Part shown: in pieces, positions 1-45,535 of the stretch
How the letters are laid out: each line of letters opens with the position of its first letter
Position numbering within the stretch: position 1 is the first letter of the stretch
The notes under the pieces: model-generated
Told to the model about the DNA's origin: nothing
Database searches by the model: none
What the model saw: the letters and a program-made list of their open reading frames with translations, nothing else
Position numbers and translations under genes: made by a program
Origin: Pseudomonadota bacterium
GTDB lineage: Bacteria > Pseudomonadota > Gammaproteobacteria > Xanthomonadales > Rhodanobacteraceae
NCBI GenBank assembly: GCA_021815695.1
Contig: JAKAZT010000003.1
Location: 1-45,535 of the forward strand
Direction: 5' to 3'
DNA: 45,535 nucleotides

Positions 1-406
1 TGGTGTCGCCGCGCGCACGCTCGCGCAGCCAGTAGTGATGCAGCGGCACGGCGTCGAATTCGACGCCGATCTGACCGAACGGATGGAAGTAGCGCTGCTG
101 CAGGCGCGTCCAGTCGACGAATTCGATGCCGAGCTTGAACGTGCCCCGGGTGGCGGCGACGAAGGCGTTCTCGTCGATCCCGAGCGAGCGGTTGAACTGT
201 TTGATCGGCGGAATCGTGGCCTCGCCGACGCCGATGCTGCCGATCTCCTCGGACTCGATCAGGTCGATCCGGCAGTTGCCGCGCAGCGCGTGCGCCAGCG
301 CCGCCGCGGTCATCCACCCGGCCGTGCCGCCGCCGACGATCACGATGCGGCGCAGGCGGCGGTCGCCCGGGTCCGGGGTGCCGTCAGGCCGGGTGCTGCT
401 GCTCAT
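1..406 (-). CDS. Tryptophan halogenase-like flavoprotein, N-terminal part (truncated by window edge)
   Basis: Only the first 135 codons are present; the rest lies left of base 1. The N-terminus carries a Rossmann FAD-binding loop of the tryptophan halogenase type, GGGTAGWM at residues 25-32, followed by a GVGEATIPP segment (60-67 region). A TFK lysine at about residue 91 stands where flavin-dependent halogenases have their catalytic lysine; that placement is from memory of PrnA/RebH and is moderately certain. The ATG at 406 follows a GGAGGG ribosome binding site. The gene begins 20 bases after the antiporter gene on the same strand. Halogenase-like genes of unknown substrate are known beside TonB-dependent carbohydrate loci in Xanthomonas and Caulobacter, which fits the glucan operon to the right. 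True tryptophan halogenation is not implied. Confidence 0.85.
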
Positions 407-426
407 CCGCGCCCTCCATTCCGGGG

Positions 427-1620
427 TCATCCATCACTTGGAGCGCCGGCGCGCAATCGCGGAGCCACCATCGGTACCGTCAGCATGGTGCTGGCCAGCG
501 CCATCAGCAGCAGCGCGGTGAAGGTAGCGCCGGTGATCAGGTTCCGGTCGAGCAGGATGTTGACGAAGATGATCATGATCAGCGCCTTGGTCTGCAGCAG
601 CCAGCCGATGATCCAGGCATCGCCCGGTGCCCAGCCGAGCAGCTTCCCCGCCAGCTTCACGCCGGCCAGCTTGCCGCCGACCGCGGCCAGCAGCAGCACG
701 GCGGCGGCGATGAACACCGCGCCGCTGCCCACCGTCCAGTTGGTGCGCAGCCCGGTCGACAGAAAAAACACCGGCATCAGCACCAGCAGCACGTGATGGC
801 GCAGCAGGTCCATGTGCCGCTGATCGAACCACTCGCGCTCGATCACCGCGCCGGAGAGAAAGGCCCCGACCATGAAATGCAGTCCCGACCGATCGGCGAC
901 CAGGCCGCAGACGGCCAGCCAGATCAGACCCACGTACCAGCGGTCCGCCTCGGGCAGCCAGCGCATCAGGCGACGAAACAGGTAGGCGGCCGGCGCGAAC
1001 AGCAGCAGGAAGGCGGCTTGCAGGCCGACGCGTTGCCAGTCGACCAGGATCAGCGCCAGTACGCCCCAGATCGCCACGTCGTCGAGGCTGGCGTAGCGCA
1101 GCACGCGCTGGCCCAGCGGCTCGCGCATGATCTGAAGTTTCTCCATCAGCAGCAGCAGGATCGGCAGTGCGGTCACCGCGCAGGCCATGCCGACGCCGAG
1201 CACGAACTGCCAGGGCGCCGCCGCCGCGCCGATCCAGCCGCCGCGCCAGGCCAGCAGACCGAGCGCGGCGATGCAGCCGAACAGCAGCGGCGTTCCCAGG
1301 GCGAGGCCGGCGGTGATGCCGCATTCGCGGCGCTGGACCCAGACCTGCTTCAGGTCGAGTTCGATGCCGGCGATCCACACGAACAGCATCACCGCCCACC
1401 ACGCGATGCCGTTCAGTGCCGCGATCACCGGCGGACTGAAGATCGAGGCGTAGACGTGCGGCAGCGCGGCGCCGAGGATGCCGGGGCCGAGCAGGATGCC
1501 GGTGAGGATCTGCACCACCACCAGCGGCGCGTAGTAGTCGGTGCGCGCGAGGCGCCAGATCAGATACGGCACTGCGAAGATGATCGTCATCGCGACCAGG
1601 AAAATGTCCGCACTGTTCAT
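427..1620 (-). CDS. CPA2/KefB-type cation:proton antiporter membrane protein
   Basis: The 397-residue protein is almost entirely hydrophobic, with about 10-12 predicted membrane segments. It resembles the membrane domain of monovalent cation:proton antiporter 2 proteins. Typical features are a [10 protein letters not shown] loop near residue 45 and a later segment ending in a [11 protein letters not shown] motif near residue 280. There is no C-terminal RCK/TrkA-N nucleotide-binding domain, so it is a short form. The ATG at 1620 was chosen because the protein then begins directly with a membrane segment; a longer in-frame extension reads into low-quality sequence. It precedes the halogenase-like gene on the same strand and may be cotranscribed with it. 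The transported ion is unknown. Confidence 0.83.
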
Positions 1621-1879
1621 CACCGGCCTCGATGGCGCTGATCCGCGCAAGGATGGCTGAGCGTAGCGGAGGCACGCGCGCGCGTGGCGGAATGATCTTG
1701 CGCCGCAGCATGAAATAACGCGTCGCTGCGGCATGAATACGTATGCGGCCGTGGTCCGGCAACGTCGCCGCCGGCCTACCATGACGGCGCTGTCCCATCC
1801 GGCTTGATGCGCCAGCGGCGAACCGTCTGCATGCCCCGGTTGCCGCTCCGACACCCTCACGGTTTCGCGGGAGTTACCG
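1621..1879. promoter_or_regulatory. Divergent intergenic region upstream of glucan operon, with direct repeats
   Basis: This 259-base gap separates the minus-strand antiporter from the plus-strand GH13 gene and must hold both promoters. Two near-identical decamers, GCAGCATGAA (1705-1714) and GCGGCATGAA (1728-1737), lie 23 bases apart start to start. An 8-base perfect palindrome, ATACGTAT, follows at 1737-1744. This small AT-richer island is the best candidate for an operator, possibly for the LacI-type regulator at 9701-10810. No convincing -35/-10 pair was found. Confidence 0.35.
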
Positions 1880-3523
1880 GTGATCCGCTATCCCTCTGCC
1901 GCCTCGATCTTCTGCGCCGCCCTGCTGCTGGCCTCGGCCGTGTCCCCCGCCGTCTGCGCACGGACGCCTGCCGCGAACGCGCCGCAGACAGGCGCCGCGG
2001 CCAACCCGGCACACGGCCGGCCGGCGTCCGGCGTCTACTACGAAATCTTCGTGCGCTCGTTCGCCGACAGCAACGGCGACGGCATCGGCGATCTCGACGG
2101 CGTCACCGCGAAGCTCGATTACCTGCACTGGCTGGGCGTCAGCGGCATCTGGCTGATGCCGATCTTCCCCTCGCCGAGCTATCACGGTTACGACATCACC
2201 GATTACCGTGCGGTCAATCCGCAGTACGGCTCGATCGCGGATTTCGAGCGTCTGGTGGCCGCCGCGCACGCGCGCGGCATCCGGGTGATCATCGATCTGG
2301 TCGCCAACCACACCAGCAACGAACACCCGTGGTTCAAGGCCGCGCGCGATCCCGCGAGCCCCTATCACGACTGGTACCTCTGGGCGGGTCCGCACACCGA
2401 CCTCGAGGCGCGCAGTCCGTGGGGCGGACCGGTGTGGCGCACGCTGGGCGATCAGCACTACATGGGCATCTTCGATTCGCACATGCCGGATCTGAACTAC
2501 GCCAACCCGGCCGTGCGCAAGGCGATGATTTCGATCGGGCGCTTCTGGCTGAAGCAGGGCGCCGACGGTTTCCGTCTCGACGCCGCCAAGCACATCTTCG
2601 ACAAGTTCAAGAGCAACGATCACAGTCTGGCGATCATGGACAAGGACGCCGCGTGGTGGAGCGAGTTTCGCCGCGGCATCGATGCGGTCGATCCGCACGC
2701 CTATCTGGTCGGTGAGGTCAGCGGAAGTCACTCGCGTCTGCTGGCACCGTTTTTCAGACCGCTGAATGCGGTCTTCGACTTCCCGCTGGCGCCACGCCTG
2801 ATCGCGAGCGCCGCCGGCGAACGCGACGATCACCTCGGAGCGACCCTGGTGCACATCCAGAACCTCTATCGCGCGGCCGCCGGGCACTATGTCAGGGACG
2901 CGCCGTTCCTGAGCAACCACGATCAGGATCGGGTGATGAGCGACCTGCACGGCAACCTCGATCACATGAAGGTCGCCGCGGCGCTGCTGCTGACCCTGCC
3001 CGGCCACCCCTTCGTCTACTACGGCGAGGAGATCGGCATGCGCGGCGTCAAGCCCGACCCCGACATTCGCGAGCCGATGCGCTGGGACCGGAGCCGCACC
3101 GCACCCGGCGAGGCGACCTGGGAGGTTTCACCGATTCCCGCCGACGAGGACGTCTCGGTGGCAGCGGAGCGCGACGATCCGCACTCGCTGCTGTCGCGCT
3201 ACCGCGAACTGATCCAGTGGCGCAAGGAGATCGCGCCATTGCGCGACGGCGTGATCGCCGACGATCCGACCGGAAACCCGGCGCTGGCGGCATGGCGCCT
3301 GACCGACGCCGGCGGCAGCGTGCTGGTCGTGCACAACCTGTCCGGCACGGCGCACACGCTGACCCTGAAGCATCAGCCGGGGCTGCAGGTTGCCGGCCTG
3401 CTGCGCAGCACGCGTCCCGGCGCGACGCTGCGTGACGGGATACTCGAACTGCCGCCCTACACCTCGGTGGTCCTGACTGCACAGCAGGTCGCCGCGCGCG
3501 CCGGCGCTGCGCGGTCACCATGA
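1880..3523 (+). CDS. Exported GH13 alpha-amylase / alpha-glucosidase family enzyme
   Basis: A 547-residue protein with an N-terminal signal peptide (about 1-27). It is a GH13 (alpha-amylase superfamily) TIM-barrel enzyme hydrolysing alpha-glucosidic bonds. All conserved regions are visible: DLVANHTS (region I), GFRLDAAKH with the nucleophile D234, LVGEVSG with the acid/base E279, and SNHDQD with the transition-state stabiliser D348. An early YYEIFVRSFADSNGDG block is typical of oligo-1,4/1,6-glucosidase and periplasmic amylase subfamilies. The start is GTG at 1880, preceded by GGGAG at 1869-1873. It is the first gene of the glucan operon and its TGA overlaps the ATG of the GH31 gene. Exact specificity (amylase, maltodextrin glucosidase or isomaltosidase) cannot be read from sequence. 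Confidence 0.92.
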   Translation: MIRYPSAASIFCAALLLASAVSPAVCARTPAANAPQTGAAANPAHGRPASGVYYEIFVRSFADSNGDGIGDLDGVTAKLDYLHWLGVSGIWLMPIFPSPSYHGYDITDYRAVNPQYGSIADFERLVAAAHARGIRVIIDLVANHTSNEHPWFKAARDPASPYHDWYLWAGPHTDLEARSPWGGPVWRTLGDQHYMGIFDSHMPDLNYANPAVRKAMISIGRFWLKQGADGFRLDAAKHIFDKFKSNDHSLAIMDKDAAWWSEFRRGIDAVDPHAYLVGEVSGSHSRLLAPFFRPLNAVFDFPLAPRLIASAAGERDDHLGATLVHIQNLYRAAAGHYVRDAPFLSNHDQDRVMSDLHGNLDHMKVAAALLLTLPGHPFVYYGEEIGMRGVKPDPDIREPMRWDRSRTAPGEATWEVSPIPADEDVSVAAERDDPHSLLSRYRELIQWRKEIAPLRDGVIADDPTGNPALAAWRLTDAGGSVLVVHNLSGTAHTLTLKHQPGLQVAGLLRSTRPGATLRDGILELPPYTSVVLTAQQVAARAGAARSP

Positions 3524-5898
3524 AGGCGCACCTCGGTGCCACGATCCTGGGGACGCTCATGGCGATAGGGGCAACGACGAGCGCGGCCGCGGCGCCCGCA
3601 GGCGGCGCGACGACCGCGCAAGACGCGCCCGCGCTCGAGCTGACGGTCGTCCACCGTTACGGCTTCGACCTCAGGCTGGGCCAGGACGTGATCAGCCTGC
3701 GCTGGCTGGCACCGAACATCCTGCGCGTGCATTTCCTGCCGGATGCGCATTCGGGTCCGCGCACCGAGGTGTTGCAGGACGACGCGCCGTTCGGCCTGTA
3801 TCAGCCGCATACCCGCGATGACACCGGAGTCCTGGTGCAAAGCTCGCCCGCGATGCGCGTGAGCTGGCACGCGGAGCGGCTGGAAATCGCCAGCGCGTCG
3901 GGCCAGCGCCTGCTGACGCTGGACGACCTGCGCGCACTGGCCGCGGGCGAGGCGCAGCTCGCGGTCGGCGCCGACGCCCCGCTCTACGGCATCGGCGGCT
4001 ACAGCGCCTTCGACACCTCCGACGCCGGCCTGTTGCGCACCGGCACCTGGATGGCCAAGGCCGGAGCGCAGGGACATGCCGGCGCGCCGTGGGTGTGGAG
4101 TACGGCCGGCTGGGGCGTGTTGTTCGATACGCTTGGTGCGCGCTTCCGGATGCGGCATGGGCAGATTCGCGTGGACGGATTCTCCAGACCCGATATCGAT
4201 GCCTTCGTCATCGTCGGCCGTCCCGACGCGCTGTTCGCCGGCCTGCGCAGACTGAGCGGCGCGGCGCCGATGTTTCCCAAGTGGGCGATGGGCTTCACCA
4301 ACAGCCAGTGGGGCATCGACGAACAGCAACTGCTCGACATCGTGGCGACCTATCGCGCCCGGCACATCCCGATCGACAACTTCACGCTCGACTTCGACTG
4401 GAAGGCCTGGGGCGAGGACGACTACGGCGAGTTCCGCTGGAATACCGCCAAGTTTCCCGACGGCCCCAGCGGCAAACTCAAGGCCACGCTCGATCGCGAA
4501 GGCCTGCATCTCACCGGCATCATGAAGCCGCGCATCCACGTCGATACCGTGGAGGGCCGTTACGCCAGCGCGCACGATTTCTGGTTCCCGGGCGAAAAGC
4601 CCGCGCCGGATTATTTCTCGCACAAGCCGGTCGAGGATCTGGATTTCGACCAGCCCGCGGTGCGCGCCTGGTTCTTCAACCCCGTGCTGCAACACAGCTT
4701 CGAGACCGGTATCCGCGGCTGGTGGAACGACGAGGCCGACACCACGCCCGATGACACCCAGTTCATGAACATGCAGCGCGCGCTCTACGACGGTCAGCGC
4801 GCGCACTTCCCCGAACGCGTGTGGTCGATCAACCGCGACTTCTATCTCGGCGCGCAGCGCTACGCCTACGGCCTGTGGTCGGGCGACATCGCCACCGGCT
4901 TCGCCAGCATGGCCGCGCAGCGCGAGCGCATGCTCAGCGCGATCGATGTCGGCGCGATGCGCTGGGGCATGGACGGCGGCGGCTTTCATGGCCATCCGAC
5001 GCCCGAAAACTACGCACGCTGGATCGAGTTCGGCGCCTTCACGCCGATCTTCCGCGTGCACGGCGATCACGACGAACATCGCCAGCCCTGGGTCTACGGG
5101 ACGGTTGCCGAGGCCGCCGCCACCCGGGCGATGCGTCTGCGCTACGCGCTGATTCCCTACATCTACAGTTGCGAGTGGGGCCTGCACCGCACCGGCGTGG
5201 GCCTGGTCCGGCCGCTGACCTTCGCTTTCCCCGACGATCCGCAGGTGCGCAACGACATCAGCGCGTGGATGTTCGGCGACAGTCTGCTGGTGTCGCCGGT
5301 GGTCGAGCCGGGGCAGACCGTCAAGCGCATCTATCTGCCGGCCGGCACCTGGACCGACTGGTTCAGCGGCAAGGCGTACGCGGGCGGCCGGACGATCGAG
5401 CTGCCGATCGATGCTGCGACCTGGTCCGACATCCCGCTGTTCATCCGCCAGGGCGCGATCATTCCCACCCAGCCGGCGATGGACTACGTGGGCCAGAAGC
5501 CGCTGACCACGGTCACGGTCGATGTGTTTCCCGCGACCGCGCGCAGCACCTTCGACTACTACGACGATGCCGGTGACAGCTACGCCTACGAGCATGGCGC
5601 GTACTACCTGCAGCCGCTGTCGGCGCAGCAGCATGGCGACGGCGTCGAGATCGATCTCGGTGCCGCAACCGGCAGCTTCCGTCCGGCGCTGCGGACGTAT
5701 CTGTTCAGGGTCCACGATCTGGCCGCGGCACGTGTCGTGCGCGACGGACATGCGCTGACACGGGTCGGCGACCTGCAATCACTGGAACACGCAACGGGCG
5801 AGGGCTGGGCGACGGGCCACGACCGCTACGGCGCCGTGACCTGGCTCAAGCTCGACGCCACGCAGCCGCAGCGGCTTGCGCTCCTGCGGGCGCCATGA
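3520..5898 (+). CDS. Exported GH31 alpha-glucosidase-like enzyme
   Basis: A 792-residue protein with a signal peptide (about 1-24, ending in an AAAAPA stretch). The fold order fits GH31: N-terminal beta-sandwich, TIM barrel from about residue 245, then C-terminal beta domains. The nucleophile is D404 in GWWNDEAD and the acid/base D456 in WSGDI. The DGGGF...RWIEFGAF...FRVHG block near residues 485-515 is the GH31 signature. The family releases glucose from non-reducing ends, but some members act on xylose or galactose or transfer glucosyl units, so substrate is inferred from the locus. The ATGA junction at 3520-3523 indicates translational coupling to the GH13 gene. A second ATGA overlap links it to the next gene. 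Confidence 0.92.
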   Translation: MKAHLGATILGTLMAIGATTSAAAAPAGGATTAQDAPALELTVVHRYGFDLRLGQDVISLRWLAPNILRVHFLPDAHSGPRTEVLQDDAPFGLYQPHTRDDTGVLVQSSPAMRVSWHAERLEIASASGQRLLTLDDLRALAAGEAQLAVGADAPLYGIGGYSAFDTSDAGLLRTGTWMAKAGAQGHAGAPWVWSTAGWGVLFDTLGARFRMRHGQIRVDGFSRPDIDAFVIVGRPDALFAGLRRLSGAAPMFPKWAMGFTNSQWGIDEQQLLDIVATYRARHIPIDNFTLDFDWKAWGEDDYGEFRWNTAKFPDGPSGKLKATLDREGLHLTGIMKPRIHVDTVEGRYASAHDFWFPGEKPAPDYFSHKPVEDLDFDQPAVRAWFFNPVLQHSFETGIRGWWNDEADTTPDDTQFMNMQRALYDGQRAHFPERVWSINRDFYLGAQRYAYGLWSGDIATGFASMAAQRERMLSAIDVGAMRWGMDGGGFHGHPTPENYARWIEFGAFTPIFRVHGDHDEHRQPWVYGTVAEAAATRAMRLRYALIPYIYSCEWGLHRTGVGLVRPLTFAFPDDPQVRNDISAWMFGDSLLVSPVVEPGQTVKRIYLPAGTWTDWFSGKAYAGGRTIELPIDAATWSDIPLFIRQGAIIPTQPAMDYVGQKPLTTVTVDVFPATARSTFDYYDDAGDSYAYEHGAYYLQPLSAQQHGDGVEIDLGAATGSFRPALRTYLFRVHDLAAARVVRDGHALTRVGDLQSLEHATGEGWATGHDRYGAVTWLKLDATQPQRLALLRAP

Positions 5899-8165
5899 AC
5901 GGGCGCGCGCGCACCAGCGTCGCACGTCGCCGCGGCCGGGCGACGTGCATCGCGCTGGCACTGGCCGCCGCGGCATGCGCCGCGCCGGCAATCGCGCATG
6001 CGTCCGCCGCGCGCTCCGGGTTGGCAGCCTGGCATGCACGGCTCGCATGGCAGGGTCGCGCAGCGCGGATGACGCCGCTCGCGGGCGGTGCCTATCGGCT
6101 GCACACGCCGGCCGGCTCGCGCCGCATCGCGCCGCAGGCCTGGTCCGCCGACACCGCCAGTCCGCTGTTCGACGGCCTGTTCGCAATGGCGCAGTCCGAT
6201 CTGAAACTGGATTCAGTGCCGGCGATCCGCGATGCCGCCTACGATCATGGCGACGCGATCGCTTGCGCCTGTTTCATCGCGGGCAAGCAGTGGCCGTTCG
6301 TGTGGACGCGCGACCTGGCGTATTCGACCGACCTCGCGTTGTGGCGCTTCGATCCGGCGCGCGCGCGGCGCTCGCTGATGTTCAAGCTCTCCGGCGTGCG
6401 TGCACCCGGTGTGCCCCAGGGGCTTTACGTGGTGCAGGACACCGGTTCCGGCGGCAGCTGGCCGATCAGCACCGACCGCGTGGTGTGGTTCCTCGGCGCG
6501 CGCCACCTGCTCGGCGACCGCGCCTTCGCCGACACGACGTATCGTGCGTTGCGCGACACCCTGGCGCAGGATCGCGAGTACGCCTTCGATCCGGCCACGG
6601 GCCTGTATCGCGGCGAGACCTCGTTTCTGGACTGGCGCGAGCAGAGCTACCCGGCGTGGACCGCCAGCGACGTGCGCTTCATCGCGCAGTCCTATGCGTT
6701 GTCGACCAACGTGCTGCACTACGAGGCGCTGCGGCTGGCCGCGCGCATGGCCGCCGCACGCGGCGGCGACCCGACGCCGGGTTATGCGCAACAAGCCGCT
6801 GCGCTCAAGACGGCGATCAATCGCGGGTTCTGGAATCCGCGGGCGGGCATGTACATGAGCTATCTCGGCGGCGGCGATCCGCCGCTGCCGGTGGCCAGCT
6901 ACGATCTGCTGGGCGAGGCGCTGGCGATCACCAGCGGCGTGGCCGATCCGGCGCGCGCGCGACTGGCACTGGCGAATTATCCGACCTGGCCCGCCGGCAG
7001 CCCGGTGATCTGGCCCGAGCGCGCGGACCAGCCGATCTACCACAACCGCGCGATCTGGCCTTTCGTCAGCGCCTATGCGCTGCGCGCCGCGCGTGTGGTG
7101 AACGATCCGGCGCGCATCGCCCACGAGCTGCGCTCGATCCTGCGCGCCGCCGCGCTCAGCGGATCGAACATGGAGAACTTCGCGCTGGAGTCGTTGTCCA
7201 CGCACGTGCCCGGAAAGCTCGGCGGTCCGGTCGTCGATTCGCGCCGGCAACTGTGGTCGGTGGCGGGCTATCTGAACATGGTGACCGAAGGCGTGTTCGG
7301 CCTGACGGCAGATGGCCGCATCGAGCCCAAGCTGCCGGTGACGCTGGTGCCGATGCTGTTCGGCGATCGCCTGTCGATCACCCTGCGTACGCCGCAACAG
7401 CGCATCGTCCTGCTGCGACCGGCCACGCTCGCCGGCAATTTGCTGGTCGCTGCCAGCGTGCAGGTGCACGGCGCCGAGTCGCGCGTGCAGCTCGAGGCCA
7501 TCACGGTTCCGAATCCCCCGCTGCGCGAGGACGCGCCTGAATTCGCGCCGACCGCGCCGGCGGCTCCCGAGGTCGTGCGTTCCGGCGATCACTGGCAGGT
7601 GCGCGCCGCGCTGCCGGGCCTGCTCTACGTCGACGGCCGTCTGCACGGGTCCATCGATGGCGCGCTGGCGTTGCCGTGGACGCCGCTGCGCGAGTGCTTC
7701 AGCCTGACCCGGCGCGATGCGGCGGGTCTGCAGTCGCTGCCCGGTCCGGCGGCCTGTGTCGGCGATCGCGCGACGCTGACCGGGCCCTGGCCCCGCGTCT
7801 GGACCGCGCCGGACGCCGGAACCTATGTGCTGCGTCTGGATTACGCCAACGACCACGGGCCGATCAACACCGGCATCACCGCAGCGGTGAAACGGATCGT
7901 GGTGGAATGCGCGAATCGACCGCCGCAGACGTTGGCGATCGTGATGCCGCAGAGCGCGGGCGCGGCGCGATCGACCGAGGTCACCTTCAGCGCCCGCGCG
8001 GGGGCGCGATGTTCTTTCCGTCTGCGGCAGGGCTTCAACATGAGTTTTCTCGCGACCGCGGCGCATTACACCGGTGGCCAGGGCGGGGCGAGCGGGCCCG
8101 TGAACGCGGCCGACATCGGCGCATTGCTGATTTCGCGCCTGCCCGGCAGAGTCGCGAAGCCATGA
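5895..8165 (+). CDS. Exported (alpha/alpha)6-barrel glycosidase-like protein, family unassigned
   Basis: A 756-residue protein with an N-terminal signal peptide (about 1-36). It is helical in the middle and beta-rich at both ends, as in six-hairpin glycosidases. FVWTRDLAY around D140 resembles the substrate-binding WTRD block of GH15 glucoamylases and GH63 enzymes. Candidate catalytic acids are E249 in DWREQ and E375 in WPERADQP; these assignments are inference. The last 180 residues look like a separate beta-sandwich appendage. It lies between the GH31 enzyme and the sugar transporter, joined to both by ATGA overlaps, so a role in trimming alpha-glucans (debranching or glucoamylase-like) is likely. 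I could not place it in a named family. Confidence 0.75.
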   Translation: MNGRARTSVARRRGRATCIALALAAAACAAPAIAHASAARSGLAAWHARLAWQGRAARMTPLAGGAYRLHTPAGSRRIAPQAWSADTASPLFDGLFAMAQSDLKLDSVPAIRDAAYDHGDAIACACFIAGKQWPFVWTRDLAYSTDLALWRFDPARARRSLMFKLSGVRAPGVPQGLYVVQDTGSGGSWPISTDRVVWFLGARHLLGDRAFADTTYRALRDTLAQDREYAFDPATGLYRGETSFLDWREQSYPAWTASDVRFIAQSYALSTNVLHYEALRLAARMAAARGGDPTPGYAQQAAALKTAINRGFWNPRAGMYMSYLGGGDPPLPVASYDLLGEALAITSGVADPARARLALANYPTWPAGSPVIWPERADQPIYHNRAIWPFVSAYALRAARVVNDPARIAHELRSILRAAALSGSNMENFALESLSTHVPGKLGGPVVDSRRQLWSVAGYLNMVTEGVFGLTADGRIEPKLPVTLVPMLFGDRLSITLRTPQQRIVLLRPATLAGNLLVAASVQVHGAESRVQLEAITVPNPPLREDAPEFAPTAPAAPEVVRSGDHWQVRAALPGLLYVDGRLHGSIDGALALPWTPLRECFSLTRRDAAGLQSLPGPAACVGDRATLTGPWPRVWTAPDAGTYVLRLDYANDHGPINTGITAAVKRIVVECANRPPQTLAIVMPQSAGAARSTEVTFSARAGARCSFRLRQGFNMSFLATAAHYTGGQGGASGPVNAADIGALLISRLPGRVAKP

Positions 8166-9661
8166 GCCGCACGGCGAAGCCCGAGCTGACGTTCCGGCAG
8201 ATCTGGAACATGTGCTTCGGTTTCATGGGCATCCAGTTCGGCTTCGCCCTGCAGAATGCCAATGTCAGCCGCATCTTCCAGACGCTGGGCGCGCACGTCG
8301 ACGACATCCCGATCCTGTGGGTGGCCGCGCCGCTGACCGGCCTGATCGTGCAGCCGCTGATCGGCCACTACTCCGATCGCACCTGGACCCGGCTCGGCCG
8401 CCGCCGCCCGTACTTTCTCGCCGGCGCCGTGCTGGCAACGCTCGCACTGCTGGCCATGCCCAACGCGCCGGCGCTGTGGGTGGCGGCGGTTCTGCTGTGG
8501 ATCATGGATGCGTCGTTCAACGTGTCGATGGAGCCGTTTCGCGCCTTCGTCGCCGATCAGTTGCCGACCACGCAGCGGCCGCTGGGCTATGCGCTGCAGA
8601 GTTTCCTGATCGGCGTGGGCGGAGTCATCGCCTCGCTGCTGCCGTGGCTGCTGGCCAAGGCCGGTGTCGCCAACGTGGCAGCGGGCGATGCCATTCCCGA
8701 TACCGTGCGCTACGCCTTCGACGCGGGTGCCGTCGTGCTGCTCGCGGCGGTCGGCTGGACCGTGCTTGCCACGCGCGAATACCCGCCCGATCAGCTGGCC
8801 GCCTTCAGCGACAGCCTGCCGGCGTCGCCGCGCGCGCAGGATCGCGCCGCGGCGCGCCGCCAGGGCGCGTGGTGGCTGGGCACGGGCGTGATCGCCGTGC
8901 TGGCGATCGCGCTGAGTCATCTGGACTATCGGCTCTACCTGCTGGCCGGCGGACTGCTCGCGTTCGGGCTGGGCATGCTCTGGCTGGGTTTTTCGCGGCG
9001 CGAGCATGTGCTGACGGGAATCCTCGCCGACCTGCGCGGCATGCCGGTGGCCATGCGCCGGCTGGCCTGGGTGCAGTTCTTCTCCTGGTTCGCGATGTTC
9101 GCGCTGTGGACCTACACCACGCCCGCGGTGACCGCGGTGCAGTTCGGCGCGACCGATCCGCACTCGGCGGCCTACAACCAGGGCGCCAACTGGGTGGGCG
9201 TGCTGTTCGCGACTTACAACGGTGTTGCGGTGCTGGCCGCGGTGGTGATCCCGTGGATGGTGCGGCGCTTCGGGCTGCGCTGGAGCCATCTGATCAACGT
9301 CTGGCTGGGCGGGCTGGGACTGCTGTCGTTTCTGCTGATCCGCGATCCCGACTGGCTGCTGCTGTCGATGGTGGGGGTCAGCTTCGCCTGGGCCTCGATC
9401 CTGTCGCTGCCTTATGCGCTGCTCTCCGATCACCTGCCGGCGGCGAAGATGGGCGTGTACATGGGCATCTTCAATTTCTTCATCGTGATTCCGCAGATTC
9501 TGGCGGCGAGCGTGCTGGGGCTGCTGTTGAAGCTGTTTTTCGCGGGCCAGCCGATGGATGCACTGGCGCTGGCCGGCGTCAGCCTGCTGATCGCCGGACT
9601 TTGCGTGCTGCGCGTCGCCGAGCCGGCGGTGGCCCGGCGGGCGGCGCAGCCACCCGGCTGA
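8162..9661 (+). CDS. MFS sugar transporter (maltose/maltodextrin type, SUT/SLC45-like)
   Basis: A 499-residue inner-membrane protein with about 12 membrane segments and a central hydrophilic loop (about residues 200-240). The HYSDRTWTRLGRRRPY stretch after the second segment is the loop 2-3 motif of the glycoside-proton symporter/SLC45-like group, which carries sucrose or maltose. The start at 8162 overlaps the preceding stop as ATGA; the same frame is open upstream but that extension lies inside the preceding gene. As last gene of the operon it would import products of the exported glucanases by proton symport, as the MFS maltose transporter of Caulobacter does. The precise sugar is inferred. 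Confidence 0.88.
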   Translation: MSRTAKPELTFRQIWNMCFGFMGIQFGFALQNANVSRIFQTLGAHVDDIPILWVAAPLTGLIVQPLIGHYSDRTWTRLGRRRPYFLAGAVLATLALLAMPNAPALWVAAVLLWIMDASFNVSMEPFRAFVADQLPTTQRPLGYALQSFLIGVGGVIASLLPWLLAKAGVANVAAGDAIPDTVRYAFDAGAVVLLAAVGWTVLATREYPPDQLAAFSDSLPASPRAQDRAAARRQGAWWLGTGVIAVLAIALSHLDYRLYLLAGGLLAFGLGMLWLGFSRREHVLTGILADLRGMPVAMRRLAWVQFFSWFAMFALWTYTTPAVTAVQFGATDPHSAAYNQGANWVGVLFATYNGVAVLAAVVIPWMVRRFGLRWSHLINVWLGGLGLLSFLLIRDPDWLLLSMVGVSFAWASILSLPYALLSDHLPAAKMGVYMGIFNFFIVIPQILAASVLGLLLKLFFAGQPMDALALAGVSLLIAGLCVLRVAEPAVARRAAQPPG

Positions 9662-9700
9662 CCGCTGTGCCGTCGCGCGTCACGATGCGCGGCGCGGATC

Positions 9701-10810
9701 TCAGGAGTGCCGGCGGCGCGCCGCGGCCGCGCCGCGCCGCGCGGTTGCGACGCGCGGCGGGTTGCTGGTCGCGGGGGCCAGACCGATGCCGCAGGACTGC
9801 CGCACGACCAGGGTCGCCGGCAGCTTGATCGATTGCGCGGGATCGTCGTGGATCAGGTTGAGCAGGGTTTCCACCAGCAGTTCACCGGCGCGGCGGGTGT
9901 CCTGCTGCACCGTGGTCAGCGGCGGATTGACGAAGCTGGCCATCGGGATGTCGTCGAAGCCGACCACCGCCACGTCCGCCGGTACCCGCAATCCGCGGCT
10001 GGCCAGAGCGCGCATGGCGCCGATCGCGATCAGGTCGCTGGCGGCAAACAGCGCATCGAAGGGGGTGCCGCGTTGCAGCAGCGTACTGGTCGCCTCGAAA
10101 CCGGCCAGTTCGGTGGAAATGGCATCCACCTGCAGGGCCGCATCCGGCGTCAGCCCGGCCGCGCGCAGCGCCGCGCCGTAGCCCTGGTAGCGCTCGAAAA
10201 ACTCCGGTGAGCGCAGCGAGGCGTTGCCGACGAACGCGATGCGCCGGCGGCCCAGCGCCAGCAGATGATCCGCGGCCTGCTGTCCGCCGCGCAGGTTGTC
10301 GCAGCCGATCGACAGACCGAGCTGGTCGGTCAGCACCGCGCCCCAGCGCACGAAGTGCGTGCCCTGTTCGACCAGCGCTTCGAGCCGGCCGCGGTAGTCG
10401 AGGTAGTCACCGTAGCCCAGCAGGATGATGCCGTCGGCTTTGTGGCAGTCCTCGTAGTCGGCGTGCCAGTTGCGCGACAGCTCCTGGAACGAGATCAGCA
10501 GGTCGTAGCCGTGCCGCGCGCAGGCATGGGTCACCGAGCCCAGCATCGACAGGAAAAACGGATTGATGCTGGAGTCGTCGACCGTGGGGTCCTCGAAGAT
10601 CAGCAGCGCCAGCGTCCCCGAGTGCTTCGAGCGCAGACTCGATGCGTTCTTGTCGGCCTTGTAGTTGAGCTGACGCGCGATCGCGAGGATGCGCTCGCGG
10701 GTTTCCGCGTTGACCGTCGGATGTCCGCGCAGCGCGCGCGATACCGTCGATTGCGACACACCGGCGAGGTGCGCGATGTCGAACGAATTGGGCTTGCCCT
10801 TGATCCGCAT
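9701..10810 (-). CDS. LacI-family transcriptional regulator
   Basis: A 369-residue protein with a LacI-type helix-turn-helix at about residues 8-30 (DIAHLAGVSQSTVSRALRG), a hinge helix, and a periplasmic-binding-protein-like effector domain. The segment DVAVVGFDDIPMASFVNPPL and the C-terminal LVVRQSCG are family hallmarks. It is convergent with the glucan operon and ends 39 bases after the transporter gene, so it probably controls that operon and senses a sugar made from it. The last 25 residues are Arg/Ala-rich and look like a disordered tail. The ATG at 10810 follows a GGACGGAAG stretch. Effector and operator are not known from sequence. Confidence 0.9.
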   Translation of the reverse strand: MRIKGKPNSFDIAHLAGVSQSTVSRALRGHPTVNAETRERILAIARQLNYKADKNASSLRSKHSGTLALLIFEDPTVDDSSINPFFLSMLGSVTHACARHGYDLLISFQELSRNWHADYEDCHKADGIILLGYGDYLDYRGRLEALVEQGTHFVRWGAVLTDQLGLSIGCDNLRGGQQAADHLLALGRRRIAFVGNASLRSPEFFERYQGYGAALRAAGLTPDAALQVDAISTELAGFEATSTLLQRGTPFDALFAASDLIAIGAMRALASRGLRVPADVAVVGFDDIPMASFVNPPLTTVQQDTRRAGELLVETLLNLIHDDPAQSIKLPATLVVRQSCGIGLAPATSNPPRVATARRGAAAARRRHS

Positions 10811-10943
10811 GCTTCCGTCCAGCCGCCACGAGGCGGATGCGGCACGCTAGAGGAACCCGACCCGGTTGTACAGAAGCGACGATCGCGAAGCGCTGCTGCA
10901 CCGCAACGTGCCTTGTGCCGCATGTGGTGCGTGGCGCGCTCAC
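10811..10943. other. Short gap upstream of lacI-type gene and downstream of RND operon
   Basis: This 133-base stretch should contain the promoter of the LacI-type gene and the end of the efflux transcript. I see no strong terminator hairpin with a T-tract and no clear operator. Confidence 0.3.
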
Positions 10944-13900
10944 TCAGGACGCGAGCGCGGCCTTCGCCTGCATGGCCGCGCGGCGCGCGGCGCGGCGTGC
11001 GCGCCGGCGTTCGGAGCCGCGCGCGAACAGCAGGTAGATCGCGGGCGTGCTGAGCAGGGTCAGCGACTGCGAGAAGATCAGGCCGCCGATCAGGGCGATG
11101 CCCAGCGGACGGCGCAACTCGGCGCCGGCGCCGAAGCCGATCGCCAGCGGCGTCGCCGACAGGATCGCCACCATCGTCGTCATCATGATCGGACGAAAGC
11201 GCACCAGGCAGGCCTCGCGGATGGCTTCGAGCGGCGTCATGCCGTGCTCGCGCTCGGCGACCAGGGCGAAGTCGACCATCATGATGGCGTTCTTCTTGAC
11301 GATGCCGATCAGCAGCACGATGGCGATGATCGAGACCACCGACAGCTCGGTGTTGGTGATCAGCAGCGCCAGCATGGCGCCGACGCCGGCAGCCGGAAGG
11401 GTGGACAGGATCGTGATCGGATGGACCAGGTTTTCATAGAGCATGCCGAGCACGATGTAGACCGCCAGCAGCGCGCCGAGCAGCAGCAGCGGGGTGTTGC
11501 TCTGCTGCTCGGTGAAGCGGCGGAAGTCGCCGCCGAAGGCGCCGCGGATGTCGCCGGGCATGCGCAGCGCCTGCATGATGCGGTTGATCTCGGTCACTGC
11601 CGAGGACATCGCCACGCCGGGGGCCAGGTTGAAGTTGAGATTGATCACCGCGAGCTGGCCCTCGTGGTCGATCTCGGTCGGTGCCAGACCGGGTTGCAGC
11701 GTGGCGACGGCGGTGATCGGCACCATGCCGCCGGAACCGGTCATCACGAAAACGCGCTTCAGCGAAGCCGGCGACTCGGCCATGCCGGGCAACGTGCTCA
11801 GCACCACCTGGTACTGGTTGAGGTCGGAGTAGATGGTCGAGATCTGGCGCTGGCCGAAGGCGTTGTAGAGCGCGCTGTCGATGGCGCCGACGCTGATGCC
11901 GAGGCGCGCGGCCGCAGTGCGGTTGATGTCCAGCGTCTCGCGCAGGCCGGCGCCCTGCAGGCTGGTGCTGACATCGCGGAAGATCGACGATCTCTTCATC
12001 TGCGCCGCCAGCCTTGGTGCCCAGGCTTCCAGCTCGGCGTAGGTATCGGCCTTGATGTTGTAGCTGTACTGCGTCTTGCTGTTGCCGCCGCCGGGTCCGC
12101 CGATGTCCTGCACCGGACGCAGATAGACGCTGATGCCCGGCACCACCGAGGTCTCGCGGCGCAGCCGGTTCATCACGTCGAACGTGGACGAGTGGCGGCC
12201 CGCGTCCAGCGGCTTGAGGTTGATCAGCATCTGCCCGGTGTTGCCGCTGCCGCTGCGCCAGCTGCCCAGCCGCGAGCCGACGCTGGCGACCGCCGGGTCG
12301 TCCTGCACGATCTTCGCCGCCCGCTGCTGCAGCGCCATCATCACCGCAGGCGAGGTGGTCGCGCTGGCCTCGGTGAAAGCCACCAGCGCGCCGGTGTCCT
12401 GTTGCGGAAAGAAACCCTTGGGCACCACCACCATCAGCGCGATGGTCAGTACCAGCAGGATCAGCGGCTGCAACGCGAAGGTGCGCGGGTGCTTCAGCGC
12501 CCAGTCCAGGGCGCGTGCGTACGAGCGGCGCAGCCCGGCGTGGAAGGCCTCGATCTTGCGGCCCAGCCGCGAGGTCTCGGCAGCCTCGTCGTGGCGGCGC
12601 AGGAACTGCCCGCACAGCGCCGGCGTCAGCGTCAGAGACACCAGCGCCGAGATCACGATCGCCGCCACCAGGGTCACCGAGAACTCGCGGAACAGCATGC
12701 CGAAGAAGCCGCTCATGAACAGCAGCGGCGCGAAGACCGCCACCAGCGAGGCGGTGATCGAGACCACCGTGAAGCCGACCTCGCGGGTACCGGCGAAGGC
12801 GGCCTGCATCGGGCGCATGCCCTGTTCGAGATGGCGGTGGATGTTCTCGATCACCACGATGGCGTCATCGACGACGAAACCGATCGCGATCACCAGCGCC
12901 ATCAGCGAGAAGTTGTCCAGCGTGTAGCCCAGCAGGTACATCACGACAAAGGCGCCGCAAACCGACAGGGGTGCCGCCAGCGCGGCGATCAGGGTGGGTG
13001 CCCAGCGGCGCAGGAACAGCAGCATGGTCAGCACGACCAGGCCGAGACTGATGAACAGGGTGATCTGCACCTCGTCGACCGAGGCGCGGATGGTCGGCGT
13101 GCGGTCGAAGTAGGGGGTCAGTTGCACGCCGCCCGGCAGGGTTGCGTCCAGCTCGGGCAGCATCGCGCGCACACGATCGACGATCGCGATCACGTTGGCG
13201 TCGGACTGCTTGCGGATCATCAGCTGGATCGAGCGCCGGCCGTTGAACCACGCGGCCTGGTAGGCGTCCTGCTGGCCGTTGTAGACGTGGGCGATGTCGC
13301 GCAGCCGCACCGGCACGCCCTTGCGCACCGCGATCACGGTGTCGGCGAATTGCGCCGCGGTCGACAGCGTGGTGTCGGCGGCGATCGCGATCTGCGAATG
13401 GCCGTCGGAGAGATAGCCCTGCGGCGCGATCACGTTGGCGGCGACCAGCGCGTTGCGTACCTGGTCGCCGGTCAGGCCCATCGCCGCCATCGCACGCAGG
13501 TTGAGGTCCACGCGCACCGCCGGCTTGGCGCCGCCGGCCACGTCGACCTGGGCCACCCCGGAGATCTGCGACAGTCGCGGCGCCAGCGTGGTGTCGGCGA
13601 TGTTGTACAGCTGCGACAGCGGCTGGGTGTCGGAGGTCAGCGCCAGCACCAGTACCGGCGCGTTGTTGGGGTTGGCCTTGCGGTAGATCGGCGCGGTGCG
13701 CAGGCTGGACGGCAGGTCAGGCGCGGCGGCGTTGATCGCCGCCTGCACGTCGCGCGCGGTGTCGTCGATGTTGCGGCCGACATCGAACAGCATGATCACG
13801 AAGCTCGAGCCTTCCGAACTCGACGAGTTCATTTCGTCGATGCCGGCGATCTGGCCGAGGTGGCGCTCCAGCGGCGCCGCCACGGTGTTGGCCATGTTGC

Positions 13901-14069
13901 GCGCGTCGGCGCCGGGCACATTGGCCTCGACGAAGATCGCCGGAAACTCGAGATTGGGCAGCGGCCCCACGCCGAGCAGGCTGTAGGCGATCAGGCCCGC
14001 CACCAGCACGCCGACGGCCAGCAGCGAGGTGCCGACCGGGCGCCGGATGAAGGGCGCGGAGATGTTCAT
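10944..14069 (-). CDS. mdtC: RND multidrug efflux permease, MdtC-like
   Basis: A 1041-residue HAE1-type RND proton/drug antiporter, with 12 membrane segments and two large periplasmic loops expected. The TM4 block GFVVDDAIVVIEN carries the two proton-relay aspartates and GIVKKNAIMM carries the TM10 lysine. It is the third gene of an adaptor-permease-permease operon, the order of mdtABC, in which MdtB and MdtC form a heterotrimer. The ATG at 14069 overlaps the stop of the preceding permease as ATGA. The frame is open far upstream, but that extension is antisense-like reading inside the MdtB gene and was rejected. The C-terminus is Arg/Ala-rich. Substrates are not predictable. Confidence 0.92.
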   Translation of the reverse strand: MNISAPFIRRPVGTSLLAVGVLVAGLIAYSLLGVGPLPNLEFPAIFVEANVPGADARNMANTVAAPLERHLGQIAGIDEMNSSSSEGSSFVIMLFDVGRNIDDTARDVQAAINAAAPDLPSSLRTAPIYRKANPNNAPVLVLALTSDTQPLSQLYNIADTTLAPRLSQISGVAQVDVAGGAKPAVRVDLNLRAMAAMGLTGDQVRNALVAANVIAPQGYLSDGHSQIAIAADTTLSTAAQFADTVIAVRKGVPVRLRDIAHVYNGQQDAYQAAWFNGRRSIQLMIRKQSDANVIAIVDRVRAMLPELDATLPGGVQLTPYFDRTPTIRASVDEVQITLFISLGLVVLTMLLFLRRWAPTLIAALAAPLSVCGAFVVMYLLGYTLDNFSLMALVIAIGFVVDDAIVVIENIHRHLEQGMRPMQAAFAGTREVGFTVVSITASLVAVFAPLLFMSGFFGMLFREFSVTLVAAIVISALVSLTLTPALCGQFLRRHDEAAETSRLGRKIEAFHAGLRRSYARALDWALKHPRTFALQPLILLVLTIALMVVVPKGFFPQQDTGALVAFTEASATTSPAVMMALQQRAAKIVQDDPAVASVGSRLGSWRSGSGNTGQMLINLKPLDAGRHSSTFDVMNRLRRETSVVPGISVYLRPVQDIGGPGGGNSKTQYSYNIKADTYAELEAWAPRLAAQMKRSSIFRDVSTSLQGAGLRETLDINRTAAARLGISVGAIDSALYNAFGQRQISTIYSDLNQYQVVLSTLPGMAESPASLKRVFVMTGSGGMVPITAVATLQPGLAPTEIDHEGQLAVINLNFNLAPGVAMSSAVTEINRIMQALRMPGDIRGAFGGDFRRFTEQQSNTPLLLLGALLAVYIVLGMLYENLVHPITILSTLPAAGVGAMLALLITNTELSVVSIIAIVLLIGIVKKNAIMMVDFALVAEREHGMTPLEAIREACLVRFRPIMMTTMVAILSATPLAIGFGAGAELRRPLGIALIGGLIFSQSLTLLSTPAIYLLFARGSERRRARRAARRAAMQAKAALAS

Positions 14070-17000
14070 GCGGCGTCGGGTTCCGCGGTCCCGCTGCGGT
14101 GGATGCCGTGCGCGCGCAGCCACGCCGCGAACTGCTCCAGGTACAGGTAGATCACCGGCGTGGTGTACAGCGTCACCAGCTGCGACAGCAGCAGGCCGCC
14201 GACGATGCTGACACCGAGCGGTCGGCGCAGCTCCGAGCCGATGCCGTTGCCCAGCGCCAGCGGCAGCGCACCCAGCAGCGCCGCGGCGGTGGTCATCATG
14301 ATCGGGCGGAAGCGCAGCAGCGCGGCGCGCTGGATCGCCTGCAACGGCGCCATGCCGTCGCGCTGGGCGACGATCGCGAAGTCGACCATCATGATCGCGT
14401 TCTTCTTGACGATGCCGATCAGCAGGATGATGCCGATGATGCCGTCGACCGACAGCGGCATGCCGAACACGATCAGCGCCAGCAGCGCGCCGACACCGGC
14501 CGAGGGCAGGGTGGACAGGATCGTCAGCGGGTGGATGTAGCTCTCGTAGAGCACGCCCAGCACGATGTAGATCACCACGATCGCGGCCAGGATCAGCAGC
14601 ACCTCGTCGGTCAGCGAGGCCGAGAACTCGGCTGCCGAGCCGATGAAGCCGGCGCGCAGCGAGGCCGGGAAATCCATCTGCTGCTGTACGCGAGTGATCG
14701 CGTCCACCGCCTGCGACAGCGAGTAGCCGCCGGCGACGTTGAACGAGAGCACCACCGCCGGCATCTGGTCGAAGTGGCTGACCACCAGCGGCGCCGAGGC
14801 CTGTCGCGCGCTGGCCAGCGCCGACAGCGGCACGGTGCCGCCGCCGCCGATGACGATGCCGGTATTGGCGGCGCCGATGCCGGTCGGTGTCGACGAGTTG
14901 CTCGACGCCGCCTGGCCGAAGGTGGTGGCGTTGCTGCCGCTGAGCGCGCCGCCGGCGTTGGTGCGCACGGTCAGCTGGTCGAGCAGGGCGGTGCTGTTGC
15001 GAAACTGCGGCGCCACCTCGAGGATCACGCGGTACTGGTTGAGTTCGGTGAAGATGGTCGAGATCTGGCGCTGGCCGAAGGCGTCGTACAGCGTGTCGTT
15101 GATGGTCTGCATCGGCACGCCGAGGCGCGAGGCCGCGGCACGGTCGATGTCCAGCTTCAGCTCGCGGCCGCGGTCGGCGAGGTTGCTGTCGACGTCGGCC
15201 AGTTGCGGCAGCTGTTTCAGCGCCGTCGCCATGCGCAGGGCGTAGCGGTCGAGTTCGCTGCTGTCGAGGTCGCGCATCACGAACTGGTACTGGGTTGCAG
15301 CGACGCGGGTATCGAGGGTGACGTCCTGCACCGGCTTCAGGAACAGCGCCACCCCGGGCACGCCCCCTGCGCTTTGCTGCAGCTGCGCCACCACGGTGGC
15401 CAGTCCCGGCCGGCTGCTGCGCGGTTTCAGCACGATGCTGAGCTGGCCCTGGTTGAGCGTCGGATTGAGACTGCCGACGCCGACGAAAGCGGCGACGCCG
15501 GCCACGTCGGGATCCCTGCGCAGCGCGGCGGCCACGGCCTCGACGCGGCGTTCCATGGCCGGAAACGCGATGCTCTGGTCGGCCTCGACCACGCCGGTGA
15601 TCAGGCCGGTGTCCTGGTCCGGCAGCAGGCTCTTCGGAATCCAGACATACAGCGCCACGGTCACCACCACGCTGGCGGCGAATACCGTCATCACCAGCGG
15701 GCGGTGCTCGAACACCCACTCGAGGCTGCGACCGTAAGCCCCCGCCATGCGCGCGTAGAAGCCGCGCGGCGGACCCTGCGGCTGCTCGTGCGCCGGCAGC
15801 GCGCCGGGCTTGAGCAGATAGGCACACATCATCGGCGTCAGCGTCAGCGAGATCAGCGCCGACAGCGACACCGCGATCGTCAGCACCCAGGCAAATTCGT
15901 GGAACAGCCTGCCGGTGACACCCGGCATCAGCAGCAATGGCAGGAACACCGCGATCAGCGACACCGTCAGCGACAGGATGGTGAAGCCGATCTCCTTCGA
16001 GCCGATTTCGGCCGCTTCGCGCGGATGCCGGCCCTGCTCGATGTAGCGGACGATGTTCTCGATCATCACGATGGCGTCGTCGACGACGAAGCCGGTGGCG
16101 ACGGTCAGCGCCATCAGCGAGAGGTTGTCCAGCGAAAAGCCGGCGAACGCCATCACCCCGAAAGTGCCGACCAGCGACAGCGGTACCGCCACGCTGGGAA
16201 TCACCGTCGCCCACAGCCGGCGCAGGAACACGAAGATCACCGCGACGACCAGGATCACCGCCAGCATCAGGGTGAACTCGACGTCGGCGACCGAGGCGCG
16301 GATCGTCTCGGTGCGGTCGGAGAGCACCGTCAGCGTGACGCCTGCCGGCAACACCGCGCGCAGCGCCGGCAGCTCGGCGCGGATCTGCGCCACCGTCTGC
16401 ACGATGTTGGCGCTGGGCTGGCGGCGGACATCGAGCAGCACCGCCGGCTTGCCGTTGGCCCAGGCGGCGACCTGGTCGTTCTCGACGCCGTTGACGACCG
16501 CGGCCACGTCCGACAGCCGCACCGGCGCACCCCTGCTGTAGCTGATGATCAGGTCGCGGTAGGCCTGCGCATCCGGCAACTGGTCGTTGGCGCCGATGCT
16601 GAAACTCTGTTCGCTGCCGTTGAGGCTGCCCTTGGGCGCGTTGACATTGGCCTGGGTGATCGCGTTGCGCACGTCTTCCAGAGTCAGACCGAGATTGGCC
16701 AGCGCCGCCGGATTGACCTGGATGCGCACCGCCGGCTTGACGTTGCCGGCGACGCTGACCAGGCCGACGCCGCTGATCTGCGACAGCTTCTGCGCGAGGA
16801 TGCTGTCGGCGTAGTTGGTGACGTCGCGCACCGGCAGCGTGGCGGAGGTCAGTGCCAGGGTCAGGATCGGCGCGTCGGCCGGATTGACCTTGTTGTAGAC
16901 CGGCGGATACGGCAGGTTGGCCGGCAGCGAGCCGCGCGCGGCACTGATGCCGGCCTGCACGTCCTGCGCCGCATCCTCGATGTTGCGGCTCTGCACGAAC

Positions 17001-17281
17001 TGCAGGGTGATCACCGACAGCCCCTGCGAGCTTTCCGAGCTCATCATCGCCAGACCGGCGATCTCGCCGAACTGGCGCTCCAGCGGCGTGGTCACCAGGC
17101 GCGCCATGGTCGAGGGACTGGCGCCCGGATACTGCGTGACCACCTGCAGGCTGGGTGCCTCGATGTTGGGCAGCGCCGACACCGGCAGCGTGCGATAGCC
17201 GAGGATGCCGAACAGCAGCAGCGCCGTCATCAGCAGCGAGGTGGCGATGGGGCGACGGATGAACAGCGAGGAGAAGCCCAC
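14066..17281 (-). CDS. mdtB: RND multidrug efflux permease, MdtB-like
   Basis: A 1071-residue HAE1-type RND permease, a paralogue of its neighbour. It begins MGFSSLFIRRPIATS, the classic amphipathic start of this family, from a GTG at 17281 with AAGGA 7 bases upstream. TM4 reads GFVVDDAIVMIEN and TM10 reads GIVKKNAIMMVDF, so both proton-relay sites are intact. It has a Ser/Asn/Thr/Gly-rich loop near residue 790-815 (NSSTPTGIGAANTG region) that looks like an insertion in a periplasmic loop. The gene sits 30 bases after the adaptor gene and is coupled to the next permease by ATGA. Two intact but different permeases suggest a heterotrimeric pump. Confidence 0.92.
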   Translation of the reverse strand: MGFSSLFIRRPIATSLLMTALLLFGILGYRTLPVSALPNIEAPSLQVVTQYPGASPSTMARLVTTPLERQFGEIAGLAMMSSESSQGLSVITLQFVQSRNIEDAAQDVQAGISAARGSLPANLPYPPVYNKVNPADAPILTLALTSATLPVRDVTNYADSILAQKLSQISGVGLVSVAGNVKPAVRIQVNPAALANLGLTLEDVRNAITQANVNAPKGSLNGSEQSFSIGANDQLPDAQAYRDLIISYSRGAPVRLSDVAAVVNGVENDQVAAWANGKPAVLLDVRRQPSANIVQTVAQIRAELPALRAVLPAGVTLTVLSDRTETIRASVADVEFTLMLAVILVVAVIFVFLRRLWATVIPSVAVPLSLVGTFGVMAFAGFSLDNLSLMALTVATGFVVDDAIVMIENIVRYIEQGRHPREAAEIGSKEIGFTILSLTVSLIAVFLPLLLMPGVTGRLFHEFAWVLTIAVSLSALISLTLTPMMCAYLLKPGALPAHEQPQGPPRGFYARMAGAYGRSLEWVFEHRPLVMTVFAASVVVTVALYVWIPKSLLPDQDTGLITGVVEADQSIAFPAMERRVEAVAAALRRDPDVAGVAAFVGVGSLNPTLNQGQLSIVLKPRSSRPGLATVVAQLQQSAGGVPGVALFLKPVQDVTLDTRVAATQYQFVMRDLDSSELDRYALRMATALKQLPQLADVDSNLADRGRELKLDIDRAAASRLGVPMQTINDTLYDAFGQRQISTIFTELNQYRVILEVAPQFRNSTALLDQLTVRTNAGGALSGSNATTFGQAASSNSSTPTGIGAANTGIVIGGGGTVPLSALASARQASAPLVVSHFDQMPAVVLSFNVAGGYSLSQAVDAITRVQQQMDFPASLRAGFIGSAAEFSASLTDEVLLILAAIVVIYIVLGVLYESYIHPLTILSTLPSAGVGALLALIVFGMPLSVDGIIGIILLIGIVKKNAIMMVDFAIVAQRDGMAPLQAIQRAALLRFRPIMMTTAAALLGALPLALGNGIGSELRRPLGVSIVGGLLLSQLVTLYTTPVIYLYLEQFAAWLRAHGIHRSGTAEPDAA

Positions 17282-17311
17282 GCGCGTGTCCTTGTGGCGA
17301 TGCCGGAAGCG

Positions 17312-18490
17312 TCAGCCGCGGCGGCTGCGCTTGCCCTGACCCGCGTCGGCGGTTGGCACCGGCGGCACCTGGCCGGGCGCCAGCGGGATCACCTTGCTGC
17401 CGGGCTTGAGACGGAACTGGCCCTCGGTGACCACGCGTTCGCCGGGCTGCAGGCCCTGGGCGATCAGGATGGCGCTGCTGCCGACCTCGCTGCCGGTGGT
17501 CACCGTGCGCATGGCGACCGTCTTGTCCGGCTGCACCACGAACACGTAATCGCCGTCCGGCCCGCGCTGCACCGCCTGCGCCGGCACCACCAGGCCGCCG
17601 TCGACCGTGCTCAGCTGCATGCGCACGTTGACGAACTGGCCGGGCCAGAGAGTGTTCCCGGCATTGGCGAACTCGGCCTTGAGCCTGAAGCTGCCGGTGG
17701 TGGGATCGATCTGGTTGTCGACCACCTTGAGCGTGCCGTTGGCGATCACGCGATTGTCGGTGCGGTCGAGCGCGGCGACGTCCAGCGCATGCTTCGCGAA
17801 CGCCGCGCGCACGCTCTCGAGATTCTGCTGTGGCAGGCTGAAGATCACGCTGATCGGGTGGATCTGCGTCAGCACCACCAGGCCGCCCGTCGTGCCGGGG
17901 CCGACGATGTTGCCGACGTCGACCTGACGCAGGCCGGCGACGCCGTCGATCGGCGCGCGGATGCTGGTGTAGCCCAGCTGCACGCGCGCACTGTCCACCG
18001 CCGCCCGATCCGCGGCCACCGCCGCCTGATACTGGTGCACGGTCTGCTGCTGTGCCTGCAAGGTCTGAGCCGCCACGAACTGCTGCCTGGACAAGCCCTC
18101 GTAACTGTGCAGCGTGTACTGCGCGGCGCTGAGCAGCGCGGCATCCTGCTGCTGCTTGCCGATCGCCTGTTCGAGCGCGGCCTGGAAGGTGCGCGGATCG
18201 ATCTGCGCGATCAGGTCGCCCTGCTTCAACTCGTGGCCTTCGCGAAAATTGATCGACACCAGCTGACCGCTCACTTGCGGCACGACGGTGACGGTGTTGA
18301 GTGCCTGCACGGTACCCAGCGCGGTGAGATACATCGGCACGTTCTCGCGCACCACCGGCACCACCGTCACCGGGATTGGCTCATCGTTCGGCGTCTGCGA
18401 CGCGCTGCCCGCGCGATGCGTCAGGCGCCAGCCGATCACGCCCGCCAGCAACACGGCGACTGCGATCACGATCCATTTTGTGCGCGACAT
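17312..18490 (-). CDS. mdtA: RND efflux periplasmic adaptor, MdtA-like
   Basis: A 392-residue membrane-fusion protein. An N-terminal uncleaved membrane anchor (about residues 5-22) is followed by the split lipoyl domain (GQLVSINFREGHELKQGDLIAQIDP), an alpha-hairpin rich in Gln and Ala, and beta-barrel domains. The C-terminus ends in a basic KRSRRG tail. The ATG at 18490 has an AGGAAG site 6 bases upstream; a longer in-frame start at 18565 adds an implausible basic leader. It is the first gene of the efflux operon and bridges the permeases to an outer-membrane channel, which is not encoded here. The OprM-like channel at 30760-32247 could serve it, but that is a guess. Confidence 0.9.
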   Translation of the reverse strand: MSRTKWIVIAVAVLLAGVIGWRLTHRAGSASQTPNDEPIPVTVVPVVRENVPMYLTALGTVQALNTVTVVPQVSGQLVSINFREGHELKQGDLIAQIDPRTFQAALEQAIGKQQQDAALLSAAQYTLHSYEGLSRQQFVAAQTLQAQQQTVHQYQAAVAADRAAVDSARVQLGYTSIRAPIDGVAGLRQVDVGNIVGPGTTGGLVVLTQIHPISVIFSLPQQNLESVRAAFAKHALDVAALDRTDNRVIANGTLKVVDNQIDPTTGSFRLKAEFANAGNTLWPGQFVNVRMQLSTVDGGLVVPAQAVQRGPDGDYVFVVQPDKTVAMRTVTTGSEVGSSAILIAQGLQPGERVVTEGQFRLKPGSKVIPLAPGQVPPVPTADAGQGKRSRRG

Positions 18491-18733
18491 GCGGTTCTTC
18501 CTGCAAACGGTGAATGACTTGGCGCTCGGCCGTAGCGGCGAGCGTGTCGCGCGGCTGCGGCTCACGCCTTCGCGCCGGAGATGCCGTGCGCTAGTGTTTC
18601 ATAGACGCGTCACGGCGCGCAGGGTTCACTACCCCTGTCGGAGGTCATGTTGCCCGCCGGCGCCGTGGCGGGACGTCACGCCCGATGCGCAGACGTAACG
18701 GGATGTAATGACGGCGTTCGATGCCGTGGCGCG
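18491..18733. other. Gap upstream of the mdtABC-like operon
   Basis: This 243-base gap lies between the methyltransferase stop and the adaptor start, both minus strand, so it should contain the promoter of the efflux operon. No two-component or repressor gene adjoins it. I see no clear sigma70 promoter, operator dyad or terminator. Confidence 0.3.
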
Positions 18734-19969
18734 CTACAGCCGGCGCGCCTGATCTGCCAGCAGCAGATCGGCGGGCAGTGCCACCGCATCCAGGCCGCGC
18801 GCCAGCAGCAGTGCCTGGAAACGCTCGCCCATCGCGCCCGGCAGGGTCAGTTGCTTGACCTCCTGCGCCAGCCGGTAGCGCGTGTTCTCGTCCGCTGCGG
18901 CAGCGTGTGCCGTCTCGAAGATTTCCTGCAGACCGCTCGCGATCAGGAACTGCGCCTGGGGCAGATAGCCGGCGACGCCGAAACCCGCGCCGTTGCCGGC
19001 TTCGGCCAGCGCGGTGAAATCGACCGATGCGGTGAGGTCCTGCAACCCCGGCCAGCGCAACACGTCGGTGTGCGCGCGATGGCGATAATGCGCCTGCAGG
19101 GTGCCGTCGCGGCGCTCGGGCAGGTAGTACTCGCGACGCGGGAAGCCGTAGTCGCAGAACAGCATCAGCCCGGCCTCGAGCGAACCGGCGATCGCCTGCA
19201 TCCAGTAGGGCAGCTGCGGCAACAGTTCGGAGCGGTAACCGTCGGCGAACGGCGCGCCGAGGTCGCGCTCGAGGCGGCGCACGGCCGCGCTGACCAGCGC
19301 GTCGGCAGGGCGGTCGGTACGCAGCAGGCGACCCTCGCCGTCGAGCGCGACATGCTCCTCGTAGATCTCGCCGTGGCGCAGCGTGAAACGCGTCGCCGGC
19401 AGCGCGTCGATCACCTCGTTGGCAAACAGCACGCCGCGCCACGCTGTCTCCGGGGGGCGCTCGATCCATTCCACGCGCGCCGCCAGCGGCGCCGGCAGGG
19501 CCGCGATGCGCGCGCGCTGGCGTTCGCGCAGATCGGCGCTGGGTTCGAGGATCCGGTATCGCGCCGGCAGTGCGTCGAGTTGCGCCAGCGCCTGCAGCGC
19601 GTCGGCGGCGAAGGCGCCGCTGCCGCCACCCAGCTCGAGCACGCTGGCCTGCTCGCCCAGACTCGGCAGCAGCGGTGCCAGCACGCGTGCCACGCAGCGC
19701 GCGAACAACGGGCCCGATTCGGGCGCGGTGATGAAATCCCCCGCCGGACCGAACTTGGCGGCGCCGGCGCTGTAGTAGCCCAGCCCCGGCGCATACAGGC
19801 ATTGCTGCATGAATTCGGAAAACGGCATCGCGCCGCGGGCGGCGATGCTCTCGCGCAGGCGCGTGTGCAGCCGTTCGGAATGGGCAAGCGCGTCGGCGTC
19901 GGGGGCGGGCAGCGACAGGTTCACGGGCAGCCATGTGCGGGGCGGCGGCGTCGCCGGAAGCGCAAGCAT
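18734..19969 (-). CDS. MidA/NDUFAF7-type class I SAM-dependent methyltransferase
   Basis: A 411-residue protein of the MidA family (DUF185), homologous to the mitochondrial arginine methyltransferase NDUFAF7 that acts in complex I assembly. Motifs are MPFSEFMQQCLYAPGLGYY, then FGPAGDFITAPESGPLF, then the SAM-binding VLELGGGSGAFA at about residues 111-122. The bacterial role is unclear; protein arginine methylation is inferred from the eukaryotic homologue. The ATG at 19969 gives the longest protein; a GTG at 19924 (starting before NLSLPAPD) is a reasonable alternative because neither start has a strong ribosome binding site. It is followed on the same strand by the mdtABC-like operon but separated by 243 bases. 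Confidence 0.85.
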   Translation of the reverse strand: MLALPATPPPRTWLPVNLSLPAPDADALAHSERLHTRLRESIAARGAMPFSEFMQQCLYAPGLGYYSAGAAKFGPAGDFITAPESGPLFARCVARVLAPLLPSLGEQASVLELGGGSGAFAADALQALAQLDALPARYRILEPSADLRERQRARIAALPAPLAARVEWIERPPETAWRGVLFANEVIDALPATRFTLRHGEIYEEHVALDGEGRLLRTDRPADALVSAAVRRLERDLGAPFADGYRSELLPQLPYWMQAIAGSLEAGLMLFCDYGFPRREYYLPERRDGTLQAHYRHRAHTDVLRWPGLQDLTASVDFTALAEAGNGAGFGVAGYLPQAQFLIASGLQEIFETAHAAAADENTRYRLAQEVKQLTLPGAMGERFQALLLARGLDAVALPADLLLADQARRL

Positions 19970-20007
19970 AAGGCGGGCGCGGCGCTCCTGGCGCGCCGCG
20001 CCGCCTC

Positions 20008-20868
20008 TCAGGCCTTGACGCGGAACGCCTGCCCCAGCAGCTCAGGGTCGAATCCGGTGCCGGCGTTGCCGTCGGTGGCGTAGCGATACAACGCAGCGGC
20101 ATAGATGCCCTGCAGCGCGCTCTGCACCAGCGCCAGCAGGACGACCGCCAGCACGATCGCCGCCGCCACCAGCGCGACCAGCACCGCCGAGCCGGCGGCG
20201 ACCGCCAGCGTCAGCACGCCGACTCCGGCCAGCATCAGCGCCATGAACAGCAGACCGAAGGCAATGCCCATGCCGGCATTGCCGATCAGGTTTTCGCCCC
20301 AGGTGCGGCGCAGCAGGGTGGCGCTCTCCTTGACCGCGGTCACCGGGTCGACATCGGTCGCGGCCAGCACCGGTACCACCAGGAAGGTGGCGACCGTCCA
20401 GGCGACGCCGAGCAGGCCGATGATCCAGCGGCCGATGAAGCCGGCGCGCTGTTCCAGTGCCCGCAGCAGCATGCCGACGGTGGCGGCGATCAGCGCATAG
20501 CCGAGGATCGCCGGCAGCCGGTTCCAGGCCAGGCGCAGGCCGTCGCCGAGCGTGGGGTTGTCGCCGTCCAGCCGCATCATCGCGGCGCCCACCAGTGCCG
20601 TGTTGAAGAAGAAGATCACCGTGTACTGGCTGAGATAAAACAGGAACAGCATCGCGTAGTCGCCAGCGGCCAGGCCCCCGTGCGTGCCGGCGATTTCGCG
20701 CAGATGCAGCAAGCCGCCCGCGGCCAGGAACGGCAGCGCAAAGCTGGCGAGCACCAGCAGCGTGGCCAGGCCCGACAGCAGCGGAAACACCAGCAGTTCG
20801 CGGTCGCTCCCGAGCACCGCGGCACTTGCCTTGACCAGCGACCAGCTGGTCGCGAATTTGCCCGCCAT
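20008..20868 (-). CDS. DUF6159-like integral membrane protein
   Basis: A 286-residue membrane protein with about six hydrophobic segments. The opening SWSLVKASAAVLGSDRELL followed by FPLLSG is typical of DUF6159 proteins, whose function is unknown. The later segment contains ATDVDPVTAVKESATLL and TWGENLIGNAGMG. The ATG at 20868 follows a GGGAG site 7 bases upstream. It lies between the folate gene pair and the methyltransferase on the same strand with short gaps, so it may be cotranscribed. No function should be assigned. Confidence 0.8.
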   Translation of the reverse strand: MAGKFATSWSLVKASAAVLGSDRELLVFPLLSGLATLLVLASFALPFLAAGGLLHLREIAGTHGGLAAGDYAMLFLFYLSQYTVIFFFNTALVGAAMMRLDGDNPTLGDGLRLAWNRLPAILGYALIAATVGMLLRALEQRAGFIGRWIIGLLGVAWTVATFLVVPVLAATDVDPVTAVKESATLLRRTWGENLIGNAGMGIAFGLLFMALMLAGVGVLTLAVAAGSAVLVALVAAAIVLAVVLLALVQSALQGIYAAALYRYATDGNAGTGFDPELLGQAFRVKA

Positions 20869-20936
20869 GATCGCTCTCCCTCCGGATCAGTCGCGCCGTT
20901 CTAGCACCCCGCGTGACCGATCGCCAGCAGTGCCAT

Positions 20937-21440
20937 TCAGAGCGGCAGCGGGATCGCGGGCAGCGCCCGATCACTTTCGGGATGCTCGGCCCACAGCGCC
21001 GCCAGCGTGCGGCCGCTGCGCGGGTCGCGGGCATCGGGCGCGATGTCGACCAGGGGTTTGAGCACGTAGGGGGCGGCGAGATCGTCGCGCGGCAGATGCA
21101 GGCCGGCGCCGTCGTCGAGGATCTGCTCGCCGTAGAGCACCAGATCGGCATCGAGCGTGTGACTGGACAGGCGTGGCGCGCTGCGGTCGCGACCCAGCCG
21201 TGATTCCAGTGCATGCAGCCAGTCCCGCAGTGCCGGCGCCGAGAGGTGGGTATCGATCGCCACCGCGAGATTGAGGAAATCCGGCCCGGCGAAACCCCGG
21301 GCCGGCGTCCGGTAGGCCGGCGACACCTGCAGCGGACCGAAGGTCGCGGCAAGCGCGTCCAGTGCCGCGCGCAGATGTCGCTCGGCATCGAGGTTGGAAC
21401 CCAGGCTGAGATAGGCGCGTACCGGCAGCGCAGCGTTCAC
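20937..21440 (-). CDS. folK: 2-amino-4-hydroxy-6-hydroxymethyldihydropteridine pyrophosphokinase
   Basis: A 167-residue HPPK enzyme that transfers pyrophosphate from ATP to 6-hydroxymethyl-7,8-dihydropterin in folate synthesis. AYLSLGSNLDAERHL at the N-terminus, SPAYRTPARGF, GPDFLNLAV and the signature TLDADLVLYG are all present; the aspartates of LDADL bind magnesium. The GTG start at 21440 overlaps the folB stop as GTGA, so the two consecutive folate enzymes are translationally coupled. A longer in-frame reading to 21554 lies inside folB and was rejected. Confidence 0.93.
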   Translation of the reverse strand: MNAALPVRAYLSLGSNLDAERHLRAALDALAATFGPLQVSPAYRTPARGFAGPDFLNLAVAIDTHLSAPALRDWLHALESRLGRDRSAPRLSSHTLDADLVLYGEQILDDGAGLHLPRDDLAAPYVLKPLVDIAPDARDPRSGRTLAALWAEHPESDRALPAIPLPL

Positions 21441-21796
21441 GGCAGCCGCAGCCCGCGCTCGATCTGCACGCCGACCGCGTCGGCCTCGGTCAATGCCTGC
21501 GGCTTGCCCAGCCGCAGGCGCAGCCAGCGCACGCCGAATTCGCGTTGCACGCACTCGGCCATGCGCTCGGCCAGCACCTCGACCAGCTGCGCGTCACTGG
21601 CTGCGGCCAGCGCCCGCAGGCGACGGGCCACGGCCTCGTAGTCGAGCGCGTCGGCGAGGCGGTCGCTGGCCGCGGCGATACGGGTGTCGCAGGCCATCTG
21701 CAGGTCCACCCGCAGCGGCTGGCGGCCGCCGCGTTCGTGCGCATGCACGCCGATCAGGGCGTCGAGGCGCAGGTTGTCGATGAAGACGAGGTCCAT
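21437..21796 (-). CDS. folB: Dihydroneopterin aldolase
   Basis: A 119-residue protein catalysing cleavage of 7,8-dihydroneopterin to 6-hydroxymethyl-7,8-dihydropterin, the step before FolK. The N-terminal MDLVFIDNLRLDALIGVHAHER is the FolB hallmark, with the glutamate of HER contributing to pterin binding. DALDYEAVARRL and LVEVLAERMAECV follow as expected. The C-terminal RLRLGKPQAL contains the conserved lysine of the active site. It is coupled to folK by a GTGA overlap. Confidence 0.92.
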   Translation of the reverse strand: MDLVFIDNLRLDALIGVHAHERGGRQPLRVDLQMACDTRIAAASDRLADALDYEAVARRLRALAAASDAQLVEVLAERMAECVQREFGVRWLRLRLGKPQALTEADAVGVQIERGLRLP

Positions 21797-21848
21797 GGCG
21801 ATTCCGGGATTGAGCCGCAGGATGGCCGCTGCCGCGTGCGGTCGGGCG

Positions 21849-22886
21849 TCACGCGACCGCCGGCAGGCTTTCGAGGTCCCAGCGCGGAAAGACCCGGATC
21901 GCGCTGTCCTCGTGCTGGCCGGCGGCCAGGCGCAGGGCGCCGGCGAACGCGATCATGGCGCCATTGTCGGTGCAAAACTGCAGTCGCGGGAAGGCGACGC
22001 GGAAGCCGTCCGCGGCCGCCGCGGCGGTCAGTGTTTCGCGCAGGCGGCGATTGGCGCCGACGCCGCCGGCGACGACCAGGGTGCCGGCGTCGCCGGCCGC
22101 CAGCGCGCGCCGGCACTTTGCCGTCAGCGTCTCGACCACGGCGTCCTCGAAGCCGCGTGCGATGTCGGCGCGCGTCGCTGCACTGCGATCGCTGTGTTGC
22201 CAAGCCAGCAGCACCTGGGTCTTCAGGCCGGAAAAGCTGAAGTCGAGGCCGGGACGGTCGGTCATCGGCCGCGCGAAGCGGAAAGCACCCGGGCGGCCGT
22301 CCGCCGCCAGTGCCGCCAGCGCCGGACCGCCCGGATAGGGCAGGCCGAGCAGCTTGGCGGTCTTGTCGAAGGCTTCGCCGGCGGCGTCGTCGAGGGTATC
22401 GCCGAGCAGCCGGTAGCGGCCGATCCCGGCCACGTGCACCAGCATCGAATGACCGCCCGAGACCAGCAGCGCCACGAAGGGCGGCGCGGGCGGCGCGGGT
22501 TCCAGCAAGGGCGCCAGCAGGTGGGCTTCCATGTGATGCACGCCGATGGCGGGAATCTGCAGCGCCCAGGCCAGCGCGCGCGCCGCGGCCGCGCCGACCA
22601 GCAGGGCACCGACCAGACCCGGGCCGGCGGTGTAGGCCACGCCGCCGAGATCATTGAAGGCGAGGCCGGCGGCGGCCATGGTCTCGCGGATCAGCGGCAG
22701 CAGCTTGCGCACGTGATCGCGGCTGGCCAGTTCGGGTACCACGCCGCCGTATTCCTGATGCAGGGCGATCTGGCTGTACAGGCGATCGGCCAGCAGGCCG
22801 CGCCCGGGCTGGTACACCGCCACCCCGGTCTCGTCGCAGGAGGATTCGATGCCCAGCACCGGCTTTGAAACGTTCCCGATGTCCAC
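21849..22886 (-). CDS. tsaD: tRNA N6-adenosine threonylcarbamoyltransferase
   Basis: A 345-residue Kae1/TsaD protein that, with TsaB and TsaE, installs t6A at position 37 of ANN-reading tRNAs. Seen are [16 protein letters not shown] at the N-terminus, the metal-binding HHMEAH motif, [13 protein letters not shown], the GEAFDK block, FSFSGLKTQ and the C-terminal DNGAMIA. Two GTG starts are possible: 22886 (longest, given here) and 22859, which places the family VLGIESS block right at the N-terminus. The rpsU promoter (-35 at 22865-22870, -10 at 22889-22894) overlaps the first dozen codons of the longer form, so the shorter start is credible. Confidence 0.93.
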
Positions 22887-22894
22887 GCTATACT
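22865..22894 (+). promoter_or_regulatory. Probable sigma70 promoter of rpsU
   Basis: TTGAAA at 22865-22870 and TATACT at 22889-22894, each five of six to consensus, are separated by 18 bases. Transcription would start near 22901, giving a leader of about 40 bases before rpsU. The promoter lies within, or just upstream of, the start of the divergent tsaD gene. Confidence 0.65.
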
Positions 22895-22939
22895 TCGCGG
22901 CTCGCCCGATCAGCCGGGCCAGTTTACCGTGGAGTCACC

Positions 22940-23155
22940 ATGCCCAACGTCAAGGTTCGCGAGAACGAACCCTTCGAAGTCGCCCTGCGTCGCTTCAAGC
23001 GCACCTGCGAAAAGGCCGGCGTCCTGGCCGAGACGCGCAAGCGCGAGTTCTACGAAAAGCCGACCCAGGAGCGCAAGCGCAAGCGCGCTGCGGCGGTCAA
23101 GCGCCACCTGCGCCGGCTGTCGCGCGATACCACGCGTCGCACGCGCCTGTACTGA
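22940..23155 (+). CDS. rpsU: 30S ribosomal protein S21
   Basis: A 71-residue basic protein, full length for the gammaproteobacterial family. [38 protein letters not shown] and the Lys/Arg-rich tail are diagnostic. S21 binds the small subunit platform close to the anti-Shine-Dalgarno region and aids initiation. The ATG at 22940 has GGAG at 22931-22934. It is divergent from tsaD and followed by a hairpin terminator before yqeY, an order common in proteobacteria. Confidence 0.97.
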
Positions 23156-23177
23156 GCGCGTCCGCGGCGCAACTCCG

Positions 23178-23209
23178 GGCCGGCGCCGCCGCGGGCGCGC
23201 CGGCCTTTT
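23178..23209 (+). terminator. Rho-independent terminator-like hairpin after rpsU
   Basis: A perfect 9-base-pair GC stem (GGCCGGCGC at 23178-23186 with GCGCCGGCC at 23197-23205) closes a 10-base loop and is followed by TTTT at 23206-23209. It lies 22 bases after the rpsU stop and 29 bases before yqeY, so it probably attenuates rather than abolishes read-through into yqeY. Confidence 0.7.
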
Positions 23210-23237
23210 GCATTTGTGAAGCCCAGGAACTGCCGTC

Positions 23238-23690
23238 ATGCCGCTCAAGGACCAGTTGACCGACGACATGAAGTCCGCGCTGCGCGCGGGCGACAAGCAG
23301 CGCCTCGGGGTCATCCGGCTGGTCAACGCCGCGATCAAGCAGCGCGAGGTGGACGAGCGCATCGCCCTTGACGACATCCAGGTGCTGACGGTGCTGGAAA
23401 AGATGCTCAAGCAGCGCCGCGATTCGGTCGCGCAGTTCGAACAGGCCGGCCGCGAGGACCTCGCCGCGATCGAGCGCTTCGAGATCGCCGTGATCGAGGC
23501 CTATCTGCCGGCCAAGCTCGACGCCGGCGAACTCGACGCCCTGATCGTCGCCGCGATCGCCGACAGTGGCGCCGCCTCCGCCCGCGACATGGGCAAGGTG
23601 ATGGCCCTGGTGAAAGAGCGCGCCGCCGGCCGTGCCGACATGGGCGCGGTGTCCCGGCTGATCAGGGATCGTCTCGCCGCGCTCGGCTGA
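23238..23690 (+). CDS. GatB/YqeY domain protein
   Basis: A 150-residue YqeY-family protein, related to the C-terminal tRNA-binding tail domain of GatB. LKDQLTDDMKSALRAGDKQRLGVIRLVNAAIKQ at the start, split around residues 2-35, and the C-terminal GKVMALVKERAAGRADMGAVS are typical. Its role is unknown; tRNA interaction is suggested by the GatB similarity. It follows rpsU on the same strand, a conserved arrangement in this group of bacteria. Confidence 0.9.
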   Translation: MPLKDQLTDDMKSALRAGDKQRLGVIRLVNAAIKQREVDERIALDDIQVLTVLEKMLKQRRDSVAQFEQAGREDLAAIERFEIAVIEAYLPAKLDAGELDALIVAAIADSGAASARDMGKVMALVKERAAGRADMGAVSRLIRDRLAALG

Positions 23691-23920
23691 ATTGTTGCCG
23701 CCGCGCGCGGCACAAACCGGTACGCTGCCGCCGGTCCGCGTCGCGCCGCCGAGCGGCATCCGGTGTCTGACCGCGGGACGCCCCGATCTCGGCATCCTGA
23801 TTTCGTCATGCCGAGGCCCAGGGCCGAAGCGTCCGGCGATGGGCCGGAGATGACGGGCTGGAAGTGACCCGCCCGTTGGTCGAGTCGCTGTTGCCCGGCG
23901 TGCCAGAAGACCGGCGCGCC
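23691..23920. other. Convergent intergenic region with several dyads
   Basis: This 230-base gap separates convergent yqeY and the Grx fusion gene. It holds a hairpin just after yqeY (TGCCGC/GCGGCA, about 23696-23712) and an 8-base perfect inverted repeat CTCGGCAT/ATGCCGAG (23788-23795 and 23808-23815). It also holds a larger dyad bounded by CGTCAT (23804-23809) and ATGACG (23850-23855). CGTCAT...ATGACG dyads are a common form of dispersed intergenic repeat in proteobacteria, so the last one may be such a unit. None has a long T-tract. No gene is seen. Confidence 0.4.
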
Positions 23921-24838
23921 TCAGTACCGCGGCAGGCCCGGATCGACCTCGCGCGCCCAGGCATCGATACCGCCTTCGACGTTGAATACCTGGCTGAAAC
24001 CGTGCGCGGCAAAGCGCCTGGCGACGTCGCGGCTGGATACGCCGTGGTGGCAGAGGAAGGCCAGTGCCGTGTCCCTGGGCAGTTGCGCCAGCGCTTCATA
24101 ACCTTCTTCTTCCAGGACGCGGGCGCCGGTCACCGCGGCGAGCGCGCGCTCGGCGGCGGGGCGCACGTCGATCAGGGCAATGGTTCCGGCGGCGAGTCGT
24201 GTGGCGGCCTCGCGTGTGCCCAGCGGCTGGACGCCGGTGCCCGGGAAACGCAGCGACAGGCCTTCGCCCTGCGCGCTGCGCACCCAGTCGATGACGATGC
24301 CCTGCGCGCGCTGCGCACTGCCGGGATCGAGGTGCACCGGGATGCCGTTGGCGATGCTGACGATGTCGTGATCGCCGGCGGGCGCCAGCTGGAAGCCGGC
24401 GCTGAAGTCGGGGCCGATCTCGAGATGCAGGGCCTGCGCGTCGGCGTCGGCCATGCCGGCGCGGATCGCTTCGGCGGCGGCATCGGTGATGGTGATCGCG
24501 GGCGGCGTTCGATCGGGTACCGGCTGGCCGAACAGCGCGTGCAGCTCGCCGCTGGCGTACATCTGGCGCACGATGTCGGCGCCGCCCACCAGTTCGCCGT
24601 CCACATACAGCTGCGGGATCGTCGGCCAGTTGCCGAATGCCTTGATGCCTTCGCGCAGCGCCGGGTCGGCCAGCACGTCGACGGTGTGATAGTCCGGCAG
24701 CAGCTCGTTGAGCGTGTTGCGGGCGGCCGCGGAAAACCCGCACAGCGGCGTCTGGCGGTCGCCCTTCATGAACAGCACGACGCGATGCTCGGCGAGCAGC
24801 GTCTCGATGCGGGCGCGGACGGCGGGATCGAGCGGCAT
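23921..24838 (-). CDS. Three-domain fusion: CGFS glutaredoxin, degenerate A-type Fe-S carrier-like domain, rhodanese
   Basis: A 305-residue protein with three parts. Residues 1-105 are a Grx4/GrxD-type monothiol glutaredoxin with the Fe-S-binding CGFS motif (C33) and the WPTIPQLYVDGELVGG block. Residues about 107-198 resemble an IscA/HesB A-type carrier (ITITDAAAEAIRAG) but contain no cysteine at all. Residues about 205-305 are a rhodanese domain with active-site loop CHHGVSS (C263) and a C-terminal NVEGGIDAW. The whole protein has only two cysteines, C33 and C263. The ATG at 24838 has GGAAG 6 bases upstream; an in-frame ATG at 24868 lacks one. A role in Fe-S or persulfide transfer is inferred. 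It is convergent with yqeY. Confidence 0.87.
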   Translation of the reverse strand: MPLDPAVRARIETLLAEHRVVLFMKGDRQTPLCGFSAAARNTLNELLPDYHTVDVLADPALREGIKAFGNWPTIPQLYVDGELVGGADIVRQMYASGELHALFGQPVPDRTPPAITITDAAAEAIRAGMADADAQALHLEIGPDFSAGFQLAPAGDHDIVSIANGIPVHLDPGSAQRAQGIVIDWVRSAQGEGLSLRFPGTGVQPLGTREAATRLAAGTIALIDVRPAAERALAAVTGARVLEEEGYEALAQLPRDTALAFLCHHGVSSRDVARRFAAHGFSQVFNVEGGIDAWAREVDPGLPRY

Positions 24839-24914
24839 GGCGGCTTCCGGCGGCAGGAAAACGTCCATGATAGCGTGCCGCCCGATTCCATCGGCGCGGC
24901 AAGCCGCCGCGCGG

Positions 24915-25565
24915 TCACGGTGCCGGTGCGGATCTGCGTTCGCCGAGTGCTCCGCGCGCCGCCGGCAGCAGCGCGGTCAGCCAGTGTCGATACTGCGCCG
25001 GTCCGGGGTGCAGGCCGTCGACGGCCAGTTCGGCGCCGGCGACGCGCGAGAGTGCGGTGACGTCGACCCAGTGCGCGCCGGCGGCCGCGGTCAATGCGCG
25101 CTCGGCGGCGTTGCAGGCATCGATCTCGGCGCCGATGCGTGCGGCGTCGTGGCCGCCCGCGCGCGCGAACGGCGTCACTCCCCAGTCGGGAATCGACACC
25201 ACCAGCACTCGCCGTGCCGTGCCGCCGGCGAAGGCGATCGCGCGCGCCAGCAGCAGCCGGAAACCTTCGCGCAGAGCCGCGACGCTGCGGCCGCGATACT
25301 GGTCGTTGACGCCGATCTGCAGGCTGACCAGGGTCCATGCCGGCATCAGCGCCGCGCGATCCAGCGCCGCGGCCAGTTCGTCGGTGGTCCAGCCGGTGGT
25401 CGCGAGGATCTGCGGCGAGCCCAGCGCATGACCCTCGGCGCAAAGCGCCGCGGTCAGCTGCACCGGCCAGCGTTCGGCTTCGGCGACAGCTTCGCCGATG
25501 CTGTAGGAATCGCCCAGTGCCAGCAGGCGCCTCTGCGGCGACACGACGGCGCGCGCCTCAGGCAA
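24915..25565 (-). CDS. SGNH/GDSL-family hydrolase
   Basis: A 216-residue SGNH hydrolase, an esterase or lipase fold. Block I is LALGDSYSIGE with the nucleophile S20, block III is IGVNDQYRG, and block V is VDGLHPGPAQY with the catalytic Asp and His. There is no signal peptide, so it acts in the cytoplasm or as an unclassified esterase. The start is uncertain: TTG at 25565 overlaps the upstream aminotransferase by 8 bases, while a GTG at 25544 gives a protein beginning just before SPQRRLLALGDS. The overlap suggests cotranscription with that aminotransferase. The substrate is unknown. Confidence 0.85.
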   Translation of the reverse strand: MPEARAVVSPQRRLLALGDSYSIGEAVAEAERWPVQLTAALCAEGHALGSPQILATTGWTTDELAAALDRAALMPAWTLVSLQIGVNDQYRGRSVAALREGFRLLLARAIAFAGGTARRVLVVSIPDWGVTPFARAGGHDAARIGAEIDACNAAERALTAAAGAHWVDVTALSRVAGAELAVDGLHPGPAQYRHWLTALLPAARGALGERRSAPAP

Positions 25566-26817
25566 TGGCGGTCACGGCGGGAGCCGGATTGATGTTGGCG
25601 GCGGCATCGGCCCGGCGGTGCAGCGCGCGCTCGATGCGGCGCATCACCTCGACCAGATCGGCCGGCTCCGGCAGCAGGGTCAGGCGCAGATGACGGCCGT
25701 CGTGCAGGTTGAACGCCGAACCCGGCATCAGCAGCACATCCTCGCGTTCGAGCAGATCCAGCGCGAAGGCATCGGCATCGAACACCGGCAGGACGTCGGC
25801 ACGTACGCGCGGAAAGGCATACAGCGCGCCTGCCGGCGCCACCATGCTGAGGAACGCGCTGGCGGCGACCCCATCGATCACGGCTTGGCGCGCGACATGC
25901 AGGCGGCCGCCCGGCGCGGTCAGTTCGGTGATCGTCGGCGGTCCCTCGAGGGCAGCGCGCACCGCCCACTGTGCCGGCTGATTGGCGCACACGCGCAGCG
26001 CCGAGAGCAGGTGCAGCGCCTCGCGATAGCTGCCGACGCGTGCCGGTGATCCGCTCAGGGTCATCCAGCCGACGCGATAACCGCAGGCGCGATGAACCTT
26101 GGATATGCCGGCGAAACTGACGCAAGGCAGGTCGCCGGCCAGCGGCGCCAACGGCTCGAAACGGACGTCATCGTAGAGGATGCCGTCATAGATCTCGTCG
26201 CTGAGCAGCAGCAGGCGATGGCGCGCGGCCAGCTCCACCAGACGCACCAGCAGATCGCGCGGATACACAGCGCCGGTCGGATTGTTGGGGTTGATCAGCA
26301 CCAGCGCGCGCGTGCGCGGCGTGATCAGCGCGGCGAGGGCGTCGGGATCGGGCAGATGTCCCTGCGCGGCAGGGCAGGCGTAGTAGACCGGTCGGCCGCC
26401 GTTGAGCACCGTGGATGCGGTCCACAGTGGATAGTCGGGGCAGGGCAGCAGCACCTCGTCGCCGGGGGCGAGCAGCGCGCGCAGCGCCAGATCGATCAGC
26501 TCGCTGACACCGTTGCCGATCAGCACATGATTGCTGTCGGCGATGCGGGTACCGCGTGCGCGTTGCTGGGCGAAGATCGCCGCACGCGCATCGTCGAGGC
26601 CGAGCTCGTGACCATAGCCCTGGCTGTCGGCCAGGTGCGCGTTCACCGCGGCGACCAGATGCGGCGGCGTGCGCAGACCGAAGCGCGCCGGGTTGCCGAT
26701 GTTGAGCGCATACAGCGTGCGTCCGGCCGCCTCGAGCGCGCGTGCACGCTGCACCAGCGGGCCGCGGATGTCGTAGCGCACCGCGCTCAGGCGCGGGCTT
26801 GGAATCAGGTCGTGCAT
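25558..26817 (-). CDS. alaA: AlaA-like pyridoxal-phosphate aminotransferase
   Basis: A 419-residue fold-type I aminotransferase similar to the glutamate-pyruvate transaminase AlaA. Seen are LNIGNPARFG near the N-terminus, YGHELGLDDARAAI, the PDYPLW segment, INPNNPTGAVY, the LLSDEIYDGILYD block with the cofactor-contacting Asp and Tyr, and FAGISKVHRACGYRVGW with the Schiff-base lysine. Family members make alanine from pyruvate and glutamate. The gene is divergent from rsgA with 113 bases between them and overlaps the SGNH hydrolase gene by 8 bases. Confidence 0.88.
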   Translation of the reverse strand: MHDLIPSPRLSAVRYDIRGPLVQRARALEAAGRTLYALNIGNPARFGLRTPPHLVAAVNAHLADSQGYGHELGLDDARAAIFAQQRARGTRIADSNHVLIGNGVSELIDLALRALLAPGDEVLLPCPDYPLWTASTVLNGGRPVYYACPAAQGHLPDPDALAALITPRTRALVLINPNNPTGAVYPRDLLVRLVELAARHRLLLLSDEIYDGILYDDVRFEPLAPLAGDLPCVSFAGISKVHRACGYRVGWMTLSGSPARVGSYREALHLLSALRVCANQPAQWAVRAALEGPPTITELTAPGGRLHVARQAVIDGVAASAFLSMVAPAGALYAFPRVRADVLPVFDADAFALDLLEREDVLLMPGSAFNLHDGRHLRLTLLPEPADLVEVMRRIERALHRRADAAANINPAPAVTAIA

Positions 26818-26877
26818 GGGCGGACAGGCTCCGGACCGGCGCGCCGCATGCTAGCGTTCCATCTGGCAAATAGCCAC

Positions 26878-26897
26878 GCGACGCGACGCGATGCGAC
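26878..26897 (+). repeat. Four tandem copies of a GCGAC pentamer
   Basis: GCGAC is repeated four times in a row (third copy GCGAT) between divergent alaA-like and rsgA genes, 33 bases before the rsgA start. Its meaning is unknown; it may be simple slippage. Confidence 0.5.
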
Positions 26898-26930
26898 GTC
26901 GGCCGTGCGGCGTGATCCGGGGATTGCGGT

Positions 26931-27983
26931 TTGAATGATCTGATCCGCCTGGGTTGGCGTGTGCAGGATGCGATGACTCCGCCCGCGCCCGGCCTGAGTC
27001 TGGCCCGCGTCGCCGCGCAGCATCGAGCCGGCTATGTGCTGCACGATGGATGCCAACCCTTCAATGCGCAGCCGGCGCCGGAGTTCCGGCGCCGCGGACT
27101 GGATCCCGTTTTGCGGCCGGCGGTGGGCGATTTTGTCTGGGTCGCTGCCGGCACGCCGCCGCACATCCACGCCATCGTGCCGCGACGCAGCCTGCTGACG
27201 CGTGCCGCCGCCGGCGAGCGCTACCAGCGTCAGGTGATCGCCGCGAACGTCGATGTGGTGCTGGTGCTGATGGGGCTTGACGGCGACTTCAATCCGCGGC
27301 GCATCCAGCGCTACCTGGCGCTGATCGACGGTTCCGGCGCGACGCCGGTGGTGCTGCTGACCAAGGCCGACCTGCATCCGGCGGTGGCGCCCGCGCTGGC
27401 GCAGCTCGGTGCCACGCTGCCGGCCGGGACCGCCGCGCTGGCGCTCAATGCCAAGGACCCCGCGATCAACACGATGCTGGCGCCGTGGCTGGTCGCGGGC
27501 GTGACCGCCGCGCTGGTGGGCTCCTCGGGCGCCGGCAAGTCCACGCTCACCAACACCCTGCTGGGCGAGCAGCGCCAGGCCACCGCCGCCATACGCGTCA
27601 ACGACAGTCGCGGCCGTCATACCACCACTCATCGCGCGTTGTTGACGTTGCCCGGCGGCGCCTGCCTGATCGACACGCCCGGCATGCGCGAACTGAAGCT
27701 CACCGGCGAGGAGAACCTCGATCTCTACGCCGACATCGAGACGCTGGCCGGCAACTGCCGCTTCGCCGACTGCAGCCACGGCAACGAGCCCGGCTGCGCG
27801 ATCCGTGCGGCGCTGGCTTCGGGCGAACTCGACGGCGAGCGCTGGCGCAGCTATCTCAAGCTGCACGACGAGCGCGAGCAGCAGGCGGCGGCGCTGGAGC
27901 AGCGGTTGCAGCGCAAGGCGGGCGCGCAGCCGGGACATCGCACGCTGGGACGCAGCCAGCGCGAGAAGCCGGGGCCGCGCTGA
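26931..27983 (+). CDS. rsgA: Small ribosomal subunit biogenesis GTPase RsgA
   Basis: A 350-residue circularly permuted GTPase that assists late 30S maturation. An N-terminal OB-fold is followed by the motifs in permuted order: G4 as LLTKADL, G1 as GSSGAGKST (K203), and G3 as DTPGMREL. The zinc-binding C-terminal motif contains NCRFADCSHGNEPGC. The start is a TTG at 26931, giving MNDLIRLGW, which matches the LGW opening of many family members; an ATG at 26973 is an alternative. It is convergent with the EmrB-like gene, with 41 bases between stops. Confidence 0.93.
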   Translation: MNDLIRLGWRVQDAMTPPAPGLSLARVAAQHRAGYVLHDGCQPFNAQPAPEFRRRGLDPVLRPAVGDFVWVAAGTPPHIHAIVPRRSLLTRAAAGERYQRQVIAANVDVVLVLMGLDGDFNPRRIQRYLALIDGSGATPVVLLTKADLHPAVAPALAQLGATLPAGTAALALNAKDPAINTMLAPWLVAGVTAALVGSSGAGKSTLTNTLLGEQRQATAAIRVNDSRGRHTTTHRALLTLPGGACLIDTPGMRELKLTGEENLDLYADIETLAGNCRFADCSHGNEPGCAIRAALASGELDGERWRSYLKLHDEREQQAAALEQRLQRKAGAQPGHRTLGRSQREKPGPR

Positions 27984-28024
27984 AGCTTCCGGCAGCACCC
28001 GATCGAACCGCGCTGTCCGTCCGG

Positions 28025-29569
28025 TCAGTGTGCTCCGGTCGCTGCGCTGCCACCCGCCTTGGGTGAAAACGGCGGCTTGGCCAGCCACAGGATCGGGATC
28101 ATCAGGATGAACACCCAGCCGATGACGTGGAAAAGCTCGTTGAAGCCGATCTGGTAGCCCTGCCGGGTGATCTCCAGATTGAGCAGGGCCGCGCCGCGTT
28201 CGCCGGGACCGAACCGGGTCAGCGCGTGGCGCGCCGTCGGCGCATAGGCGGTGATGTGCTCGGTCAGCTGGGCGTGATGCAGCGCGGCGCGGCGGTTCCA
28301 CATGAAGGTGGTGATCGACGCGGCAAAACTGCCGGCCAGCACGCGCAGGAACGTGGCCGTGCCCGAACCCGAGGGGATCTCGCGCGGGGTGAGATCCGAC
28401 AACAGGATGGTGAGGATGGGCATGAAGTACAGCGCCACGCCCAGGCCCTGCACCAGCTGCACCATGGCCACGGTGTCGAAGTCGACCTGGGTGTTGAAGT
28501 CCGAACGCCAGAACGAGGTCAGCGCCAGTACCAGGAACGAGAGCGCCGCCAGCACCCGCAAGTCGAATTTGTGCGCGTAGCGGCCGACGAACGGGGTCAG
28601 GATCACCGGCAGGATCCCCAGCGGCGCGGCGGCGAAGCCCGCCCACTCGGAGGTATAGCCGAGTTGCGTCTGCAGCCATTGCGGCACCAGCAGGTTGATG
28701 CTGAAGAACACCGCGTAACCGAGCACCAGGACCACGGTGCCGGCGCTGAAGTTGCGGTGCCGGAACAGGCGCAGGTCAACGATCGGGTCGGTGTCCGTCA
28801 GCTCCCAGATCAGGAAGACCGTCAGCGAGACGGCCGCCACGATCGCCAGGATCACGATGAAGTTCGAACTGAACCAGTCGGCGTCGTTGCCCTTGTCGAG
28901 CAGGATCTGCAACGCCGCCACGCCGATCACCAGGGTGATCAGCCCGACGTAGTCCATGCGCGGCTTGTCGGTCGGATCGGGGCGTCCGCGCATCTGTGCT
29001 GCGACCACGCTGGCGGCGAAGAATCCGATCGGCACGTTGATGAAGAAGATCCACTGCCAGCTGTAGTTGTCGGTGATCCAGCCGCCGAGGATCGGGCCCG
29101 CGATCGGTGCCACCACGGTGACCATCGCCAGCAGCGCCAGCGCCTGTCCGCGTTTGTGCGCCGGATAGATCGATACCAGCAGCGCCTGGGTGATCGGATA
29201 CATCGGTCCGGCCACCGCGCCCTGCAGCACGCGAAAGGCGATCAGCATGCCCATGCTGTGCGACAGCCCGCACAGCATCGACGAAATCGTGAACAGGATC
29301 GTCGCCCAGATGAACAACCGGACCTCGCCGACGCGGCGCGTCAGCCATCCGGTCAGCGGCAGCGCGATCGCGTTGCTGACCGCGAACGAGGTGATCACCC
29401 AGGTGCTCTGCTCGTTGCTGACACCGAGATTGCCGGCGATGGTCGGCAGCGAGACATTGGCGATCGTGGTGTCGAGCACCTGCATGAAGGTCGCCAGCGA
29501 CAGTCCGACCGTGGCCAGCGCCAGGCTGGGCGGACTGAATCCTCCCGCAGGGGCGTGTGCTTCGCTCAT
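28025..29569 (-). CDS. emrB: DHA2-family MFS multidrug efflux pump, EmrB-like
   Basis: A 514-residue MFS drug:proton antiporter of the 14-TM DHA2 group. FMQVLDTTIANVSLPTIAG in TM1, the loop GWLTRRVGEVR, and motif C VVAPIAGPILGGWI are present. With the neighbouring adaptor and outer-membrane channel it forms a tripartite EmrAB-TolC-like pump expelling hydrophobic drugs or uncouplers; the substrate is not predictable. It is the last gene of the MarR-OMF-EmrA-EmrB operon, starting 15 bases after emrA ends. Confidence 0.93.
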   Translation of the reverse strand: MSEAHAPAGGFSPPSLALATVGLSLATFMQVLDTTIANVSLPTIAGNLGVSNEQSTWVITSFAVSNAIALPLTGWLTRRVGEVRLFIWATILFTISSMLCGLSHSMGMLIAFRVLQGAVAGPMYPITQALLVSIYPAHKRGQALALLAMVTVVAPIAGPILGGWITDNYSWQWIFFINVPIGFFAASVVAAQMRGRPDPTDKPRMDYVGLITLVIGVAALQILLDKGNDADWFSSNFIVILAIVAAVSLTVFLIWELTDTDPIVDLRLFRHRNFSAGTVVLVLGYAVFFSINLLVPQWLQTQLGYTSEWAGFAAAPLGILPVILTPFVGRYAHKFDLRVLAALSFLVLALTSFWRSDFNTQVDFDTVAMVQLVQGLGVALYFMPILTILLSDLTPREIPSGSGTATFLRVLAGSFAASITTFMWNRRAALHHAQLTEHITAYAPTARHALTRFGPGERGAALLNLEITRQGYQIGFNELFHVIGWVFILMIPILWLAKPPFSPKAGGSAATGAH

Positions 29570-29584
29570 CGGCGCTGCGCGTCC

Positions 29585-30763
29585 TTACCGCACGCTGCCG
29601 GCATTGGCGTGGATGATGCGGGCAACCAGGGCATCGGCGTCGGCGAGCTGATGCGCGTAGACGCCGGTGGCCAGCACCGGCCGCGTGCGGATGGTGGTCG
29701 ACAAGGCCGGACCGCTGCGGTCGTGCAGGTTGACCTCGACGCTCATCGACAGGCCGATGCGCAGCGGATGCGCCGCCAGCTCCTTCGGTTCCAGCACGAT
29801 GCGCACCGGGACCCGCTGCACGATGCTGATCCAGTTGCCGGTGGCGTTCTGCGCCGGCAGCAGGGCGAACGCGCTGCCGGTGCCGATGCCGATGCCGTCG
29901 ACGCGGCCGTGGTAGGTGACGCTGCTGCCGTAAAGCGATGCGGTCAGGGTCACCGGCTGGCCGATGCGCATGTGCGCCAGCTGGGTTTCCTTGAAGTTGG
30001 CGTTGACCCAAACCCCGCCCAGCGGCACCACCGCCATCAGCGGCGTGCCCGGCGCCACGCGCTGGCCCACCTCCACGCTGCGCTTGGCGACGTAGCCGGT
30101 CACCGGTGCCAGCAGCTGCGAGCGGACGTCGTCGAGATAGGCCTGGCGCACCGTCGCCGCGGCGGCCTGCACGTCGGGCTGCGAGGCGATCACGGTGTCG
30201 GCCACCAGCGCACGGCTGCCGGCCAGTTGCTGCTGAGCGGCGCTGTAGGCCTGTTCGGCGGCGGCCAGCGCGTCGCGCGCGTTGGCCAGCTCCTCGACCG
30301 AGATCGCACCGCTCGCGGCCAGGTTGCGGCGCCGTGCGAAATCGCTGCGCGCCTTGTCCACCGCGACCTTGCGCGCGGCCAGCTCGGCCTGCACGGCGGC
30401 GGCGTTGGCGTACAGGCCGCGCACCTGGCGCACCGCGCGTGCGAGGTTGGCCTCGGCGCGCTGCAGCGCGACGCGCGCATCGGCGGCATCGAACTGCACC
30501 AGCACCTGACCCTGGTGCACCAGGTCGTCATTGTCGGCGCCGATGCTGATCACGGTGCCCGGCACCAGCGGAGTGATCTCGACGATGTTGCCGTGCACAT
30601 AGGCGTCGTCGGTGTCCTGGTACCAGCGGCCGTCGAGCCAGTACCAGGCCAGCCACAGCAGACCGGCCACGACGATCGTCAGCAACAGCAGGCGCAGCAG
30701 CAGGCGGCGCCGTCCGTTCGGCGCCGGTGCGGCCGCGACGGGGATGGGCGTCTGGGTGCTCAT
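29585..30763 (-). CDS. emrA: EmrA-like HlyD-family efflux adaptor
   Basis: A 392-residue membrane-fusion protein with a cytoplasmic N-terminus, a single membrane anchor (about residues 22-42) and the DTDDAYVHGNIVEITPLVPG block that starts the lipoyl domain in EmrA proteins. A long alpha-hairpin (about 80-190) and a GYVAKRSVEVGQRVAPGTPL lipoyl half follow. The ATG at 30763 overlaps the stop of the outer-membrane channel gene as ATGA. It bridges the EmrB-like pump to that channel. Confidence 0.92.
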   Translation of the reverse strand: MSTQTPIPVAAAPAPNGRRRLLLRLLLLTIVVAGLLWLAWYWLDGRWYQDTDDAYVHGNIVEITPLVPGTVISIGADNDDLVHQGQVLVQFDAADARVALQRAEANLARAVRQVRGLYANAAAVQAELAARKVAVDKARSDFARRRNLAASGAISVEELANARDALAAAEQAYSAAQQQLAGSRALVADTVIASQPDVQAAAATVRQAYLDDVRSQLLAPVTGYVAKRSVEVGQRVAPGTPLMAVVPLGGVWVNANFKETQLAHMRIGQPVTLTASLYGSSVTYHGRVDGIGIGTGSAFALLPAQNATGNWISIVQRVPVRIVLEPKELAAHPLRIGLSMSVEVNLHDRSGPALSTTIRTRPVLATGVYAHQLADADALVARIIHANAGSVR

Positions 30764-32247
30764 GGGTGAACCTCGGCAACAGCGGGGACAGGGACAGGGA
30801 CAGGGTCGGCGGTCGCGGCAGTCGGGGCGTAGCCGCCGCCCAGTGCCTGTACCAGTCCGATCGATTGCACGACGCGCGCAGCGTCAAGAGTGGCCACGCG
30901 CTGCTCGGCCGCGAGCAGGCCGCGCTCGACGGTCAGCGCCTCGATGTAGCTGCCGATGCCGGCGCGGTAGCGGATCAGCGCGATCTTCCAGGCCGAAGCT
31001 GCGTCGGCGCGCGCCTGGCGTGCGGCGCTGCTTTCGCGGTCGAGCGTGCGCAGCGCGGCCACGCTGGCGGCGACCTGGCGCAGCGCTTCGATCAGGGTCT
31101 GGTTGTATTGCGCCACGGCGAGGTCGTAGCCGGCGTTCCGGCCGGCGAGATTGGCGCGCAGACGGCCGCCGTCGAACAGCGGCAGGCTGAGCGCCGGGCC
31201 GAACTGCTCGTAGCGACTGGCGGTCTCGAGCAGGCTGCCTCCGCCCAGCGAGGCCAGCCCCAGCCCGGCGGCGAGATTGAGATCGGGATAGAACGCGGCC
31301 CTGGCGGCATGGATCTCGCGTGCGGCCGCCTCGATGCGCCAGCGGGCGGCGACGATATCCGGGCGCCGCCCGAGCAATGCGGCCGGCAGATCGGCCGGCA
31401 GCGCCAGCGCCGCGGGCGGCAACGGATGCGCGGTGAGCGTGAACGTGGCGTCCGGGCCCCGGCCGAGCAGCGCCGCCAGCGCGACCCGCGCCAGCACCAC
31501 GCTGCGCTGTTGCGCGGCGAGGTCGGCCGTGGCCGCGGCAACCGCGGCGGCTGCCTGATCCAGGTCGAGACGGTTGTCGATGCCGGCGCCGACGCGCTGG
31601 CGGGTCAGCTCCAGCACCTGCGTGGCGCGGCGCAGTTCGGAATCGGCGATGGTCCGCGTACGCTCGGCGGCGCCGAGGGTGGCGTAGGCACGGGCGACAT
31701 CGGCGGCCAGGGTCAGGCGCGCCGCGGCGGCATCCACTTCCGCGGCGTGGCCGCGATCGACGGCGGCTTCCCAGGCGGCACGATGACCGCCCCAGAGGTC
31801 GAAGGTGTAACTGAAGTTGAGGCCGATGCGATCGAGCGCGCTGTAGTGGCCGCCGTAGGGGCGCGGGATCACCGTGCTCGGGATGCGGATGCCGGAGGAC
31901 GAGATGCCGGCGCCGATCTGCGGCGCGCGGGCGGCGTCGGCTGCGCCGGCCTGTGCGTCGGCAAGGCGTGCCCGGGCGTCGGCTGCCGCCAGATCGGGAT
32001 TGCCCGCCAGCGCTTGCTGCACCAGGCGATCGAGTTCGGGATCGGCGAAGGTCGTCCACCAGTCCGCACGCGGCCATGCGGCCGGTGACAGGGGTGTCCC
32101 GGCGAGACTGCGGGCCGCCGTCAGCTGGTCGGCTGCCAATGGCTGTGCCTGCGGACGCAGGCCGGCGCTGCTGACGCAGCCGGCGAGAAAGAGGGTGATG
32201 ACTCCCGTCAGCGCGGGAGACTGTGGGACACGCATGGGCGTCACCAT
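30760..32247 (-). CDS. NodT/OprM-type outer-membrane efflux lipoprotein
   Basis: A 495-residue TolC-like outer-membrane factor. The N-terminus has a lipoprotein signal with lipobox LAGC; the acylated cysteine is residue 24 from the ATG at 32247, or 20 from an alternative ATG at 32235. WWTTFADPELDRLVQQALAGNPDL and the internal repeat with PSLPLFDGG-like sequence (ALSLPLFDGGRL) are typical of the family. The C-terminus is Pro/Val-rich and short. It lies 4 bases after the MarR gene and overlaps emrA, so the whole pump is made from one transcript. It could also serve the RND pump at 10944-18490, which has none. Confidence 0.92.
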   Translation of the reverse strand: MVTPMRVPQSPALTGVITLFLAGCVSSAGLRPQAQPLAADQLTAARSLAGTPLSPAAWPRADWWTTFADPELDRLVQQALAGNPDLAAADARARLADAQAGAADAARAPQIGAGISSSGIRIPSTVIPRPYGGHYSALDRIGLNFSYTFDLWGGHRAAWEAAVDRGHAAEVDAAAARLTLAADVARAYATLGAAERTRTIADSELRRATQVLELTRQRVGAGIDNRLDLDQAAAAVAAATADLAAQQRSVVLARVALAALLGRGPDATFTLTAHPLPPAALALPADLPAALLGRRPDIVAARWRIEAAAREIHAARAAFYPDLNLAAGLGLASLGGGSLLETASRYEQFGPALSLPLFDGGRLRANLAGRNAGYDLAVAQYNQTLIEALRQVAASVAALRTLDRESSAARQARADAASAWKIALIRYRAGIGSYIEALTVERGLLAAEQRVATLDAARVVQSIGLVQALGGGYAPTAATADPVPVPVPAVAEVHP

Positions 32248-32251
32248 GGGG

Positions 32252-32731
32252 TCAGGCGGGGGGCGAGGCGGGTACGGGGGTGTCGCTCAGTGCTTCGAGG
32301 ATGCCTTTGAGACTGGTCGCCAGCTGGCTGCGGTCAGCCGGTTGCAGGCGCGAGAGCGCTTGTTCCAGCACGCGTTCCCCGCAGTCGCTGAGCTGTGCCC
32401 ACAACGCGGCCCCGGCCTCGGTTGGAACGATCCGCAGCGCCCGGCGGTCGCTGGGATGGGGCTCGCGGCGCAGGTAGCCCTTGGCTTCCAGGCGATCGAT
32501 CACCCGCGTCATCGCGCCGGCATCGTGGCCGACCGCCTGCGCCAGCTCGCCCGGCGATTGCGGACCGCACAGGGCCAGCCGTTTCAGCACCACGTACTGG
32601 GTCTGGTTGAGGTCGAAACCGCGGCGTGCCAGCTCGGCCTCGAGCGCCGCCGTCAGGCGCGTGCGCACGCAGCCGAGGAGTACCCCGAGATTCTCCTCGG
32701 CGGCGGAAGGAATGGTCGAGCAGGCAGACAT
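32252..32731 (-). CDS. MarR-family transcriptional regulator of the efflux operon
   Basis: A 159-residue winged-helix regulator. The recognition helix region SPGELAQAVGHDAGAMTRVIDRLEAKG and the wing HPSDRRA are typical MarR features. The ATG at 32731 gives MSACSTIPSAAEENLG. The frame is open further up to a TTG at 32767, but that TTG is the first triplet of the promoter -35 box, so it was rejected. It heads the operon and is likely its autoregulated repressor. The predicted transcription start is within a few bases of the ATG, so the mRNA would be leaderless or nearly so. Confidence 0.92.
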   Translation of the reverse strand: MSACSTIPSAAEENLGVLLGCVRTRLTAALEAELARRGFDLNQTQYVVLKRLALCGPQSPGELAQAVGHDAGAMTRVIDRLEAKGYLRREPHPSDRRALRIVPTEAGAALWAQLSDCGERVLEQALSRLQPADRSQLATSLKGILEALSDTPVPASPPA

Positions 32732-32733
32732 GG

Positions 32734-32767
32734 CTGGATATGATATAGCCAGGAATGTAATTGTCAA
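32734..32767 (-). promoter_or_regulatory. MarR operon promoter with overlapping operator-like dyad
   Basis: Reading the minus strand, TTGACA (plus 32762-32767, perfect -35) and TATCAT (plus 32740-32745, five of six -10) are separated by 16 bases. A 19-base imperfect palindrome at 32734-32752 (arms CTGG-TAT and ATA-CCAG, seven of nine pairs matching) covers the -10 box, a good place for repression by the MarR product. Confidence 0.65.
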
Positions 32768-32899
32768 GGCAGAATAAGCTGAGATTTATATCAAGCTGTC
32801 CTGCGAGCTGAAAGCCTTGTACGCTGGGCTTTCATGCCCAATTGCTGACGCTGTTATGTCTGTAGACATGGCCAAGACAGAGCCCGTGATGGAGACCGC
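32768..32899. promoter_or_regulatory. AT-richer divergent region between marR and pagL with two dyads
   Basis: This stretch is visibly less GC-rich than the rest of the window. It contains a perfect 8-base-pair inverted repeat (TGAAAGCC at 32809-32816, GGCTTTCA at 32827-32834) and a 14-base perfect-arm palindrome ATGTCTGTAGACAT (32856-32869). It should hold the pagL promoter. I could not identify a PhoP-type box with the right spacing. Confidence 0.45.
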
Positions 32900-33442
32900 A
32901 TGACCCTCTCAGATGACGCCCCATCGTGCGATACCGGATCTCGACGCTGCCTTGTGCTCCGGGCGTGGGCGTTACTGGCGGTGCTGATGGCCGCCCCCCT
33001 CGTTGCCCGGGGCGCCGATCTCTCGGTGAGCTGGGGCCCCAGCGTCACCGGCCACCATCACTGGTCCAGTGCCGTGTTTGCCGAGGCGGCAACGGACCCC
33101 TGGCGCTGGCGCGAGTTCGACATCGCGACCGAGTTCGGACTGGGCTACGTGCGCGCACGCGGCACTGCGGTCGATCGTCTCGATCATGACGTCTGGATCG
33201 GATTCGGCGGTGTGCGCGCCAGCCTGCCCGGTGCAGGTGCCTGGCGGCATGCCTTTCTCGGTTTCGGCATCGGCGTCACCCACGGCAAGACCAACGCGCT
33301 GTCGAGCACCGGCGAGTTCGTCGATACGCTGGGCTGGCAGGACGGCCACTGGGACGTGATGATCCGGCACGTCTCCAACGGCCACCTCGCGCGGGGCCCC
33401 AACATCGGTGAAACCATGCTGCTGCTCGGCGTGCGGTTCTGA
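32900..33442 (+). CDS. pagL: PagL-type lipid A 3-O-deacylase
   Basis: A 180-residue protein with a long N-terminus, a signal peptide ending near residue 39 (ARGA), and a C-terminal Phe typical of outer-membrane beta-barrels. The last 30 residues hold the PagL triad: H157 and S159 in RHVSNGH and E171 in PNIGE. The H-x-S and S-to-E spacing (2 and 12) is the same as in P. aeruginosa PagL (H126, S128, E140). It removes the 3-O-acyl chain from lipid A in the outer membrane and lowers endotoxicity. The ATG at 32900 has GGAG 5 bases upstream. It is divergent from the MarR efflux operon. Confidence 0.9.
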   Translation: MTLSDDAPSCDTGSRRCLVLRAWALLAVLMAAPLVARGADLSVSWGPSVTGHHHWSSAVFAEAATDPWRWREFDIATEFGLGYVRARGTAVDRLDHDVWIGFGGVRASLPGAGAWRHAFLGFGIGVTHGKTNALSSTGEFVDTLGWQDGHWDVMIRHVSNGHLARGPNIGETMLLLGVRF

Positions 33443-33510
33443 ACGCCTCGGCAGGCTTCTAGCCGGTCCGCGCATGCGGCATGCTGTCGGCCACCCACCG
33501 AGGACAGCGC

Positions 33511-34185
33511 ATGCCCCTGCCCTGCGTCGAGACCGAAACCGGGCCCGGCCCGCGTCACAGCATCCTCTGGCTGCATGGCCTGGGTGCCGACGGCAACGAC
33601 TTCATGCCGCTCGTGCCGCAGCTGGCGGATCGCGCCTGGCCGCCGCTGCGCTTCGTGTTTCCGCATGCGCCGGTGCGCCCGGTGACGGTCAACGGCGGCA
33701 TGCGCATGCGCGCCTGGTACGACATCCAGGCCTTCGACCTGCATGCACGACAGGACGAGAGCGGCATGCGCGCCGCGATGGCCGAGGTCGAGGCGCTGAT
33801 CGAACGCGAGACCGCGCGCGGCGTGGCGGCCGAGCGCATTCTGCTGGCGGGCTTTTCGCAGGGTGGTGCGATCGCGCTGGCGACCGCGCTGCGCCATCGT
33901 CAGCCGCTGGCCGGCGTGATCGCGCTCTCGACCTATCTTCCGCTGCAGGCGCACAGCGCCGCCGAACGCAACATGGCCAACGCGCAGCTGCCGGTGTTCA
34001 TGGGCCACGGCAGTCTCGATCCGATCGTGCCGATGGCGCTGGGGCTGCGTTCGCGCGACGCCCTGGTGGCACTGGGGCACGCGGTGGACTGGCACAGCTA
34101 CGTGATGGCGCATCAGGTCTGCCCGGAGGAGATCGCCGACCTGCGCGCCTGGATCGGCGTGCGTCTGCGCGGGGCGCCGGGATGA
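33511..34185 (+). CDS. Alpha/beta-hydrolase of the phospholipase/carboxylesterase family
   Basis: A 224-residue cytoplasmic esterase of the carboxylesterase/acyl-protein thioesterase type. LWLHGLGADGNDF provides the oxyanion hole, GFSQGG the nucleophile S116, GHGSLDPIVP the catalytic Asp and VMAHQVCPEE the His. WYDIQAFD is also a family feature. The ATG at 33511 follows GAGGA. Its stop overlaps the start of the sensor kinase gene as ATGA, so it belongs to the same transcript as the kinase, regulator and probably hemC. The natural substrate is unknown. Confidence 0.9.
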   Translation: MPLPCVETETGPGPRHSILWLHGLGADGNDFMPLVPQLADRAWPPLRFVFPHAPVRPVTVNGGMRMRAWYDIQAFDLHARQDESGMRAAMAEVEALIERETARGVAAERILLAGFSQGGAIALATALRHRQPLAGVIALSTYLPLQAHSAAERNMANAQLPVFMGHGSLDPIVPMALGLRSRDALVALGHAVDWHSYVMAHQVCPEEIADLRAWIGVRLRGAPG

Positions 34186-35222
34186 TTCCGGTCGCCGCGC
34201 GCGAGCGCGCGCCGCTGCCCGATTTCTGCAGCGCGCCGGTGCTGTTCGCGCTGCTGCTGGTGGCGGCAATCGTGGCGCTGGTGCTGCTGCTGGCACCGGG
34301 GAGCGCGCTGACCCTGCGCGGCTGCAGCCAGGCCATGCTGTTCGCGGTCTGGCTGGCGCTGCTCGGCGGCGTCGCGCTGTGCAAATTGCGCCCGTGGCTC
34401 GACCGCCTGCCGGGTGCCACCAGTTACGCCGCGGCCTGGCTGTTGCTGGTGCTGATCGTGCTGCTGGCCAGCGTGGTTGTGCACTGGATGGATCGTGCGC
34501 TGGGCACCGGACTGATCGCACCCTCGGCGCCGCGCTTCGTTCTCGGCAATGTTGCGGTGACGGCGCTGATCGCTGCCGCGCTGCTGCGCTATCTCTACGT
34601 GCTGGTGCAGTGGCGTGTGCGTCTGGATGCCGTTGCCCGGGCCCAAGTCGATGCGCTGCAGGCGCGCATCCGTCCGCACTTTCTTTTCAACAGTCTCAAC
34701 ACCGCGGCAGCACTGGTGCGGCTTGATCCGCCCGCGGCGGAAAGCACGCTGGAGAACCTGGCCGACCTGTTCCGTGCCGCGCTGGGTGCCGATGATCGCC
34801 CGGGCACGCTGGGCGAAGAGCTGGACCTGATCGAGCGCTATCTGGCCATCGAGCAACTGCGTCTCGGCGCGCGGCTGCGTGTCGAGCGCGATCTCGATGC
34901 ACTGCCGCGCGCGCTGCCGCTGCCACGCCTGCTGCTGCAGCCGCTGGTCGAAAACGCTGTGCATCACGGCATCCAGCCGCGCCGCGAGGGCGGACGGCTG
35001 CAACTGAACGGCCGCCGCGTGGAGGGCGGCGTCGAGATCGTGATCGCCAATCCGCTGGCCGATGCGGCGGGGCCGGCGGCGGGCAGCGGCCACGGTCTTG
35101 CCAACGTCCGCGCCCGTATCGGCTACCATTTCGGCACCCGCGGTGCGCTGCATGTCGCGACCGCCGACGGGCGCTGGACGGTGACGGTGCGATTGCCCGA
35201 TGCGAGTCCTGATCGCCGATGA
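34182..35222 (+). CDS. algZ: LytS/AlgZ-type membrane sensor histidine kinase
   Basis: A 346-residue kinase with four predicted membrane segments in the first 150 residues and no extracellular sensor domain. The His_kinase box reads RIRPHFLFNSLN with phospho-acceptor H166. The ATPase N-box is LLQPLVENAVHHG and the G-box SGHGLANVRARIG. Its last 23 bases overlap the response regulator start, a sign of a co-translated pair. The order kinase-regulator-hemC is that of algZ (fimS)-algR-hemC in Pseudomonas and xanthomonads, where it controls type IV pili and exopolysaccharide. The symbol rests on this context; the local target genes are not visible. Confidence 0.88.
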   Translation: MIPVAARERAPLPDFCSAPVLFALLLVAAIVALVLLLAPGSALTLRGCSQAMLFAVWLALLGGVALCKLRPWLDRLPGATSYAAAWLLLVLIVLLASVVVHWMDRALGTGLIAPSAPRFVLGNVAVTALIAAALLRYLYVLVQWRVRLDAVARAQVDALQARIRPHFLFNSLNTAAALVRLDPPAAESTLENLADLFRAALGADDRPGTLGEELDLIERYLAIEQLRLGARLRVERDLDALPRALPLPRLLLQPLVENAVHHGIQPRREGGRLQLNGRRVEGGVEIVIANPLADAAGPAAGSGHGLANVRARIGYHFGTRGALHVATADGRWTVTVRLPDASPDRR

Positions 35223-35913
35223 CGAACCGCTGGCGCGCATGCGCCTGGAGGCGCTGTTGCGCGAATGTTCCGGCGCCGAGCTGGTCGGCAGCGTCGGTGA
35301 CGCCGAAGCGGTGCTGACCCTGCTGCCCGAGGTGAAGCCCGACGTGCTGCTGCTGGATATCGAGATGCCCGGCCTGTCGGGGCTTGATCTGGCGCGCCGC
35401 CTGAAAGCGCTGCCGGCGCCGCCGCAGGTGGTGTTCTGCACCGCCTACGAGCAGCACGCGGTATCGGCATTCGACTTGGCGGCGGCGGACTATCTGGTCA
35501 AGCCGGTACGCGGCGAACGCCTGTGCGCGGCGCTGCGACGGGCGGCACAGCGGCGCGTCGAGGCGCCGGCAACGCCGTCGCGGCGCGATCACCTCTGCGC
35601 GCGCATCCGTGGCGAGCTCAAGCGGGTGCCGCTGGATGCCGTGCTGTGCCTGCTCGCGGACGACAAATACGTCACCGTGCATCACCGCGACGGCAACCTG
35701 CTGATCGAGGAGTCGCTGAAGCAGCTGGAGCTGGAGTTTCCCGGCCGTTTCGTGCGGCTGCACCGCAATTGCCTGGTGCCGCGCGAGCGCCTGCTGGGTT
35801 TCAAGTCCCTGCCCGACGGCCGTACCGTCGCGCAGATCGCCGGCAGCGATCTCGAACCCGAGATCAGCCGTCGCAAACTACCCGCGCTGCGCGAGCTGCT
35901 GCGCGCCGAATGA
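35200..35913 (+). CDS. algR: LytTR-family response regulator, AlgR-like
   Basis: A 237-residue regulator. The receiver domain (1-115) has the acidic pair D7/D8, phosphorylation site D53 in LLLDIEMPG, and K101 in YLVKP. The C-terminal LytTR DNA-binding domain (about 135-235) has [20 protein letters not shown] and [11 protein letters not shown], both typical. It is paired with the overlapping kinase gene. The linker [13 protein letters not shown] is basic. It is followed 19 bases later by hemC. Confidence 0.92.
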
Positions 35914-35932
35914 CATCGGGAGCCCCCGCCGC

Positions 35933-36844
35933 TTGAACATCCTGCGCATCGCCACCCGCCGGAGCGCGCTCGCGCTGTGGCAGGCCGAACACGTCGCCAC
36001 GCTGCTGCGCGCGGCGCACCCGGGGCTGGTCGTCGAATTGCTGCCGATGACGACGCGCGGTGATCAGGTGCTCGATCGCACCCTGGCCGAGCTTGGCGGC
36101 AAGGGGCTGTTTATGAAGGAGCTGGAAGTGGCGTTGCTGGAACGCCGCGCCGATCTGGCCGTGCACTCGCTCAAGGATGTGCCGGCGGAGCTGGAACCCG
36201 GGTTCGCGCTGGCTGCGGTCTTGCCTCGCGCCGATGCCGCCGACGCATTCGTCAGTTCGCGCCACGATGCGCTGGCGGCGCTGCCGGCCGGCGCACGCGT
36301 CGGCACGTCCTCGCTGCGGCGCACCGCTCAGTTGCGTGCGTTGCGGCCCGACCTGCAGATCGTCGATCTGCGCGGCAACGTCAACACGCGCCTGGCCCGG
36401 CTCGACGCCGGCCACTACGACGCGATCCTGCTTGCCGCGGCCGGGCTCGAGCGCCTGGGTCTTGCGACGCGCATCCGCGCACGCCTCGCCGCACCGGACT
36501 GGCTGCCGGCGCCGGGGCAGGCTGCGATCACGGTGGAGGTCCGCGCCGGCGATGCGCGCGTGGCCGAATTGCTGGCGCCGTTGGAAGATGCCGACACGCG
36601 CACCGCAGTCCGCGCCGAACGCGCCCTCAACGCCGCGCTGGGCGGCAGCTGCACGGTGCCGGTGGGCGCCTGGTGCGTGGTCGGCGAGCGCGGGCTGAGC
36701 CTGTACGGCATGGTCGGCGATGTCGCCAGCGGGCGCCTGCTGCGCGCGGAGGCCGACGATGCAGCATCGGCACCGGAGCGGCTGGGCCGGACGGTCGCCG
36801 CCGCGCTGCTGGCGCAGGGCGCAGGAGTGCTGCTCGGACGCTGA
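35933..36844 (+). CDS. hemC: Porphobilinogen deaminase (hydroxymethylbilane synthase)
   Basis: A 303-residue enzyme joining four porphobilinogens to make hydroxymethylbilane in haem synthesis. [19 protein letters not shown] opens the protein, [20 protein letters not shown] and HSLKDVP follow, and GGSC contains C240, the attachment point of the dipyrromethane cofactor. The start is TTG at 35933 with GGGAG 11 bases upstream; no better start exists. hemD does not follow; the next sequence is the palindromic element and a convergent gene. The algZ-algR-hemC order is conserved in this lineage. Confidence 0.94.
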
Positions 36845-36925
36845 CGCTGGCCGCACGAAGTGCGAGCCTGTGGATCCCCGACGCTTGCGCCGCCGCGGCG
36901 CGCATTTGCGACGCTGCCCGCAGCG
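36845..36925. other. Short spacer after hemC with two small hairpins
   Basis: CGCAC-GAA-GTGCG (36852-36864) and a GC-only dyad GCGCC-GCCGC-GGCGC (36887-36901) lie between hemC and the 165-bp palindrome. Either could help end the hemC transcript, but no T-tract follows. Confidence 0.35.
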
Positions 36926-37090
36926 CTAGTGCGGTGTCTCGGGAATACGCATCCATCATTCCCGCGTCTTTCGGCGCGATACGGCGTTGCGCCTCGTCGC
37001 CATAGCGCGGCTATGACTCCTCGCCGCGCCTTGTTTCGCACCGAAATCCATCTGGAATTGCCGGCGCGTACTTCCGAGACACCCCACTAG
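36926..37090. repeat. 165-bp centred imperfect palindrome with CTAG ends (MITE-like)
   Basis: The two 25-base ends are inverted copies matching at 22 of 25 positions (GTGTCTCGG at left, CCGAGACAC at right). Further in, TTTCGG at 36969 region pairs with CCGAAA near 37042. The apex is a perfect hairpin CATAGC-GCG-GCTATG at 37001-37015. The centre of the ends and of the apex is the same base, 37008. Both outer borders are CTAG, which could be a 4-base target duplication or the tips of the repeats. The right CTAG contains the TAG complement that stops the DUF481 gene. No ORF of note lies inside. It resembles a non-autonomous mobile element; no second copy was seen in this window. Confidence 0.75.
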
Positions 37091-37914
37091 AAGTTGTAAA
37101 CCAGATTGGTCGTCAGCAGGGTGTCGGTCTTGGCGTTACCGGTCGCCACGCCGCTGGCGATCGCGGCGCCGATGTTGCTGTTGTGGCGCGCCTGGTAGCC
37201 GACCTTCAGCGCCAGCCGCTTGTTCATGTCCACCACCAGATTGGCATCGTTCTGGGTGAAGGTGTTGAAGCTGGCCGCCTCGATCAGCAGGTGATCCTCG
37301 ATGCGGGTGCTGGCGGTCAGCTGATGGCGGAAGGCCATCAGTCCGCGGCCGATCAGCGCGCCGCGCTCCTGGCTGATGCCGGCCTCGCGATAGCGCTTGT
37401 AGCCGGGGCCGACCTCGAAGGCCAGTTCGGTCGCCGGGGTCTTGATCACGGCGCGGTCATAGCCCACCGACACCACGGTCTGGTAGCGGTAGGGCGAAAA
37501 ATCGTCGTGGTCGTAGCGCAGATCGCTGAACAGCGCATTGCGGTCGTCCAGCTTCAGGCCGGACGCGGCGTCGAAGGTGTAGCGGTTGGCGGTCACCGCG
37601 AAACGGTTGAACGTGACCGGCTGGCCGTTGACGACGGTGGCCGTGCTGATCTCGCCGCGGCTGCGCAGGGCGCTGAAGTCGAAGGTGTCCTTCCACTCGC
37701 TGTCTTCATAGCTGAACTTGAGACCCGCGTTGAGGCTCTGCGAGCGGGTGTTGCCGGTGGTGGCGGCAAGGCCCAGCTGACCCTCGCCGTTCCAGCCGGT
37801 GCTGGTGGCCGTCGGCAGGCGTGCGCTGCCGGGCAGGGCGGTGCTGTCGTCGGCACGGGCGCTGGCCGACAGCAGGGCGAGAGCGAACAGCGGGGCGATC
37901 AGATGCGTGCGCAT
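37087..37914 (-). CDS. DUF481-type outer-membrane beta-barrel protein
   Basis: A 275-residue protein with a signal peptide (about 1-20, ending SARA) and alternating beta-strand pattern ending in VYNF, as in outer-membrane barrels. GWNGEGQLGLAATTGNTRSQSLNAGL is the start of the DUF481 (YdiY-like, salt-induced) domain, split here for length reasons at residues 38-63. The function is unknown. The ATG at 37914 was chosen since a longer frame to 37974 puts a non-signal leader in front. Its stop codon TAG is made by the end of the 165-bp palindrome, so the last residues may have been set by insertion of that element. Confidence 0.87.
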   Translation of the reverse strand: MRTHLIAPLFALALLSASARADDSTALPGSARLPTATSTGWNGEGQLGLAATTGNTRSQSLNAGLKFSYEDSEWKDTFDFSALRSRGEISTATVVNGQPVTFNRFAVTANRYTFDAASGLKLDDRNALFSDLRYDHDDFSPYRYQTVVSVGYDRAVIKTPATELAFEVGPGYKRYREAGISQERGALIGRGLMAFRHQLTASTRIEDHLLIEAASFNTFTQNDANLVVDMNKRLALKVGYQARHNSNIGAAIASGVATGNAKTDTLLTTNLVYNF

Positions 37915-38034
37915 GAGGGGTCCGGAAGGCGGGCGATGGAAGCAAAAGACCGCGCGTGATGGTGGCGGTTCCACGAGCAGACCGCGAGTCTGCCAGCGCG
38001 ACGGGTCCGGATCGAGAGGCGCCGCCGCGATCGT

Positions 38035-39801
38035 TCAGAAAGGCCACAGGCGCGGGATCAGCAGCATCGCGATCGCGCAGAACAGCAGGATCAGCGGAAT
38101 GCCGACCTTGGCGAAGTCGGTGAAGCGGTAGCCGCCGGCGCTGCAGACCATGGTGTTGGTCTGGTATCCCACCGGGGTGGCGAACGAGGTCGAGGCGGCG
38201 AAGGCCACCGCCACCAGGAACGGTCGCGCGTCGACGTGCATTCCCGCCGCGGTCGAAACCGCGACCGACACCATCAGCACGACCGAGGCGATGTGGCCCA
38301 TCATCTCGGTCAGCAGCGCGGTCATCAGATACACGGTCAGCAGCATCGCCCACGGCCCGTAGTGGCCGATCGTGCCCAGCACCGCGCCGGCGAACAGGCG
38401 GGTGACGCCGGTATGGTCGAGCGCCAGCCCCAGCGGCATGATCGCGCCCAGCAGCACGATCACCTTCCAGTCCACCGCCTCGTAGGCGGTCGTGGTGTCG
38501 ATGCAGCGGGTCGCCCCCATCAGCAAACAGCCGAGCAGGGCGGCGATCATGATCGGCAGCCAGTTCAGCGCGGCCACCACCACCACCGCCAGCACGATGC
38601 CGAGTGCCAGCGGTGCGCGCTGGTGCGCGGCGGCGGCATGTTCGCGTTCGCTGAGCACGATCAGGCCGGAATGCTTGCGGATCACCACCAGCTCGGTCGC
38701 CGGCAACAACAGCAGCAGCACGTCACCGGGATTCAGGCGCACCTCGCGCAGCTGCTCGCGCAGCACCTGGCCGCGGCGGTGCATCGCCAGCACGGTGGCG
38801 TTGTAGCTCCAGCGGAAATCGAGCTCGGCCAGGGTCTGGCCGATCAGCCGCGAGCCCGGCGCGATCATCACTTCGGCGAGCACGCCCTCGCCCTTGCCGA
38901 AGTCGCTGTCGTGCAGCTGGAACTCGGGCTCCAGCTCCAGCCGCTGGCGTTCGCGCAACAGATCCAGCGCGCCCCAGTCGCCGCGCGCCAGCAGAATGTC
39001 GCCGGCCGCGATCGGCTGTGCCCGCGGCGAGCCCATGTGCGCATCGCCGCGCAGCAGCTCCAGCACGAAGATGCCATGGTCCTCGGCGAGCTTGGCCTCG
39101 GCCACGCTGTGACCGATCAGCGGCGAGTCGGGCATCACCCGCAACTCGGTGATGTACTTGCCCAGTTGCCAGGCCTGGGTCAGTTCGGCGTCGCGCCGTG
39201 CCGGCAGCAGCCAGCGTCCGACCAGCATCATGTAAGCGATGCCGACCGCGGTGCTGACCGCGCCCAGCAGGCTGAACTCGAACATGCCGAACGGGCGCAT
39301 CCCGCGCTGTTGCGCCAGCGTGTCCACCAGCAGGTTGGAGGAGGTGCCGATCAGCGTCGCCACGCCGCCCATCTGCGAGGCGAAGGCCATCGGCATCAGC
39401 ACCCGCGACGCCGACATGCCGTTGCGTGCGCAAACCGCCAGGATCAGCGGCAGGAACACCGCCACCATCGCGGTGTTGTTGATGAACGCCGACAGCACCG
39501 CGACCACCATCATCACCGACAGCGTCAGCAGCCAGGGCTGGCGGATGCGCTCCAGCAGCCGGCCCAGCGGCTGCAGCGCGCCGGTGTGCTGCACGCCGGC
39601 GCCGAGCACGAACATCGCCGCCACCGTCAGCGTCGTCTCGTTGCTGAACCCGGAAAGCGCCTGGGTGGGCGTGAGGATGCGCAGCGCCGCCAGCGCGACC
39701 AGCACCAGCAGCGCGACCACGTCCATGCGCACGCGCTCGCTGACGAACAGCACGACGGCCGCCAGCAGGATCGCGACGGTCGCCCATGCCTGGATGTCCA
39801 T
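38035..39801 (-). CDS. SLC13/DASS-type permease with two TrkA-C domains
   Basis: A 588-residue membrane protein of the SLC13-family permease type. Each half has several membrane segments and the conserved NNTAMVAVFLP (around residue 107) and TSFATPVGYQTN (near 550) hairpin motifs, with GGVATLIGTSSNLL after the first. Between the halves lie two TrkA-C/RCK-C regulatory domains (about 200-285 and 295-380; ELRVMPDSPLIG and EVMIAPGSRLIG). Such proteins carry sulfate, dicarboxylates or other anions with sodium; the substrate is not predictable. The ATG at 39801 has GGAG 7 bases upstream. Confidence 0.88.
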   Translation of the reverse strand: MDIQAWATVAILLAAVVLFVSERVRMDVVALLVLVALAALRILTPTQALSGFSNETTLTVAAMFVLGAGVQHTGALQPLGRLLERIRQPWLLTLSVMMVVAVLSAFINNTAMVAVFLPLILAVCARNGMSASRVLMPMAFASQMGGVATLIGTSSNLLVDTLAQQRGMRPFGMFEFSLLGAVSTAVGIAYMMLVGRWLLPARRDAELTQAWQLGKYITELRVMPDSPLIGHSVAEAKLAEDHGIFVLELLRGDAHMGSPRAQPIAAGDILLARGDWGALDLLRERQRLELEPEFQLHDSDFGKGEGVLAEVMIAPGSRLIGQTLAELDFRWSYNATVLAMHRRGQVLREQLREVRLNPGDVLLLLLPATELVVIRKHSGLIVLSEREHAAAAHQRAPLALGIVLAVVVVAALNWLPIMIAALLGCLLMGATRCIDTTTAYEAVDWKVIVLLGAIMPLGLALDHTGVTRLFAGAVLGTIGHYGPWAMLLTVYLMTALLTEMMGHIASVVLMVSVAVSTAAGMHVDARPFLVAVAFAASTSFATPVGYQTNTMVCSAGGYRFTDFAKVGIPLILLFCAIAMLLIPRLWPF

Positions 39802-39926
39802 CGGCCGGCTCCATTGCGCTGCGATGCATCCGCTTGTACAGGAAGCCGGCATTCGTCGTCACCTTCGCGCTTGCCGCGGCGCGGCGCGCTCGGCATGCTG
39901 GGGCTCCATCGCCCCGAGTTCACCGG

Positions 39927-40910
39927 ATGGACCGCTACGAGCGCATCCTCACCCTGCACCGCAAGCTCAAGGCGGCGCGCCGCCCGCTTGCGCTGACGCA
40001 TCTGACCGACGATCTCGGCTGCTCGCGCGCCACCGTGTACCGCGACGTCGCCTTCCTGCGCGATGCGCTGGGCGCACCGATCGAGAGCGGCGAGGGCGAC
40101 GTTGCCGGCTTCCGCTACGCGCCCGATGAGGGCGAGCGTTTCGAGTTGCCGGGGCTGTGGCTGAGCAGCGAGGAGCTGGCCGCGCTGATGGCGCTGCACG
40201 CGTTGATCGGCCGCGCCGATCCCGGCGTGCTCAGCGGCGCGCTGGCGCCGTTCCGCGCCCGCATCGAGCGCCTGCTCGCCGAGCACGCCAAGGATCCGGC
40301 GCTGCCGCTGGAGCGCATCCGGGTGATCGCATCGGGCGCGCGGCGCATGGACCAGCAGGTGTTTCGCAACGTCGCCGGTGCGGTGCTGGCGCGCAAGCGT
40401 CTGCGCCTGCGCTACCGTGCGCGCACCACCGGCGCCGACTCGCGCCGCACGGTGTCGCCGCAGCGCCTGACCCACTATCGCGACAACTGGTATCTCGATG
40501 CCTGGGACCATGACAAGGAGGCGCTGCGCAGCTTCGCCGTCGATCGCATCGCCGAGCCGCAGACGCTGACCGAGCCGGCCGAGGACGTTGCCGGCCCCGA
40601 GCTGGATGCCATTCTCGCCTCCAGCTACGGCATCTTCGCCGGCAAGCCGCGCGCCTGGGCCACGCTGCGTTTCACCGCCCACGCCGCGCGCTGGGTCGCC
40701 GATACCCACTGGCATTCGCAGCAGGAAGGGCGGTTTCTTGCCGACGGCCGCTACGAGCTGCGGGTGCCGTACTCGAATTCGCGCGAGCTGCTGATGGACG
40801 TGATGAAGTACGGCCCCGACGCCGAGGTGGTGGCGCCGCTGCCGCTGCGCGAGGAGATGAAGATCCTGCTCAAGCTGGCCCTGGACGGCTATGCCGGCGA
40901 TCCGTCATGA
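39927..40910 (+). CDS. WYL-domain transcriptional regulator
   Basis: A 327-residue protein with an N-terminal HTH (residues 1-55; LTDDLGCSRATVYRDVAFLR), a WYL domain (about 140-215) showing the motif in DNWYLDAWDH, and a C-terminal WCX-like extension (230-325). WYL domains bind nucleic acid or small ligands and regulate many processes, including DNA repair and phage defence. The ATG at 39927 is followed by MDRYERILTLHR. Its stop overlaps the patatin gene as ATGA, so the two are coexpressed. The target is unknown. Confidence 0.9.
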   Translation: MDRYERILTLHRKLKAARRPLALTHLTDDLGCSRATVYRDVAFLRDALGAPIESGEGDVAGFRYAPDEGERFELPGLWLSSEELAALMALHALIGRADPGVLSGALAPFRARIERLLAEHAKDPALPLERIRVIASGARRMDQQVFRNVAGAVLARKRLRLRYRARTTGADSRRTVSPQRLTHYRDNWYLDAWDHDKEALRSFAVDRIAEPQTLTEPAEDVAGPELDAILASSYGIFAGKPRAWATLRFTAHAARWVADTHWHSQQEGRFLADGRYELRVPYSNSRELLMDVMKYGPDAEVVAPLPLREEMKILLKLALDGYAGDPS

Positions 40911-41821
40911 GCGATGGCCCGGTATCCGCGGCGCCCGCGCGACCGCGCATCGCCCTCGCGCTGGGCTCGGGCGGCGCCAAGGGGCTCGCTCATATCGGCG
41001 CAATCGAGGCGCTCGAGGCGGCCGGTTTTGCCATCGTCGCGGTTGCCGGCAGCTCGATGGGCGCGCTGGTCGGCGGCATCCACGCCGCCGGACGCCTCGA
41101 CGTTTACCGCGACTGGGCAACCTCGCTGGCCAAGATGGACGTGCTGCGACTGGTCGACTGGACCCTGTCGGGGCCGGGCTTGATCAAGGGCGAGCGCATC
41201 ATCGGCGCGCTGCGCGAGCTGGTCGGCGAGGTCGACATCGAACAACTGGCGATCCCGTTCACCGCGGTCGCCACCGACATCGAGCGCCAGCGCGAGGTGT
41301 GGATCTCCAGCGGCCCGCTGTTCGAGGCGATCCGCGCCTCGATCGCGATTCCGACCCTGTTCCACCCGCAGATCCTGAATGGCCGCCGCCTGGTTGATGG
41401 CGGCCTGCTCAATCCGGTGCCGGTGACGCCGCTGTTGCGCGAGCGTTTCGACTACCTCGTCGTGGTCAGCGTCGATGGTCCTGCCGAGGCCGCGCCGGCA
41501 CCGCCCGAAGTGCCGCCGCGCGGGCCCTACCGGCAGAAGATCGCCGCCCTCGTCGAGCAGCTGCTCGGGCGCGGCGCGGCGCCGGCAGTGCCGCGCGAAC
41601 CCGGCTGGATGGAGCTGATGGGTCAGGCGCTGGATCTGATGCAGGCCAATCTGGCGCATCTGCGGCTGGCGGCCTACCGGCCGGATCTGCTGATCGAGAT
41701 TCCGCGCAACGCCTGCGCGATCTACGAGTTCTACCGTGCCGAGGAGATGATCGCACTGGGTCGCGAGCGTGCCGAGCGCGCCCTCGCGACATGGCGCGTG
41801 GAGCCGGTACCGCCGCCCTGA
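40907..41821 (+). CDS. Patatin-like phospholipase (RssA-like)
   Basis: A 304-residue patatin-family serine lipase. The oxyanion loop GSGGAKG is at about residues 20-26, the nucleophile elbow is GSSMG with S50, and the catalytic Asp is D164 in VDGG, giving the Ser-Asp dyad of the family. There is no signal peptide or membrane segment. It is close in length to RssA/YchK proteins. It is translationally coupled to the WYL regulator and lies 101 bases before aceE. The lipid substrate is not known. Confidence 0.9.
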   Translation: MSDGPVSAAPARPRIALALGSGGAKGLAHIGAIEALEAAGFAIVAVAGSSMGALVGGIHAAGRLDVYRDWATSLAKMDVLRLVDWTLSGPGLIKGERIIGALRELVGEVDIEQLAIPFTAVATDIERQREVWISSGPLFEAIRASIAIPTLFHPQILNGRRLVDGGLLNPVPVTPLLRERFDYLVVVSVDGPAEAAPAPPEVPPRGPYRQKIAALVEQLLGRGAAPAVPREPGWMELMGQALDLMQANLAHLRLAAYRPDLLIEIPRNACAIYEFYRAEEMIALGRERAERALATWRVEPVPPP

Positions 41822-41878
41822 GCGGCTCGCCGCCGCGCTAAACTTGGCTATTCGAGGCGAGCCGCCCGCAGAGGCGGC
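41822..41878 (+). promoter_or_regulatory. aceE leader with two mutually exclusive hairpins
   Basis: A perfect 10-base inverted repeat, GCGGCTCGCC (41822-41831) and GGCGAGCCGC (41856-41865), encloses a 24-base loop. Its right arm is shared with a second hairpin, GCCGCC (41861-41866), CGCAGA loop, GGCGGC (41873-41878). Both cannot form at once. There is no T-tract. It may be a terminator for the patatin gene, an attenuator for aceE, or coincidence in GC-rich DNA. Confidence 0.4.
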
Positions 41879-41922
41879 CCCTGCATCGACAGGCATGGCG
41901 CGCTGCACCGCGGAGGGATTTG

Positions 41923-44649
41923 ATGGAACCGTTCGACGATCTGCTGCACCAGGACCCCGACCCGACCGAAACCCGCGAGTGGGTCGAGTCGCTGTCGGCC
42001 GTCATCGATCATGTGGGTGCCGAGCGCGCGCACTATCTGCTGGAGCGCATGGTCGACGCCACCCGCCGTGCCGGCGGGCATCTGCCGTTCGCGCCGACCA
42101 CCGAATACGTCAACACCATTCCGGCGCATCTCGAAGCCAAGTCCCCGGGCGACGCCGCGATGGAATGGCGCATCCGCTCGCTGATCCGCTGGAACGCGAT
42201 GGCGATGGTGATCCGCGCCAACCGCAAGCCCGGCGAGCTGGGCGGACACATCGCCAGCTTCGCCTCCTCGGCGACGCTCTACGACGTCGGCTTCAACCAC
42301 TTCTGGCGCGCGCCCGGCGCCGACCATCCCGGCGATCTGGTGCTGCACCAGGGCCACTCCAGCCCGGGCATCTACGCGCGCGCCTTTCTCGAGGGGCGCA
42401 TCGACGCGGCCCGGCTCGATCGCTTCCGCATGGAAGTCGGCGGCGGCGGGTTGTCGTCGTATCCGCATCCGTGGCTGATGCCGGATTTCTGGCAGGTGCC
42501 GACGGTGTCGATGGGACTCGGTCCGATCCAGGCGATCTACCAGGCGCAGTTCTCCAAGTACCTCGAGCACCGCGACCTGCTGCCGAAGAGCGACCGCAAG
42601 ATCTGGTGCTTCATGGGCGACGGCGAGACCGACGAGCCGGAATCGCTGGGCGCGATCTCGCTGGGCGGCCGCGAGCGGCTGGACAATCTGGTCTTCGTCG
42701 TCAACTGCAACCTGCAGCGGCTGGATGGTCCGGTGCGCGGCAACGGCAAGATCATCCAGGAGCTCGAGGGCGTGTTCCGCGGCGCCGGCTGGAATGTCAT
42801 CAAGGTGATCTGGGGCAGCTACTGGGACCCGCTGCTGGCGCGCGACGGCAGCGGCCTGCTGCGCCAGCTGATGATGGAGACCGTGGACGGCGAGTACCAG
42901 GCCTGCAAGGCCTTCGGTGGCGCCTACACGCGCGAGCATTTCTTCGGCAAGTATCCCGAGCTGAAGGCGATGGTCGCCAACCTGTCCGATGACGACATCT
43001 GGCGCCTCAACCGCGGCGGCCACGACCCGCACAAGGTCTATGCCGCCTACCACGCGGCGGTGAACCACAGCGGCCAGCCCACCGTGATCCTGGCCAAGAC
43101 CGTCAAGGGTTACGGCATGGGCGATGCGGGCGAGTCGCAGAACATCACCCATCAGCAGAAGAAGATGGACAACAGCGCGGTTCGTGCCTTCCGCGACCGC
43201 TTCAACATCCCGGTGCCCGACGCCACTCTCGACGAGGTGCCGTACTACCACCCCGGCAAGGACTCGCCCGAAGTCGAGTACCTGCTGGAGCGCCGCCGCG
43301 CCCTGGGCGGCTTCCTGCCGCAGCGCCGGCGCAAGGCCGACCTGTCGCCGCCGGTACCGGGACTGGAAGCGCTGGCGGCGATCACCAAGGGCACCGGCGA
43401 GCGCGAGATCAGCACCACCATGGCCTTCGTGCGCGGTCTGAATCTGCTGTTGCGCGACAAGGCGATCGGTCCGCGCATCGTGCCGATCGTCGCCGACGAG
43501 GCACGCACCTTCGGCATGGAAGGCATGTTTCGCCAGATCGGCATCTACGCGCCGTTCGGACAGAAGTACAAGCCGCAGGACGCCGATCAGCTGATGTACT
43601 ACCGCGAGGACCAGGCCGGCCAGGTGCTGCAGGAAGGCATCAGCGAGGCCGGCGGCATGGCGGCATGGATGGCCGGCGCGTCGAGCTATTCGATCAACAA
43701 CGTGCCGATGCTGCCGGTGTTCATCTACTACTCGATGTTCGGCTTCCAGCGCATCGGCGATCTGGCCTGGGCCGCGGGCGACATGCGCTGCCGCGGGTTC
43801 CTGATCGGCGGCACGTCGGGCCGCACCACGCTCAACGGCGAGGGCCTGCAGCACGAGGACGGCCATTCGCACCTGCTCGCCGGCGCCGTGCCCAACTGCC
43901 GTGCCTACGATCCGACCTTCGCCTACGAGGTCGCGGTGATCCTGCAGGATGGCGTGCGCCGCATGCTCACCGAGCAGGAGGATCACTACTACTACCTCAC
44001 GGTGATGAACGAGAACTACCCGCACCCGGACATGCCCGAGGGCGCCGCGACGGGCATCGTCAGGGGGATGTATCTGTTGCGGGATGCGGGACTGGAGAGC
44101 CGGGACCCGGGAAAGACCAAGCCCAAGGGCAAAGCCAAGACCAGCGCGCCGTGCGTGCAGCTGCTGGGCTCCGGTTCAATCCTGCGCGAGTGCATCGCCG
44201 CCGCCGAGCTGCTGGACAAGGAGTTCGGCGTCTGCGCCGACCTGTGGTCCTGCCCGAGCTTCACCGAACTGCGCCGCGACGGCTTCGACTGCGAGCGCTG
44301 GAACCGCCTGCATCCCGAGGCCGCGCCGCGGCAGCCGTGGGTGACGCAATGCCTGGCCGATCGCGCCGGCCCGGCGATCGCCGCCAGCGACTACGTGCGC
44401 GGTTTCGCCGACCAGATCCGCGCCTTCATGCCGGACGGCAAGCGCTACACCGTGCTCGGCACCGACGGCTTTGGACGCTCCGACACCCGCGAACACCTGC
44501 GCGGCTTCTTCGAGGTCGACCGCTACTGGATCGCCCACGCCGCGCTGTCCGCGCTGGCCGCCGAAGGCGCGGTTCATGCGCAGGACGTTGCCCGCGCGAT
44601 GAAACTGTGGAAGCTCGATCCCGACAAGCCCGATCCGGTAATGGCGTGA
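41923..44649 (+). CDS. aceE: Pyruvate dehydrogenase E1 component, homodimeric type
   Basis: A 908-residue thiamine-diphosphate enzyme that decarboxylates pyruvate and acetylates the lipoyl groups of E2. FAPTTEYVNTIP and GHSSPGIYARAFLEG are early hallmarks; the ThDP motif is GDGETDEPES...NCNLQRLDGPVRGNGK. The active-site RTTLNGEGLQHEDGHSH loop is present. The ATG at 41923 has GGAGG 8 bases upstream. A Lys-rich insert at residues about 727-740 (PGKTKPKGKAK) precedes LLGSGSILREC and is longer than in E. coli AceE. The E2 and E3 genes do not follow; a lipoprotein gene does, so the complex genes are split. Confidence 0.96.
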   Translation: MEPFDDLLHQDPDPTETREWVESLSAVIDHVGAERAHYLLERMVDATRRAGGHLPFAPTTEYVNTIPAHLEAKSPGDAAMEWRIRSLIRWNAMAMVIRANRKPGELGGHIASFASSATLYDVGFNHFWRAPGADHPGDLVLHQGHSSPGIYARAFLEGRIDAARLDRFRMEVGGGGLSSYPHPWLMPDFWQVPTVSMGLGPIQAIYQAQFSKYLEHRDLLPKSDRKIWCFMGDGETDEPESLGAISLGGRERLDNLVFVVNCNLQRLDGPVRGNGKIIQELEGVFRGAGWNVIKVIWGSYWDPLLARDGSGLLRQLMMETVDGEYQACKAFGGAYTREHFFGKYPELKAMVANLSDDDIWRLNRGGHDPHKVYAAYHAAVNHSGQPTVILAKTVKGYGMGDAGESQNITHQQKKMDNSAVRAFRDRFNIPVPDATLDEVPYYHPGKDSPEVEYLLERRRALGGFLPQRRRKADLSPPVPGLEALAAITKGTGEREISTTMAFVRGLNLLLRDKAIGPRIVPIVADEARTFGMEGMFRQIGIYAPFGQKYKPQDADQLMYYREDQAGQVLQEGISEAGGMAAWMAGASSYSINNVPMLPVFIYYSMFGFQRIGDLAWAAGDMRCRGFLIGGTSGRTTLNGEGLQHEDGHSHLLAGAVPNCRAYDPTFAYEVAVILQDGVRRMLTEQEDHYYYLTVMNENYPHPDMPEGAATGIVRGMYLLRDAGLESRDPGKTKPKGKAKTSAPCVQLLGSGSILRECIAAAELLDKEFGVCADLWSCPSFTELRRDGFDCERWNRLHPEAAPRQPWVTQCLADRAGPAIAASDYVRGFADQIRAFMPDGKRYTVLGTDGFGRSDTREHLRGFFEVDRYWIAHAALSALAAEGAVHAQDVARAMKLWKLDPDKPDPVMA

Positions 44650-44907
44650 TGGCGCTTGCGGCGCGCCACGGTCGTCATGGCTGAGGCGCGCCACGCGATG
44701 ATCGCGTTTCGATTGCGTGCTGTCCCAACTGTCGAGACTGGTGGCCGGTAACGGAAAAATCGAAAGCAGCCTGCTCGGACCGGCCGCGCCGGGCAGGCTC
44801 CTCGCTCAGCCCCGGCGATGGCGATGGGCCTCGCTCCGCCGCCGCGCCCGACACGCCTATTCCTTCGCGACCCTTCTTCCGCTTCTTCCGTTACAGGCCA
44901 CAGGTCC
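44650..44907. other. Gap after aceE with a direct repeat and a small dyad
   Basis: The 11-mer GGCGCGCCACG occurs twice, at 44660-44670 and 44685-44695, with a 25-base period. A dyad CGCGAT-G-ATCGCG (44694-44706) followed by TTTC may take part in ending aceE transcription. The rest should contain the promoter of the lipoprotein gene; none was clear. No gene was seen. Confidence 0.4.
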
Positions 44908-45535
44908 ATGCGCATCCATCCCCCGCGCCACACGCTGATCGCTGCCGCTGCGGTGCTGCTGGCCGCCTGCTCGCCAACACCGCCGCCGCCGACGCCGGCC
45001 CAGCAGGCCGCTCGGCAGCAGGCGGTACAGGCCGCCGCCGCGGCCAAGGAGTACGTGCTCTATCAGCAACTGCTGGCTTCCGGCAGTGACGCCCTGGCGG
45101 TGCCGATCGGGCAGGAAATCGTGCGCAAGTATCCGGGGACGCCGGCGGCCGCCGAGGTACAGCAGACCCTGCCGGCGCTCGCGGCCAAGGCCGCGGCGGT
45201 CGCCGAACGCCAGCGCCTGCGCGCGCTGTGGCTGTACCAGGCCGCGCCGATGGCGGGCGGGCGGCAGACCACGGCCGCGATCAGCGCCGTCAAGCCCGAC
45301 GGTGATCGCAGCGCGGTGCGGCTGGTGCTGCGCCGGCACACGATCTGGGGCCAGAGCGTCTATCTCTACGACGACAGCAACGCCGGTTTCGTCTGCAAGG
45401 GCCTGTGCACGCTGGCGATGCGCTTCGACGGCAAGCCCGAACGCTGGCAGGCCTATCTGCCGCACAGCAATGACCCGGCGCTGTTCATCAAGGACGATCG
45501 CCGCTTCATCGCCGCCATGGAGAAAGCCGGCACCA
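44908..45535 (+). CDS. Putative lipoprotein, C-terminus cut by window edge
   Basis: At least 209 codons are open without a stop before the window ends. The N-terminus MRIHPPRHTLIAAAAVLLAAC is a lipoprotein signal with lipobox LAAC (C21, split here by position), followed by a Pro-rich linker. Residues 40-90 are Ala-rich and helical, with QEIVRKYPGTPAAAEV resembling a TPR-like segment. No family was recognised. The ATG at 44908 has a weak ACAGG 4 bases upstream. It lies 258 bases after aceE on the same strand. Confidence 0.8.
   Translation, partial: MRIHPPRHTLIAAAAVLLAACSPTPPPPTPAQQAARQQAVQAAAAAKEYVLYQQLLASGSDALAVPIGQEIVRKYPGTPAAAEVQQTLPALAAKAAAVAERQRLRALWLYQAAPMAGGRQTTAAISAVKPDGDRSAVRLVLRRHTIWGQSVYLYDDSNAGFVCKGLCTLAMRFDGKPERWQAYLPHSNDPALFIKDDRRFIAAMEKAGT

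Follow-up and report, generated by a model that had tools for sequence, protein, structure and literature searches.

A palindromic element inserted at CTAG between hemC and a DUF481 gene, and the conserved hairpin core found in it and in other proteobacterial repeats

The hemC/DUF481 junction

The window analyzed here is a stretch of 45,535 nucleotides (contig JAKAZT010000003.1, positions 1 to 45,535, assembly GCA_021815695.1) from a Pseudomonadota bacterium of the family Rhodanobacteraceae. In it hemC and a DUF481 gene converge on a 165-bp palindrome that has CTAG at both ends. This setting was described in an earlier reading made from the letters alone (the sequence-only reading), and it is confirmed by the TIGR00212 and PF04338 matches of the two genes. 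The features of the locus are as follows.

35933-36844, plus strand: hemC (TIGR00212)
36845-36925: spacer of 81 bp between hemC and the element, missing in genomes G006 and G007 (sequence comparison)
36926-36929: left CTAG, containing the first of the two duplicated target TAs, at 36927-36928 (from the sequence)
36929-37087: element proper, very probably a MITE, 159 bp, beginning with G and ending with C (from copies, and from the ends and empty sites of another copy)
36929-36940, plus strand: left terminal inverted repeat, GTGCGGTGTCTC, matching IS630-family ends such as those of locus L129 and genome G053
36969-37046, minus strand: structured core, positions 1-78 of core model R2, 89.2 bits
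36982-36990, minus strand: conserved GCAACGCnG of the core, with the AAC bulge (sequence; conservation in 43 cores)
37001-37015, minus strand: apical hairpin of the core (sequence; paired, with covariation)
37028-37033, minus strand: conserved CAAGGC of the core, with the AA bulge (sequence; conservation in 43 cores)
37076-37087, minus strand: right terminal inverted repeat, GTGGGGTGTCTC (sequence and comparison of ends)
37087-37090: right CTAG, whose TA at 37088-37089 is the other duplication copy; its CTA, read on the minus strand, gives the TAG stop of the DUF481 gene
37087-37974, minus strand: DUF481 gene (PF04338; no NCBIfam match)

The 25-base ends of 36926-37090 are inverted repeats at 22 of 25 positions about a center at 37008, which is also the center of the apical CATAGC-GCG-GCTATG at 37001-37015. 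Between ends and apex lie TTTCGG, starting at 36969, and CCGAAA, starting at 37041. The palindrome is imperfect, with an ungapped match of 46 of 82 positions over the whole arm. A check of the letters upheld this geometry as it had first been described, and also the statement that the symmetry is stronger than chance: 22 of 25 is reached by none of the 45,041 other 165-bp stretches of the window, the best of which has 19. When the inner 135 nt were folded as RNA, the minus strand was far better than its shuffles (-67.5 kcal/mol, z -5.24, with 0 of 200 as good) and the plus strand slightly better (-50.1 kcal/mol, z -1.97, with 9 of 200 as good).

The DUF481 gene stops at the TAG of the right-hand CTAG, and to the letter it is true, as the sequence-only reading had it, that the palindrome supplies this codon. 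The same stop is nevertheless present in a CTAG in G006 and G007, two genomes of the same genus that lack the element at this locus; there the tails of the two genes overlap in ..CGCTAGAAG.., with both stops in one CTAG. Since one CTAG ends both genes in these relatives, the DUF481 stop is, judging by this comparison, older than the insertion and was preserved by it. The stop of hemC in the window is a TGA, which the 81-bp spacer follows, and it is not provided by the element. In genome G004 the two genes are separated by a spacer of similar length containing a GC-rich inverted repeat, as seen by eye. At the corresponding junction in G009 (L111:1-96, L102:1-8) the identical CTAG between the two stops is the starting point of another palindromic repeat, distinct from this one (GGAACCCTC... 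/ ...ACCTTCC), and the contig breaks there.

Copies, target site and IS630-family partners

In its own genome the element gave 20 BLAST matches at 16 places, with 78 to 100% identity. Copies were found in three of the 12 other genomes of the genus, G006 (18 matches), G007 and G009, and in G035, a genome of another family; across the order the number of genomes with a match was 15 of 250, its own included. The sequence-only reading had held that a lack of copies in related genomes would count against a mobile repeat, and such copies exist. Candidates scored per genome in the multi-genome searches numbered 3 (order), 7 (class) and 11 (phylum), and the copy numbers are therefore lower bounds. The phage and plasmid collections contained no element match, and none was found in plasmids searched with an IS right end.

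Among 61 end pairs, 34 had an intact CTA..TAG and 55 at least one intact side. The spacing was 155-170 bp in 44 of them, the set taken by this length for further study, and 161-165 bp, both TAs included, in 42 of the 44. Elements of 155-170 bp fall into two families with about 75% identity. Longer forms of 235 and 305 bp (L058, L061, L239, in G035 and G045) have additional hairpin sequence in the middle, and 109-bp elements in G045 (L244, L245, L246) resemble plain internal deletions of an IS630 element, left end joined to right. At several loci (L024, L030, L065 and L066 in G035, L228 in G006, L072 in G087, and L156) elements abut each other or an IS630 element, with one CTAG in common.

The target site can be seen at copy L002: in G006 and in G007 alike, its two flanks are joined through one CTAG. 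These are exact empty sites of the kind that the sequence-only reading had proposed looking for, and the net insert of 161 bp corresponds to the 159-bp element plus one TA. When the window locus is compared with its own empty sites, the right junction is exact and the left flank differs by the 81-bp spacer. Insertion of IS630-family elements takes place into TA, with duplication of the TA, according to PMC2170065.

Transposase genes between the same ends, which had also been suggested as a thing to look for, were found in other genomes. G053 has a complete IS630-family element (NF033545) with ends matching those of the window element, and TAGTGTGGTGTCTC is matched at 14 of 14 positions in L129. 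In G035 an IS with matching ends lies at contig ends, the IS element itself being unassembled there, and insertion sequences with matching ends are present in named genomes including Rhodanobacter sp. FW104-R8, Comamonas testosteroni and Acidovorax temperans. The ends were examined at 25 of the 80 IS630 loci found; 21 of the 25 had an inverted end match of at least 12 of 14, most of them starting TAGTGT, and four were without such ends. A more distant IS630 element, with ends CTAGTGTTCTGTCCC, occurs in G009, a member of the same genus. No DDE_3 transposase was found in the element's own genome (assembly 87.9% complete, in 188 contigs) or in the one-contig genome G081, the latter having ten element-length end pairs.

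MITEs of the IS630 type are already known. The copies in its own and other genomes, the exact single-CTAG empty sites, the TA duplication and the IS630-family elements with the same ends bear out the proposal that the palindrome is a MITE, and it is with high confidence that we assign it to the non-autonomous transposons of the IS630/Tc1-mariner kind. An IS630-family transposase made by a full-length element would recognize the GTGYGGTGTCYC ends and excise the MITE, which would then be pasted into the TA of a CTAG with duplication of the TA. Since DDE_3 gave no match in the genome carrying the element, we infer that such a transposase acts in trans.

With G as its first base and C as its last, the element rebuilds CTAG on both sides when it enters a CTAG target, and any gene whose stop there reads C-TAG therefore keeps its stop codon. 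A preference of IS630 for CTAG was reportedly described by Tenzen and Ohtsubo in 1991, going by their title. The tetranucleotide is depleted, with seven occurrences in the window against 128 expected from base composition; two of the seven are the element's and the other five are intergenic. At 14 further loci of the same genome there were five CTAGs outside elements, of which three were intergenic, one at a stop and one within a gene, as judged with a purpose-built gene caller. The rarity of CTAG in genes should direct insertions to intergenic DNA and gene ends. The CTAG rule also offers a simple reason for gentle insertions, the target being rare in genes and rebuilt together with the stop codon. 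Around 91 elements, 70 gene ends face the element, and at 20 elements the stop of a called gene is the element's TAG itself, 14 of them on the 5′ side of the strand designated R and six on the other side; natural stop and truncation were compared at the window locus only.

The folded core

The inner 78 bp or so of the element form a conserved folded core, which on the minus strand reads CAAGGC, an apical ATAG/CTAT hairpin, and GCAACGCnG. In an alignment of 37 whole elements, 95.1% of pair cells were standard pairs, compared to 83.8% in shuffled alignments and 29 to 48% when the structure was slid; covariation was 0.349 compared to 0.152 in shuffled alignments, and 31 of 53 pairs had changes on both sides. 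A set of 43 diverse cores gave 94.1% paired (64.6% shuffled) and covariation of 0.732 (0.190 shuffled, 0.09 to 0.17 slid), the core structure being favored over slid versions by having been derived from the same sequences. Pairs with changes on both sides numbered 20, compared to 17.6 in shuffled cores, and this number was reached by 8 of 500 shuffles. Alignment A3 excludes L008, L033, L042, L207, L214, L217, L231 and L242 and includes L070; alignment A6 excludes L007, L009, L036, L070 (anchors missed by the script), L217, L251 and L253.

Of 369 genomes of the class, 63 matched a model of the whole element; of 398 genomes of the phylum, 129 matched the 78-position core model, including members of several families outside the class; both counts include the element's own genome. 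Within the window the core model's best match after the element had 18.5 bits. Over 230 kb of IS loci it had one strong match, at L156, which by sequence is such an element beside an IS630. Apart from the apical hairpin and the constantly spaced CAAGGC and GCAACGCnG, the aligned sequences have little in common, outer stems and ends being different. Behind ends of the type TAGGGCCTGTTAACAC the core was found at three places in the one-contig genome G384 and at seven more loci with both ends, with TA at both borders, and further end types around it are AGGGGGTGTTAACA and ACCCGTGGCG. At five loci with TAGGGCCTGTTAACAC-type ends or neighborhoods (L277, L285, L288, L293, L296) a second core lies beside the first in opposite orientation, the second match being weak in L277 and L285.

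Many MITEs are shortened insertion sequences. The interior of this element is a conserved hairpin module and not a shortened transposase gene. Its recurrence behind different ends suggests that the cargo is selected, not the ends alone, and the core is a concrete motif with which the persistence of hairpin MITEs could be investigated. Searches of Rfam gave no family match in the window at gathering score, and nothing on the elements of seven loci at gathering score or of 20 loci at E up to 1. A below-threshold Ysr276 match lies outside the element in L270 (677-864).

The paired changes might have arisen without selection, as a by-product of DNA metabolism in which template switching corrects one arm of a long palindrome against the other. 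Such correction seems to happen: in L217 (G081) the arms are, by eye, nearly perfect copies of each other, as if one had templated the other. The comparison of G-U with A-C changes within lineages also fits, having given no sign of strand-specific selection (14 v 15 on pairs common to the folds of both strands, 29 v 23 on the union of the folds, and 27 v 18, p 0.23, on R-strand pairs). Correction of the arms should, however, erase bulges, and yet conservation is higher at the unpaired internal positions of the core than at the paired ones (entropy 0.74 v 1.12, p 0.005), and the unpaired letters stay the same behind different stems. Arm correction could explain part of the covariation but not the conserved bulges, and as the source of the structure it is rather unlikely.

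It is the R strand that has the better fold in 43 of 44 family copies, and likewise in 47 of 49 wider elements or cores, some of which are near-identical. Unpaired internal positions are 78% purine on the better-folding strand, and part of the asymmetry may be inherited with these purine-rich loops. Continuing strand-specific RNA selection was considered and is unsupported, the G-U and A-C changes within lineages being about equal. Effects on mRNA stability are reported for ERIC and Correia elements, and the main role of the hairpin could likewise be in cis, setting the stability of a neighboring mRNA whose 3′ end it forms, here the mRNA of the DUF481 gene, whose sense strand is the better-folding one. 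The gene context of 91 copies was 12 convergent, 20 divergent and 41 tandem; the count omits L029 and L034 (the insertions of L003 and L008, judged by identical flanks), L013, L266, L271, other fragments and core-only elements. Tandem sites were sense in 25 cases and antisense in 16, and genes ending at the element's TAG favored sense in the 14 to 6 proportion given above. The two ratios fall short of significance (p 0.21 and 0.115), and divergent genes flank 20 copies, so a main role in cis appears improbable. The bidirectional intrinsic terminator that the sequence-only reading had also entertained, retained between convergent genes for that role, did not hold up and is hardly credible: the element folds well and lies between such genes, as do 12 of the 91 copies, but no terminator-like site (a hairpin followed by a T-tract) occurs in 36700-37300, the divergent and tandem sites are more numerous, and G006 and G007 lack the element at the locus.

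Tentatively, we prefer to read the core module as a folded single strand, most likely of RNA, to which a factor shared by these bacteria would bind. The earlier suggestion of a structured RNA that has spread was right as to the conserved structure, with its strong covariation; its RNA nature and function belong with this proposal. On the widest form of the reading, which we put forward with similar reserve, the window element would belong to a superfamily of mobile hairpins that extends across the proteobacteria and is defined by a strand-specific core fold, in which AA and AAC bulges flank a GGC/GCC stem and an apical hairpin is present. The core would be a separately conserved module, combined with several unrelated transposon ends, and a widespread host factor would recognize it as RNA or single-stranded DNA; the Correia elements of Neisseria would form one branch of the superfamily.

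Comparison with known repeats

No description of the core, or of a link between Correia elements and repeats elsewhere, was found by title or abstract in a literature search whose coverage left out most subscription papers, and novelty in print is not certain. REP and BIME sequences are short hairpins tied to the HUH (RAYT) transposase TnpA_REP, and the TA duplication and IS630 ends of the window element point away from them. The IS630-family MITEs, exemplified by RUP with IS630-Spn1 in a review (PMC2229807), are likewise short, carry no transposase gene, have the ends of an IS630-family element and duplicate TA. The window element differs from them in a folded core that recurs with other ends, in the CTAG rebuilt on both sides, and in being rich in G+C.

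The 168-bp YPAL or RU-2 repeats of Yersinia are also palindromic, but the CAAGGC/GCAACGC pair at core spacing was not seen when the sequence given in PMC2759123 was compared by eye. ERIC (or IRU) is a palindromic mobile repeat with TA at its ends, and the ERIC sequence printed in that paper has, by eye, some letter resemblance (AAGGCG, AACGCAG). The core model had no match at E up to 10 in the E. coli ERIC locus (L310), and ERIC as a relative is therefore unsupported.

The core resembles the Correia elements, also known as NEMIS or CREE, which are described as confined to Neisseria in PMC2649163. They too are hairpin elements, and the short form contains the letters CAAGGC and GCAACGC. The core model, built without them, was run against 13 viral contigs fetched by a 31-base Correia pattern; it gave nine matches on Correia sequence in eight of the 13 at E up to 0.1, the best with 31.3 bits and E 1.2e-5, where the E-values are rough and the matched copies are close relatives, not independent. 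When nine Correia contigs and the ERIC locus were searched with filters off, the top match was the short element of L299 (25.1 bits, E 3.5e-4), followed by fragments of two long Correia elements (19.8 bits). The viral contig of L299 also has two Rfam sRNA-Xcc1 matches above gathering score, at 178-262 and 697-781. The Correia ends, TATAGTGGATTAAC.., compared by eye with GTGYGGTGTCYC here, are absent from the window element; the long form has an additional insert, and the Correia core scores far below other members. On the evidence of these matches, which is good but not final, the Correia elements may belong to the hairpin-core family. RNase III processing and IHF are both associated with Correia elements and, if these do belong, would become a lead for a much larger group.
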